Source of the DNA: Hypomesus transpacificus | Taxonomy: Eukaryota > Chordata > Actinopteri > Osmeriformes > Osmeridae | Length of the DNA stretch: 64,000 nt | Assembly: GCF_021917145.1 (NCBI RefSeq) | Contig: NC_061080.1 | Location: forward strand, 2,647,497 to 2,711,496 | Direction: 5' to 3' | In this document: in pieces, positions 1-64,000 of the stretch | How positions within the stretch are numbered: the first letter of the stretch is position 1 | How the letters are laid out: every line of letters starts with the position of its first letter | Program-made: the position numbers and the translations under genes | The notes under the pieces: generated by a model | The model's database searches: none | What the model saw: the letters and a program-made list of their open reading frames with translations, nothing else | Told to the model about the DNA's origin: nothing

Positions 1-1357
1 CAACAGTGCTTTTTTTTATTGATTTATGTTTGATTTTGGATTCAAAAAGGTGTCTCTTTTTCCTCTCTGTGAGACGTTTTGTGTGATGGTGGTTGTTTGT
101 TTCTTTAAGGTTTTTATTGTGTGACAACCTGAATTGGAATGCCCGGTAGTGGTTTCAGAGTCATGGTTTGGTTTGATTTTGAGGAATGATATTTGCATCC
201 CCCCATCCTTTCTTCCTTTCTTTCTTTCTTTCTTTCTTTCTCTCCTTTCTTTCTCTTTCTTGTTCTTTCTCTTCCATCAATCTTTATTTCTCTCCCTCTC
301 ATCCCTCTCTCCAATCTTGCTCATGTATTGTTAGAACCGATAGTAGGCAAATAGTCAAATGTTTTTTTTATTTGTTGTGTGTTTGTTACGCATCTTGGTG
401 TTCTTTTATGTCGTCAGTTTGTCCATGAGAAGAATTGCACATGTGGATGGATTGTTCACTTTCTCTCTCTCTCTTTCTCCCTTTCCCACCATCGTTTATG
501 TGTTCCCGTGTCTTTCAATGTGGACTGGCTCTTCTTTCCTGCATCCCTCTTGATCTCTCTCTGTTTCTCTCCTTCCCCCTACTCTCTCTTTGTATGGCGT
601 GTATTTGATTGGGAGGGCTGCCCAAATGTTTTTTTTATTTTTATTGGTCTATATGCTGCATCTGATGCTTGCTGATTGGCTGGTTTGGCTCACCTCTGGT
701 CATGTGATGCGCTCTTGGTTGGCTGTGTGTAATTTGTGTATGATCTCTTCAAGTGATGACTTTTTAATTTTGCATCGTGTTCAACAGATGAATCTTGCTG
801 CTTACGTCACCCTCTCTTTCCCCCTTTTTTGAAGGTAGCAATGGAATGGTCTTGGATTTACTTTGGAATGCCTAAATCTGAAATGTTTTTGTTTCTTTTG
901 TTGTGTGTACGTGGTCCAAGTGTGTGTGTGTGTGTGTGTGTGTTGCAAAGCGGACTGAATACTCACAAGGATTCTTTCTTTTATATGTCATTTTTTCCTT
1001 AAAAAATGCATGTATCAAATGCCATCGCTCTGCATCAGTAGAATTAACCTCTTGATGACCTCTAAACGCTACTGTAATTTTTTCGATATTCGTACGACAC
1101 ATTCAGAACAACAAAACTGTAGTTGTGGATAAAAAGATGCCAAGATGACTTTTGTATAACAGCTTGAAAACATTAATTTGTGAAGATTTGGTTTTCGATG
1201 GAATGTAATCTCCAGCAGTAGATAACTTCAAGAAAACAAATAGTGTATCTTGTGAATTTGGAGCATAGGAACACAGTGTGCATGGACATGTGTACCTCCC
1301 TCGAACTGTGTGAGCGTAGGTCATGTATTCACCTTTGACCTTCCCTCTGATGCTCAG
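1..1357 (+). other. rbfox2: rbfox2 intron (window starts inside the gene)
   Basis: No coding exon is supported here. The stretch is pyrimidine-rich, with TTTC and CT runs at about 208-300 and 455-590 and a GT run at about 920-940. The next exon starts at 1358 after a TGCTCAG acceptor. TGCATG lies at 1007 and 1279. The short open frames here are low-complexity and match nothing I recognise. Confidence 0.6.
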
Positions 1358-2139
1358 GTCAACAATGCCACAGCCAGGGTGATGACCAATAAGAAGATGG
1401 TCACCCCATATTCAAATGGAGAAGGACTTGCTGCCCTTCCTTATGGTAACATACGGCTACCTTGATTGATTTATAAAGAACCTTATAGTGTACATCCCGT
1501 GTATTTGCAGTGTTTGAGTTACATAATAGTCCAGCACACTACCATGACATAACATATATCAGTTTACAGTAGCTGTAGCTATCTCACAGGCATTGTATCA
1601 TTGCCGTCTTACACTTGTCTGTGTACCAAAAGGAATGTGCTGGTAATTTGTTAAGTAATGTGTTAGTAATTGTATGTTTTTTGGGTCCCTATAGCTGGTT
1701 GGAAGCTCAGTCCAATGGTTGGGGCCATGTACAGTCCAGAGCTGTACACTGGTAAGATGTAAAATCATACGTTGCATGGCTAAATTGATTTGTTTTGTTT
1801 AAGATTTTTAAAGCTAATTTTCTTTGCACTAGCTGTGTTGGATTGCATTGGTCACTAAAGCTTGTAGTATGTTTGGTAGCGTTGTCAATCATAAAGAAAT
1901 TATAATTTCAAACTAAGTTGTCAGCAAGCTTCGTTAGCTCAGTTAGCTTAGCCTAATAAGCTAGCACAACTAGCTAGTTTTATTAGGCTCCTTGAGGGTT
2001 TAGGTTGGTTGAGGTTCCATGGGCGTATGTGAAGCCCCCTGTGACATGTAAAAAGCGCTATACAAATGCATTTGATTAGATTTTAGCTAATTAATTAGCA
2101 AACATTGTTTTCAAAGTGCAAGTCTTCCACTAACCCTTT

Positions 2140-2213
<74 letters not shown>

Positions 2214-5200
2214 GCCAGGATTTCCCTACCCTGCGGCGGCTGCAGCTGCGTCCTCGGCAGCGGCGGCGGCAACCTTCCGGGGTGCTCACCTCCGGGGACG
2301 TGGCCGACCGGTGTACAGTGCTGTGAGGGCAGCCGTACCCCAGCCCGCCATCCCCACCTACCCTGGGTAAGAGAGGCTATAGAAACACAGACACACACAT
2401 GGGCAAATTGCACATATACATGCTCAAACACGCGTGCACACACGGTAGTTGAACACGTTCATTATACGCACCTAGGGGATGGGTATAGATCAGTGGTGGA
2501 GCATTTACCTGTAGATAGGTCCCAGATTCAATCCTCCCCTAGTATGTTGCGTTGTGAATACATTATACATATTCAAAAGAATCATGCACACAGATATTGT
2601 AAGTGAAGACACACATATTTTACTCAGGCATGCTCCCACAATCTAAAAAGTGTTCAACCAATGATGCATGTGCTTGAGAGTGCTGTTTTAGTCATGATTG
2701 TCATCTCAAATCAATTCAGTTTATATTGTGCCACATTGAAATACCATTTCGTTGTGCTCTTCAGTAGTATCTCAGTAGTGCTAAATGTTGTTGACACAAA
2801 TACATAGAAATAATACAAGTACATATGTGTCACCACAGGCTTAATCACAGTGATAATAGCACTGACGAAGTGGTATTTTCTATCTTGCATGCTGCACGGA
2901 GTGTAATATTCTCGCACCCTAATCTTCTCTCTTGTCCACTCCCTTTGGCACCCTTTCTATCCTGCTCCTTTGTTCCCGTTTTGTTCTTTCGTTCTCCCCG
3001 TTCTGGTCACCTGGTGGCGCTCCTCTCCCATCTTCTGTACTCATCCCGTTTCCCGACCACTCCTTTTCTCTCTCTTTCGTTTTCCGTCCACCCTGTACTT
3101 CCATCCCTTTCCCCCCCCCCCCCCCTTTTTCTTATTTCTTCTCTCAGTGTGATGTATCAGGATGGCTTTTACGGTGCAGCCGACCTCTATGTAAGTATAG
3201 CTCTCTCCTTTGTTTCTGTCACTCACTCCCCTCCTTTCCCCCACCTCCGTCTGTGAGTGTTTCTCAAGTGAGGAGGAGTGTTTGTGCATGGACCCAATCC
3301 ATAGAGCCGTGTAATTGTGGGTGTAATAGTAACCAACGCACACGCGATCTACTGTTAAATTCATCCGATGACTTACTCTAAACATGGAATTACATGAACC
3401 AAGGAAACGCACTCAAGTAGTCTAGATTTCCATGCATGCCCTGTTGAGTTAGCAATAGTGTGCGCACACACATACACACACGCACCTCCACTGATCCGAG
3501 TCCTATACATTCATGAATAGACTGCTCTATGTGTGGTTTGTCTCTGTGCATGTGAGTGGCGAGTGGTGCGTGTGTATACCGTTATGTGTGTGAGAGCGTG
3601 TGCGACCAGGTTGACAATAGCTGTTTCTGTTCTTTCTGTAGACTAGTGTTTCAGGACATTAGTGGCAGATTGCCCCAGGTAGGGATTGACTGTGTGAAAG
3701 CCAGTGTGCATCCTACAATGACTGTGTGCTGCTAGTATATTGACCATCTGAGATTGAAATGCCTTCTCTGTCTCTACTACTAACTCACTGGAATCTGACA
3801 TGGGTGGAGTTGCGGAAGGGGGGAATTATTTAAATATTCTTTATTGACATATCACCATCCGTGAATGAAAAGGAAAGAAAATGTGATTTGTATAGGAAAT
3901 GAAGTCCAACTTAAACGGATAAATAAAGATGATAAACAAATTATATTTAGTTTCAGATTTTAAATGAAATTATAGTAATTGAGAGCTTGTACCATTACCT
4001 AAGGAAACTCTTATTTGTAGCTGAGTTATGACTTGAAAGGGTTAGGGTTAGGGGTTCCAAACCCTAACCCTAGGGTTCCTAACCCTAACCCGAACTATTA
4101 CAGGGTATTGTAAAACAAATATCAGATGTCATACAACATGGCCAGACAATGGCACAGTGGCTTCATCACTTTAAGTGTGAAAATCTGATCATTATTATTG
4201 TGACTGTCCATTAGTCCAAAAGCTTAGTTTGCTAGTAATAATAATAGCATATTAGCAGACACTTTTACCCAAAGTGGCGTATAGTATAGGGGCAGATTTG
4301 AACCTGCAACCTCTTGATCAGCAGTTAAATGAAATGTAAATGCTCAAACCACTGAGCTGTACCCCCCCCCCCCCTATTAACTGAGATTGTTTTTACAAAA
4401 AACATGCCATAACAAGTTAGGGTCAAAAATGTTAACTACACATTGAATATATTATTTACTTTTTTTCAGTACTTTTGACATTCAGACCCCTTCCCGGTAT
4501 CTCCCTGTATCTGTTTCACTTGTGGCATGCTAACTGAATCAATGTGGGCATGCTGACACACTTATACCCTCCCCCCCCCCCCCCTCTTCTCCTCCCACTC
4601 CTTCTCCTACCTTCTTTTTTTTCTGACTCCTGTAGAAGCTCTTTTGACAATGTCAGCCCCCTCTACATCCCCCTCCACACCTCCCCGGGGTGACAACCTC
4701 TTTTATTGAGATTTTTCACCGTTTTTTCGAAAAAGAAAAATATTATTATATTTACTATTCATCCCCAACATCAACTCATCCAGTCCAATTTTCCACTCAC
4801 TCCCCCCTTGTCCATCAATCTTCTACTCCCCCTTTTTACTCGACCTCTCCCTCCATCCATCCTCCCGTCAGTTTCTATGCCCATCTATCCCCTTCCTTTT
4901 TGCTGTCTTCTCACTTCCTACTTCCTGTCCCTTGACCCCACCCCCTCCCCATAGGAGCAGGTGTGTGCTCCTGAATGCTGGGACATGGTCATGACTGATT
5001 GTCTAGGGTAGAATGCAGTGGTGTGTGTGTGTTTCGTAGGGATGTTTTGCCTACGATCCGAGTTTGGGATGCATGCTGTCCGTCAGTGATTGGTTGTTGG
5101 CCATGTCACGTGTGTGCGTCCTTTTAATCGGATTGGCTGATCGTCTCTCGTGTGCCCTCCCCCCCCCCCCCCTTAGTTTGTGTGTCTGTCCGTTTCTGCA

Positions 5201-6188
5201 CATGAAATAAACAATGACCCCAATTATCACGTCATCCCCCCTTTTTCCTTGACTTGTGTGTTGTGTCTTAGGGGCCAGGGGGGTTCACAGCCAAGTCTGT
5301 GCACACTTTCGCTACCTATCTCCATTATGTCTCTCCCTCCACGTCAACCAAAATGCTAACAGACCTGAAGCTGAACAGATATTTCAGTCAAACTTAGACA
5401 AACACCCTGGTGGTGTATTTACGATCCCAAGGCATCCGGTTTTGTTTAGCGTGGAGGAAGACCCACAGGGTGGACAGCCCTTAGCTACATCCCTTTGAAT
5501 GCCATTTTTGCATACCAGATTAGCCTTTGTTGCCAGTCTTGCTTGTTAATCTCTAGCTCTTTTCCGCTTCCCACTTTCACTGTAACATCCCTAGCTTCGG
5601 TAGGTGACACTGCAACCTTCACTCACGACTTTTCTCTCTCTTTCGCTCCCCACCCTTCTCTCTCCGCCCTTCCCCTCCTCCAGGGAGGCTACGCCGCGTA
5701 TCGCTACGCCCAGCCAACCGCCGTAGCCACGCCCACGGCGGCTGCGGCGGCCGCCGCTGCTGCAGCCTACAGTGATAGGTGAGCGCTCGGGCCCGAGCTT
5801 AAAAGGAGCCGGCTGTAGGATATAATTAATTGCATGTACCCTTCCAGTTGCTTGAACAAAACAAAAAAAAGGGAAATATTGCGATGCTCGCAGTATCGAG
5901 CGTGTGGTGTTACGGTTGTGTGAGGTTTTGCTCTGTCTTCTATAGCTATGGACGGGTGTACACGACAGACCCCTACCACGCTGCACTAACCCCAGCCACG
6001 GCTGCTGCCTACGGGGTGGGAGCAATGGTAAACTCCCTTCTATCTACTGACACTTGGGATATCTTCTCCATCTTTTGAGGACATATGTGTTTGTGATATT
6101 TCTCGGCGTCCATTAAACGTATTCTGTTCTTTCTTTTCCACAGGCCACGCTGTACAGGGGAGGCTACAGTAGATTTGCCCCTTACTAA
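1358..6188 (+). CDS. rbfox2: RBFOX2 splicing regulator, C-terminal exons (5' end outside window)
   Basis: RBFOX proteins bind UGCAUG in pre-mRNA and control alternative splicing; the RRM lies upstream of this window. Exons: 1358-1445, 1695-1751, 2213-2366, 3148-3190 (43 nt), 5684-5778, 5946-6027 and 6144-6188, ending in TAA. An alternative 37-nt exon lies at 3642-3678. Phases join without a break. Family blocks seen are [70 protein letters not shown] and the end [11 protein letters not shown]. The alanine run before AYSD and the short [19 protein letters not shown] tail fit RBFOX2 better than RBFOX1 or RBFOX3, as does tom1 in the same window. The first exon carries an extra segment, GEGLAALPY, before the WKLSP block. 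The exon at 2213 has a pure CT microsatellite as its pyrimidine tract. Confidence 0.93.
1990..2085 (+). repeat. Dispersed fish repeat, LINE/SINE 3'-tail type
   Basis: The stretch runs from GGTTGGTTGAGG through GTGAAGCCCCCTGTGACAT to an AAGCGCTATACAAATGCATT-type tail. A related copy lies at about 50985-51065 in best2 (GTGAAGCCCTCTGTGACAT). The 'gctatacaaat' ending is typical of fish LINE-mobilised tails. The family was not identified. Confidence 0.5.
2143..2210 (+). repeat. (CT)n microsatellite forming a splice-acceptor pyrimidine tract
   Basis: About 34 uninterrupted CT units end directly at the AG before the rbfox2 exon at 2213, so the repeat itself is the polypyrimidine tract. Confidence 0.95.
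2475..2570 (+). repeat. tRNA-derived SINE fragment
   Basis: An A-box-like stretch (TAGATCAGTGGTGGAGCA, 2485-2502) and a B-box-like stretch (GGTCCCAGATTCAATCC, 2518-2534) are spaced as in a tRNA head. No intact tRNA cloverleaf is claimed. Confidence 0.5.
3642..3678 (+). CDS. rbfox2: rbfox2 alternative exon, brain-type (B40-like), 37 nt
   Basis: A clean mini-exon lies between a TTCTTTCTGTAG acceptor and CAG|GTAGGG. Read from the GG left by exon 2213-2366, it encodes [12 protein letters not shown] and ends in phase 0, exactly as the 43-nt exon at 3148 does. It therefore also joins the [10 protein letters not shown] exon at 5684. The mammalian RBFOX B40 exon encodes a VYQEPVYGNKLLQ-type segment in this position as an alternative to the 43-nt muscle exon. 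The likeness (V.QD..G.L.Q) and the phase suggest this is its fish counterpart, shortened by one codon. Including both exons would break the frame, so mutually exclusive use is expected. Confidence 0.6.
4039..4091. repeat. Interstitial telomere-like repeats in inverted orientation
   Basis: GGGTTAGGGTTAGGGG is followed within a few bases by ACCCTAACCCTAGGG and then TAACCCTAACCC. Both strands of the vertebrate telomere hexamer thus sit head to head and could form a hairpin. Confidence 0.75.
4235..4366 (-). repeat. tRNA-derived SINE fragment (minus strand)
   Basis: Read on the minus strand, GGTACAGCTCAGTGG resembles an A box, and GGTTGCAGGTTCAAATCTG resembles a B box. A C-tract follows at 4362-4374 on the plus strand. 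Confidence 0.5.
4636..4689 (+). other. Possible cryptic or relict rbfox2 exon (54 nt)
   Basis: The stretch is flanked by CTCCTGTAG and GGG|GTGACA. Joined after two upstream bases it reads [18 protein letters not shown], faintly like the alternative RBFOX segment containing SSFQ and YIPLIIPG. It lies downstream of the expected place, and its phase does not fit exons 3148 or 5684 (phase 0 would put TGA in frame). Treat it as an unproven, possibly dead exon. Confidence 0.2.
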
Positions 6189-9100
6189 CAAAAAAAGACT
6201 ACATTTCCCAGGAGCCCCCTTTTTTCCTCTCACACACTCTGAATGAGAACCCTCCTCTCCCCTCTGTGGCCCTGGAGGAGGATTGTAGTCTGGAAAAGGA
6301 TTCTGGAGTCCTACCAATATTTCAAAACCCAGTCCCTCTTTTTTCTCATATATATTCTACAATAAAGGAATGCTATTTTGAAGACTGATGGGAGGCCATG
6401 AAAAAAAAAAGAAAGAAAAAAAAAGAATCTCTGAACCAAAATGGCCATCAGATCCCATTGCACGGCTGTATATTACTCCCCACCCCCTTACTTCATAAGT
6501 TACTCCCATGACACTCAGCAGCACAAGACACGCAATGGAGCCCCAGAGTACCTTCAGAGCTCATCTACAGCTGATTCACGGAAAAGTTGAGTACAATGAG
6601 AATGCCTGCATCCATGTTCAAGAGCCAATTCTGTATACAAAACAAGCATACAAAATGGAGGGGACCCATCGCCGAAGAGCCAAGGGCATCAGTCAAAAAA
6701 GGAACGGGGACTTGCAGAAGTAGGGAAGCGCACCAAAATGGCGCCAGATGCTTATTTGGAACAGAACTACAAGCGGCAAACTTGAACTAAATTCGTTCCT
6801 CTAGGAACGGATGGGGATGATGGGAAATCATGTCATTTTAGAAGAAAAACTACAAGACTACAACGGTTGGGACGTGGAAATAAGTGGACTGAAAGTTTAT
6901 AACACTATAGAGAATTACTTGCTGAAAACTAGGAGGAGGAGGATTATTCTAGCTGTACCTTACCTCAAGTTTTCTTAGTCTGTGGAAATGGTGAACCTTT
7001 AAAAATGTAATTGTTACAATATGCAAAGAAATTAGTTTAGAGAGAAAAAAGTTACCAAACTATTATTATTATTACCATCATAATTGCCATCATTATCGTT
7101 AGTTTCAACTACACATTCTTTACTTAACAGTTTTGGTTTTTCGTAGCACTGAGATAAATGTTCCACGTTCAGTGGACCCCGAAGCTAGGATGATAATGTG
7201 GACTGTTGTCCACATGCCACTCTTCTATGGAGATTACTATTGAACACAACACAATTGTATCCTTGCCTACCAGTGTACAACAGCCTAAACCTAATATTAA
7301 CAAGTCAACAATATACTTAGAACTCTATTCAGTGCAACACTGTCCATCGCAATCCATAAAAGTAACAGGTTAATTATTATTGCGTAGGCAACGTTTGGCT
7401 TAGTTTAAATCATAAAATGCTAACATTAGATTAACTTTAACTATTGGATAAACAAATTCATTTTTAATTCCTTTCACAATTTACAGTAGAACATTTATTA
7501 TTTGGAGGTAATGAACCCGCTCTTTCTTTAAAGGAGCAAGTAAAAATCAAGTACAGTCTTCCTAAGAAATAGCTACGTTGGTCATTATAGATGACATGCT
7601 GTCTACAATAATTGATTGCGAGAGATTCCGTCAATATGAGTCGATAGAAGATATTTAATGCAAAATACCTTACTATTGTGTATATTTCTATATCCTTATA
7701 CTCTATTTCCGACTGTGGTTGTTTTGCCTTTGTTTTTGTTTTGGTTCCAAAGATTTGTAGAAAGCACATGTTTGCTTATGTATAAATATATTATCATCGT
7801 TATTGTGGTTATTATTATGATACTCGTAATCCTAATTGCTGTTCTTTTTTGTTACTTTAGCTCATGTTATATTTTTCTATCTGTAAATGGTGTAGTTTCT
7901 CCAAAAGTAAGGTGATTCAATTCATCAAAGTTTTGGAGTTCTTTTGTTTGGTTTTGTTGTTTTCTTGGGCAGAGGGGAGCGAATACTTGAGTAGTTATAC
8001 AGAGGGATCAACAAGGAATGGGTATAACACTACCAAACTTCTTCTCTTTGTTGAGTGAACTGATAGTCCAAGCTTTTTTATGGGTGGAGACAAGGGACGG
8101 CTAGCACAATATGGAGAAGTATTTAGACGTTTATATGACAAGCTGAAATGCTAGCCGTCTCGTTTCCTTTCAACGTCCAAAGTTTACAGTGGACTGAATG
8201 ATTGAGTGATGACATGGCACTTCTAAGGGGTGACACCAATCTCTTTGTAAGAAATAGAAATAAACCACACATTTCAGTGCTCAAGCCTGTGGGTTGGAGT
8301 TGTATGGAAGAGAGGAGTGCTTGCCTCATCGCCTCCATGTTGAAAGTAGGTTTAAGGCGGATGTAAAAAAAAAAAAAAAGATATTATAAAAAGGTTCTAA
8401 GTGTTATCCTTTGTAAAATGATAAATGTTTCAATACTGACAAAGTTGACAAAGACAATGTTATGTGGGGCATGAACTAAGTAATATGATACACTATTTCA
8501 AATGCTGCAAAGTCATGTTTTGTTTTTAACCTTTTTTGCATTGTATCTTCTTTTAATCTTACTGCTGCCTATATGTATCTTAGTGTGAAGTCAAATACAT
8601 CAACAGGTCAATAACTTCTAAACGGTCATGTGCTTTGTAGTTGGTAGCCTAATCTTGCTGTTGAGTTTAGTCGAATTCTTTTAACTATTTGACTTTTCAA
8701 TACCTACGTATTGCAACAGGAAGTGCATTGAAAGAGGATAGCAAAAAAACAAGCAGCCAAAGATGTTGTAAAAAGGCCCTCTAGCCTTTGGCTACCAACT
8801 GGAGAAATGATCAGTGAAATGTACGAGAGTTTATCTATGTTCCCAGGGTCCTAAATTCCCTTCTTCCAATGTTTCCAAGTTGAAAATGTCGTTAATAATA
8901 TTCACATCAACCCTTTTATTGTCTTCGGGTCAAATTTGATAATCAAAAATGTCAAGTTTCATACATATAATAAATGTTATCCCGTTTTTTATAATTTGAA
9001 TAAGGCTTCAAAACAGCTAAGCCTATATAATGCATCAAAACAAATAATTGTTATTTGATTTGATTTTAAGGTCTAACTCTAACCATTATGTGCTATATAG

Positions 9101-10046
9101 ATCTGGCGAACATAGTACCTTTGAACAGGAATGACTCCAAATGTAAAAGACTGAAGACCTATTGAACCATTGAAGGCATGGACAACCAGCATGAGTGACA
9201 CTCTTCAGGAGTGGAGTTTGATAAATGTTTGTATTGCATGATTTTTCTGTCTTTTTAAGATTATGACTTGTTGAGCAGCATCCAGTTGCATTCTTCTGTA
9301 CCACTTAGGCCCCCCATTGAGAATGCCAGGCAGCTAGCCATTTCATGCAAACGCAAAGCTAGCTAGCTAATGTTGTGAAGAGGAAGAGCACAGAGCTTTT
9401 CGGCTACGAGGCCCGGTGACAGACAAAAAGGCCGCCCCAAGACGTAAAAACATGGGGTAGATTTAAAGTCCCTGTCATGGTTTCCTTGTCATTGTATTAT
9501 ATTAGCTATGTGGTTGTTCTTCATAATCTCTATGGTTTCCAATGAAAGTGACTGTCCTCTTTTAATCTATTCCCCTCTGTCATGTCTATCCCTTGACTGC
9601 CATTATGCTATTTTGTTATTGAATGTCCATATTAAAATCTTTTATATAAAATGTTTTGTGGTTGAAGGTTACCTTTCTTTGATTTCTCCCATTTGTGATC
9701 ATTAAGAACATTTTCTGTTAGTTTTGCAGTATATTAGGAACTGCTGGTGAATTTAAGGGCCTCTTTTGTTAGGTTGACTGTATAGTCACCATTCAGCCTT
9801 GGAAATGGGTTTCCATTATCCTGTTCTGCAGAACTACGTGTTGACTATTGACTGTGGTTTGAGTAAGGATCCATGTGACTGTATAACAAAGACGGCTTTT
9901 TTAGTTTCTTGGAAAAAATTAGAACATTTATTGAACTACTTTCCGGTGACTTCACATCCTATTAACAAAGTGCACGAGAGCGGTTCTCTCGACTGAACAG
10001 TAAATTACATCATAGACATTAGACGTTCATAGTTCAAAAAAATAAA
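6189..10046 (+). other. rbfox2: rbfox2 3' UTR / downstream region
   Basis: AT-rich sequence without supported coding exons follows the TAA. AATAAA occurs at 6361 and at 10041, so short and long 3' UTRs are possible. The last signal lies about 250 bp from the minus-strand pde6h poly(A) signal. I saw no strong repeat apart from short A runs. Confidence 0.5.
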
Positions 10047-10290
10047 TGTGATCTTCTCCATACATAAATATAGCTCTGTTTGTATCGAAAGAGTGCCTTC
10101 AATGAGAGAGGGTGAGGATTAGACAAAAGGCAGGAGGGGGGAGCGAAACTATTGTTGACATGTCATAACAATGGCTACCTAACCCTCAAACGTCATCTAG
10201 TCCATTTCTCTCTTGGAATACAGGTGTGGGGGTGAAAACTAGAAAAGTAAGCAGCTTCGCCACACCTTTGAATGCTTCTGGGAGAAATGT

Positions 10291-10296
10291 TTTATT
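10291..10296 (-). terminator. pde6h: pde6h poly(A) signal candidate
   Basis: TTTATT on the plus strand is AATAAA on the minus strand. It lies about 450 bp after the pde6h stop and is the first good signal noticed there. Confidence 0.45.
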
Positions 10297-10740
10297 TACA
10301 CCTACCAGACCGCTCCAAGCAAAATGACACTATTATACATGTATAGTATATCAATTGAATTTTAAGTCATTTCTGTTCGGCTTTGGTAGTCGTACATTGC
10401 TGAGCAGGTCATGCTATCACATCTCTACGGGGAAGACGGTGGAGGGCAGGGTGTGATAGTAGTGTGTTATGATCAGTGTGTGCTATGTGCATGTCCTGAC
10501 CTGTGTGTGCACCAATTAGGTCTGGGTGTCTGCAGACCAGTGCTCGACTTTTACTATTTACAGCGAGCTGTTTAAGTGTCTTTTGTGCAATATGGCGTAA
10601 CATAACCACGATAGTTAGTTTATAAGTGTGGGGACTCCCTCGTTATCATGGACCGGAGTGATGTGGGGGTTAGGAGAAGGAGAGTAGGGATAAAGGAAAG
10701 AATATTGGTGGTAGTGAAGGAAGTAGGAAGGGCGGGGAGT

Positions 10741-11163
10741 CTAAACAATTCCATATTTTGCCAGGTCGCTGAGCTCCATGTCGCCAAAGGCTTCCCATGG
10801 GCACACCACTGTGATGTCTGTGCCGAGACCCTCCATGCCGGGGATGTCGTCACCGAATCTGATCGGAGAAAAGGAGAGACGATAGTAAGTTTCACAATTG
10901 GTTGTGTGAGGCAGCTTATGTTTTGTTTCTAAGTGTGAAGTGAATAATCATATGATTTAGAAATGTTAACGTGTGTCTTCCATGTAGTTAGAGGAGTTTA
11001 GCACTTATATGCCTATATTGTATTTTTCTAAGTAAACTGGGATTGCATCTTACCCCTTCTGGCCAGGCTTGGGGGCCTTGCTCTTGAAGGTGCGGGTGGT
11101 CCTCTGCTTGAACTTGGGGGGTGCCTTCTTGTCGGCGGGAGTTGCAACAGCTGCGTCTGCCAT
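10741..11163 (-). CDS. pde6h: PDE6H: cone cGMP phosphodiesterase inhibitory gamma subunit
   Basis: This small subunit holds PDE6 catalytic subunits inactive in photoreceptor outer segments until transducin pulls it away. There are two coding exons: 11163 down to 11054 (ATG; 36 codons plus 2 nt) and 10858 down to 10741 (TAG), giving 75 aa. Motifs seen are the polycationic [20 protein letters not shown] (about residues 15-34), then [38 protein letters not shown]. The C-terminal inhibitory tail ends GIV, where mammals have GII. The protein is slightly shorter than mammalian PDE6H (83) and PDE6G (87), and the loss is at the variable N-terminus. The cone form is preferred over the rod form because erp27 is the next gene, as near human PDE6H. 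The gene lies tail to tail with rbfox2. Confidence 0.93.
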
Positions 11164-12425
11164 TTCGTTAGGTTACTAAGGGAGCACAACAGTGGAGTCA
11201 TTGTTAGTGAGTTATTCTTTTGAAGTATATCATCATTATTGTCTGAATTAAGACAAACCAGGGCTTCCTTATAAGGGTGGATTGTTATTTATCAAAATAG
11301 CTGAGGAAATAGCAAGGAAAAGGATCGAAGAAAAAAACATTTTATCATTAATTTTTTTCTTCAAGCCTTTTCTTTTTCTTCAATCTTTTTCCTTGCTTCC
11401 CCGTAAACTCTTCGCTGCTCTCTTTCCCAGTCCATCAATCCCCTTTATATTTTTCTTTTCAGCCTAATCCACCCCCTAGTTCTCATCCCAATGTGCCGCT
11501 TTTAGCCACCCAGGGATTACAATCCCCACAGATTAGGTCTAATTAGTCCCTGTCCATTAAATCCCTGCCCCCAGTCTAAAACCCTATTACACAAACACCC
11601 CACCCCTCCCGTTTAACACCCTCAGGTTTAAAACAGCCTGTTCTGTGTTTAAGTTAACATAAAGAAGATTACACTTGGCACAGCCTCAGTTGCATAACAA
11701 GTCACCAAAGTACAACAGAAACTACTTGTTTACTAATTCACTGGTTTAGTTTAACTTGGACCTACTTGGTAACTAGCTAAAACATGGAATGGGAGATTAC
11801 TCTTTAGATTGTTGACCAAGTGACTGCTAACTAGCATCTCCATCATGGCTGTGCGTTTAACCACCCAACAAGTAGAGGTCAAAGATTTTCATCTTTTTTT
11901 TTTTTAACTGACCAGTTATTGCTTAGACCACATGAAATTTCTGCAGGACAGCTTCATCATGATAGTAGTTAAATGAGTGGACTTGTGTCCACGTCTTTTG
12001 AACCACTTCATATGTCTGTCACTCTCTGTTAGTCCATATCAGTATCCTGTTGGCCACTGCACTTAATCCAAAACCACAAACTCTTGTACTTCCTTTCCTT
12101 TACAGAAAAGACACTCACTTCCTGTAATGTCAAGTCTCAAGTACCACAGGCCTACATTCAACTGAAAGGTGTCTATCAGGCTATCCATACAAAGACCTCC
12201 ACATTAATTCTAGCTCAAGCAAGCACATGAATTGCCTCTCAACTATCAAACAAATATTATTTCATGTCAGCAGAAGCACTCAAGAGTGATGGATTGCTTG
12301 CCAGAATTTGTAGGTATCCTATTGGAAAAGGATGAAGAAAAATCCAAGGTAGCCCAAAGGTGGGCCCAAGTATCTGGTCATTCAAAGGTAAGCAATCCTC
12401 CAAGAGGGCGGTTGATAAGTCTTAC

Positions 12426-12545
12426 CTGTCTTTGCAGTAGCAAGGAGTTCTAGATGCTTGATGTCTCTCGGTCGGAGAGCAAGGTGGCGAAGCAAAGAGG
12501 AGTTTTTAAGCTCGTCTTTTTCTATCTGCTGATTCCCTTCTCCTC
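12426..12545 (-). other. pde6h: pde6h 5' non-coding exon (approximate)
   Basis: On the minus strand, CTGCAAAGACAG|GTAAG gives a strong donor at 12426/12425. The coding exon has an acceptor (CCCTTAG) about 10 nt before its ATG. The 5' edge is inferred from the TATA box about 30 bp upstream. Confidence 0.55.
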
Positions 12546-12571
12546 TTCTCTCTACTTCTGGCTGTCGGCTT

Positions 12572-12595
12572 CTTTTATACTCCTCTCCCTAATCC
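12572..12595 (-). promoter_or_regulatory. pde6h: pde6h promoter: TATA box plus CRX/OTX site
   Basis: TATAAAAG (12572-12579 read on the minus strand) is preceded about 10 bp upstream by GGATTA (12590-12595), the CRX/OTX core used in photoreceptor promoters. The spacing to the inferred first exon is normal. Confidence 0.55.
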
Positions 12596-12599
12596 CCTT

Positions 12600-15500
12600 C
12601 TGATGTTTGCACCGATGCTGCACATGCTCCTCAGCTTTAGTCTTCTGTTTTTGTTTTTTTTCTTCAGCCCTGACTGACACTCCTCCGCCCTTACACATAC
12701 TGTATACCGTGCGAGGGATCAAAAGATTGAAAAGAGACGTGTATTTTAAGGTACACTTATGGTGGAGGAAGACACGCATGTGTTTTTGCGCACATAGGTG
12801 CGAAACGTGCTGTATACTTCATCGGATTTTTGGGATCCGTGAGGATAACTTTGTAAGTGATGTGTTTGGTCAGAGTTTGGAACCGTTGAGTCAAATTAGA
12901 ACCACAGTATTTAGAACTAATAATGATACAAGGCCTGATCATTATTCAATCGGACAGTATCACTTACACCCAGGAAACTTCTGGTTCCGTAGTATGAGCA
13001 TCATCCCTGTGGGAATCAAGATAAACATGATCTGTTTAAGTGCAACTCAAACACAACTTAAACATCAGCAATTTTTGGGTGTTACTCACAAATCAGAATC
13101 AGAATCAGAAAGGGATTTATTCCCCATGAAAGTTTGCACCGACAAGGAATTTGCCTTGGCAAAATGTGATATTGATGTGCCACTAGCATGAAAACCCTAT
13201 GTTTACTGCCTTATTCCCAACCTAGATTGATCAAAACAGACAAATCAGACCAATAAACAATCTTGACCCTGAGGCCTCAAAGGTCAGAGTAAAGCTGGGT
13301 AAGATTACATCAGGAGTGTGTGTCCGTGTGTGTGTGTGTGTGGGGGGGGGGTTTACTGGCAAGGACTCTCGGACAGGTGATATCCCTAGCTCCCCTCTCC
13401 TCTGACATAACTTCCAGGGCATATGTCTTCACTGTATGTGCTGCTAGCGGCTTAGTGTCTCTAACAGGATTGGGTTGGTCCAAGTGTGTGGGGATGTGCC
13501 TATAGTACACACTCACTGCTCCATCTGTGTACTGTAGGGCACCCCAGTAACCCTGATATAAAATTAGCTAGGGTGATTTATTTATAGGGGATAACAGAAT
13601 GATTTTATTTTTTAATTGAGTTCGGACAGTACTTATTTAGCTTGCATGCTACAAGAGATACTTAAATGGGATTCAAGAAGTAGGATGGATTCTGTTTTTA
13701 AACTCAAGTTTTTTAGCCGTGCTTTAATTTCGTTTTTTGTTTTTTTTCCCCCAATACTGTTTTTGGATCTAAAATTTGGTGAAGGAAGTATGGTCTGGTT
13801 TGGTTAAGGAAATATGGGCCTTGACATTTTCTAGGTTTGTAAAATCAAAGTCTTCAAATTTGAAAGGAAGCTGAATTGGGAAGAACATTTAAGTAACTCC
13901 TTTCTCAGCTCTTGAATCTTCTAAACAGATGTCAGCTAATATGTATGTTCCCACCTCGGTATCATTGGAAAAACCTTTGCGCATGTTAGGGCCAGGATGT
14001 TGACTAAAACATGAAGGCATCCAGTTTAATAAAGTTGTCTAAACAAAGCAGCTGTTTGTTAAAATGAAAAATGCTGACACAAGTCGTGTCAACTCTATTT
14101 GTGCACTAAAGTCAACCTTTACTTAGTGGGTTTAAATGTTACATAACTGGTGTTTATTATCAAAACAGACAGATTTATCCCTACCCTCAACTCTGTCTGT
14201 AATCCTAACCAGTTTAATCCATTAGTTCAAGACTCCATTTTAACTCCTGCTATTCTTAACTGAAATGGACTAAATGTAGCAGATCAACAGATGGCCCCAA
14301 CTGAACTACCTGGAGTCTCGGCACATAATGGGCTGATAATGTCTGGAAGACATTAAAAGTAAGTCATTGATACACTTGAAAGAACTTGTGTTCACTTTTG
14401 GTAAAATGACCTTGGTCATTTATATTAAGGGGTACAGGATTGAACATGAGTTAGGGCATTCAATAACATGCGTAAACAGTTTAGTTGCTATCACAACTCA
14501 GTATTTGTCTACGAAGCCCAATTTGTCAGTTAGAATGGGAAATGGAGGACATTACCGTCACACGTTCTGTAGTCTCCTTTACTGCCTGCTGTTAAGTGTT
14601 AACCAATACAAACCCTTTAAACTCTCATAATATATATTGCTTTACACTCTCCATGAGAGTTAGATAAACATATCATAACGTCTAATGTCTTTCTCTCATA
14701 ATCTCACATCTTCTCTCTATCATCATTCCGTAATCTACCCATCCATCCAGTCATCCATCCACTCCCAGGCGTCAGATTGAAAAAGCTCGCTCAGAGTTCA
14801 TCTTCTTTTTTCTCTCGACCCTTCTCCCTCTTTGTTTGTCTGGAACGGTCTACCAGGAGCTAGATTATGCAAGACTACTTCACTGTTTTAGAGATCACTT
14901 TTCCTCCTTCTGCTCACTTCTTCCTTCTCCTCTACACACACAGAAACACACTCTCTATGGATGTTTTTGGCTGCCTTTCTGGATCAAGTTTTTACAACAT
15001 GTTTTAAAACATTCCAGACCTATAACTGCATGGGCACATGCAATTAGTGTCCAAGGCATTCCACCCACTGTACAATTTGGAGAGATGCTGTCCAATCCAG
15101 TCCAGTGCGTTTGGAGAACTGCCAAACGCACTAGACTGTGAAATAATGTCTGGGTGTTAAAAGACAGGAGAGATCATTCAAGTTGAGAGGGCTATGAAGA
15201 ATAGAATTGAATCGAGAGTAGAAGAAAATGGCAAAGGCGGGCACAACCAGAGATGAAGATACTAATGATGCCATACCTACCTGAGAACAGTAATGTCTTA
15301 GAATTGTTGTGAAACAGTCTGGAGGTGGGGGTTCCCCAGTGATAAGAATACGTAGATACCGGGGGAGTAAGATAAACACAGAGATCATTTGAGGAGAGTT
15401 GTTTTGGCTCAAGGCGTTCAGTCCTTAAAGAGTATTACTAACTTACTGCAAAGTAACACGGTCCTTAAGACTAATTCAGTTCGGGCCACCAGGCACATGG

Positions 15501-17760
15501 ATGTTGACTTTGGGTGTTTACTGAGTTCACTTTTATTTAAACTCGTGAAGTCTTATCAGTGGAGCCTATCACAGAAACCTACCTGCAATTACCTTTCCTG
15601 CTGTACATTTTTTATATTTTTTTCATTTATTAATATATATATTTTTATTATTAAATCAGAAACAGATATATTGAAGACAGAATATGCAGAGATTGCATCA
15701 AACCCTGGCTAGTTTTTCAGATCATTTGGTACACACCCCATCCAGTGATCCATTAGGGAATCTACAATTAGTATATTTTAATTGTTCTGCAATGAAAGGC
15801 AAGGAATTTCAAGCATCGGACGAATGCTTCAATGAGACATGGCCAGTCTTTCATTGCATTATCTCTTGTGTTCCCTTAACCTGTGATAAATCAATCAATA
15901 CAATTTGCTTTTTTTTGTGCTTTTTTTATTACAAGCAATGGCACAAAGGGCTTCAAAGATACCCATAGAATTTCACTTAAGCCAACCTATAAGCCTTGAG
16001 CAAGAAGACAATCCACAACTTACCACACATAGATTATCCATAACTCATATTAGGATACTAGAACATACTTTAACTTGAAAGGTGTTGACATACTCATAAT
16101 TATTAAATGTTCGTCTCAATGCATATCTAGAGTACTGTTTCTGTGCGTGCTGCAGAACAGAGCATGGATTCAAGCATAGTGTCAAACTCAAGTAGCCTAG
16201 ATAGTTAACCTGCCTGTTTATCTCAACCAAACACGTTTAAAAGGCTCAGTTTGACTGTTCAACACTGTAACTGCTCTCTGAATGCCAGTTAATGTTTGTA
16301 GATCCTGTATGTTTTAGATGTATTCCAGATGATGTTTGTAGAATTTTTTTAGAATAAGTAAATACATACTAGATTCGTTTGAAATATCATAATTAATTCT
16401 GATAAGGTATGGTTGTTATCAAAAGCTATCAATAAAAACACCACTTAATGAAAGGGTTAGGTGTAAAAATGTAAATTAGGTTGAAAACCAACCTAACAAC
16501 CGATACAAAATGCCTGTTCTTATTGTACATAATACTGTACGTATTAAGGTGAATGAATAGACAGTAAAGTTACATAATATTACATGAATAACGGTTCCGC
16601 ATAAGTTGAGGACATTGGCACTTAGACTGTATTTTTAATAAGAAGGATGTTAAGCTATTTATGAGTATCTCTCTATCTCTGATAAACTTGTTCTTTGTGT
16701 TGTGACACATCAGATGTTCCTGACTTAGTCTTACTGTTTGCAAATATAGGAACTGCTTTCCTCCTAAGCTAATTTTCAAATAGGTCAGCACAAATGCTAC
16801 ATACTGTATGTCTATGTCCAAGCACAGGAAACCTTTTGAGATGTTATTTAGTAATAAAGTTCAGAAATAGTTAAATATAAATATAAATAATTCATATTCA
16901 TACTACATGTATGTAAAGAGTAACTGCGTAGAATTAGCAGAATTACTCTTTTTGAGGTCTTATCAAAAGATCATATAATGAATAGATGGTGACTTTCCTC
17001 ACAACACGTCTACTGATGTTGATTTTCGAATGTCTTTTGTGACATAATACGTTGCATAAAAGGTCTAGTGTGCGTGTGGCGTTCCAAAATACCTGGCTGC
17101 TTGAATGTCCAGCCTGACAGCTCTCTCTACCATGAGACCAGTAGGGGCGGTGGAAAGACTGGTGTGTGTCAGAGGGGATGCACCATGGGCCAGTCAGGCA
17201 CCGTGCATGCGAAGCTCCCTCCTGTGGCGTACAGGAGAGAGCTTCACATGCAATCGACTACAGTATAAAGCTCTGCATGTCCCTAATCTGTGTAGGTTCA
17301 TGAGGACACTAACATCGAATGGCTTTGAAGTCCAGTTGTGACACAGAATGATTATTGTCATCTATATATCTTAACAATTTGAATAAATGATCCGAGCAAA
17401 TGCTTAGAATATTTGGATCGTTAATATTCAAATGCTTACTGCAAATACTACTGAACGTTGTAACTGTACTTTAACACACACAAACACACACTTAGCGACC
17501 CCATTCACACAAATTCACAGTGACACGTCGTCGAACAGGTGTTTTTTTGTTTTTTTATCAACCACACCTGTCTGGTTCCCAGGCTCCCACCAATCAGAAT
17601 CCAGAGAAAAGGCCATGTGGCAGATGCAGAGGGACTCAGAGATGGACGAGGTGCACACACGCTGGGACTGACGGACACAAAAGACTCGCCATAGACCAGG
17701 AAAGGAATCAGCTTTGCTCCAGGTGTCTGCCCGTTGCTCTTCAACACCCCGTATTTCAAG
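12600..17760. other. Spacer between pde6h and erp27
   Basis: No gene is supported here. AT-rich unique-looking sequence carries a GT/G run at about 13318-13350 and a CA run near 17470. It also holds a common fish repeat fragment at about 13091-13160 (AATCAGAATCAGAATCAGAA then GACAAGGAATTTG). A 194-codon open frame at 12607-13191 runs through that repeat and the pde6h promoter and is judged spurious. ARHGDIB, which lies between PDE6H and ERP27 in human, was not seen. Confidence 0.5.
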
Positions 17761-20700
17761 ATGTTCCCGGCCTTATTTCTCTCCTTGCTCGTCTACACGG
17801 CTGTCGCGGAAGACAAAGGTAAGATTTGGGGAATTGGGATATTGTTGTCATGGGATGACTTCTGATATTCACCTCTCCTCTATCTTCCTCTCTCGCTCTT
17901 TTTCTCCATTTCTCCCGCCACAGACGGCGCCCTCCCTAGGCTGGGTGACGTCGGGGCAGCCGAGGCCTTCATTGACTCGGCTGAAGTCGTGGTCGTTGGG
18001 TTCTTTGAGGTCAGTCGGGGAAACGAGCGTGGGGAGAGAGAGACGACGGAGGGGATAGAGAGGACGCTAGAAATGTGTTCCGTAGGCCGACTTGAGGTCG
18101 GGAGCACGGGAAGGAGACACAACCACAGTGACCGTTAGCATGTGGCTAGGCTATCCAGCATTCCTAAGCAGCCATCCCGTAAGACCGTTGCTAGAGAGCC
18201 CTAGTTTTTGATGCTTTCAAGCTTTTTGGGAGGGCTGTTTCCTGTTGCCACACATTGGGCCAAGGGAGGGCCTTCCTGTCGGTGTGGTGTGGTGACAAGG
18301 GAAGAGAAGGCAGACGGTCGTTCTGGCGTGCCGATCCCTTTGGCCAGACTCCGTGTGCGGGGGAAGATGGCGGGCCCGCTGGACAGTTAGCCGGGGTCGC
18401 ATATGTGGAATTGTGGGATTGGCACGTCAATGGGGGCAGTAAACAAGCGTAAACAGAGAGAGCAGTCGATGGGAGAAGAGAGAGTGGAAGGAGAGAGCCT
18501 GGGAGGTTGAAGGGTTGAACTGTAATGTTGAGGACAGTTCAATGTCTAAATGACTCACTAGGAAGGAATGCATATAATATGGTAAAAAAGGAAAACATAC
18601 TTTTAAGGCACATGCTAGTGTAATGTCAGGATAGGTTTTCATCCTGAATACACCGGTCTACCAGCTTGCCTTTTCTCATCGTTTTATTTCTTTCACATTC
18701 CAGCTACTTTTCTCTCTCATGAAAATCACATTCTCATTCTGTCTATTAGGGGGAGGACAGTCATGGCTATAAGGAGTTTGTGGAGGCTGCTAAGGAGGTG
18801 AAGCCCATTCCTGTGGCGGTGTGTGGTGAGAAGGAAGTGTGGGCTAACCTCAGCATCGTCTCTGACACCATCACCATATTCCGGAAGGTAACCTCTTTGA
18901 CCATATATGCCTCACTCTGAAAATCCTGACATTTTAAAAAACAACATTTAAAACCACAATGAAAAACTTGTGTACTCACCCAAAAAATATGTATCTGTGT
19001 GTGTGTTCAGGCTGATAACCACCAGGAGAACCTGCAGCTTTCAGAAGCCAAGAAGATAGAAACTGACGGTTTAGTCCGCTTCATCACAGTCAATGAGCTT
19101 CGCTACATCACTGAATACAACCAAGTGGTAAGCCCTGCGCTCCCTCTATTCACAGCACACCTGGCTCCGCCCAGAAGGTCTCACCTAGAGTTAAATCAAA
19201 TGCACCCTCAAATATATTTGACCTAGCTTTTTGTCAATTTACTACTGCAATCTGGCAGGCCTGTTGTTGGCTTTCACGGAACAAAAATCATGAAATACCT
19301 TCTATCCTTCTACAAATAGCGTTTGGCACTTTTTAAACGACTGACATTTTCTCTTTGCCATCCTATGTACTTCATCTCAACCTCTCTTTCTCCCTCCACC
19401 TCCCCACCCCTCTCCATTCAGACGGCAGTGGGTCTCTTCAACTCAGACGTCAAGACGCACCTCCTGCTCTTCACCAGCAGGGGGAGTGATGACTATACTG
19501 TGCTCAAGGACCGAATGGGGGCCCTGGCCCCAGAATTCACCGGCAAGGTGATTCCAAATGAGCCCTCCAGTACACCACTGCTCTGGATCTATTCTATTTT
19601 CAACTGTATATAGATGTTAGGCTTATGAACCTTTTACGAACCTACTTGATACAACTGAATCATGTTTGGTTAAATCATGCTATTTGTAAAAGATCCTGTA
19701 AAGTGGAATTGAAAATGAGTTTGCAGTTCATCACATCACAGAAGAATGTGTTGTTAATTACCCATCCAAATTTGAATGAAAAAAAAAACATAGACAAGTT
19801 TTAAATTAGGCTTTGAAATTGTGAGAAAATCATCAGTCTTCTCTGCTGGAGATGTGGGCGTGGGGGCCTTGAGGGCGTGTCACCTGATGGAGCTGAAGCT
19901 CCGCCCCCTTGAATTTATTGAATTTAGCAACAACAGCAACACTAGCTAAATCAATTGCAGATATCAGAACATACCTACCTGCAGTCCCTGCAGTTGTGTT
20001 TTATATATCAATTACTTTGTCTTTGCATCGTACCAGCTGAGTAACAGAATGCAACCGTCTGTGATCTGACATAGATAGGTCGCTGTGACGTAGATGGGTC
20101 GGGTTTTGGCCCCGCCTATACAAAACCTGAGCTGAAAACGGAAAAGAAACAGTTCAACGGTCTAACTCCACATTTCAGTGCGACAAAGTTTTCTCGCTTT
20201 GCACATGCTTTCATGAACTCATTTCACACTTATATAATGTACTGAGAAGCAAATCATAGAATTTGCTTTACAGGATCTTTAATCTTTCGAGAGTGTGCTT
20301 ATTCAGTCTCATAATTGTAATTAGAAATGTATGAAGTGGAGTTACATTGATTTCAGCCTGTTATTACTGTAATTACTGGTCAAATTACAAATTGCTCCTG
20401 AGTTATCCTAGTTGTTGACTCGATTGCAGTTCTTATTTGTGCTGATCAACGGAGCGGTGAAGGCCAACGAGCGATCGCTGGGTTACTTTGGTCTGAAGTC
20501 AGGTGACCTGCCCCGGGTCGGCATCTATGATGGCGACTCGGACATGAAGTGGCTCCTGCCCGAAGGGGAGATCTCTACAGAGCGTGTGCGGGAGTTCTGC
20601 CAGTCCTTCCTCCGAGGAGATCTAAAGGTGAGAGGTCGCTGAAGGCATCAAGGTCACTGAGTCACCAGAATAATAAAAAAAAAGAAGCTAATATCTAAAG

Positions 20701-20827
20701 CTTAAAAGCTAATATCACAATATTCAGTTAATAATTCCTCTTTATGCGGCAGCTTATGGAATTATATTTCAATTTTTGTTCTCAGGAGGTGAAGGAAGCA
20801 GGCCCTGAGTCCAAAACTGAGCTGTAA
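17761..20827 (+). CDS. erp27: ERP27: non-catalytic ER protein of the PDI family
   Basis: ERp27 binds unfolded clients and ERp57 in the ER lumen through two thioredoxin-fold domains (b and b') without redox activity. Exons: 17761-17818, 17924-18009, 18750-18887, 19011-19127, 19422-19547, 20430-20627 and 20786-20827, all in frame, giving 254 aa (human 273). A signal peptide covers about the first 16 residues (MFPALFLSLLVYTAVAE). The b domain starts near GDVGAAEAFIDSAEVVVVGF and the b' domain near VGLFNSDVKTHLLLF. As expected, there is no CxxC. The C-terminus KTEL is a KDEL-like ER retrieval signal. A donor at 18009 reads GTCAGT. Poly(A) signal AATAAA at 20892. The long intron 19548-20429 holds a MITE. 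Confidence 0.95.
19689..20280. mobile_element. MITE-like element with inverted ends in an erp27 intron
   Basis: The left end AAAGATCCTGTAAAG and right end CTTTACAGGATCTTT are perfect 15-bp inverted repeats about 592 bp apart. The interior has no coding capacity. The superfamily was not determined and no clear target duplication was seen. Confidence 0.65.
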
Positions 20828-20891
20828 TGCTGTGCTTTAAAAGTTTGCTTTATATGAAACTAACTTTCCATCTGATAAAGAGATAACTGTA

Positions 20892-20897
20892 AATAAA
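20892..20897 (+). terminator. erp27: erp27 poly(A) signal
   Basis: AATAAA lies 65 bp after the stop, followed by a GT-rich stretch. Confidence 0.75.
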
Positions 20898-20899
20898 AC

Positions 20900-22340
20900 A
20901 GGGGACCTTCTTGGCTGACTTGTGTGTTGTTTTCTGCGTGCTTGTCCAAGCATGTGTCTGCGGTTTCTGGTCATTCTGATGCTGGCATTGTCTCTTTACC
21001 ATTCTGCTGATCCAATGGTCAAGACCACAACTGGCAGGCTGCAAAAGACTGACCCAGAGGAGAAGCAAGTCTAGGATGAGGAGCGGAGAGGAAGAGATGA
21101 AGAGGAGAGGCTATCTTGAGTAGGAACGAAAGAAGGAGATTCTCAGAATGACATTGTCTAGACAGCACATGCATCCAGTGAACTCGTCTGGCATGGCCAG
21201 GTCTGGTTTAGAATAAGATGAAACTGGATTGAGTAGAATGGGACAGAATAGAAAGACTAAAACACAGTGGAACATTTTACCTAGAGGAGCTGATTAGAAA
21301 AGTAGTAGACTGAGAAAGTGTGCAAAATCAACTCTCACACATGAACACACTGGCACACAGTTCAACAAGAGAACCATGTTAAAGTGAGAGTACAGGCAAT
21401 CGGGAGTCTATAAAAGATCCAAAAGAGAGAAACAGATGGTCTCAAAGCTGCATCAAATATAAAAACCAGAAGTGAGAGAAACTTTTAGCGTCAATCCCTG
21501 AAAAATTCCCCAGAAAGAGAAGGGAATTTCAAGGCCCAGACTGAAATCGGGATAATTAGTAGTGTTGGAATGCCAAGCGGAAACATCAGCCGGTATAGGG
21601 AAAACATTGCCTGGCAGCTGGACTTTTTATACACAAACCAGATATATATATTTTTTTTTTGTTGTATAAATATTTTGATGCAAATGTATGTGTTTGTGGT
21701 GGTGTACTGTAATTAAAGTTTGGATAACATTGGAAAAAAACCTTTAAGGTTGATGGTGAGAATTGACATTGGTGTGTCTCCCCTTAAGGACGTTATCATT
21801 GTCTCCGTTCGCTCAGAGAAACGGTCAAATCGACACATTTCAAATCAAGTATCCACATTTAGGCATTGTCCCTTTTTCATAAAAAATGTGCTGCCCAAAA
21901 AGCACAGTTTTTGTTAAGGCATTTTGGAATCTGAAGGCCCATATCGCTCCTTGTGACACCGGGGTGTGATCAGTCTCGGAAGGTATAGGCTATACGTTTA
22001 CATTTACGCATTTATCAGACGCTTTTATCCAAAGCAACTTCCAAGAGAGAACTTTACAAAAGAGCATCACTGATCATAACAACGGTAGCCCCAAACATTG
22101 CAACCAGCCAAAACATGAAGCATATTGTGAAAAAAACAAATAAGTGCCAAAGGGAAGAACCATAAGCGCATGCAGTTAAACTAATACATATTATTAGAGT
22201 TTAGATGTTCTTCTTATTTCTGTTTAACTGGCAGATTGCAACCAACACTGAGAGGTAAAGTACCTACTACATTTCTGATCCTTAATCACATCTGTGATCA
22301 CATTGATTGGTAACATGTGCGATTAATTAGTTAGGCTTAC
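20900..22340. other. Spacer between erp27 and the repeat-protein gene
   Basis: No gene seen. The only recognisable piece is a dispersed fish repeat at about 21990-22160, starting TTTACATTTACGCATTTATC and AGACGCTTTTATCCAAAGCA, a common SINE-tail-like sequence. The rest looks unique and AT-rich. Confidence 0.5.
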
Positions 22341-22360
22341 GTTGTCAGGGTTTGACCGAT

Positions 22361-22370
22361 TATTTAAAAG
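22361..22370 (+). promoter_or_regulatory. TATA-like element of the repeat-protein gene
   Basis: TATTTAAAAG lies 90 bp upstream of the proposed ATG (22460). A start about 30 bp downstream would give a short 5' UTR. A small upstream ATG at 22394 opens a frame of about 15 codons, if it is transcribed. Confidence 0.4.
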
Positions 22371-22459
22371 GGGAGAGCAAATAAGTATCAGATATGGAAC
22401 CAGTTCTTTTTTGGGGTGAAAATCCGTCCTGCAGTTTGTGATACCCTTGGAGTTGCAAA

Positions 22460-24185
22460 ATGGTTGTGGATTTTGCAATATGTCTAAAGTGAGTTTATAA
22501 CATGATACATTTCTATGGTGTCTGTTGGTGGGATTTCATCTAACTAGTCTTGTCTTTTTAGTTTTTTTTTGATGGGTTGTCTGCTGGTTGGAGCTGCTGT
22601 CTGTGCTCCTGTATTCCAAGGTACTTATTTTGTTGGTGGGTAGAACCCATTACTTTCAGTAGAATCCATTTATTTGAGTCAAGATCAACAGTTTGCCTTT
22701 CAACTTGCTTATGTTTCTCTTTCCACAGGTGACTCTGGTAACTCAATGGGAAAAGTCTTCCCTGGATCCAGCCCCCGACTCGTTGCATCACAGAAGCAGA
22801 CTGAGAAGCCCATCAGCAACAAGGTCACTCAGAAACTGTCTAACCCAAGGGGCTTGAAGCATGGTAACGGCATCTTTGGACTTGCAAGGAACAGCAAATC
22901 ACCATTCCTGTCCAGTCAGTACATGAAACCCTCATCTAACTCGGGTAATGCCTTCCTGTCACATAAGAGTGTTAAACTACCGCAAGCTGGTCAGTCCACT
23001 CACTTTGATTTTAATGTTGAAGTGAAAAAGCTTGTGGATAACTGTGAGAGGGGTGACTCATCTGGCTGCGACATGGGCACTGAGAACGGCGTCGGGGTCA
23101 GCTGCAGTGACCCATCCGGGTGCGACTTGGACACTGACGACAGCGGTGGGGTCAGTTGCAGTGATCAATCTGGGTGTGACTCGGACACTGACGACAGCGG
23201 TGGGGTCAGTTGCAGTGACCAATCCGGGTGTGACTCGGACACTGACGACAGCGGCGGGGTCAGCTGCAGTGACCCATCCGGGTGTGACTCGGACACAGAC
23301 AACAGCGGTGGGGTCAGTTGCAGTGACCAATCTGGGTGTGACTCGGACACTGACGACAGCGGTGGGGTCAGCTGCAGTGACCCATCCGGGTGTGACTCGG
23401 ACACAGACAACAGCGGTGGAATCAGCTGCAGTGACCCATCCGGGTGTGACTCGGACACTGACGACAGCGGCGGGGTCAGCTGCAGTGACCCATCCGGGTG
23501 TGACTCGGACACTGACGACAGCGGCGGGGTCAGCTGCAGTGACCCATCCGGGTGTGACTCGGACACTGACGACAGCGGCGGGGTCAGCTGCTGTGACCCA
23601 TCCGGGTGTGACTCGGACACAGACAACAGCGGTGGGGTCAGTTGCAGTGACCAATCTGGGTGTGACTCGGACAATGACGACAGCGGTGGGGTCAGCTGCA
23701 GTGACCCATCCGGGTGTGACTCGGACACAGACAACAGCGGTGGAAACAGCTGCAGTGACCCATCCGGGTGCAGTACGGACTCTGAAAACGGCGGCGGGGT
23801 CAGCTGCAGTGACCCATCCGGGTGCGACTTGGACACTGATGACAGTGGCAGGTTCAGCTGCAGTGACCTATCCGGGTGCAGTACAGACTCTGAAAGCGGT
23901 GGGGTCAGCTGCAGTGACTCATCTAGCTGCAGTAAGGACACTGGTGGCACAAGCATCAGCAACGAGAGCACTGGAACTGACAGCGGCAGTAGGGAGTACC
24001 ATCCGGATAGTGGTGCTGAGGCCTCTCAAGAAACCACAGGCCCAAGGACACGCCCCTTCTCAAATGTCCGCGCCAAGTACCGCACCAAGTACCGCAGAAG
24101 AGAATTTGTTTCCTCCCAAAAGCAATATACCCCTGGGGAGTTCAAAACCCATCGTGGCCATAACCCCTTCTTGGTGTACTGGTGA
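22460..24185 (+). CDS. Unrecognised secreted Cys/Asp/Ser tandem-repeat protein
   Basis: I do not recognise this protein. Exons: 22460-22488, 22562-22620 and 22729-24185 (TGA), in phases 2 and 1, giving about 515 aa. A 3' UTR intron (donor GAG|GTGAGT at about 24200) leads to a last exon with AATAAA at 24335. The spliced N-terminus MVVDFAICLNFFLMGCLLVG followed by AAVCAPVFQ is a clear signal peptide that only appears after splicing. A basic, Ser/Lys-rich region of about 100 residues follows. Next come about 16 copies of an 18-residue unit, consensus DPSGCDSDTDDSGGVSCS (23055-23915), each with two cysteines and four to five aspartates. The tail is basic and aromatic (RAKYRTKYRRREF ... RGHNPFLVYW). 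The charge pattern suggests an extracellular Ca-binding or matrix protein. Introns are not phase 0, which argues against the SCPP family. It lies between erp27 and osteocalcin. Confidence 0.75.
23055..23915 (+). repeat. 54-bp minisatellite encoding about 16 copies of an 18-aa unit
   Basis: The unit is 54 bp, in frame throughout. Inner copies differ only at a few places (Pro/Gln at position 2, Asp/Asn at position 11). Outer copies (first one, last three) are more diverged, the pattern expected of unequal exchange. One copy lacks a codon, and one has SCC instead of SCS. Confidence 0.95.
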
Positions 24186-24345
24186 CACTAGACCAGAGGT
24201 GAGTCTTTAACTGGCTGACATCTGTGGAAAGACATTTCCATTAGATAAGTTTCCATTGTGTTCCTAATCATTGCTTTATTGTTTGTTTCAGGTTTTCCTT
24301 CAAACTTGTAAGGTGGAACATGTTCAACTTGACCAATAAATGCTC
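24186..24345 (+). other. 3' UTR of the repeat-protein gene with a UTR intron
   Basis: After TGA, GAG|GTGAGT (about 24200) and a TTTGTTTCAG acceptor (about 24291) mark an intron in the 3' UTR. AATAAA lies at 24335-24340. Confidence 0.55.
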
Positions 24346-25429
24346 ACTAATGCCTCGTTGTCCTTTTGATTAATTGTTAGTTATTGGGTTTTTTTTGTCC
24401 CATGTTGCAGCTGCTGATATGTCGGATAGTTGATTTGGTGTTGGCTTTATTGGAGTTTGCAATGTGCAGGCTGTTTTTGCATCAGTAAACACATCTATAC
24501 TGACACAAAGTTAACTTTATATTGTATTTCTGTGACTTAGCTAGCCAGAATTTAATTCATAGAACCCTTTGAAAGAGCCTGATTGTTATGTCAGCAATTT
24601 TCACTTGGCCCTGTTTGGAGTTTTAAAATCAATACTCAACTTGTGACAGTATGCCCAAAAAACATTGCCAATTGAAAAGTTCTCCAGCAAGTAGGCCAAG
24701 TCTTCATTCGATGCCTGACTCAGCAATTACGTCAAATCCCTGTTGTCTTTAAGCTAAACTGGAGTCGTTGATCGTTTTGTGCAGTTCACGAAGCAACAAT
24801 TGACAGCTAATAACGTTCCAGCCACTTAAAGTATCTATTTCATATTGTCTTACTGTAAGTTGGCGAGCCAGATTTGCGACTTGAGACAGAAAACCCTTTG
24901 AAAAGGAGCTGGTTCGACGTTATGCCAGCGTCAACACTGCTAACATAGCTGGACTGGTGTTATTGTGGAGTCTGCCTTGAGTGTCATGGAAAGCGGTGCA
25001 CTTTATAGGAATATTTCCTTTTTAAGAAACATTCATCAAAGCAACACACAGCATTTTAACTTCAGTTTTGAGATCACTTTTTCAAGTGTCTAGTGGAGTT
25101 CCACCCTGATTTAGATCAACAGGGCCAGTTTAACATGACTATAAGAGCTCTATCATAAAACTGTCAGCTGATTATTTTGGGGGGCATCTCGAAGCGCTGT
25201 TACAAACAACTTCAAACATGGTCTTTGGGTCCTGAACAATGACAACTTTGTGAGATTAGTTGGACACTTGTTGCCCTAAAATTCAACCATAAAACCAGAC
25301 ATTCCTTGCATAATATATACAATGGGAAAAACAAGTTATTGTTAGGCCTATATGGAAAGCTGTTTGAGAGGGTCCCAGAGTTTAAGTAGGCCTAGTTAGG
25401 TTTGTGGTTTGATGAGGGGACTGACCTGA

Positions 25430-25690
25430 GAGGTTTTGAACCTCATGCGTGCAGTCAGGTCAGGTGTGGGAAGCAGACAAAACAGACAACTTCCTTACTG
25501 GACATATACGGCATTGATTAGATCTGTCGTTGACTATCGCTGTCTAGTTTACAGTACTGCTGCGCCATCATTTAAAAAATGTATACTTAGAAGTTGGCGT
25601 CGTCTTATTGGTCGACTTTGAAGGGTTGTATGGATGGTCACCCACCTACTGCAGAGGCACTTACAGATTGCTGAGTGAATGAAACCCCCT
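25430..25690 (+). pseudogene. LINE reverse-transcriptase 3' fragment, broken
   Basis: The translation carries NLMRAVRSGVGSRQNRQL, then YTALIRSVVDYRCLVYSTAA, like the NLLR...W..D...LL..YRALIRS.LDYGC..Y.SA block after the RT domain of vertebrate non-LTR elements. It is followed, with a frame break, by GHPPTAEALTDC, matching the usual TP..AL..E segment. Stops and a shift make it non-functional. Confidence 0.6.
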
Positions 25691-26021
25691 GTGGGACAGG
25701 TTTTGGTTGGACTGATGGTGTTAAGGCTGCTGCTCTAAGACTAAAAGGGATAGATATTGGTTCATCTGTTGTGTGGGGCAGGGGTGGACTGGCCATCGGG
25801 GTTACGGGGAGAATCCCGATGGGTCGACAGGGTTGGGATGGTCCAAAATACCAGCTCACTGCCATCACTAACCGGCCTTCCGTCTGACATCGCCAGCACG
25901 TCCAACTATTTTCCATATTACACAGCTTGAACACGTATAAATGTATCTAAGACCTTAATAGTTTACAATTGCCGACTGAGCTTGATACTCCTCCTCGCAA
26001 TCTGTATTTAACACAGCACAT

Positions 26022-26165
26022 GGCCGGGTTTCCCAGATTCGTTAAGAAGCTCTTAACGCTCAGAGCTTCTAAGGAGCGTTCTAAGAGCGTTCTAGAGTGT
26101 TCTTAGAACGCTCCTAAGAAGCTCTAAGCGTTAAGAGCTTCTTAACGAATCTGGGAAACCCGGCC
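26022..26165. mobile_element. 144-bp near-perfect palindrome, MITE-like
   Basis: The left arm begins GGCCGGGTTTCCCAGATTCG and continues TTAAGAAGCTCTTAACGCT. The right arm is its reverse complement, ending CGAATCTGGGAAACCCGGCC. The centre (about 26070-26115) is also largely self-complementary (GAGCGTTCTAAG / CTTAGAACGCTC). The whole element could fold into one hairpin. Confidence 0.85.
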
Positions 26166-28498
26166 CTTATGAGTTTGAATCAACCTCTTGTGTTTTCAGA
26201 CGTCTTTCTAACCCCCAGATGTGCTTTGGCAAGATGGCGTTACGTTAAGACGCAGCACCCAGGCGCTTTTCCAATTCTATCATCTAATCTAAATACAGCC
26301 TTTAAGGTATTTGAGGTGCGTTTTCTTTAGGGTTGTGACTCCACCACTTAAGGTTGGCTTGTCTAGAGTTGACTTGTCTTGAGCATCTTCTTACTCCCTC
26401 CTGTTTTCTGAGGGGAAATGGATCTGAGTCCCATATCAATCATGAGGAGAGGAATATGAGTGCACTTCCTGGGTTTTTACAACCACCTAAAAGCGGACAC
26501 AAATAATCTCCAGTTGCCATGGCTCCTGCAATGAGATGAGCACGTACTGTATGTTCAATAGATTACCACACCTGCAAATGTTAGCCTACCCGTTCATAAA
26601 TGTATGTTACCTTATATGACAGCTTAGTATGAAAGACAAAAGAGTAGGCCCTTGTATTTAACCCCCTACACCCTTTAGTAGAATATAGAAAGTGTTTAAG
26701 TACTTGGTCTGTGGTGTTAAATGTTACACAAAAATAAGTTTAGTCTTCGGAATAAGCTCCACTCTTGTGCAATATGCCATTGAGAGAGGGAGAGAACGTG
26801 TCTGTCTATGTATGACTGTGTGGATTGTATGTCTACAAACCTTAGACTCTCTACAAACAGCAGTGACAGTAAAAAAGCAAGCATTCCTCATTTGTCTAGA
26901 TGACCACGTGGCTTGCACTGTATGGGTTTTCAGGAACGAAACACAACCATAAAACACGACTGACCTAAAGCTGAAGCGTTTAAACACTGTTTGCTCTGAC
27001 CAATAGAGTGAGAGTCTGTGGCAAGTGTTTTCTCAAACTTTGTCCCCCCGCATTGAAACGCTTCCACAAAAATGAACACTGGACTAGACACTGAAATTAC
27101 ACCCCACTTATTCCAAGACAAATCCGTCACCAAGAATAACACCAGACCATGATGGGTGGCAAGGCCAACCTGCAACAACGGAGATCTTGGCAGTATTTGA
27201 CACAGTATGATAAAAGTGGACACCAACAGGCCCTCGCTGAAATATATTTATGTATACAGTGATAAATCTGCCTAAACATACAATCAACTTCTATACAGTG
27301 TTTAAATGGAAGTATGGCTGGCCTCCCATGTCCCCACACACTCCAACCATCTCAAAGCCATTCTAGGCAAACCCCAAAAAAGGGATCGCAGGCTTGAACT
27401 CTGATCCCCATGGCGAATAGACCGCTGGGCTTATAGCTTGCCGTTTCCAAACCAATGTGCATATCACATATGGGTCTGGCTTGCTAAAAAATACCCTGGA
27501 TTCCATATGTGGAAACACATCGAGCAAGGCCTGTTCAGAGTCTTTTGGTCCCCCCCCCCCCCCCCCCCCCCCCCCGTCATTTATTTATTTATTTGTTTCT
27601 TTTTGTTTGTAAAGCGTAGGCCCCGAGGTCGGGAAGGCCGTGGATCTATCTGGGTCTGGGCCTCTTTATATAGCGACTGGCTGCGGTTTGAGTGGGACTA
27701 GGCAACACTATAATTACCTTCTGTCAGATAATGAGTCTGGGTGCTGTCCCTTGTCACTCGATTAGTAGCATGGGGTTTACCCGCACTGTAGTTTGGGGTT
27801 TGTGGGGGTGGGAGATCAATTTTGGCACAAGCGAGCGACTGGCGTTCTACGGCCCTGGGTTACACTGATCTTGAATCCAATCACAATTTATGGATGATGT
27901 TATTTATAAATGCCAACGATGCTTGTGACCTATATGCCTTTTTGGGGGTGTTGCTGGTAGTTTTTATTTTGGGGTGGGGTTGGAACATTTCAGGGGTTCG
28001 CCGTGAATCGGTTTCCCCACAAACAAACAAAACCAAAAAACACAAAATGATTGGTTGGTCTGCAAAATGATTGACGTGAAAGTGCATGTTTTGGATTTAG
28101 AATTGAATCTCCTCAACAGAATGCTCATAAAAACATGTATGTAGAAAAACATCCATGTCGGATGAAATATCGCCATTCATTCCCCGATACCGTTTTATTT
28201 TTACTTACGATGTGTGTGTGTGGGGGGGTGTTTGTGTGTGTTTCACTCTAGATGTATCCCGATGTTTCTCGGATGTGGTCTTTGCCTAATCACACATCCC
28301 TGCTCGTTTGTTTGCATGCGAGCATGCTGTTTCATTGGCCTCAGTGTCTGGATCACACATGTTTGTGTGCCATGTATATGTAAGAATGTTTGTGTGGGTG
28401 AGATTTTATAGAACCCTGTGCCAAGGGGGGCGAGTAGGTGTCTGTTTGAACATGATGTGAGCAGATGCAAACGGAAGGGCTGACATTCGATTCCCTAA

Positions 28499-28564
28499 CC
28501 AATCAGAAGGGGCATCTGGTCGTGTGCATGACAGATGGGAGGATGCCCGGACCACAGTATATAT
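28499..28564 (+). promoter_or_regulatory. bglap: Osteocalcin promoter: CCAAT, RUNX site and TATA box
   Basis: CCAATC (28499), GACCACAG containing the RUNX core ACCACA (28551-28556) and TATATAT (28558-28564) line up about 130-195 bp before the ATG. A RUNX2 element in the proximal promoter is characteristic of osteocalcin genes. Here it abuts the TATA box. Confidence 0.5.
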
Positions 28565-28692
28565 TGACAAGGAATGGAGGGAAAGAGAGAGAAAAGGCAG
28601 CATCGAAAGTAGGAAGAAAACAAACGGGAAAGCCCAGAGACTGACAAGAGGCCAGCGATCCCAGAAGACGAGACAACCGCTCAACAAGCACC

Positions 28693-29991
28693 ATGAAGAC
28701 TCTGTCCCTGCTGTCTCTCTGCGCTGCCCTGTCAGTATCCTGGTCCACTTGGGGTATGAAAACTCAACAACCTTTTACAACCTTCCTTTCTATTCCTGTC
28801 AATGTACACAAACACAACCCTATTTAATAGTTACTAATACAACTCATGTTATGGTGTATTGAAACATGTATGTACTTCGTTATGATATCATGTGCTGTAT
28901 CCATGGGTTGTTTGGTGAGTTTGTGACTGTGATCTACAGATGTAGTCCTCGACCCCGCAGCTGTTGTTACACCTGAGCCCACACCCGCTGTGGACACTTC
29001 CTCTGCCTCGGACTCCTCCTCATCTTCATCCTCATCCTCGGAGTCTGACTCGGCTTCCTCATCGGCGTCTGACTCTGCCTCATCATCGGCGTCTGACTCT
29101 TCTGCCTCAGACTCTTCTTCCTCTTCTTCCTCCTCTTCCTCGGAGTCAGCTGGAGCCAGCACTGAGGGTATGTGTGTGTGTGTGTTCTGGCTCTGGTCAA
29201 TATCTGTGAGAGGGTTCATATGCATTTGTGTGCGTGTACTACACAATCTATAAACCTTAAGAAAGGGGAAGTGAAAAGTTTACACCTGTGTACTTGAAGA
29301 GGAAGGAAAACAGCGTTCACAGTTGAGGTAGTCGCTGTTTGGGGTCGTAAAGACAAACCGTGTAATCAAGTGTGTGTGTGTGGCTCGGGTGTGTTTTCCC
29401 TCAGCTCCTGAAGTGCTCATGAAGAGAGACCTGGCCTCCATCTTGTTGAGGAAGAGGAGGGCCGCCCCCGCCACCCCTGCAGGCCCAGCAGCCCTCACCC
29501 CCCTGCAGCTGGAGAGGTAACACACATTAACCCTCACGCATGGCCTTCTGGGAAAGATCTATCTACCATGGGGCCTTTTCTGAGATGTAGAAGCCTAAAT
29601 TAGTCCTTTAACAACCATATGGGTGTCACTGGTTATGAGGCGGTTGTTGCAGTGTGCTGGCGCAATGGCGCTTAGAGGGAAGGCGGTACGGTTAATGGCT
29701 TCCGCAGCTGCCACATGAGGTCAAATGTTGTCTGAGTTGTCTTTGCGTGCCCAACGTAACATGTACAAGCAGTACAGTCTTGGAGTTTGGCTTCAAACCT
29801 GTGGATTGTAAAATGCAGAACATTTAATGATATCAGCGATTTCCTCTGAGTTATTTTTGAGTCTCCCTCTCTCTCTCTGCCCACTTAGCCTAAGTGAGGT
29901 GTGCGAGCTGAATGTGGCGTGCGATGACATGGCCGACACCGAAGGCATCGTTGCAGCATACACCGCTTACTACGGACCCGTCCCCTTCTAA
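28693..29991 (+). CDS. bglap: Osteocalcin (bone Gla protein), fish OC2 type with Ser/Asp-rich propeptide
   Basis: Osteocalcin is a secreted bone-matrix protein that binds Ca and hydroxyapatite through gamma-carboxyglutamates. Exons: 28693-28753, 28940-29167, 29405-29516 and 29889-29991 (TAA), phases 1, 1 and 2, giving 167 aa. Signal peptide [20 protein letters not shown]. Exon 2 encodes a long Ser/Asp/Glu-rich stretch of about 50 residues. Exon 3 carries the carboxylase recognition region ([16 protein letters not shown]) and the RKRR furin site. The mature part has the three Gla positions and both cysteines ([19 protein letters not shown]) and ends [10 protein letters not shown]. Most osteocalcins lack the acidic Ser expansion; it matches the OC2 form described from some fishes. 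Next to erp27 it sits where mammals have the paralogue MGP. Confidence 0.95.
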
Positions 29992-31055
29992 AAGACACTA
30001 TCCTAACCACCTAAGCTATTTTCTGATTACTCATAGAGTGTTCTCTGACGCTGTTGGTGTAAACTACATCTTTGTGAAAAGATGAAATGCTCCTTGTATG
30101 TTCCTAAAGGGGCAATGCTAAAAACATATCAAAGAGGAACTACTCCTGCCTTCTGTTTTGGAACCCAACTACCAGTTTTTTTTGCTGTCTGAAAGCCATG
30201 AATCCGTGTGAAACTGTCCGTCCAAGTGCAAAGTGTAAGTTTGTATATTTGTAATGCACGAGGAAGCAATGTTTTGCATTGAGCTTTGGTAACAAGGAGA
30301 TACTCCAAACAAGATCTGTGGAAACTACAGTATAGAAGTGTATATTTTTGAATGCAATCACAAATTGTGCTAAAACAGCAAATGTATTGTCCTGATGTAT
30401 CATGTTTATCCTTTTGTAGTATTACGCTTAGTTGAAATGCACATCATTTATCTTCAAAGTAACAAAAGTTATTTGCATCTGAAAGAAAATACATTATTTT
30501 GTCTTGTAATTAGTGTCCTTACTATAAAATTGTATTTGGTTTATGAGTTGTTGTATGGCTGATAAAGGCCCATTTAAGGTGTGGCTAAGAAATTATTTAG
30601 GGGATATGACGACCAGAACCTTTTGCCTTTGAATGAAAACATGTTTAAACAAATATAAATTATATCAGACAAAAAAGCAAAACACATAGGGCCTATGTAG
30701 CCTACATGAAACCAGCAAAGCAGGGACCATATTGAAATGTATGATGGGCTGGTACTGGCACACTGTTCGCGAACATTGAGGACGTAGAGCTATTAATTTG
30801 ATTCACGTGTTTGTTCTGACACATTAGCTTGTTCAGCAGATGTCAAAATTATCTATATTTCTATCACATTCTTCACCTGTCATTATTGTGTCTAGAATGT
30901 AGGCAGTCCTCCAGGGTAAAAGCTGTTTCCTGGCCTAGGTTTCACGTGACCGCACGGCCACAGTTCAGAAACTGCGCGCACAGCACTGAAGAGAGACTAA
31001 CCAAACGGGGAAATAGCGTTTGAAGATAATTATCGTGGGGAAATATATTTGTTCG
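29992..31055. other. Osteocalcin 3' UTR and spacer to tom1
   Basis: AT-rich, no further coding sequence. I did not find a canonical AATAAA soon after the stop; a variant signal is probable. The tom1 promoter region starts near 30900. Confidence 0.45.
30941..30950 (+). promoter_or_regulatory. tom1: E-box/CLEAR-like motif upstream of tom1
   Basis: TTCACGTGAC matches the TFEB/USF CLEAR consensus GTCACGTGAC at 9 of 10 positions. It lies about 135 bp before the tom1 ATG, in the right place for a proximal promoter element of an endolysosomal gene. Confidence 0.4.
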
Positions 31056-31076
31056 ATGTCGGCAATTGTGGAAAAA

Positions 31077-31914
31077 ATGGAGTTTCTCATAGGAAGCCCG
31101 TTCACTACGCCTGTCGGACAAAGAATAGGTAGGCAGTGGGTTACGTTTGTTATTTCGTCTCAGAACCACGAAACTTGTTCAATTTAGTCACTATAGTTAC
31201 TACAGCTAATCTAAATTGAAACTAAATCATATTAAACTATTTTAAAGTCAAGTTCACTAGGCTTCAGAGTCAAAGTTTAAAATCCAAACGTAGAATTGTA
31301 ATGGGGTTAATCATTATGGTTAATATTGGACTTTAAACATGTATTCTAAACCAATAATAAAATAGCGGTGGGTCTTAGAATTGCAATATCCCATTCGATT
31401 CGTCATCTGATCTTGCATGACATCAAATGTAACGAATCACAAGGAGTGGCAAAGTTTCATTTCTAACTTCTTCATTCTACATTGTAGCGGGACTGTTACT
31501 TGTAGGCTATCCCTATACTGTACACATCCTGTTTTGATCTAATTCCTGTAGCCAACTGAAACTGGACATGAAAGGTTATATTAAAATGAAGGCCTATGTA
31601 AATGTGTTCAAGCTAGGTTCCAGTAGTCAGTTCAAACACCGTTACTTAAATGGCCTTGATGGTTGGATGATTGAAGGATGACGTAATGGATGTTTAGATT
31701 TGGGAAGCTGACAATCCTCATTAGCGATAGGCTAACTAACTAAACGATTATTTATTTAGGCTACGTCATACAGATAAGAACTTTATGCCGGGATGTTTTA
31801 GAGTCTTCCTTCCTGGTTATCCTTTCCAACTCCCTCATCCGCTACATGAATGCATCAGCTAGCTCCCCAAGAACGTTAACCGAAGCAGCTGACAGTCACA
31901 TGAAAAAGGAGTGA

Positions 31915-31947
<33 letters not shown>

Positions 31948-34900
31948 TGTGAAATGTGAGTTAGGCAAAGGGAAGGAGAGCGTAAGGGGGTTGGGAGTGA
32001 GTGGGAGGGTGTGTGCAGGGAGGGAGTAGGAGGGAGAGAAGGAGAATTAGAGAAGTATAAAGGCTAAATCAGGGGCCTATTGAGTGCAGAGGGGGAGTGC
32101 AGACGCTGGCAGTAATCACAAGGCACCTCAGCTTTAGTTGGACTTGAAAAATAAGACTGATTATTCAATGGTAATCCAATCAAGCAATAACAGTGATTGT
32201 GTGTGAACTAAATGCATAATTCAAACACCAAGACAGTCCTTCTACAAGTTCCAAAACATTTTCAGTTAAGAGAGAAGAAAAGAGAATATATTATTTTCAT
32301 GACGTTTCCGTCATGGAATTCCATGTTACATTTCCAATGTATTCATATCAGTGATTCATATGTAGGCCTTGTTGCCACATTTGGGATCCCCATGAAATGA
32401 TCATTACCGTATGGCCAGGAACCTGGTGTTGTGAAAGGTTAATAAATGGCCTTCTGAGTCTCCACATTGGTTGTCTGCTCTCCCTGTCCTAAGTGTGTGT
32501 CATGGGTTGTTGACAGAGCGAGCCACCAGCGGAGCACTGCAGTCAGAAGACTGGGGCCTCAATATGGAGATCTGTGACATCATCAACGAGACGGACGAGG
32601 GGTATGGAGGTCTTCGTTGTTATGGATCGTTTGCGACTGCCATTTTCCAATTACTGCCGCGTCACTCTCCACGTCAAACAGCTAGACGACGCCGATAACT
32701 ATCAGGAGAATAGAACAGGGGCATTGATTTCACTCAGACTGACGTCCAATGTCTTCCACCTTTTGTTGTGTTGTTGCCTTTGACCCCAGACCCAAGGATG
32801 CCGCCAAAGCCATAAAGAGGAAGATCGTGGGCAACAAGAACTTCAGAGAGATCATGTTGGCGCTGACCGTGAGTGGACCTCTCTTTCATTTGGTTTGGTC
32901 CATATCTCACTTTCCCACTTCTGTCCACTTATTGAAGCTACAGAGTGTGTCTTTAATTTGGGCTGAGACCCTGATAGCGCTTGTTTTCCCAATACCCCTC
33001 CCCTTTTTTTACCTTGGTTTTAAAAAGGTTCTGGAAGCGTGCGTGAAGAACTGCGGCCACCGGTTCCACGTTCTGGTGGCGTCTCAGGAGTTTGTGGAGG
33101 GAGTTCTAGTCCGTTCCATCCTTCCCAAGTACAACCCACCCACAGCTCTACACGACCGAGTACTGAGCCTTATACAGGTGTGAGATTCAGACATGTTGCT
33201 TTACGAGAGGTGCTAGGTACACCCACAGGTACCGAGTGCTGAAAACTCCTTGGTGTTAAGCCTTACGGTGCGTGTCCACTACAGCGGAGCGGAGCGTCGG
33301 CTTCCAATCCATTTTCAATAAAACCGGGCGTTGACGCTGGTGTAGGGCATTGTGGGAGCGTACGCGAGCATCAACACACGTTTTAAAAAAAAAATGGATT
33401 GGAAGCCGACGCTCCGCGCCGCTCCGCTTCGCTGTAGTGGACACGCACTGTTATGTAAGTGGAACAAGTGTCATTGTTGTTGCTCGTCGGTATTGCTTTG
33501 TCGCTCACTCGGGGGATCGAACTCGGGTCGCCTAACTCGTGCACGCGTTGACCTCCTTTCATAAACACTCCTTTAAATAGCTACGCCACCGAAAAGCTAG
33601 ACATTTGTGAGTGGGCGGTATTTATACTAAGGAGTGAGTTTAACTAATTCAACTCTGTTATATAAATATAAGCGTGTGCTACAGAAATACATCATTCTCA
33701 ATACCATACCGTACATGGTCGTACGGGAAACTCACTTTTGAACCATCAAGAGGTTTCGATGGCGACCATCCATCAGTGTCACCCCAAATGAAGTGCTTCT
33801 CCAGTTTTGTTGCCTGTTTACCCTTTGTCATGAGTTCAGTTTCCATGCACAATGTCTGTTCGATCGGTAATTTGACAGCAGACAACTACTAGCCTCCTCG
33901 TTCATTTTGCAATAATAAGATGACTTGTTGCAGTCAATGACTTCATGTCACCTCCAGCCCACTCTGTCCAAATGGCCCATTAGATTTAATGGATAAATTG
34001 GGCAGAATGACAACATGGTTAACATACCACTTTTCTGAATGGGACAAAGCCTTTGTGTCAATTTCTTTCATAATGTCAACGGGTTTCAAAAGGTCTCACT
34101 CTCATTTCATTTCCATTTTCTGCTCTCTATTCGTCTACCTGTCTCCCTGTCGCATTCCGTTTCGTTTCTCTCGGTCTCCCTCCGTATCCACACGCTTTCT
34201 CTTTTTCTCTCCTCCTCTCTGACTATCCTGCTCTTTTGTTTTCCCATCCCTACACACTTCCCTCTCCTCTCCTCTCTCTCTTCTTTCCCTCCTCCCTCTC
34301 TTTCCTCCCTTCCCTCCCAGGCGTGGGCGGACGCCTTCCGGAACTCTCCCTCCCTGGCAGGGGTGGTGGGCGTGTACGAGGACCTGAAGAGGCGGGGCCT
34401 GGAGTTTCCCATGACAGACCTGGATGCCCTGTCGCCCATACACACACCCAACCGAGTGAGCCCGAGACGCATCCGTGCACATGGGGTGGATCGCACCCGC
34501 GCTATGTCTTCCATTCTTTCCCTCCTCCCTCCCTCCTAATATTTCAATCGAAATGACGTTGTCTCGTCTTTCTAGAGCATTCCAGAGAACGGCACGGACG
34601 TAAGCGTGGCTGCTCCTTGTGCTGAAGCTCAGATGCACGCTGCTGCGTCGACATCCACCTCTGCGTCTCCCAGGAGTGCCCCTAGCCAGAGTGCTTTACT
34701 TGCACAGCCTAGCGAGGGGCCTGTGTTCATCCCTGCCGAACAGGTACTGTTGCTCCTAGACAGACCTGTCAATCACCCTGTGATCGTTACATTTGACGTT
34801 GTCCATAGCCCAGTGAATGACTATTCCTGGCCGTGTTCCACTTGGAAGTGTTCAAAAATGCTGATTAGCTCCTCTGCACTTCTAGCATGTTTAAACACAG

Positions 34901-36753
34901 GAGCAAACATAAACAGCCAAACCTGTGGTTAAACCACGCTGAGTTTTTTTAGCCCCCACAACAGCACAAAGGGAAATTACTTGTGTGTATCTTGCGGCTT
35001 TGAGAGGAAATGCTGTTTCAAACAGACCTGATTACGGTAGAAAAATACAACTATGTGTTTTTTTTAGGGACACTATCCAACGATGAACCTTGTGGTTGTG
35101 GTTGTTAACCCCTCAGGAGCAGAAGCTAAGGGCAGAGTTGGCGCTGGTCAGGGGCAACCTGACCGTAATGACTGAGATGCTCAACCAACTCACCCCAGGC
35201 CAGAGTGCACAACAAGACACAGAGCTGCTTCAGGTGTGTGGCTGTGTGTGCGTTTTCACGCATGGAGTCGGTCCGAAAGATCGGTGTTTCCTTCTTGCTT
35301 CGTGACTTGCTCTCTTTCCCCGTGTTCTACCTGTACGACTCTCCGCTCTCTTGTTTCGTCTTGTTTTAACTTAGAAACCTGTGAGACCGCCTCTTCTGGG
35401 AGCACTGCTCTCCTGTCTCTCTCTCTCCATCTTGTCATCACTCCCAACACTTTGGTGCGGAACGTAAAAGTATTATTGAGTGATGATTGATGATTGAGTC
35501 TCTCTGTGCACCCACCTCTCTTTCTCTTTCTCCATCTCCATCTCCTGTCTCTCTCTCTCTCTCCATCTTGTCATCACTCCCAACACTTTGGTGCGGAACG
35601 TAAAAGTATTATTGAGTGATGATTGAGTCTCTCTGTGCACCCACCTCTCTTTCTCCATTCCCCTTCCTCCCTCCCTCCCTCCCTCCCTCCCCCCCCCTCC
35701 CTCCCTCCCTCCCTCCGAGAGCAGCAGCTGTACTCGGTGTGCAAGAGCATGCAGCGTAGGGTGGTGGAGCTCATCCCCAAACTGGTGGACGAGGGCCTCA
35801 TCGAGGAGCTGCTGGTGGTCAACGACGACCTCAACAACGCCTTCATCCGTTACGACAGGTACTCTGCAGGAAGCGGCCATTTTTGACATGACAGGCCAAT
35901 CTAAAGCCAGGCACCCCTATCATAGCTGCATAGTGAGGTGTGAGCAAAGGCATGTTAAGTTCACCTCTCTGGGGGAAGTTTGTTTTATTGCCTGCTATTT
36001 AGACCAACGGACGGGTTTGTAAAACAGTCAATCATTTTGCAATGATGGTTGTGTTTTTCTTCAGGTTTGACAGACTTAATAAGTCACAGAGAACAACTCC
36101 ACAGCAGGTAAAGCTATCCTTTGAAGTATTTCCCTTTACACTTTAGTTAACTCGGTAGTTTACATAACCGATTTAAAGACTTCGACCAAATGTTTCCTTG
36201 TCCCAAACAGACCCCAAACAACAGCTCCTCCAACCTCATCAACCTAAGCCCCACCCCAAATCCCCTCAGCCAACCAGTAACCTCCATAGCTCCCAGTCAA
36301 CCAGCAGCTGGCTCCCCAGCCAATCAGAGTCCGGCGCCTCAACTCTGTAAGTAACATCCAGCAGAGATTTATTTCAGTCTAAACCTCGTCCCTGCTTTTC
36401 CCCTCTCGGCAAAGTCCAATAACCTTTTTTATAGAATAGATCCTAAAGGATTAAAAAAAACAAGGCATAAATGCTGCTGTTTCCTTCTCTCACTGTGGTT
36501 CCTGTTTCTCTCGGGGGGGCGGAGCAGGTCCAGCAGAGGAGGAGGAGTTTGATATGTTTGCCCAAACCAGGGGCAGCTCCCTGGCAGAGCAGAGGAAGAG
36601 GTGAGGGCGGTCCCTGGCTCTCCAGCAACTGGCCCTACTCACACTATATACAGTATACACTATGTGTGTTTACTAAACACATGTATAGTTGGGATTGGAC
36701 TCCATATAATGGACTAACTCCATGTGATGTGTATGTGTGTGGGAATATTCACT

Positions 36754-36789
<36 letters not shown>

Positions 36790-37948
36790 AAGTGTGCGGT
36801 ATGAGGACCCCGGAGCAGTGGAGGGCCTCGCCGGGGCCTTGGACACCAGGTTGCAGGTCACAGGAGCAGTCAATCCACGGGTCAGTGCCAGCAACCATGT
36901 ACTCCCACACTATCTCTGTCAGTCTGTTTCTCTGTATGTCTCTGTAAAGGTTCCCCTCCGTGTCTTTGCACTCTACCTAACTATAGGTTTGCCAATCAAT
37001 CAATGGTAGTAGCATGTTGTGGCTTTGACTGATGATGGGGTTGGAAAGTCATCATGTCATTGGGAGCCTTGCTGTGCCGGGAGATAACGAAATGTCAGCT
37101 TTAATGTCAAGCTCTGCAGTTGAGGAACAGCTCAATTAGAGCGAATGTAGAAATGGTTCAGAATGACGACATCCATCCTGGGGAAGCAGACACCAGAGAG
37201 AGAGAGTCGCATTATGTCAGATTAAGAACCGTGACTGTCACAAGTGACTTATTTTCCCTTTGTCTCTCTCTCTGTCTTTCCTTTATTCTTTTTTTCCTTT
37301 TCTTGTGCTTTCTTAGCATGTTCAGAACTATTTTGAATGCTAAAAACAGGACACCAAAAAATCTCCCCCCTCTCCCTGCCTCTGTCACCCACACATAAAC
37401 ACTCTCTCGCTTGTTCTTTCTGACACGCCGCTGTTTCTCTTCCTCTTTTTTTCAGGTCACGTCATCCAAGAACCCCACGTTGGATGAAATTGACAGGTGG
37501 TTGTCGTCAGACACAGTATGTTTATTTATTTATTTGTTTTTTTGAGTTTTTGTTTAACGTTTCAAAGGTTTTTAAAACAGCCAGTTGCTACCAAATATTT
37601 GTCTTGTATTTACAGCCACCTGATTCGGCTGTCTCCGACGGCGTGACTAGTGACGGTATGGCCCGATATCTTTCTTCATCCCACAGTCGTTTTTAAATAG
37701 AGCTACCCTTTTTTCCAGCAAGGATTGCTTGTGGTGATAGTCTTAATATCAGTTGTAAACTTGACAACTTTTTCCCTCTATCCTCCCCCTACCCCTTTGC
37801 AGAATTTGACAAGTTCTTGGAGGAGAGGGCGAAGGTGGGGGACCAAGCCCCTGCACGCAGCCAGCCCCCCGCTACCTCATCCAGACCCCCACCCCAATCT
37901 GCCCAGCAACAAGACAGGTCATCACATGACCAGCTTTTCTCACTCTGA
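31077..37948 (+). CDS. tom1: TOM1: VHS-GAT endosomal sorting adaptor
   Basis: TOM1 binds ubiquitinated cargo, Tollip, clathrin and myosin VI on endosomes. Fifteen coding exons: 31077-31128, 32517-32601, 32790-32868, 33028-33177, 34321-34455, 34576-34743, 35117-35233, 35722-35858, 36065-36107, 36211-36346, 36528-36600, 36793-36880, 37456-37515, 37616-37655 and 37803-37948 (TGA), giving 502 aa (human 492). The VHS domain (about 1-155) includes [20 protein letters not shown] and [34 protein letters not shown] follows, then the GAT domain (about 215-310; [15 protein letters not shown]). The tail carries [29 protein letters not shown] and [15 protein letters not shown] matches the human start; an in-frame ATG lies 7 codons upstream (31056). 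The exon 8 acceptor is ambiguous among three nearby AGs; 35722 keeps frame. Exon 11 is preceded by GGGCGGAGCAG, a purine-rich, weak acceptor. Confidence 0.93.
31919..31946 (+). repeat. Poly-G run in tom1 intron 1
   Basis: An uninterrupted G homopolymer of about 28 nt. It may form G-quadruplexes, and its length is uncertain in any assembly. Confidence 0.8.
33266..33450. mobile_element. Harbinger-like MITE in tom1 intron 4
   Basis: Inverted ends of about 50 bp start CGGTGCGTGTCCACTACAGC and end GCTGTAGTGGACACGCACTG. The element is flanked by TTA on both sides (33263-33265 and 33451-33453), as PIF/Harbinger elements make TWA duplications. The interior is about 70 bp with no coding capacity. Confidence 0.7.
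35411..35658 (+). repeat. Direct duplication of about 110 bp in tom1 intron 7, then a (CCCT)n tract
   Basis: Copies at about 35411-35524 and 35543-35658 share CACTCCCAACACTTTGGTGC and GGAACGTAAAAGTATTATTG. The first copy has an extra TGATGAT unit. A CCCT-rich tract (about 35664-35716) follows and serves as the pyrimidine tract of exon 8. Confidence 0.85.
36763..36788 (+). repeat. (GT)n just upstream of the tom1 exon 12 acceptor
   Basis: A pure GT run ends at TCAAG|T, leaving almost no pyrimidine tract for this acceptor. Confidence 0.8.
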
Positions 37949-39330
37949 GAGTAAAGGAGCACTGCAAGACTGGACTGATCACGGCGGGTCTACATGAACT
38001 GGTCAGCACACAGGAGGATACACACACACACACATACACTTACTCTTGTAAGTCCACTTTAAACATAACCAGTGAGAGACACAAACAAACAGTGACACAT
38101 TCATTTGTCAGAAGTGCCTTTGAATGCCTGCCATCCAAACGTGTATGTATTTGTGTCCCTTTCTTTGTCCTTCACACACAAACATCGCTACATGGGGGCC
38201 TTTCAATTCTGCAATATATGTATTTGCTCAACGCTGTAGACATACCGTGTGAAAATCCTGAGACTATCAAAGCAATGCCTGAAGCAGCATTAAACCTTAG
38301 ACAGGAATAATCTGTGATTGTAGTATAGCATCTGTATAGGTCGTTGTGCACATGACATTTAATATTAAAACGTGAGAGAAGAAAACGACACATTGAAATT
38401 CTAACATTAAACCGAGTGTTGAAAGCGACTTGATGTCGTCATAGGACAGCTTTGACCATGAAAAAAGTGATTCCAGTAACAAATAAATGGGTCTTTGGTC
38501 CTGACAAACATATTTGGTCTGGGTTTGCTAGTTTGTTGTGCTTACAGAGCAGCCTATCATTAGTGTGAATGGGAGTTCACTCACATGTCTCTTCCTTTTT
38601 ATCTGGGTTCCCAAGCTGGATTTACTGGTGTCTGGGGGTCACAATGACACTTCTGATAGGGGAATTCGGATCTCACTTCGGATCTGCTTTTTCGCCACAG
38701 CAAACGTGTCCACTACTACTATGATTGTTGTGTTAGACTTCAATATTGGGCTATGCAGTATATGTGTCTCAATTGACAATGTTTTTGTAACCAACCAGTG
38801 GCTTTGTCTTAAAGGACAATCCATTCGTGGCCTATCAGTAGCTGTTTCTCAAATTACAGGTGTACTACCCATGGGTTGAAGGACCACATTGGTCAGAATG
38901 AATTCCATACAATAGCTAGGGCTTTGGGCTTTAGCCCATTGGTTGGCTAATGGGGTAAACATCACATCCTTGACTGAAAGATGTGAGAGAATTGAGTGCC
39001 CAGTTCTGGCCTTAGCTGATAATTAGCCTGTTTTTCAGGTGATAAGGTGTCTATTTCTCTGTGTTATTGTACCAGAGCTCAAGGATGTCTGCTGGATACA
39101 CTGGGTACAAAAACATGAGGAGGTTGATTCTGGAGACCTGGGAAGCGATTTTTACACAGTATCCAGGAATGCTATTACAAGAGTGGGTTGGAGAAATGTT
39201 ACACTCTTTGTATTCTTCAGTTGGCTAAACCTATGAAGTAAGAGTGCACTTGAGTGTCTAGTGTTGCCAACTCGTGCGCCAGGGTGAGTTGATTTCACTC
39301 AGCTTCTAAAGACAACCTTGAAACTACAAA
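37949..39330. other. tom1 3' UTR and spacer to noggin
   Basis: AATAAA at 38482-38487 probably ends tom1. The rest shows no supported gene. I saw no TATA box close to the noggin ATG. Confidence 0.5.
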
Positions 39331-40260
39331 ATGACAAGATCGGTGAACTGGTGGAGGTACAGCCACACTTTGTTGCTTTGGGTGTCTCTGATTATCCGTT
39401 TTAATGGTTCTAGCACCTCTTCGTCTTTTCAAAACCAGGAACCCTCAAACAATGAACCCCTGAATGACCAGAGGGACACTGACTGGTATTTGACATTTTT
39501 ACGTTCCAAAACAGTTACTTCTTCTAAGCCAGTCCGACCTTACTTGCTTTCGTTAAACGCGGAGGACTACCATTACACACCAAAACCAAAACACCTTCGC
39601 CCACGCCGGCTCCTACGCGTTTTGGGTTCGTCTTTTGATCCGTTCTGGATGTCAATTCAGCGGCCCTCTGAAGAGGGGGTCAGGGCATTGGAAGGGGGAA
39701 ATGATGCGGAAAAGTCTGGGCAAACTGGATCTCATGGACATGTTTCAAATGTGTCCTTACCGAACTACACTGTCAACAAGGTGTTCAACTTAAGCTCGTC
39801 TCCAGAACTGACAGAGGGTGCAGCGCGGTATCAACGCAAACTTGAAAAGGAAACCGAAGATTTGGACTTGAGCTCACTGCCCTTAAATGTCGTTAGTTCA
39901 GTCCGAAACTGGTTAGTCAGTTACGCCACCTGTGGCCTGAGCTACAAGTGGGTTGATATGGGTCCAGTATTTTGGCCACGCTGGCTTCGCCACACTGACT
40001 GTGAAATGCCAGGTGTGTCACAAAGTTGCTCTTTCCCCAGTGGCATGGCATGCCGACGGGCACAAGTTACTCATCTAAAAATCCTTGCCTTTCATTGCAC
40101 GGAACACGCGGATGAAGACGGCGTTGGGTCGATGGGGAATGTGGGGACCGACAGGGTCATTGTGGTGGGATCAGGGCCATCAGGCAAAAAGTGCATGTGG
40201 AGGCAGGTGCCTTACCCAGTTGTTACCGCGTGTAAATGTTCATGCAAAGAATTTATTTGA
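39331..40260 (+). CDS. Divergent noggin (secreted BMP antagonist family)
   Basis: Noggins are secreted cystine-knot dimers that trap BMP ligands. This is a single exon of 309 aa, as vertebrate noggins are intronless. The signal peptide is within about the first 27 residues (HTLLLWVSLIIRFNGSS). LLRVLGSSFDPFWM corresponds to the LLR.LL...DP.FM block. The C-terminal knot keeps FWPRW, SCSFPSGMACRRAQ, THLKILAFHC and the end YPVVTACKCSC. Nine cysteines from YATCG onward equal the family number. Odd points: the N-terminal BMP-contact segment (RP.PSD type) is not recognisable; an insert of about 25 residues (HADEDG...GPSGKK) enlarges a loop of the knot; and five residues follow the terminal CKCSC. 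It may belong to a noggin4/5-like lineage, so I give no symbol. AATAAA at 40347. Confidence 0.85.
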   Translation: MTRSVNWWRYSHTLLLWVSLIIRFNGSSTSSSFQNQEPSNNEPLNDQRDTDWYLTFLRSKTVTSSKPVRPYLLSLNAEDYHYTPKPKHLRPRRLLRVLGSSFDPFWMSIQRPSEEGVRALEGGNDAEKSGQTGSHGHVSNVSLPNYTVNKVFNLSSSPELTEGAARYQRKLEKETEDLDLSSLPLNVVSSVRNWLVSYATCGLSYKWVDMGPVFWPRWLRHTDCEMPGVSQSCSFPSGMACRRAQVTHLKILAFHCTEHADEDGVGSMGNVGTDRVIVVGSGPSGKKCMWRQVPYPVVTACKCSCKEFI

Positions 40261-40346
40261 TCTGCTTTGACGTGTGTTAAAGCCATTTTCCAATTCTGGT
40301 TTATTGAAAACGATTTCCTCTTTACTCTCTATGTGACTTGCTGTGG

Positions 40347-40352
40347 AATAAA
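40347..40352 (+). terminator. Noggin poly(A) signal
   Basis: AATAAA lies 87 bp after the stop. Confidence 0.7.
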
Positions 40353-41058
40353 GGTGAAGCTTTTAATATATTTCAATATGTTGACTTAGTAATAAGTAAA
40401 ATAGGCTACAGGTTGTAATTAATTTGTTGATAACCACCTTAAGTGATAATTGTGGGCTATTCCAAGTGTTAGTTTTAAGGCAAAGCTATTGAATAAAAAG
40501 CGTTTGTTATTTCAACAATGAGTGGTGGTAAAGTATTTTTTTTCTTAGTTTGAAGTGTTTAATTGATAACATTTTACAAAAGCCCCCGAGGCTGAAAGGC
40601 ACATTTTGTTGCTTGATTACTTGCGCCACCTAGTGTAGCTTATAGGTACCAGATATGCGCTCATCACCACATTGAACTATTCCGTTCTGTTCAAATATTA
40701 GTAAAAATATTGAATGACAACGTTTATAACAACGGCTAATAAACAGCATAATCCTATAAGTCCAGTTCATAACAACTGCATCTGCAGCACAAGCACCTTA
40801 ACACAAAGTTCATTGAATTAAAATGCTGTTTTACCTTCGGCGTTTTTTTTATCTACGTGTCTTATATTTATCTTTGTTTAAATTGTGTTTAATATATACA
40901 TTATATTTAATACGTGTGATAAGTGCGCTGAAGTTAGACTACGTATGTTTTCATAAACTTGGAGACAAATATTAAGCAAATATGGTACAGTCTGTTAACC
41001 CTTTTCTCACGGCATCTAATCGAATTTGGTACATTCCAATTGCTGACCTGTACACAAG
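40353..41058. other. Spacer and presumptive get3 promoter region
   Basis: AT-rich sequence with no coding support. The get3 ATG follows at 41059 and no TATA box is obvious. Confidence 0.45.
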
Positions 41059-44000
41059 ATGGCTGCATTGGAGGAAGAATTTGAAGATGCGCCTGATGTT
41101 GAGCCATTAGAGCCGACGTTAAAAAACATAATCGAGCAGAAATCCTTAAAATGGATATTTGTTGGAGGAAAGGGTGGCGTTGGAAAAACGACGTGCAGGT
41201 ATGTGAAGGGAGAAATATGCTTCGTCACATGGTGACATCAGTATTCGCTGCCTGCTAGCTGGTGCTAACGTCACTAGCACCAAGGTGTACGTTGTAGCTG
41301 TAAACAACAAAAGCAACAACCGAATCTCTAAATTGTTTCGACATTTTAAAGACTATTCTTTGTAGATTGCATTGTGGCTTTAATTTAATATGTCAGTGGA
41401 AACGTTTTAATAGCTTGTTGGTGGCTAGTTTTAGCTAACTTGACTAACCAGATAGTCTGTGCTACACAGTAGTTAGCTTGCTGTCAAAACGATAATCGAT
41501 TGATAGCTCTCATTCATTGACATTGGTTTAGCTAGAGCTAGTTATTTGACACTAGTATACTGTGGAATTTTTCGTATCGTTTATACTTTGCCAGTTCCAT
41601 ATTTTAGCAGTCAACTTGATAAGCAAGGTACATGAAATATGCAGTATCTCCCAACTTTAGACATATAGCTCATTCTAACAAGCAGATCGCATTACAGTCA
41701 GTTATGACTTAATGTAAACTATGACTTAACTTCGTGTTGGAATTGCCCCTACAAGTAAAGATGGATTGTCATCCTTTTCGATGTGAGATACAGTACATGT
41801 TCCTTTTTGAAACTCCATTATAAATCTGTCTGAGTTTGGCTATTACGCAAAGGGCTTCTAACACACTAATGTGACCCCCTCTGGCACGACACAGCTGCAG
41901 TCTGGCTGTTCAGCTGGCCGCTGTTCGCGAGAGTGTGCTCATCATCTCCACTGACCCCGCGCACAACATCTCAGATGCCTTCGACCAAAAGTTCTCCAAG
42001 GTGCCCACCAAAGTCAAAGGTTACGACAACCTATTTGCCATGGTAAGTCGAACTGGGTCACATAACTATTTTGTAAAATAATAAATCTGTGCCGTTTGAA
42101 AATCAGAACGATGAAGTTGTCTCAATTAGGTTTGGAGGCATCCGACATGAATGGAAAAAAAACATAATCCATTTCTGTTGCCAAACAAAGAAGCTTGTGT
42201 GATTCTATCAATGAAATACGATGCCAAAGCATCACATGTGCCTTCCTAGTGCACAGTTTGTCACGTTGGCATTCGCCTCACATGAAGAGATGAGACGCTC
42301 GTTAGTCATTGTTTTGGTAAATGTCGAAGCTGCCCGAGATCTCATAAACAAAACTTGTCATTCGAACTCACACTGTCAAAATGTGTATGTGTGTGTTCCG
42401 TACTTGTGTGTGTGTGCGAGCACAGGAGATCGACCCCAGCCTGGGTGTGGCGGAGCTCCCAGACGAGTTCTTCGAGGAGGACAACATGCTGAGCATGGGC
42501 AAGAAGATGATGCAGGAGGCCATGAGTGCCTTCCCAGGCATCGACGAGGCCATGAGCTACGCCGAGGTCATGAGGTCAGATGGGGGCGGGGGAACACCTG
42601 GGGACCATGCACATCACAAACACTGTTACAGCTGTCTGAGCCTCAAGGAGCCGAGCTGAACTTGACAGACCCGTGTGGGTATTTCAGCTGGAGAGACCTT
42701 TGAACCTGAAAAGTAACAGCGCCGGGATGAATATTTGAGTCGGCCTTTTTATTTGAGATGTAGTCGAGACCATCTGCCAACGTCTGACACCTTTTTTCGA
42801 GTTGTTTGCGCTCAACGTGCCGTCTCTTTTTCTGTGGCGACAGGTTAGTGAAAGGCATGAACTTCTCAGTGGTGGTGTTCGACACTGCCCCTACTGGCCA
42901 CACACTGCGCCTGCTCAACTTCCCCACCATCGTGGAGCGAGGCCTGGGTCGACTCATGCAGATAAAGAACCAGATCAGTCCCTTCATATCCCAGGTACTG
43001 TCTGGGCAAACCTGTCTGGTCATTGTAGCAATGTGGAACTGCAAGTTGACTCTTTTTCTCTCTCACACTCGTATTTTTTCTCTTTGACGTCTCTCATATT
43101 TAAAAATGATCTTCCTTTAGTGTCTCTACCACCTAAATTATTTATGTGTCTTCCTCTGTGTTTGTACCCACCCCCCTCTGTGTGTGTCCCCTCTTCAGAT
43201 GTGTAACATGCTGGGTCTGGGGGACATGAATGCAGACCAGCTGGCCTCCAAGCTGGAGGAGACGCTACCTGTCATCCGCTCCGTCAGTGAACAGTTCAAG
43301 GACCCTGTAAGTCCCTCCTCTTCTCAGGTCCTCTCAATGTTTCCCCCCCCCCCTGAGATTGCCCTCCTACGCTGCTGAAGATACCGTCTGGTGTCCGTCC
43401 GTCTGTCTGGGCTGGTGTCTGACTCCTCCCCCCCTCTCTCTCCCCCTCCCAGGAGCAGACAACCTTCATCTGCGTGTGCATCGCAGAGTTCCTGTCCCTG
43501 TACGAGACGGAGCGGCTGATCCAGGAGCTGGCCAAGTGTCGCATCGACACACACAACATCATCGTCAACCAGCTGGTGTTCCCCGACTCTGAGCGGCCCT
43601 GCAAGATGTGCGAGGCCCGCCACAAGATCCAGTCCAAGTACCTGGACCAGGTAATGCAGCTCGGGGGGAGAGAGAGAGTGTGTGTGTGTGTGAGGGTAGT
43701 TTTAGATGGAGAAAGATGCAGTACTGTGCAAAAGTCTTACGCCTGGGACACACTGGCTGCGAAGCGCCGCGATTGGCCCGTGCTCTGCTGCGCTCGTTTC
43801 GGCAGCTGGTTGAGACACTTGCGAAAACGTCTGCAGGACGATAAAATACACCATGTTATTTGATATATTTTAATTTAAAAAACATGTTATGATGATTTTA
43901 CTACATTAATTGTACACTACAGTGAACATTTGTAAAGTTGTAAACTGTACAATTATGTATTAAATATTACTTTGTAGGCCTGCGTACCAATATTCACCCT

Positions 44001-46778
44001 CTATAATTTAAGCTACCAATTACACAATGTTGGTTACGAACGGCCGATCCATCAAAATAAACGGATTGATCTGTTGAGGCAGCATGCTCGTCGTTGTTTC
44101 TGAACGGTCTGTCTATTTCCGGAGAGAAACGAGTTGTCACGCGTTGCACACAACACACACGCGTGCAGACATACCGAGAGAGAACCCCCAGCGGAGAAAT
44201 TCAAGGAGATGGACGACATCAAATTAATTCTCGGAAGTTGAAAAGCACAGGGATTTGTATGACCCCCCCAGCACCGATTTTACAAGGACAACATAAAGAA
44301 GGATCAATGCTGGGATGCCGTTGGGGCGCCTGTTGGAATAACACGTTTCCTAAATATACCCTATGCCATGTTTATGTACCATGTCCAGTGTTTCCCACAG
44401 ATTTGAAATCTAGTTGTGGCGGGGAGGGGGGTGGGGGTTGTCAGACTGGGGGGGGGGGGAGTCGTTATAATTCCTTCGTTAATAATTCGTTACACAGTTA
44501 ATTTGTTAAAAATTTGTTACATGAAATATGAATCCAAAATGATTCACACCTTCACAAAATTAACAACAACTAATATATCATTTCTGCATTATGCATGTAG
44601 CCACGCTAGTGCTAAACAACTATTTAACTGGTCGGCTCCAGGACGCCGGGTAAGTAGCACTAGCTAGCTCCTGACACTCAGGGGCGGTGCGTCCCATTGG
44701 GCAAGTCGGGCAGTTGCCCGGGGCCTCGGCACATGGTATTTTTATTATTTTTATTAATTAAAATAAAACACTAGTCATTGCAAACGAATGACAATTCATA
44801 TCAAGCATGAAAACGCAATTCTTGAATTCTATTCTTTATAGCTAAACTTTATCTTAAATCCTGCATGGAACATATGATTCAGGTCATGAAGTTTCTATCA
44901 GGAGAATTTGTCGTGTGGTGGAGTGTCTATGATTGAACGGGGGCTTATTACTTGAAAGAGGAATTATTTACTGTGTCGTCTTAGTTAAATTATCAGGGCT
45001 TGGAAATACAGTGACTTGCTAAAGTAGGCAAATGGCTAGTAGAAGATAACATTTCATAATAATTTCAGTTAATCAAACAGCTGCAAGACCCAGTGAAATG
45101 TTATAGGCTAGTTAACGCAAAATAACGCTAGCATCGCTAACAACATTACTAATTCAACATTGGTAGTGTAACCGAGCTCTTTGTAAGTTTGTTTTAGATA
45201 CATATGATCGTGTGGACAATAAGACACGGACGCAGTCTCTTTTCATAACTTGTATTTTACCACTGCTTTTCTTGACATCACCTTCGAACAGCCCTCACTG
45301 AATTGACGTAATAATTTCTGCATCGAGCCTACGGCAACTCCGGAGGGACAAAACACCCTTGTCTGTTGTCACATAGAAAGGTCTGCTACAGTAGGCTATC
45401 CTCAGGATTTGTAAGCTAGCTAAACTTAAACTGTATCTAAAATAATTGTTTTGACATAACAATGGATTCTGCCACTAAATTAGTGACTTGGCTTTATTTC
45501 TGGACATACCATCCACAACCGAAGTGTGTTACACAATGCTGTAAGATTGCCTATACTCATGCATTGCTGTTGGTACCCAGAATGCCCTAATCCAAGCTGA
45601 AAAGCTACTAAGTTAAGGGCATTAGTTTAGTTAAATAAGAGTTGTTTGAAGTTCTATTGTTGTGTTTGTTCTGTTTTGATATGTGTAATACTATGGTCAA
45701 TAGGTTAAATAATTTGAGTGTTCACCTAGATTGCAAATGTTGTCTAGTTAGACCGGTATCCAAGCTGTCCGCCACGTAACTGCGTCTGGGCAGGCGCAAC
45801 GTAATGTTCATAGCTTAAAAGTGCAGTATATACTTCACTTCACATACACACAGGGTTCTTTCCGGGGCTTTGCGGTTTATGGGGGGCCTCAAAATTGTTC
45901 TTTGCCCAGGGCCTCCAATTAGCTAAAACCGCCCCTGCTGACACTTCTCACCAAAAGAACGAAGGGGAACCTTCGAGTACTGTAAGTAGTTAAATGTAAA
46001 TGTGAGTAAGGTACCTAGCGAAAAGTAGCCTCAACTTTCCTCGACTTTTAGCTACGGCACTAATGCTGAAAGCTCGCTGATATAGCTGTCGGTCTTACTA
46101 GAACGGCGTATGTATGCATTGTTGCTAACGTGTGCTGACGTTGTGACTGTGCATATGTGAGAAAGACGCATGAGTGACAGAGAGACGGAGGGAGGGCAGG
46201 GGAAAGGAAATGCAGCTGAACGAATACGCTGCGTGTTTTAACCTAAATAGCAATAAAAAAAATGTTTCACAAAACGCAATATGTGGCGGCCGGTGTTGAT
46301 TCTGTGGCGCACCGCCACAAATTAGTCTATGTGTGGGAAACACTGATGTCAGCGTGACTTGTGAAAAAGGAAAGCTCAGAGGAGGTGAAAGGCTTGAAGA
46401 CCCGCACTGAGAAATGTGCGTCTGGTGTGAACAGCCTCGCACCATTTGTAGCCGATTGTGGCACTTCCGGACGCTTCCGGGCGCTTCGCTGCCAGCGTGG
46501 CGTTAGGCACCCAAGATGTTTGACATGAATATTGTATTTTTCGTTGTCTGTATTTCTGCGGCAGTAAAAGTGCAATTTTGAGCCTTTATTTTTTGCTTTT
46601 ACTTTTATGAAAATGTTTTATCATGCCTAAGACTTTTGCACGATAGTGTATGTGTTTTGATTGTTTATGCGGCAATTTTGTTTGTGTTACGTCACACCAG
46701 GGAGAGAGTGGTTTGTTTATGGGGGCTGGAGGGAACCTTTTCCCAGTGTGTGTGTGTGTGTGGGTGTGTTGCCACCTG

Positions 46779-46826
<48 letters not shown>

Positions 46827-47009
46827 CCACCTGCAGAGTGTCATAGCAACATGAACATGTGACATGTGAATGTGCCACAGATGGAGGACCTGTATGAAGA
46901 TTTCCACATAGTCAAGCTACCACTGCTGCCCCACGAGGTACGAGGCGCCGACAAGGTCAACACCTTCTCCCAGCAACTCCTGGAGCCCTACAACCCCCCC
47001 ACCAAGTGA
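41059..47009 (+). CDS. get3: GET3/ASNA1: ATPase delivering tail-anchored proteins to the ER
   Basis: A cytosolic homodimeric ATPase that carries tail-anchored membrane proteins to the WRB/CAML (GET1/2) receptor. Seven exons: 41059-41198, 41895-42042, 42426-42574, 42844-42994, 43199-43306, 43453-43650 and 46881-47009 (TGA), giving 340 aa (human 348). P-loop GKGGVGKT at about 37-44; STDPAHN (A-motif), [12 protein letters not shown] (switch II) and the zinc-site CKMC (Cys282 and Cys285). The C-terminus [20 protein letters not shown] is family-typical. The exon 3 donor (AG|GTCAGA) is weak. The last intron (43651-46880) is inflated to 3.2 kb by nested transposons. Confidence 0.96.
44386..46345. 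mobile_element. hAT-like element (third layer)
   Basis: Ends CAGTGTTTCCCACA and TGTGGGAAACACTG are exact 14-bp inverted repeats; TTGTGGCGG and CCGCCACAA lie just inside. ATGTC flanks both sides (44381-44385 and 46346-46350). The five-base duplication is shorter than usual for hAT, so the superfamily is tentative. Confidence 0.65.
44679..45937. mobile_element. hAT non-autonomous element (innermost layer)
   Basis: Ends CAGGGGCGG and CCGCCCCTG, with a perfect 8-bp target duplication CTGACACT at 44671-44678 and 45938-45945, diagnostic of hAT insertion. The 1,259-bp interior has no transposase frame. Confidence 0.85.
46785..46823 (+). repeat. (GT)n microsatellite near the last get3 exon
   Basis: GT runs at about 46747-46768 and 46785-46823, separated by GCCACCTGCAGAG, which recurs after the second run. 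This suggests local duplication. Confidence 0.85.
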
Positions 47010-49420
47010 GATGACCTCTCGCCACCCCCTCCCCCCAACAGCCACACAAACAACAACAGTCCACAGTCCTCTGCAGCCTGAACTCACACCACCTCTTACT
47101 GAAACCCCCCCCACCCCCCCCCCCCCCCACCAGTACCGCGGGACCACCCTCCACTTCCTCATTGTCAGACAACAACCGGAACCTACTGCTACAGCAAGCC
47201 ACACACACCCACACACCAATCATTGACATATAGACTACACACACTCACATGGTGCACATATGCAAACACGTCAAAGGGAGCGGGGTGGAGAGAACACACA
47301 CACCACCTGCTCATGTCACACATTTGAGAGCGAGAGATACCGAAGAGGCTCCACACAGGAATGGCTTCTTTTTGTTTCTCTTTTTTTTTCTCTCTTTCTC
47401 ACCCCAACACTCGTCATAACCACCCGGGGGGGAAACGCGTACTATTCCTACAAAGCATTTCAACTTCTTCCGTCTCCCTCCAAAAACTGTTACCCCCCTC
47501 CACCCTGCCCCATCTGGTTATCCAGCCTCGGGTGATGTTGCAAGTCTCCCCGATGGCAAAGGTTGTCCGGGGCTGCTTTGTCGACTTCTCCAGTATAAAC
47601 CTGCTCTTCATTGGTTTTGCCACGTGGTTCCTATTTAGGCTGTGTCCATTTTTTGCTCTTTTCTTTTTATTAAAAGAGGAAGTGGGGAACAGGAGGTGGT
47701 TGAGGAATGATTTATTATTTCTGTCTGTTGTAGGTGAAGATTTGTGTGTGGTCGGGGGTGTTGGGGTGAATACATGGTTGCAATGAAGAGAGAGGGGGAC
47801 TTCTAATGTGTGCGTGTGTGTGATGTATTGAACCCCTTATCCGACCAAGACTGCTTGAATACTCTAAAGATGTCTCCTTCCCTGAGGGAACATCTGATCT
47901 AACATGGATGGACAGGCTAAAGCATGTAAATCTCTTCACCACTGCTGATCCAGTTGCTGCAGATCAGGGATATCCCAGAGCAAGGATGTATAAGGCTGCA
48001 TTTTTAAGAGCTCAAGCAGGCCAAACCCTTCTTAAATGGGCCTCTAATGACCCCATCTAGATATACCTACATTGTTTCTGTCTGTTTGCTCCATGTAACA
48101 CTGGTGTACATACCATCTTCTCGCCACTGTTTAGCTCTGTGGGAGAGTTGACGTAGAATTACTTTTTAATTTATTGACAAGAATCACGGGCAAGAACAGG
48201 CATTGTCAGTATTCACCCCCCAGACAGCACTTTGTCGCGATCGTACATCTGTTTGGCTCCCATGCTTGAAAGAGATAGATGTCCCTTGGCGGTGTTTGTG
48301 TAAAGCTTGAAAGTGCAACTTTCTCTCCTCTCCATCCCTCTCTTTTCTCTCCTGTTTAGTCCAGAACTCTCCGTTTGGGCACACCAGAGTGACAATTGCT
48401 TTATCAAATGCCTTAGTAGTGCATTGTTAGAAGGAAACACAAATAAAGGATCACTGAATGTTGCTTGAACCCATGTCCCGAATAAATAAAAGAAGGTTGT
48501 TGATTCTTTAAGTTGTGGAGAGAACCAAACTCATTTACCTGTTGCATTTTCAATCGCTTGCCTCTTTGTGCACATCTTCTTCCAGAACTGCCAAGCACAA
48601 GGAATGCCCGTTTAAAAAAAACAAAATTGCATACTTTGTAGATACAATACTTGTTTGATTAAAACTGATACAAGTGGGGAATTTATGGCAGGTCCAGATT
48701 AACTTTATGCTAATGAATTTTTATTTCTGCTTATTGTTTTTAAAGGTGTTATGAAATAAAATATAGAGATGAATCAGCGCAGGGACATGTGTTTCTTTGA
48801 TGTATGATTCATGTTTAAAACTGTCGAAAGGCTAATGAACTGTTCAAATATGTAATTGATGACTGAAGTAGCCTAGTGCCCCTTCTGAACGGGCAAGGAC
48901 ACAAAGTCCATGACGCACGGTTAACCACGGATACTCTGCGGGCCGGCTAAATCTGCCATGACAGAATCTGACTTGGCTTCTAACCTCCATCTACTGTTCA
49001 GGTCATACAAACAAGCATCCCGCGGAGGCATTTCAGTGCTTTTAGTACACTTGAGATTTATCCGCGGACTGGGCAAATTAAGGCACTTGACTTGAAAACA
49101 GCAGCCTTTCCGGTTGAACACATAATTAGCCAACCGTTTAAAAACACAAAAGTTGAGATGAAGTGTTTTTACTGTATTTTATGTCTTTATTCAATTACAT
49201 TGTCTTTAGTCCTGGTTTCTATGTTTGCTGTACTTAACGCACGCGTGCCCTGACTTTATGGGTAGCTCTTGGCGGCCTGTCGCTTGTGGTCCATCACGGA
49301 TTTGAAGTGCACTGTGCCGAGTCCTGCTTTCCCTGTCGGGGGGCAGTGCTAACGAGCTCCGTTCTTTCCCGTTTACGGATTTACCCCGGGGCGCCCACCA
49401 CTGAACGCACCGATGAGGCT
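47010..49420. other. get3 3' UTR and spacer to best2
   Basis: Low-complexity CA/CCCC sequence after the stop, then AT-rich sequence. AATAAA-type signals occur near 48481 and 48755. No other gene was recognised. Confidence 0.45.
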
Positions 49421-49424
49421 GGAT

Positions 49425-49476
49425 GGATTAAGCTATTGCGTTGTGGTTGACTTCTGTATGATGAATCAGTATAAAG
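49425..49476 (+). promoter_or_regulatory. best2: best2 promoter: OTX/CRX-type site and TATA box
   Basis: GGATTA (49425-49430) lies 40 bp upstream of TATAAAG (49470-49476). A strong donor follows at 49668 (AGAAG|GTAAGA), so this is a plausible core promoter for an eye-expressed bestrophin. Confidence 0.45.
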
Positions 49477-49499
49477 AGCTGAAGACTATGGATTGCCTG

Positions 49500-49668
49500 G
49501 TACTCAATTTGTTCTCTAAAGACCCTTATATTTCACTGTGAACTAGAAGTTCATTTTACCACAACAACCTGTGCCAATTAAGGACGTGGGCCAATTACGT
49601 TACAAAAATTTGTTGACTCATCTAGTGGCTGCAAGCAAAATCGAAGCGCCTTCCACACCAAAAAGAAG
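49500..49668 (+). other. best2: best2 5' non-coding exon (5' edge approximate)
   Basis: The stretch starts about 25 bp after the TATA box and ends at AGAAG|GTAAGA. The next exon begins at 49980 after TTCACACAAG, 30 nt before the ATG. Confidence 0.5.
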
Positions 49669-50009
49669 GTAAGAAAATGTGTATCCCACAATTACGGGAA
49701 ACGAGCACGATACCATTATCCACCTCAACATAGTAAGCATGAATGGATAACTATCAATTTCGTTAAGATGATGAGCGATCGAGCTTAAGTTACAGTCACT
49801 AATTTGAGAGTAAATGATGTGGTCAACAAAATAGGTTCCTTGTATCCTCCCCAAAATTGTTGTCCGCCTAAATGTACCTACACATAAATTGGACCATATG
49901 ATGTTTAACGAAAACTTTGAACTTGTGTCTATACGTTGACGCTTAAAATGCAACAATGACACTTTTCTGTTCACACAAGAAACCGCTCTCTGGGGATTTA
50001 AACGACGTC

Positions 50010-51420
50010 ATGACTGTCACCTACACAGCGCGGGTGGCCAATGCGCGCTTCTGCGGCTTCTCCAAACTGCTCCTTGCCTGGAGAGGAAGCATATATAAAG
50101 TTTTGTACAAGGAGTTCATCGCCTTCTTCGCCATGTACACGGCCATTAGTGTCACTTACAGGTTAGACGGCATTTTACCCCAACTTTAACCAAAAAACAA
50201 TACATTTCTCAGAAATAAAAAGAGGGATTTAGGCATATATTTAATCTTCGACAGGTGTTAAATAGTTTCATTTAATATTCTTACATCGTTCTCTGATGTT
50301 TTTCTCATCAGGTTCGTCCTTTATGATGACCAGAAAAGGTATTTTGAGAAACTGGCAATCTACTGCAACCATTACGCCAGTCTCATCCCCATGTCTTTTG
50401 TATTAGGTGAGCCATATTACACATTCCAGGGCCAGGGTTCAACTAAGACACTCGTGGCCTGAACTTAAGAAATCACTAGCATAACATTAGGGTTATAAGC
50501 CGGGGGTGGAATCAATGTTATCACCCCTAACCCATTTGAGAGTTCAAAATCCCACTATATGAAATATGAACCGTAATTATTTTTTTAAACGGATGAGGAA
50601 TGCGTTCGTGCCCGCAACAGGTTTCTACGTGACGCTGATCGTCAACCGTTGGTGGAGCCAGTACACCAGTATCCCTTTGCCAGACCGCCTCATGTGCACG
50701 CTCTCGGGCGGACTGCAAGGTGGAGACGAGCGCGGGCGGCTTCTGCGGCGCACCTTGATGCGCTACGCCAGTCTGTCCGCGCTATTGATACTGCGCTCGG
50801 TCAGCACTGCTGTGTTCAAGCGCTTCCCCACCATGGACCACGTCGTCGAAGCAGGTGAGTTTGTGGCTGGGACTATAGTAAAAAAAAATCCACAGTTCGA
50901 CTCCCAAAGTAGGCCTACCTGTCCCACACATGAGATTGCAGACAATTGTTATAACAATATCACAAGATTAAATAATATATAGTAATATAGGTTGGTGGAG
51001 GGGAAGTTGGGCATGTGTGAAGCCCTCTGTGACATTGCTTCTAAAAGGGCAATAAAGGGATATCATTCTCTGTCATGCCTTTTAGGCTTTATGACCAGAG
51101 AGGAGCGTAAGAAGTTTGAGAGCCTCCATTCTCCCTACAACAAGTACTGGATACCCTGTGTGTGGTTCACCAATCTTGTGGCCGTGGCCCGCTGTGAGGG
51201 GAGGGTCAAAGATGACAGCACCCTCAAACTGCTGCTGGAAGTGGGTACGCACACACACAAACACTAACAGGAAAAACGCAATACTGTGCTGTAGGGTCTA
51301 CTCCTGGTATTTCAAACACGTGCGCATTGTCTATTATCAGGAACTCAATGAATTCCGAGGAAAGTGCAGCTTGCTTTTCCACTATGACATGATCAGTGTG
51401 CCTCTGGTCTACACCCAGGT

Positions 51421-51493
<73 letters not shown>

Positions 51494-53712
51494 TGTGGGT
51501 GGGTGAGTACATGTTCAAGCACTGAAAACCTCCCTGTTAAACTTGTCAGTAACATCATGACATCATCTTCTCTGCCCGCCCCCAGGTAGTGACCCTGGCT
51601 GTGTACAGCTTCTTCCTGGTGTGTCTGATTGGCCGCCAGTTCCTGGACCCCAGCCAGGGTTACCCGGGTCACGACCTGGACCTCTACGTGCCTATCTTCA
51701 CCTTGCTGCAGTTCTTCTTCTACGCTGGCTGGCTCAAGGTTAGAAGAAAGGACTGTACATGTCATACAGTAGTTCCAATAATGGTTCCTCTCTTTGTCAC
51801 CTCAGAAACAGCCAGACTCCATGGACCAGAGGGCTTGCAGACCGAGGCTTAGCCCCATCACCCCACCCCCCTCCTGCCTGTGTTTCACATGGCCTATGTG
51901 CCTAATGGCAATCATGGTTCAAAGAGGGAGTTGAATATGAACTACATTTCCCATCTGCCTCTTACTCTGTCTCCAAGGTTGCAGAACAGCTGATCAACCC
52001 CTTTGGAGAGGATGACGATGACTTTGAGACCAACTGGCTGATTGATAGGAACTTTCAGGTCTGCATCTCTGATGTTCCCATTTGCTAAGTGTCAATGTGT
52101 CGGTTTCTGTTCGCTTTTGGGTGTTTTGTGCATGCGTGCCATTACAGGTATATCTCTAATAATGCCAGGAATCTTAATCACCGACTGCATCACAGGCACT
52201 GTGCACTAGCTACTGTAGTCGCGAGACCCGACAAGCCCAAAACAGGTACGCACATGTGTTCACAGACGTGTGTTAAACATGCGTGCGTTTCATCCATCCC
52301 TCCTCCCTCAGGTCTCCATGATGGCAGTAGACGAGATGTACGCTGACCTGCCCATGATGGAGAGGGATCGCTACTGGAACGACTCCAACCCGCGGCCGCC
52401 CTACACCGCTGCCACGCTCTTTGTGCTCCGCAAGCCCTCCTTCCAGGGCTCCACCTTCGACATGGCGTACGTCCTCGCTAAACCGAAACACACACTCGGT
52501 CACACCAGGGGCAGGCCAAGGCATAAGCGAACTAAGCGACTGCTTAGGGCCCCCGCGGCCACCACAGGGCCCCTAAGAGCACATGAAATTACAGTTTAAT
52601 GTTTTTTTAAATATATACGCCAAGGGGCCCCCAAATCAATTCTACTTAAGGCCCTGTAAAGGCTTGGGCCGGCCCTCGGTCACACACAAACAAGCCCACA
52701 AACGCATGACAAAAAATTGTTAAGGGGCATCATCAAGTTAAAATTCACTTGATCGGATCCCGATTCTGTCCATTGAGAATGCAATCGTTTCAGTTTTTTT
52801 AATCAAGGCAAAGTACAAAACCTTTCCCCTATAGTCACTGTCTGCGTGCATGCATGCTCAACAAACGCAGAGGTGACGAGCAGATGTGATCCATTCCCCC
52901 CCTTCAGGATCCCTAAAGAAGAGATGCATTTCCAGCCTCTGGAGAACATCGCGGAGAACCTTGAGGAGTCTGGCAATCACCACCCCAACATGGCGCTCTT
53001 CAACCGCCTTCTCAACACCGCCCCGTCCCCCACTGGCCTCATGGGCGGGGCCCTCCGCCGGACCTCCGCCCACCTCATGAGGTTCCGCCGCTCGCCCAGC
53101 ATCGACCCGCCGTCCTCCATCGACGACAACGATGACGACGACAGCGTAGGCGGAGGCGGAGGGGGGAAGGTGGGTGCGGGGGTGTCGCTGCCCTCCGTAC
53201 TGGGCCACGACACCCAGAGTACCCTGTGCAGCTACGGGGGTGGGATCACCTCTCGTACCCCCCTCCTGGAGATCCAGTTTGGGGTGGAAAGGAACAGGCA
53301 AGGCGGGTCCCTCACCAGCCAGATGGAGGACGAAGGAGAGGGAGAAGGAAGGAGTGGCGGTGAGGAGGAAGGCGCCGACGAGGGAGTGAGGGGGAGCTCC
53401 GTGCCCCTGCTCCCCCCTCCCCTCCAACCCTCCAGGGAAGCCCCGGTGAGACAACCCCCGGAGGAGACACCCAGACCCGCCTCGGCTACACCCTCTACCG
53501 CCCGCTCCTCCTCCGTCCTGCCTCGCTCCAGACCGGCCCATTCCACTCAGGACCTCCTCAGCACCCGGCCAATCGGTGAGCAGAACAGAGGCACGCCCGC
53601 CGTTCTGAAGCGATCCGTTGGTGGAGCCCAAATGTCCCTCCTTACTGTCCCGTTGGACGTGCCTCAGCGCCTTCGCAGCGTCAGCATGGGGTCAGAGTTT
53701 ACCGGGTCCTAG
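50010..53712 (+). CDS. best2: Bestrophin-2, Ca-activated chloride channel
   Basis: Pentameric plasma-membrane anion channel gated by Ca. Nine coding exons: 50010-50161, 50312-50406, 50621-50854, 51086-51240, 51341-51418, 51586-51738, 51978-52058, 52312-52466 and 52908-53712 (TAG), giving 635 aa. N-terminus [20 protein letters not shown] is near-invariant in the family. The neck residues Ile76, Phe80 and Phe84 fall in IPMSFVLGF. The Ca-clasp acidic run EDDDDFETN starts at residue 300, as in human bestrophins. [23 protein letters not shown] and [20 protein letters not shown] are typical membrane segments. The tail after about residue 370 is Gly/Ser/Pro/Glu-rich and longer than in human BEST2 (509 aa). 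BEST2 rather than BEST1 is inferred from get3 and hook2 neighbours, as in human 19p13. Confidence 0.92.
50985..51065 (+). repeat. Dispersed repeat in best2 intron, same family as 1990-2085
   Basis: GGTTGGTGGAGG, GTGTGAAGCCCTCTGTGACA and an AAAGGGCAATAAA tail, close to the exon 51086 acceptor. Confidence 0.5.
51423..51489 (+). repeat. (GT)n microsatellite starting at a best2 splice donor
   Basis: About 33 GT units begin four bases into the intron after exon 51341-51418, so the donor GTAAGTGTGTGT merges into the repeat. Confidence 0.95.
52506..52674. mobile_element. Short hAT-like MITE in best2 intron 8
   Basis: Begins CAGGGGCAGGCC and ends GGGCCGGCC. CTCGGTCACAC occurs on both sides (52495-52505 and 52675-52685), an 8-11 bp target duplication. 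Confidence 0.65.
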
Positions 53713-54022
53713 AATATAATTGGACCAAACCCCCTTGACCCACAATCCTCAGCTTGAACTGAACAGGTATTGAAGTGAACACGTGTAAGATAACATAAAG
53801 ATGTGATGGACGGTTAGATGAATGTCACAATTACAATTATCCACCGTGGTCACTCATTTACTCTCTTATTGGATACCTTTTCATTTTTGTATCAGACTCT
53901 TACATGAAATAGAATTTCAAAGCTAAGAACTTTAATCTTGCTAAATCAAGCTAATCCTAGTTGTACTCCTGACAATTTCAAATACACTTTTCAATAACAA
54001 GCACTTCACTTTTTGTGTGAAT

Positions 54023-54039
54023 TTTATTGAACAAATAAA
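54023..54039. terminator. Overlapping convergent poly(A) signals of best2 and the hook2-like gene
   Basis: TTTATT (54023-54028; AATAAA on the minus strand) and AATAAA (54034-54039, plus strand) lie 5 bp apart. The two genes end tail to tail, so their 3' ends should overlap. Confidence 0.6.
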
Positions 54040-54228
54040 TTAAATTTGAGACACAAAAGCTGAAGAGACACAGCAAGTTTGTATTTTGATCAGCAGGGGG
54101 CAACAATGCACCTAACATTTGTATTTCCTCCACAATAACGGGGCAGAAGGATTTCCTCCAGGTTCCTTCCTCACCACAGCCACAGGGGGACTACCTAGGC
54201 TTTCTCACTGCCCCAGGTTCAGGTGCTC

Positions 54229-54859
54229 CTACCTGGGCAGGATCCTTGGGGTGAGTCCCAGGCTTCTCCGGGCCTGGGTGGACAGCCGCTGCTGGGCCAG
54301 GAATGACTGGGCTTGGCTTGAAGATGTGGACCCCTCATTCAGACTCTGTTGTTGGAGGGCCACACACTTGAAATAGAAACAGAATTAATTCCGTAAACGC
54401 TGTCTTTGTGACTCATTCTAGACAACATTCATTTCAGATAAACAACATTTAAAAAGTTGTGTTTGGGAATTATCTACTCATATCAGACATTTTCTCTAAT
54501 TGTAGTGAGTTGATATAGCATATTTTCATATTTATATTTTGATAGCATGTTTGACTTTTCTTCTAGTGAATCAGCTTCAGTGAAGGAAAATAAAAGGTTT
54601 GCTCACCATACTGTACCAAGCTGCAATAATGACCTTCTCCTCTTCATCTTGTCTTGACTGTATTCTCTCATCGGACTCCTACAAAGACAGGAACTTCAAA
54701 AATGAGACTTCTCTGCAATTAAAATGGAACGAGAAGTAAGTTATCAGGTGGTTTGTCCTATGTTCTTAAGACGATTATGACAACCGGAAAACACGCACTC
54801 ACCTCGCGCACCGCCGCCGTGACATCACCCTGTGACCCCTTGTCCTGGGTCGTCGCCAT
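54229..54859 (-). CDS. Short HOOK2-like gene encoding only the C-terminal end
   Basis: Hook proteins link cargo to dynein; their extreme C-terminus binds the FTS/FHIP complex. Three phase-0 exons on the minus strand: 54859-54803, 54678-54607 and 54366-54229 (TAG), giving 88 aa. EEEKVIIAAWYSM and SSQAQSFLAQQRLSTQARRS match the end of vertebrate HOOK2 (..EE..II.AWYNM and HAQSFLAQQRLAT..RR). The first exon (MATTQDKGSQGDVTAAVRE) does not resemble Hook. It has an in-frame stop just upstream, so as read the gene lacks the calponin-like and long coiled-coil regions. No further Hook exon was seen on the minus strand up to 64000. Either a truncated standalone gene, or the last exons of hook2 behind a very long intron with the first exon misread. 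Confidence 0.6.
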
Positions 54860-55062
54860 CAGCACCACCAATCAGACCAATCACAGTCCACCGCCTCCCT
54901 CGACACGGACTGAGAACCGACCGAAATTAAAAACCCAGCTTGACTTTTCACCTCACACCCTGTAACACAATCACCACACAGGCTGTGCTCCCCAGCTCCT
55001 GGGTGACTGTCCTCGCTTTTCAGTCAAACACGAGGCCCTGGTTAGTCATTCCAGTTAGAACA

Positions 55063-55156
55063 ATGGAGAGGTGGGCTTTACAGGCCCAGCCAGCGCCCAT
55101 CAGCCCAGGGGTGGCAGCCCTGCTGACAGAGCCACATTCAGGACTGGGATTTGTCG
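55063..55156 (+). other. Possible first coding exon, plus strand (weak)
   Basis: ATG in good context (AACAATGGA) opens MERWALQAQPAPISPGVAAL and continues to FVG|GTAAGC. No convincing second exon was found, and the protein is not recognised. It faces away from the hook2-like gene. Confidence 0.15.
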
Positions 55157-58100
55157 GTAAGCACTAGACAGCAAGCAGCCTTCATGGTCAACACCAGTCT
55201 GGCACCATAGATAGTGAGGTCAATGTGTATAAATGCTACAAATTATGTCATATGATGGATAGGACGGGGGGGGGGGGGATCTACAGAATGTTTGCTTTTG
55301 AGTTGAGAAACGTAGTTGAAAGTGACCAGGGCAAATGCATCTGTTTTCAGATGTTTTTAATTGGTTGAATAGGAGATGACATAGCAATGTAGTGAGCAGG
55401 AGAGACTGAGAATGAGGTTCCTGTGCATTGAAAACAAGACTGATCAATTTGTTCCCCCATTGAATGTTCTTACCAACTTACTTAACAACAATTTAGGTAC
55501 AATTTGGATCCAGAATGAAGAGTTAAAGTAGGGAAGTTGACAATTGTTGATGTTATTGTTTTTGGGGGAACTACAGTTTTTTTCCCCAACTAGGTCTGTA
55601 GCAGTATGGGGTTTCCAGGTTTAGGTTTTGACCATTCGATGACTGTTTCTATTTTCTACAAAGAGAAGCAGTTAACACAAAGGTCAAGCCTGTATCTCTG
55701 CACCTGTTTTATTAGGGGGAAATGTGGTTTGAGTTTCCTGTACTAAGTTTTGGTGTGTGTGTTTGTTGCTTCATAGAATTCTGTGGTGAGAAAAAAATCT
55801 TAGTGAAGGTTTCTCTGGAATTGGGTCTTAATTAACAAACCTGTTTACGACCCTTTTATTGTATGAGAGAAACAATTCTCTTTGTGGTTTCTCCATGCGG
55901 TTATTAGAGTCTGACTACAGCTTGTTGTGGGCTTAGATATCATTTTAAAAGTGTGTGGGAAAAGGGTTCCCATCAGAGCAAACAGACAAAAGGTGTAATG
56001 AGTAAAAACTCAACTAGCAACTGTTTCATGGAACTGCATCTCTGAAACTTGACACTCGACAGCATTAACTCTCTCAGGAGGAAGATGGAGCACAGAGATT
56101 GAAGACGCAGTAATGAAAAAACTAAACAACGGAAAAACACTAGCCTATATGCCATCAATTCCAGTTAGCTAGCCTCAAAGGAGTGCACAGGTTGCGAAAC
56201 CTTCCTCCCACTAATGCGACGACTATATGCACACTGTGAATAACAATGGTAAAAAGTGCATACGACAGTTAAAACGAAAGGTCTTTGTACACGAGTTCAT
56301 ACGTTCGCTGGCTAGCATAGAAAATAAATATTATAATAAGTAATTGTTTCAGCTCATTGTATGAACACAACTCCGAACAGGTAGGTCTAGGCTACTTAGT
56401 AGGTACATGTAGGTCTAATCATTGTTTTCCCATTCAGGGCAACTTAGTTGTTGTTGTTGTTGTATTTACGCAGAGCTACAAGTGTTTTCTTTGTTGTTGC
56501 ATGCCTAACTTAATAAATCATTTTGGGATTTCGTTTTTAGTAACTTTTGCTACTGTAGCATTGGAGGTTTGCAGCGTTGACTTAACTTGATACTAGAGGG
56601 CGCCGCTGAGCTTGTTATTTGTGGTGTGCCATTTGCCTTCAATAATATTTCTAAATCTACACTAGAAAAAACGTGTAAGTTTACTTGTGTTATATTGACC
56701 ATTGTAACCTACACCTCTCGGCCACTAATACTTAAACGAGAACAATATTGAGATTGAGAAGCCCCTGGCACAAAAACAGAAACTGACTAAAAGCACAGGC
56801 TAGTCAAAGTGAAACAAGTCAAGCCAGTCAGCAACAACACACAGAAAATGAGGTAGGATGAAGACGACACACGCTGGGCTGTCAAAAACAAGAAAACAAT
56901 TCACATACAGGAGAGTATGTGTTTATCCGCATACGTGCCTGCAAGCCTCCCTCTGTGTGTGTGTGTGCGTGTGTGTGTGCGTGTGTGTGCCCACGTCTGG
57001 GGCACTCCCCGTCTTGAACACACCCTCGTCCGGGAAGGACTTCCTGTCTACAAGGACGACCTGTCTGTCTGGTTCTGTCTGTCGGTCCCACCGTGTGATT
57101 GTTGTCTGAGAACAGACAAGAGGCTCACTGTATCTGCCCGTCTGTCTATCTGTTCTACAGTCTCTGTTTAGACAAGATCACTTTATCTCCTGCTCTGTCT
57201 ACTCCAGTATGAATCAGCCTCGACTAATTGGTCGAGAACTGAAGGGTTATCAAGATAAACACACAAAGGTGCTTAGACTTGTGCAGTGTGTGTTGTAGTA
57301 TGAGCTGCCCTGGTGTGGACTGGTCTGGACTACATGGTGTTTGTGATTTTGTTTTTTTGTGCTGGCTAACTGTTTCCTTGAAGTCTGAGAGTGAAATGGT
57401 GTCCTTGGCTTGTGTATCAGCGAGGGGTTAGTTATAAAAAACAGTCTGTGTGTGTGTGTGTGTTTAACTTTATGCTTAAACTAAGAATTTCCTGTTGAAT
57501 TGCACTCAACAGGTCAGCTTGTGTCTTGAGCAGTGGTAGAGTATACTTCATAGGCAGGCATATACCGTATGCTTCAAAGGATTTCCTGTACTTTATGCCT
57601 ACTCTAAAATGAGCAGTGATACATGGTTGGGGGGACAACATGGGATAGAGGGGAGGCTTGGTAACTAACTGGATGCCCACTATGAACTCATACCAGACTT
57701 TGCCGCTGGTCTATAGGTTTCCATGTCTACTGTGTGACTGTGTGTTTGTATGAGAGATGGAGTGTGTGTACGTGTGTGTGTGTACGTGTGTGTGTGTGTG
57801 TGTACGTGTGTGTGGGCGTGCATGTGGGTTGGGAGTGGGCAGGAGGGCGCTAATTTTAACCGGTTCCTCTTCAGAATCTCCTCTTTTCTCTTATTTCTTT
57901 CCAGTATCACAGATGTGCTTCCTTCCTCAAAATGAAATGGCTGCATCTCCCCCTGACCTACAATTAAAGGAATTTGCTGACCTTTAACATGGAATCATGT
58001 TATGGGCTAGTTCATGTAGACATGGTTACCACACAAGGCCGTTGGGTCAGCACACAAGCTAACCCCTTCATCTGTCTCTCAGCAGAATGCATTTGAGTTG

Positions 58101-59439
58101 TCAGTCAAAATGACTAACAGCGTGTTTATGTGTTCGTGAGTAAGAGACAGACTGAGATAAGTAAAGAGAGAGTGCGACAGCGGCATGAAAACAACTTCTA
58201 GACATGAGGTCATTACCATGCTAAACAGGAGGTTTGCAACGACAGGCACTACCAACCCCTCCCCCCCCATCTCTCTCTCACCTTCCTACTTCTCCTCCTC
58301 TTTTCCCCCTCCCTGCCAGGTCTCAGATTTACTGCCTTGGCAAAGTTACAGGTACACGACGACTGGGCCCAACCACTCCCAAGCCCTCGGGGGTGGAGGG
58401 AGGGAGGCTAGAACACTCAGGGCTCAGCCTGGGCACACGGCATGCCAGTCACTCGAGGACAGAGAAGGAGGGGCACATGTTTACACCTGAAACAGGCTAG
58501 CGGGTGGTGTGTTGCCGACCGCAGAGTTCTTTTCAGCGACTCTCCTCCTCAACCGCTGTTTATGTCTGAGTTTCAGTGTTCCACGGTGGTCAGTTGGACG
58601 TCCTGAAAAAGAAAAAAAAGAAAAAGGTGAGGTCTGAAAACAGAGGTGGAAAACAAACGTTGGCTGTGCCAACGTGCACAAGAGAATGGAGTTCACGTCC
58701 TTGTCGGTGGGTGTATCAGAGGAGGTTAAATACCTGAAGCACTTCAAGTATCAAAAGTGAGGAAAATAGAATTCAAGGATAGTAGATAGTAGATTCAAAA
58801 CGTCTGAAATATAACAGATAACAGAGATAAGGAAGGTATGTGAGGTCGGGTTAACGTTTGACTAAGACCGCAGCGGGTGACAGTCTACCCGTCCGCCGTA
58901 CTTTGAGACTCGTTGTACAAGCATGACTGGTTAACTCCCCATAAGGGAGTCAGAGGAAAGAACGCGGCCGAGCCCAGATCGAAAGCGGCGCACAGTCGAA
59001 GAACGACAGGTGGGTTGGGGGACTTCTGATGCAGCTGCTCTGAAGAAGGAAGAGGCACAGAGAGAGAGCGGGAAATGGAAAGAGAGAGAAATGTCGACAA
59101 TCCCCCCCCCCCCACCCCCCCAAGTGGTAAAGGATAAAGGATGGAGAGCACCGCAAGGGAGACCCTCCCCCCACAGCTTCTCGTCTCCCCTGGGGTGCCT
59201 GATGGAAGGAGACAGTAGCGGCTGTGCCTCATCCCCTTTGACCCCCAACCCCCCCCCCCCCCCCGACGTGCCCCTGCCCCCGTCACCTATGGCAAAATCC
59301 TTTTAGGGACGTAGCCTCATGGTGGAGGGGGGGGGGGGGTGGCCTCCCAAAAGGGTGGCGGGCTGGAGGGTGTGTGTGCGTGTGTGTGGAGTAACAGTGG
59401 AGGGTTTTAACGCCTAAACCCCTGGCTGTCAAAAGCACA
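55157..59439. other. Non-coding, low-complexity spacer
   Basis: No gene supported. GT/CA runs occur near 56958, 57440 and 57762; C runs at about 58259 and 59102, and G runs at about 59328. An exon-like 32-nt stretch at 58321-58352 (CTGCCAG...ACAG|GTACAC) stands alone and was not called. Confidence 0.5.
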
Positions 59440-59869
59440 TCAGGCCCCATCCTTGGCTTGACAAACTCGTGTTGACAGCCCGGTTTCTTGCAACTTAATG
59501 GAACTGCCCATACGATTCTGGAAACAAAAGAATGCTCTTGAGCTAGAATGGGCGTCAAAACGGCTCTTGTAGTCATCGCAACCCATCATTTTCTTGGCTG
59601 GTCTGGTCTCGACTTGACCTGATTGACACATGTTCAACAGTGGGATAAGAAATAAACATTCCTACCTTGGTTCAACAAAGAAGCAATGAAATTACATTGA
59701 GGTCATACGCCCAGAGTGGAAAAATCAAAATGTTCCTCTGAATGTTATTTTAATGAATAGAATCAAGGGTGTGGTACACAATAATACACACCTACACACC
59801 TACACACACACAAACACATACAAACACAGACACCTTCCTGTGTGCTGATATTGCTCAATAAACCTATCC

Positions 59870-59906
<37 letters not shown>

Positions 59907-60087
59907 AACCTGCCAGACTGGAAGCCTGATGATAGTGTACAGAAAATCTAGCCCTGAGATTAGAATGGAACAATAGGCTGCTCTTAAGGATCTGGTCACG
60001 CGTACACACGCTAACATAAGCTGACATGAACATGAAAACAGTTACACGCCCACGCTTACTCGTGGTTTTCCCCTCCCTGTCCGTCAT

Positions 60088-60119
<32 letters not shown>

Positions 60120-60543
60120 GTGATGGCTCACTGCCACGATGAAGCAAACTTCGGTAAATAGCGAATGAGAGATGAGGCTGATACCTCCGTATCAGCCTAC
60201 ATTATTCACCTTGTCAACAGCGGTGCAGTGCGAGACGCACGGCTGCAAGTAATGGACTCTGGCGTGCGGCTCGTCAGCGACGATGACCTCATTCTCCTCC
60301 AGAGTTTGAAACTCCCCTCCACCCTTTAAAGGAGCACCATGTGCTAAAGGCTTCACACCGCTGGGGAGATACACACACATGTATACACCCACACACAGGT
60401 ATCAACACACACACAGACATGGGTGTAGGCTTCCAGTAGACAGACACACACAAGCAATGCGTACCATCATGGCCACCTGTGTGCAGCTGTTGTTGTCTGA
60501 GAGCTCCTCATGCAGGTGGTATGGCCAGCAGCCATGCCAAACC
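59440..60543 (-). other. Three linked candidate exons of an unrecognised minus-strand gene
   Basis: On the minus strand: 60543-60465 (PYHLHEELSDNNSCTQVAMM, donor ATG|GTACGC), 60323-60210 (GGGEFQTLEENEVIVADEPH then CVSHCTAVDK; acceptor TTTAAAG, donor AAG|GTGAAT) and 59517-59440 (acceptor TTTTGTTTCCAG; ends ...RVCQAKDGA and TGA). All joins are phase 0. The middle piece looks like real protein (balanced composition, acidic and hydrophobic alternation), but I cannot place it in a family. No upstream exon was identified. Confidence 0.3.
59874..59903 (+). repeat. (GT)n microsatellite
   Basis: Pure GT run; a matching CA run lies at about 60091-60118, so the two could pair over about 190 bp. Confidence 0.85.
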
Positions 60544-60990
60544 CTGGCCCGGCCCTACCAAGCACACCTGGTACCCTACCACAGACAACCACACGGTAAC
60601 AACTCTCTCCCCCCACACACACACACACACACATACCAAAGACATAGACACACACACACACAGACAACCATGACTGAACAAGAACAATCTATTCACCCTT
60701 CTCCAAACATTTAAAACACACACACCAAATATTCCTCTACCATACACACAGATCCGGACCTCTCACCCACACACAAGCTCAAGAGGAAATCCATTGCAAT
60801 CGGAAACCCCAAATAGATATGCAGCCAAGCTGTGAGGCTACTTTTACCATAGCCACATCCAAACAAACCTAAACAAACCAGACAGTGAAGGCCTAGCCAA
60901 AGACTTCAGTTAACCCCAGCAGACAGTACACACACAGCAATGAGCCATGTTTGCTCCAACTGAGTCTGAGTGTTTATATCAAGTGAGTAC

Positions 60991-61050
60991 ACTTGATATA
61001 AAGTGGGGTACCCCCCCGGGGGTATCAAGTGTACCCACTTTATGTCAAGT
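60991..61050. repeat. Imperfect palindrome interrupted downstream by a SINE
   Basis: ACTTGATATAAAGTGGGGTAC (60991-61011) is inverted as GTACCCACTTTATGTCAAGT (61031-61050) around a C/G-rich centre. Related ACTTGATATAAAG pieces recur at about 61345 and 61541 after the SINE. Confidence 0.7.
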
Positions 61051-61052
61051 GT

Positions 61053-61246
61053 CAGCCAGGGAGTCAGATGGCTTAGCGGTGAGGGAGTCGGGCTAGAAAT
61101 CAGAAGGTTGCCGGATCGAATCCCCGCCATGCAATATGACGTTGTGTCCTTGGGCAAGGCACTTCACCCTACTTGCCTCGGGGGGAATGTCCCTGTACTT
61201 ACTGTAAGTCGCTCTGGATAAGAGCGTCTGCTAAATGACTAAATGT
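61053..61246 (+). repeat. Complete tRNA-derived SINE with target duplication
   Basis: A-box-like GATGGCTTAGCGGTGAGGG and B-box-like GGATCGAATCC, then a tail CTCTGGATAAGAGCGTCTGC and TAAATG shared by many fish SINEs. AAGTGT repeats at 61047-61052 and 61247-61252. Confidence 0.85.
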
Positions 61247-61916
61247 AAGTGTACCCCCAAAAAACGGTCCAAACACCAAAGGATAGAACGGCAATTTCAA
61301 ACCGTAGAGTAGACTTGACACACTTTATATAAAGTGGGGAGTAGACTTGATATAAAGGGGGTACACTTCAAGTTCAAGTCTTTTATTTTTGTTGTACACA
61401 GAACAACACAAGGTCAGACTGGGCACTGAAATTCTCAAGACAAGACAACGCAAGCACCTGGCATAACATGACATATAAGTACACAGAACATAATTTACAT
61501 CTATGCTGATCTTAAATAAGTGAAGCTTCCTAAATAAACACTTGATATGAAGTGAGGTACCCCCCCCCCCCAACATGTACTTGACAGGTTTCCATATCAA
61601 GCTCGACCCCCACGTTTCTGTAAAAGGGAGAGGGGGGGTTATAAATATTTTTTCCACCTTTGTGTTTTTCTTTCCGAGTCAATACTTGTCTTGTCTTGCT
61701 GCTGTTGTTTATCGGCTCAAAAAGGTGATCTCATCTCTCTCTCTGTTTCTCTCTCTGTTTCTCTCTCTCTCTCTCCCCACACAACATTGTATTTATCTGA
61801 CCAAAATAGCCACCTAAGACTGGAAAAACCCCACTCCAGACCAACGACCTTCAAAATAGCAAAATAGGCAAAGTTTCCTAAGCTCTTCTGCCTGTTTGCC
61901 TGCCTGTGTCTCTGTC

Positions 61917-61922
61917 TGTTTG

Positions 61923-61981
<59 letters not shown>

Positions 61982-62010
61982 ACCTACCTACCTACCTACC
62001 TACCTACCTT
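61917..62010 (+). repeat. (CCTG)n then (CCTA)n tetranucleotide array
   Basis: About 15 pure CCTG units (61921-61980) switch directly to about 7 CCTA units (61981-62008). Confidence 0.95.
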
Positions 62011-64000
62011 CCTGTCTGTCGTTCTCTATGCCTGCCTCCTGGCTGACTGCCTGTCTCAGAAATCATGGCTTTCTAGCTTTATTAGCGAAGACAAAACAAA
62101 TAGATACATAATATGCAGAAGATCTGACATGGGGCAAACCACATAAAAATGACTTTGTTTATCAGATCATCCACAACACCACGAGTATTATCAATAACTA
62201 TTACTTGGGACAGTGAAGCGTTGCTTACTTTCTGTCTGACTGGTTTTCTCAACCCACTCGAGACTCCAGGCGATAATTAAAGCTGTACTCCCGGAGGCAG
62301 ACTACACACAGTCACACAGACAGACATTAACCCGCCACCTGACCCTGCTCCTGGAAGAAGGGGAAAAAACTGAATAAAAACACATTCCATTTCCCGTAAA
62401 ACCGGGAAAGGGGGGTGTGAGTCACTGTAGCACTTCTTTTAAGAGGCGCTTTTTTCGTCTCGGCCGGCCGCCTTTGAATATCTGTGCGGTGCTTTTAAAC
62501 TTCCCTCATCCGCTCTGGGAAAGCGAGTCAGCGGCCTGTTTCCTCCCGTCATCCCCGTCTCACAAGCAGCATGTCTGTCAACTGCTGTCGCTCTTTTTGG
62601 TGCCGCGTCTCCACAATAAGATAAATCACCGCTTTAAGCACTCTGTTTGAAGATACAATTGCCTATACTAACGTGCATCGTGAGGGGACGAGGTTCAGCA
62701 ATAAGAGCAAAAATATTACACGCACCCATGCATTCTTGACAAACACACTGGCATAGCCCAATTTTTTGTAAAAATGAGCATTTGTATTTGAACAGTCTGA
62801 CGCAGACACACACATCAAGACGGCCACATCAAACCCGGTAGACCTATGCACAGAATTGTTAGTTTTGAAATCTTTTCCACAATGGAGGTTTTGAGTGGGG
62901 TGGCTTTGAAATTACAGATAAAAATGGAAGCTAAGGTATATTTTCATGCAGACTTATATGCAGTGGCGGTTCTAGACACATTTTACTGGGGGGGCCAAGG
63001 GGGGGCCGTGTTTAATCAGAGGGGCACATAAAAAAACGGAAACAAATGATATTTAAACATTAAATACTTTTGATTTTGCTTTACATTAAAATCATACAAA
63101 CGGCTTTGTCTCTCCCTCTTCCAGCTCCTCAGCTCTCTCAATATCTTGATATGTTTCCTAACTTTTTTATTTACTGGGGCAAAAAAGGCTGCAATGTCCC
63201 TTCCTCGTTTCATGATGACTACTGGAAGAAGAAAAACTTTTTTTTTGTTTTTATTCGGTCAGCTCAGGGGGGGCCAGGCACATTTTTACAAGGGCACTGG
63301 CCCCTGTAGGCCCCTGTGTAGAACCACCCCTGCTTATACATAGGCCTAATATCAACTGCCCCCGGCTTGGCTGGTCTCACTTCTTTCAAAAGTGGACGCG
63401 TGTGCAGGTTTTGCACGACCAGTACAGAGACACAATGCCTCATGTTAATTAAGATGTTTACAGGTTCACCACCATTTTGAACGTAATCAGAAAGTTGGGA
63501 GAGTTCGAAAGACATGCATCAAGGAAGGTCAGGGAATTGTTTCTAAACTGCAGTACTTGATATAATAGTATATAATAATATACTAATAATAATGACTTGA
63601 TACAAAAAGTTGGTAGTCACCATACTACACATTGTGATTTATAGTAAAGTCTGTGTGTGTTTATATGATGTTAAATTTGTTTTATAGATAACCTCATGAT
63701 TCTTTGAATCCAGATGTATCCAAAGAATAAAAGGTAGGTAAGAGACAACTTTGGATGCATTTGCAGGAAGATGAGTGTGTCTGAGTAGAAAGCTCTCAGG
63801 CAACTGAATGGCTGATTGGAAAGAAAGATACATAGAATTACACCCAGCACAGAAACGTATTTCTTTATCGAAATGAAGATCAAGTAACTTTCTAAACTTT
63901 TTTTCAGTCTGTCCCTGTTGAAAACGCATATGTTTTTTTCCCCCACATATTATTATTGTGCCACAGTGGCACATAATACCAACTGGGCTGATTTGAGAGA
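62011..64000. other. Spacer to window end
   Basis: No gene supported. A hAT-like element occupies 62961-63332. Short TA/AAT-rich stretches lie at about 63560-63600. The remainder shows nothing I recognise. Confidence 0.45.
62961..63332. mobile_element. hAT-like non-autonomous element
   Basis: Ends CAGTGGCGGTTCTAGACACA and GTGTAGAACCACCCCTG are inverted. Flanks CTTATATG (62953-62960) and CTTATACA (63333-63340) form a slightly decayed 8-bp duplication. 372 bp, no coding capacity. Confidence 0.75.

Follow-up and report, generated by a model that had tools for sequence, protein, structure and literature searches.

Secreted egg polyproteins built of short, acidic units in tandem that vary from one species to the next are a known pattern, and the teleost egg repeat glycoproteins, hyosophorin and the salmonid polysialoglycoprotein, are commonly described as secreted, acidic and N-glycosylated, with short tandem units varying by gene and species. 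Acidic Ser/Asp-rich secreted stretches are also typical of the SIBLING and SCPP proteins, in which the phosphorylation motif S-x-E is enriched and, to our knowledge, all coding introns are in phase 0; dense cysteine is unusual among acidic mineral proteins. Hyosophorin is a proteolysed cortical-alveolus polyprotein according to the accessible part of its description (PMC12753239), and the available portions of two further reports describe the Oc2 propeptide as serine-rich and acidic (PMC3517302) and the adjacency of teleost bgp1b to erp27 as a known linkage (PMC8006282). The gene analysed here, referred to as copy A, lies between an erp27-like exon and a bglap gene of the bgp1b/OC2 type in Hypomesus transpacificus, in a window (the whole stretch of DNA that was analysed, 64,000 nucleotides) at C21:2647497-2711496 of a genome of 437 Mb in 376 contigs. 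Based on reading and Pfam, the window contains, in this order, rbfox2-like exons (about 1-6000, by eye), the erp27-like exon, copy A, bglap, a VHS-domain gene (tom1-like) and bestrophin. Two paralogues, copies B and C, are located outside the window on the same contig. The features of copy A and its nearest neighbours are the following:

20412..20642, forward strand: erp27-like exon (the frame around it), a neighbour outside the family; Thioredoxin_6, E 4.4e-12, the name erp27 given by reading
22361..22369, forward strand: TATA-like element TATTTAAAA of copy A, by reading; unchanged in copies B and C in the alignment
22460..22488, forward strand: coding exon 1 (MVVDFAICL plus 2 bases), ending in phase 2; donor GTGAGT in copies A and B, GTTAGT in copy C
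22562..22620, forward strand: coding exon 2 with the remainder of the signal peptide, ending in phase 1; open frame in three of three copies
22729..23096, forward strand: first part of exon 3, with the basic Ser/Lys N-domain and the linker; aa 30-107 used for the A-B site comparison
23097..23906, forward strand: array of 15 tandem 54-bp units, consensus VSCSDPSGCDSDTDDSGG, two cysteines per unit
23907..24185, forward strand: degenerate last unit, basic C-domain ending RGHNPFLVYW, and stop codon; copy B 88% identical
24199..24291, forward strand: 3'UTR intron, by reading, starting 13 nt past the stop codon; GT/AG also in copy B
24335..24340, forward strand: AATAAA poly(A) signal, also in copy B
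28693..29991, forward strand: bglap, bgp1b/OC2 type, four exons, a neighbour outside the family; spliced, with the Gla motif ExxxExC

An earlier note, made from the letters of this DNA, had proposed a three-exon gene with a signal peptide created by splicing, a TATA-like element, a UTR intron and a poly(A) signal. Exons 22460-22488, 22562-22620 and 22729-24185 (29 + 59 + 1457 coding bases, exon 3 ending at 24185) join in frame, exactly to the base, to a protein of 514 amino acids, whose spliced start (MVVDFAICLNFFLMGCLLVGAAVCA) reads by eye like a signal peptide; the promoter element, the UTR intron and the poly(A) signal are present in copy A and were found again in copy B. Copy A is a real gene, and the three-exon model is confirmed. 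Open-frame length was rejected as evidence of coding because more than one frame of the array stays open: two forward frames are free of stops and two reverse frames contain one stop each, so that the length of the open array frame proves nothing. Within the N-domain of copy A, the coding frame alone is stop-free among the six frames. Among the units of copy A, 32 of 66 changes from the consensus are silent, or 13 of 31 once recurrent changes are reduced to one each, where about 24% would be expected; the excess among distinct changes has p = 0.02, or 0.05 under a stronger transition bias. The coding frame is therefore supported by the stop-free N-domain, by the paralogues and by the silent changes between units.

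The predicted protein carries its charges in the order plus, minus, plus. The basic Ser/Lys region described in the earlier note corresponds to an N-domain (aa 30-135) of net charge +10 and pI 10.2, and the basic tail to aa 441-514 (net +5, pI 9.9); between them lies an acidic region (aa 136-440) with a net charge of -70 and 34 cysteines. The corresponding charges in copy B are +13, -54 and +5. Both cysteines are kept in 15 of 15 in-register 18-residue units of copy A, as had been read, and the count of 'about 16' copies is fair, since degenerate units flank the 15 in-register ones (TRF, 15.4 copies of 54 bp). In total, there are 38 cysteines in copy A and 35 in copy B, each count including three in the signal peptide. 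Dibasic sites flank the array on both sides in both copies, and each has a single N-glycosylation sequon, located outside the 15 units in copy A and within one variant unit in copy B. An RGD at aa 137-139 of copy A is absent from copies B and C.

Copy A is a member of a local three-gene family, in which the arrays of copies A and B consist mostly of different units. Copy B (C21:2602400-2599772, reverse strand) encodes 815 amino acids and is located 68 kb from copy A, and copy C (C21:2608353-2607699, reverse strand) encodes 157 amino acids at a distance of 62 kb. The alignment common to all three comprises the TATA-like promoter, the donors and acceptors, both coding introns, which are in phases 2 and 1 throughout, and the signal peptide, and the basic N-domain is retained in each copy; between A and B the alignment also covers the C-domain, the 3'UTR intron and the AATAAA. 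The array of copy B starts with three 18-residue units of the VSCNDPDGCRTDSEDSVG type and continues as a long array of units of about 27 residues (GTSTSSDRGSAVSFESGDPSSCGKDTG type), which, judged by their sequence, seem to have arisen by expansion from the degenerate last unit that copy A still has. Copy C extends little beyond the first cysteines that follow the signal peptide. As the array varies from 15 units in A to three units and another unit type in B and a short remainder in C, it is the ends that define the family, while the Cys/Asp array is its fast-changing part; the two-cysteine unit, prominent in copy A (15) and minor in copy B (three), is not family-defining. We conclude that this is a real, unstudied, fast-changing family of secreted proteins and that the two-cysteine unit represents one of the states which a fluid array can take.

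Searches of the genome yielded the following matches among the best candidates scored. With the 18-residue unit, 26 matches reached E<=10, seven of them in A or B (six of these below 1e-8) and 16 with E of 0.05 and above; the three on C2 (E 6e-4 to 0.004) were rejected upon reading of loci L021 and L022 as a minisatellite. With the C-domain, five matches reached E<=10, those to A and B being strong and three being weak (E 3.2 to 6.0), of which the one at locus L014 was discarded as a repeat on reading; no C-domain was found for copy C in this search.

Between copies A and B, the two ends have changed mostly at silent sites. Over aa 30-107, differences occupy 2 of 179 nonsynonymous sites and 4 of 55 synonymous ones (Fisher p 0.03); the corresponding figures for the C-domain are 7 of 154.5 nonsynonymous and 6 of 43.5 synonymous sites (dN 0.047, dS 0.152; Fisher p 0.04), the counts being small in both domains. 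Comparisons of aa 30-107 with copy C gave no clear silent bias (dN 0.028 and dS 0.038 for A-C, dN 0.017 and dS 0.038 for B-C). Two other parts of the protein have changed fast between A and B, namely the signal peptide, at dN 0.152 and dS 0.048, and the linker, at dN 0.302 and dS 0.214. Gene conversion may contribute to the likeness of A and B, since intron 2 is similar between the copies too, differing by 4.6% between A and B and by 6.5% between B and C. Copies B and C have an upstream flank in common and differ by 5.8% in the promoter and by 1.4% in intron 1, compared to 8.2-15.6% to A. As promoter and intron 1, though not intron 2, are closer between B and C than to A, these two copies look like the result of a later duplication with some exchange between copies. 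Copy C may represent a short protein or a decayed copy. The surroundings of B and C contain repeated segments, namely the alike upstream flanks and a duplicated 87-residue frame, which occurs both behind and upstream of copy C (C21:2606751-2607011 and 2610814-2611074; L005:6751-7011 and L006:814-1074) and is equal over the 70 residues compared.

As far as tested, the gene is undescribed, as had been claimed: full-length copy A has no Pfam or PDB sequence match at E<=10, and a literature search found nothing on it. For the earlier note, a hit of the non-repeat ends to a known family would speak against its reading, and this objection is partly borne out: the ends probably relate, judged by profile matches, to Pfam DUF1373 (PF07117; 145 profile positions, curated cut-off 28.9 bits). 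When aa 1-157 and 745-815 of copy B are combined into a repeat-less composite, the result matches DUF1373 above the cut-off (32.3 bits, E 2.7e-7, profile positions 2-143) and has no match in NCBIfam. Below the cut-off are the composite of A (23.3 bits), native full-length copy C (23.4 bits), and the N-terminal pieces of A and B together with whole C (E 8.9e-5 to 2e-4); native full-length A is unmatched. The match of the N-domain was first taken as real and was dropped after a shuffle control, in which the native signal peptide of B followed by a shuffled remainder still reached 15.2-23.8 bits in four of four cases (reversed, 0). The N-terminal half of the match thus reflects signal peptide and composition, as shuffled sequences still match. 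The signal peptide of A alone scores 12.5 bits (E 0.34), the bglap signal peptide joined to one shuffled stretch does not match, and neither does the mature N-domain of A or B alone. At the other end, the C-domain of B alone gives 16.7 bits (E 0.018, below the cut-off, profile positions 122-143), with a match in none of eight shuffles, and the mature composite of B lacking the signal peptide gives 11.5 bits (E 0.71), its match lying in the C-terminal stretch; no match was obtained with the C-domain of A alone. The independent indication of a relation to DUF1373 is accordingly weak and consists of this C-terminal match of copy B. In a search of the whole genome with the profile, the two matches at E<=10 were copies B (0.06) and A (0.44), both across exon 2, intron 2 and exon 3 and neither above the cut-off. 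In copy B, the signal peptide aligns to one end of the profile and 22 C-terminal residues to the other, in the right order, whereas the long Cys/Asp array appears, from the profile length of 145 positions, to have no counterpart in DUF1373. The domain was described from medaka, which in itself points to no tissue. The literature consulted lent no support to the notion that medaka ovary cDNAs (osp1) fall within DUF1373, and this notion is not counted as evidence; no papers were found under DUF1373, PF07117 or IPR009803.

The position beside a bone Gla gene, another point of the earlier note, proved correct: the two genes share a strand, and 4.5 kb separate the end of copy A from bglap downstream. 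The second exon of bglap (window 28940-29167) encodes a long Ser/Asp/Ala run as in the description of the Oc2 propeptide. Its motif ExxxExC is what we take as the basis for regarding bglap as osteocalcin; Pfam yielded no Gla match for the spliced bglap protein at E<=0.1, so that the identification rests on reading and motif, and Pfam, having missed bglap's own Gla domain, is no test for Gla membership. Copy B is at a distance of 74 kb from bglap and copy C of 68 kb. A trefoil/ZP-N/ZP-C gene, extending to at least C21:2632.4 kb, is situated between copies C and A; three of the nine pieces scanned gave Pfam matches (E 1.8e-8, 5.3e-9 and 7.4e-9), and the layout is one which we take to be that of the egg-coat proteins ZP1/ZP4. 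A likely 5' part, starting at C21:2625.8 kb, was joined by eye and has a sub-threshold ZP1/ZP4 match (E 0.0014). The stretch from C21:2625818 to at least 2632394 (L007:5818 to L008:2394, forward strand) contains Pro-rich repeats TQRQGPQTFPTYPVPSPV along with trefoil, ZP-N and ZP-C, in one gene or more.

A secreted, acidic, cysteine-containing repeat protein beside a bgp1b/OC2-type Gla gene is supported by these findings. With modest preference over a bone protein, we tentatively propose, at a probability of about 0.4, that it is a secreted egg matrix protein in which an acidic cysteine array and basic ends form a cross-linked gel in the oocyte or egg. The protein would be exported into an extracellular matrix or a vesicle store, where the array, with a charge of about -70, would hold Ca2+, other cations and water, and the 34 array cysteines would form disulfides within units and between molecules. 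The basic ends might bind acidic arrays or glycoproteins electrostatically, so that the secreted material would set as a cross-linked gel, most likely in cortical alveoli, the perivitelline space or the egg envelope. Array length and unit would be loosely constrained and turned over by unequal exchange, and the ends would carry the recognition function. Consistent with such a gel are two paralogues of the same gene structure, ends in which silent changes are favoured between A and B while the array is replaced, the charge layout of both copies, the conservation of both cysteines in every in-register unit, the trefoil-ZP gene between the copies and the probable relation of the ends to DUF1373. 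However, the ZP neighbour is one gene, picked after the fact; AlphaFold gave no confident fold, and the fast change of signal peptide and linker also speaks against the proposal. Copy A, with its one sequon outside the 15 units, is furthermore unlike the N-glycosylated egg repeat proteins, and an excess of S-x-E in copy B would also fit a phosphoprotein.

This excess belongs to the alternative implied by the neighbourhood, and in line with the earlier note's mention of mineral-associated proteins, that the family encodes a mineral-associated matrix protein expressed together with osteocalcin, whose Asp/Ser array would bind Ca2+ and hydroxyapatite; we consider this rather unlikely. Adjacency to bglap on the same strand, the serine-rich, acidic propeptide of bgp1b/OC2 (in the accessible part of PMC3517302) and the S-x-E count of copy B (27 against a shuffle mean of 8.9, reached in 0 of 2000 shuffles) speak for it; for copy A, support for a mineral role does not go beyond the neighbour bglap. 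The count of copy B derives from one homogenised unit, and its sites are therefore not many independent events, while copy A shows no excess (3, shuffle mean 2.5); the values elsewhere are 0 against 0.4 for copy C and 3 against 2.5 for bglap. Dense cysteine and coding introns in phases 2 and 1 also set the family apart from SIBLING/SCPP proteins, its members lie on both sides of the egg-coat-type gene, copies B and C being far from bglap, and the motif ExxxExC, present in bglap, is absent from A, B and C. By the features tested, the family is neither SCPP nor a Gla protein.

A recent, lineage-specific duplicate family of little function with drifting minisatellites, copy C representing decay, is less probable again. 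It would account for the truncation of copy C to 157 amino acids with no C-domain found, for the fast signal peptide and linker and for the N-domain comparisons with copy C, but A and B keep open frames, splice sites and promoter, and changes in their N- and C-domains favour silent sites. Hardly different in probability is a hyosophorin-type cortical-alveolus polyprotein with an array cut into glycopeptide units at fertilisation. The dibasic sites on both sides of the array in A and B would suit such cutting, and secreted egg polyproteins of this general pattern are known; yet each copy has a single sequon, and two cysteines per unit are not known as a hyosophorin feature. The least probable reading is that a disulfide-linked array belongs to an antimicrobial precursor or to a secreted barrier or mucus protein of skin, gut or gill; the signal-peptide-like start and the basic flanks with dibasic sites are its points of support.

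To return to the proposed egg matrix protein, the structure of copy A was modelled with AlphaFold. A 484-residue model was low throughout (pLDDT 41.9), and among five models of eight units, built with the array's own shifted units, the best was beta-solenoid-like (pLDDT 67.2), the others reaching 48.1 to 29.5; repeat sequences often give models of this kind. Foldseek returned no significant match, the VIA rows being beta-helices of several unrelated kinds; neither antifreeze beta-helices nor RTX rolls were among the matches listed, an absence that is no exclusion. It might be speculated, at long odds, that the array folds into a beta-solenoid of 18 residues per coil that is stapled by disulfides and binds cations, having been inserted into a small family of secreted egg proteins and exchanged for another array in the sister gene; we know of no rod of such a kind from vertebrates.

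The family clearly illustrates how a secreted protein can retain both ends and yet, in a sister gene, carry other repeats in place of its centre, and it does so in a setting that combines a bone Gla gene and an egg-coat-type gene. This genuine, unstudied fish gene may be one of the egg and not of bone. Expression in the egg would make its product a new type of cysteine-rich egg matrix protein and might allow a function to be assigned to DUF1373, whose role is listed as unknown; expression in bone would run counter to the pattern of acidic mineral proteins avoiding cysteine.

Further repeats were observed around these genes. A short SINE-looking stretch (TTTTATCCAAAGC.ACTTCCAAGAGAGA) is located upstream of copy A (window 22000-22060), and a similar one behind copy C (L005:7250-7330). 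A palindrome of two 72-nt arms (93% complementary, no spacer) at window 26022-26165 may be a mobile element, e.g. a MITE, and inverted repeats at window 33265-33451 (arms of 33-35 nt, 91-97% complementary) lie just behind a VHS exon and are probably intronic.
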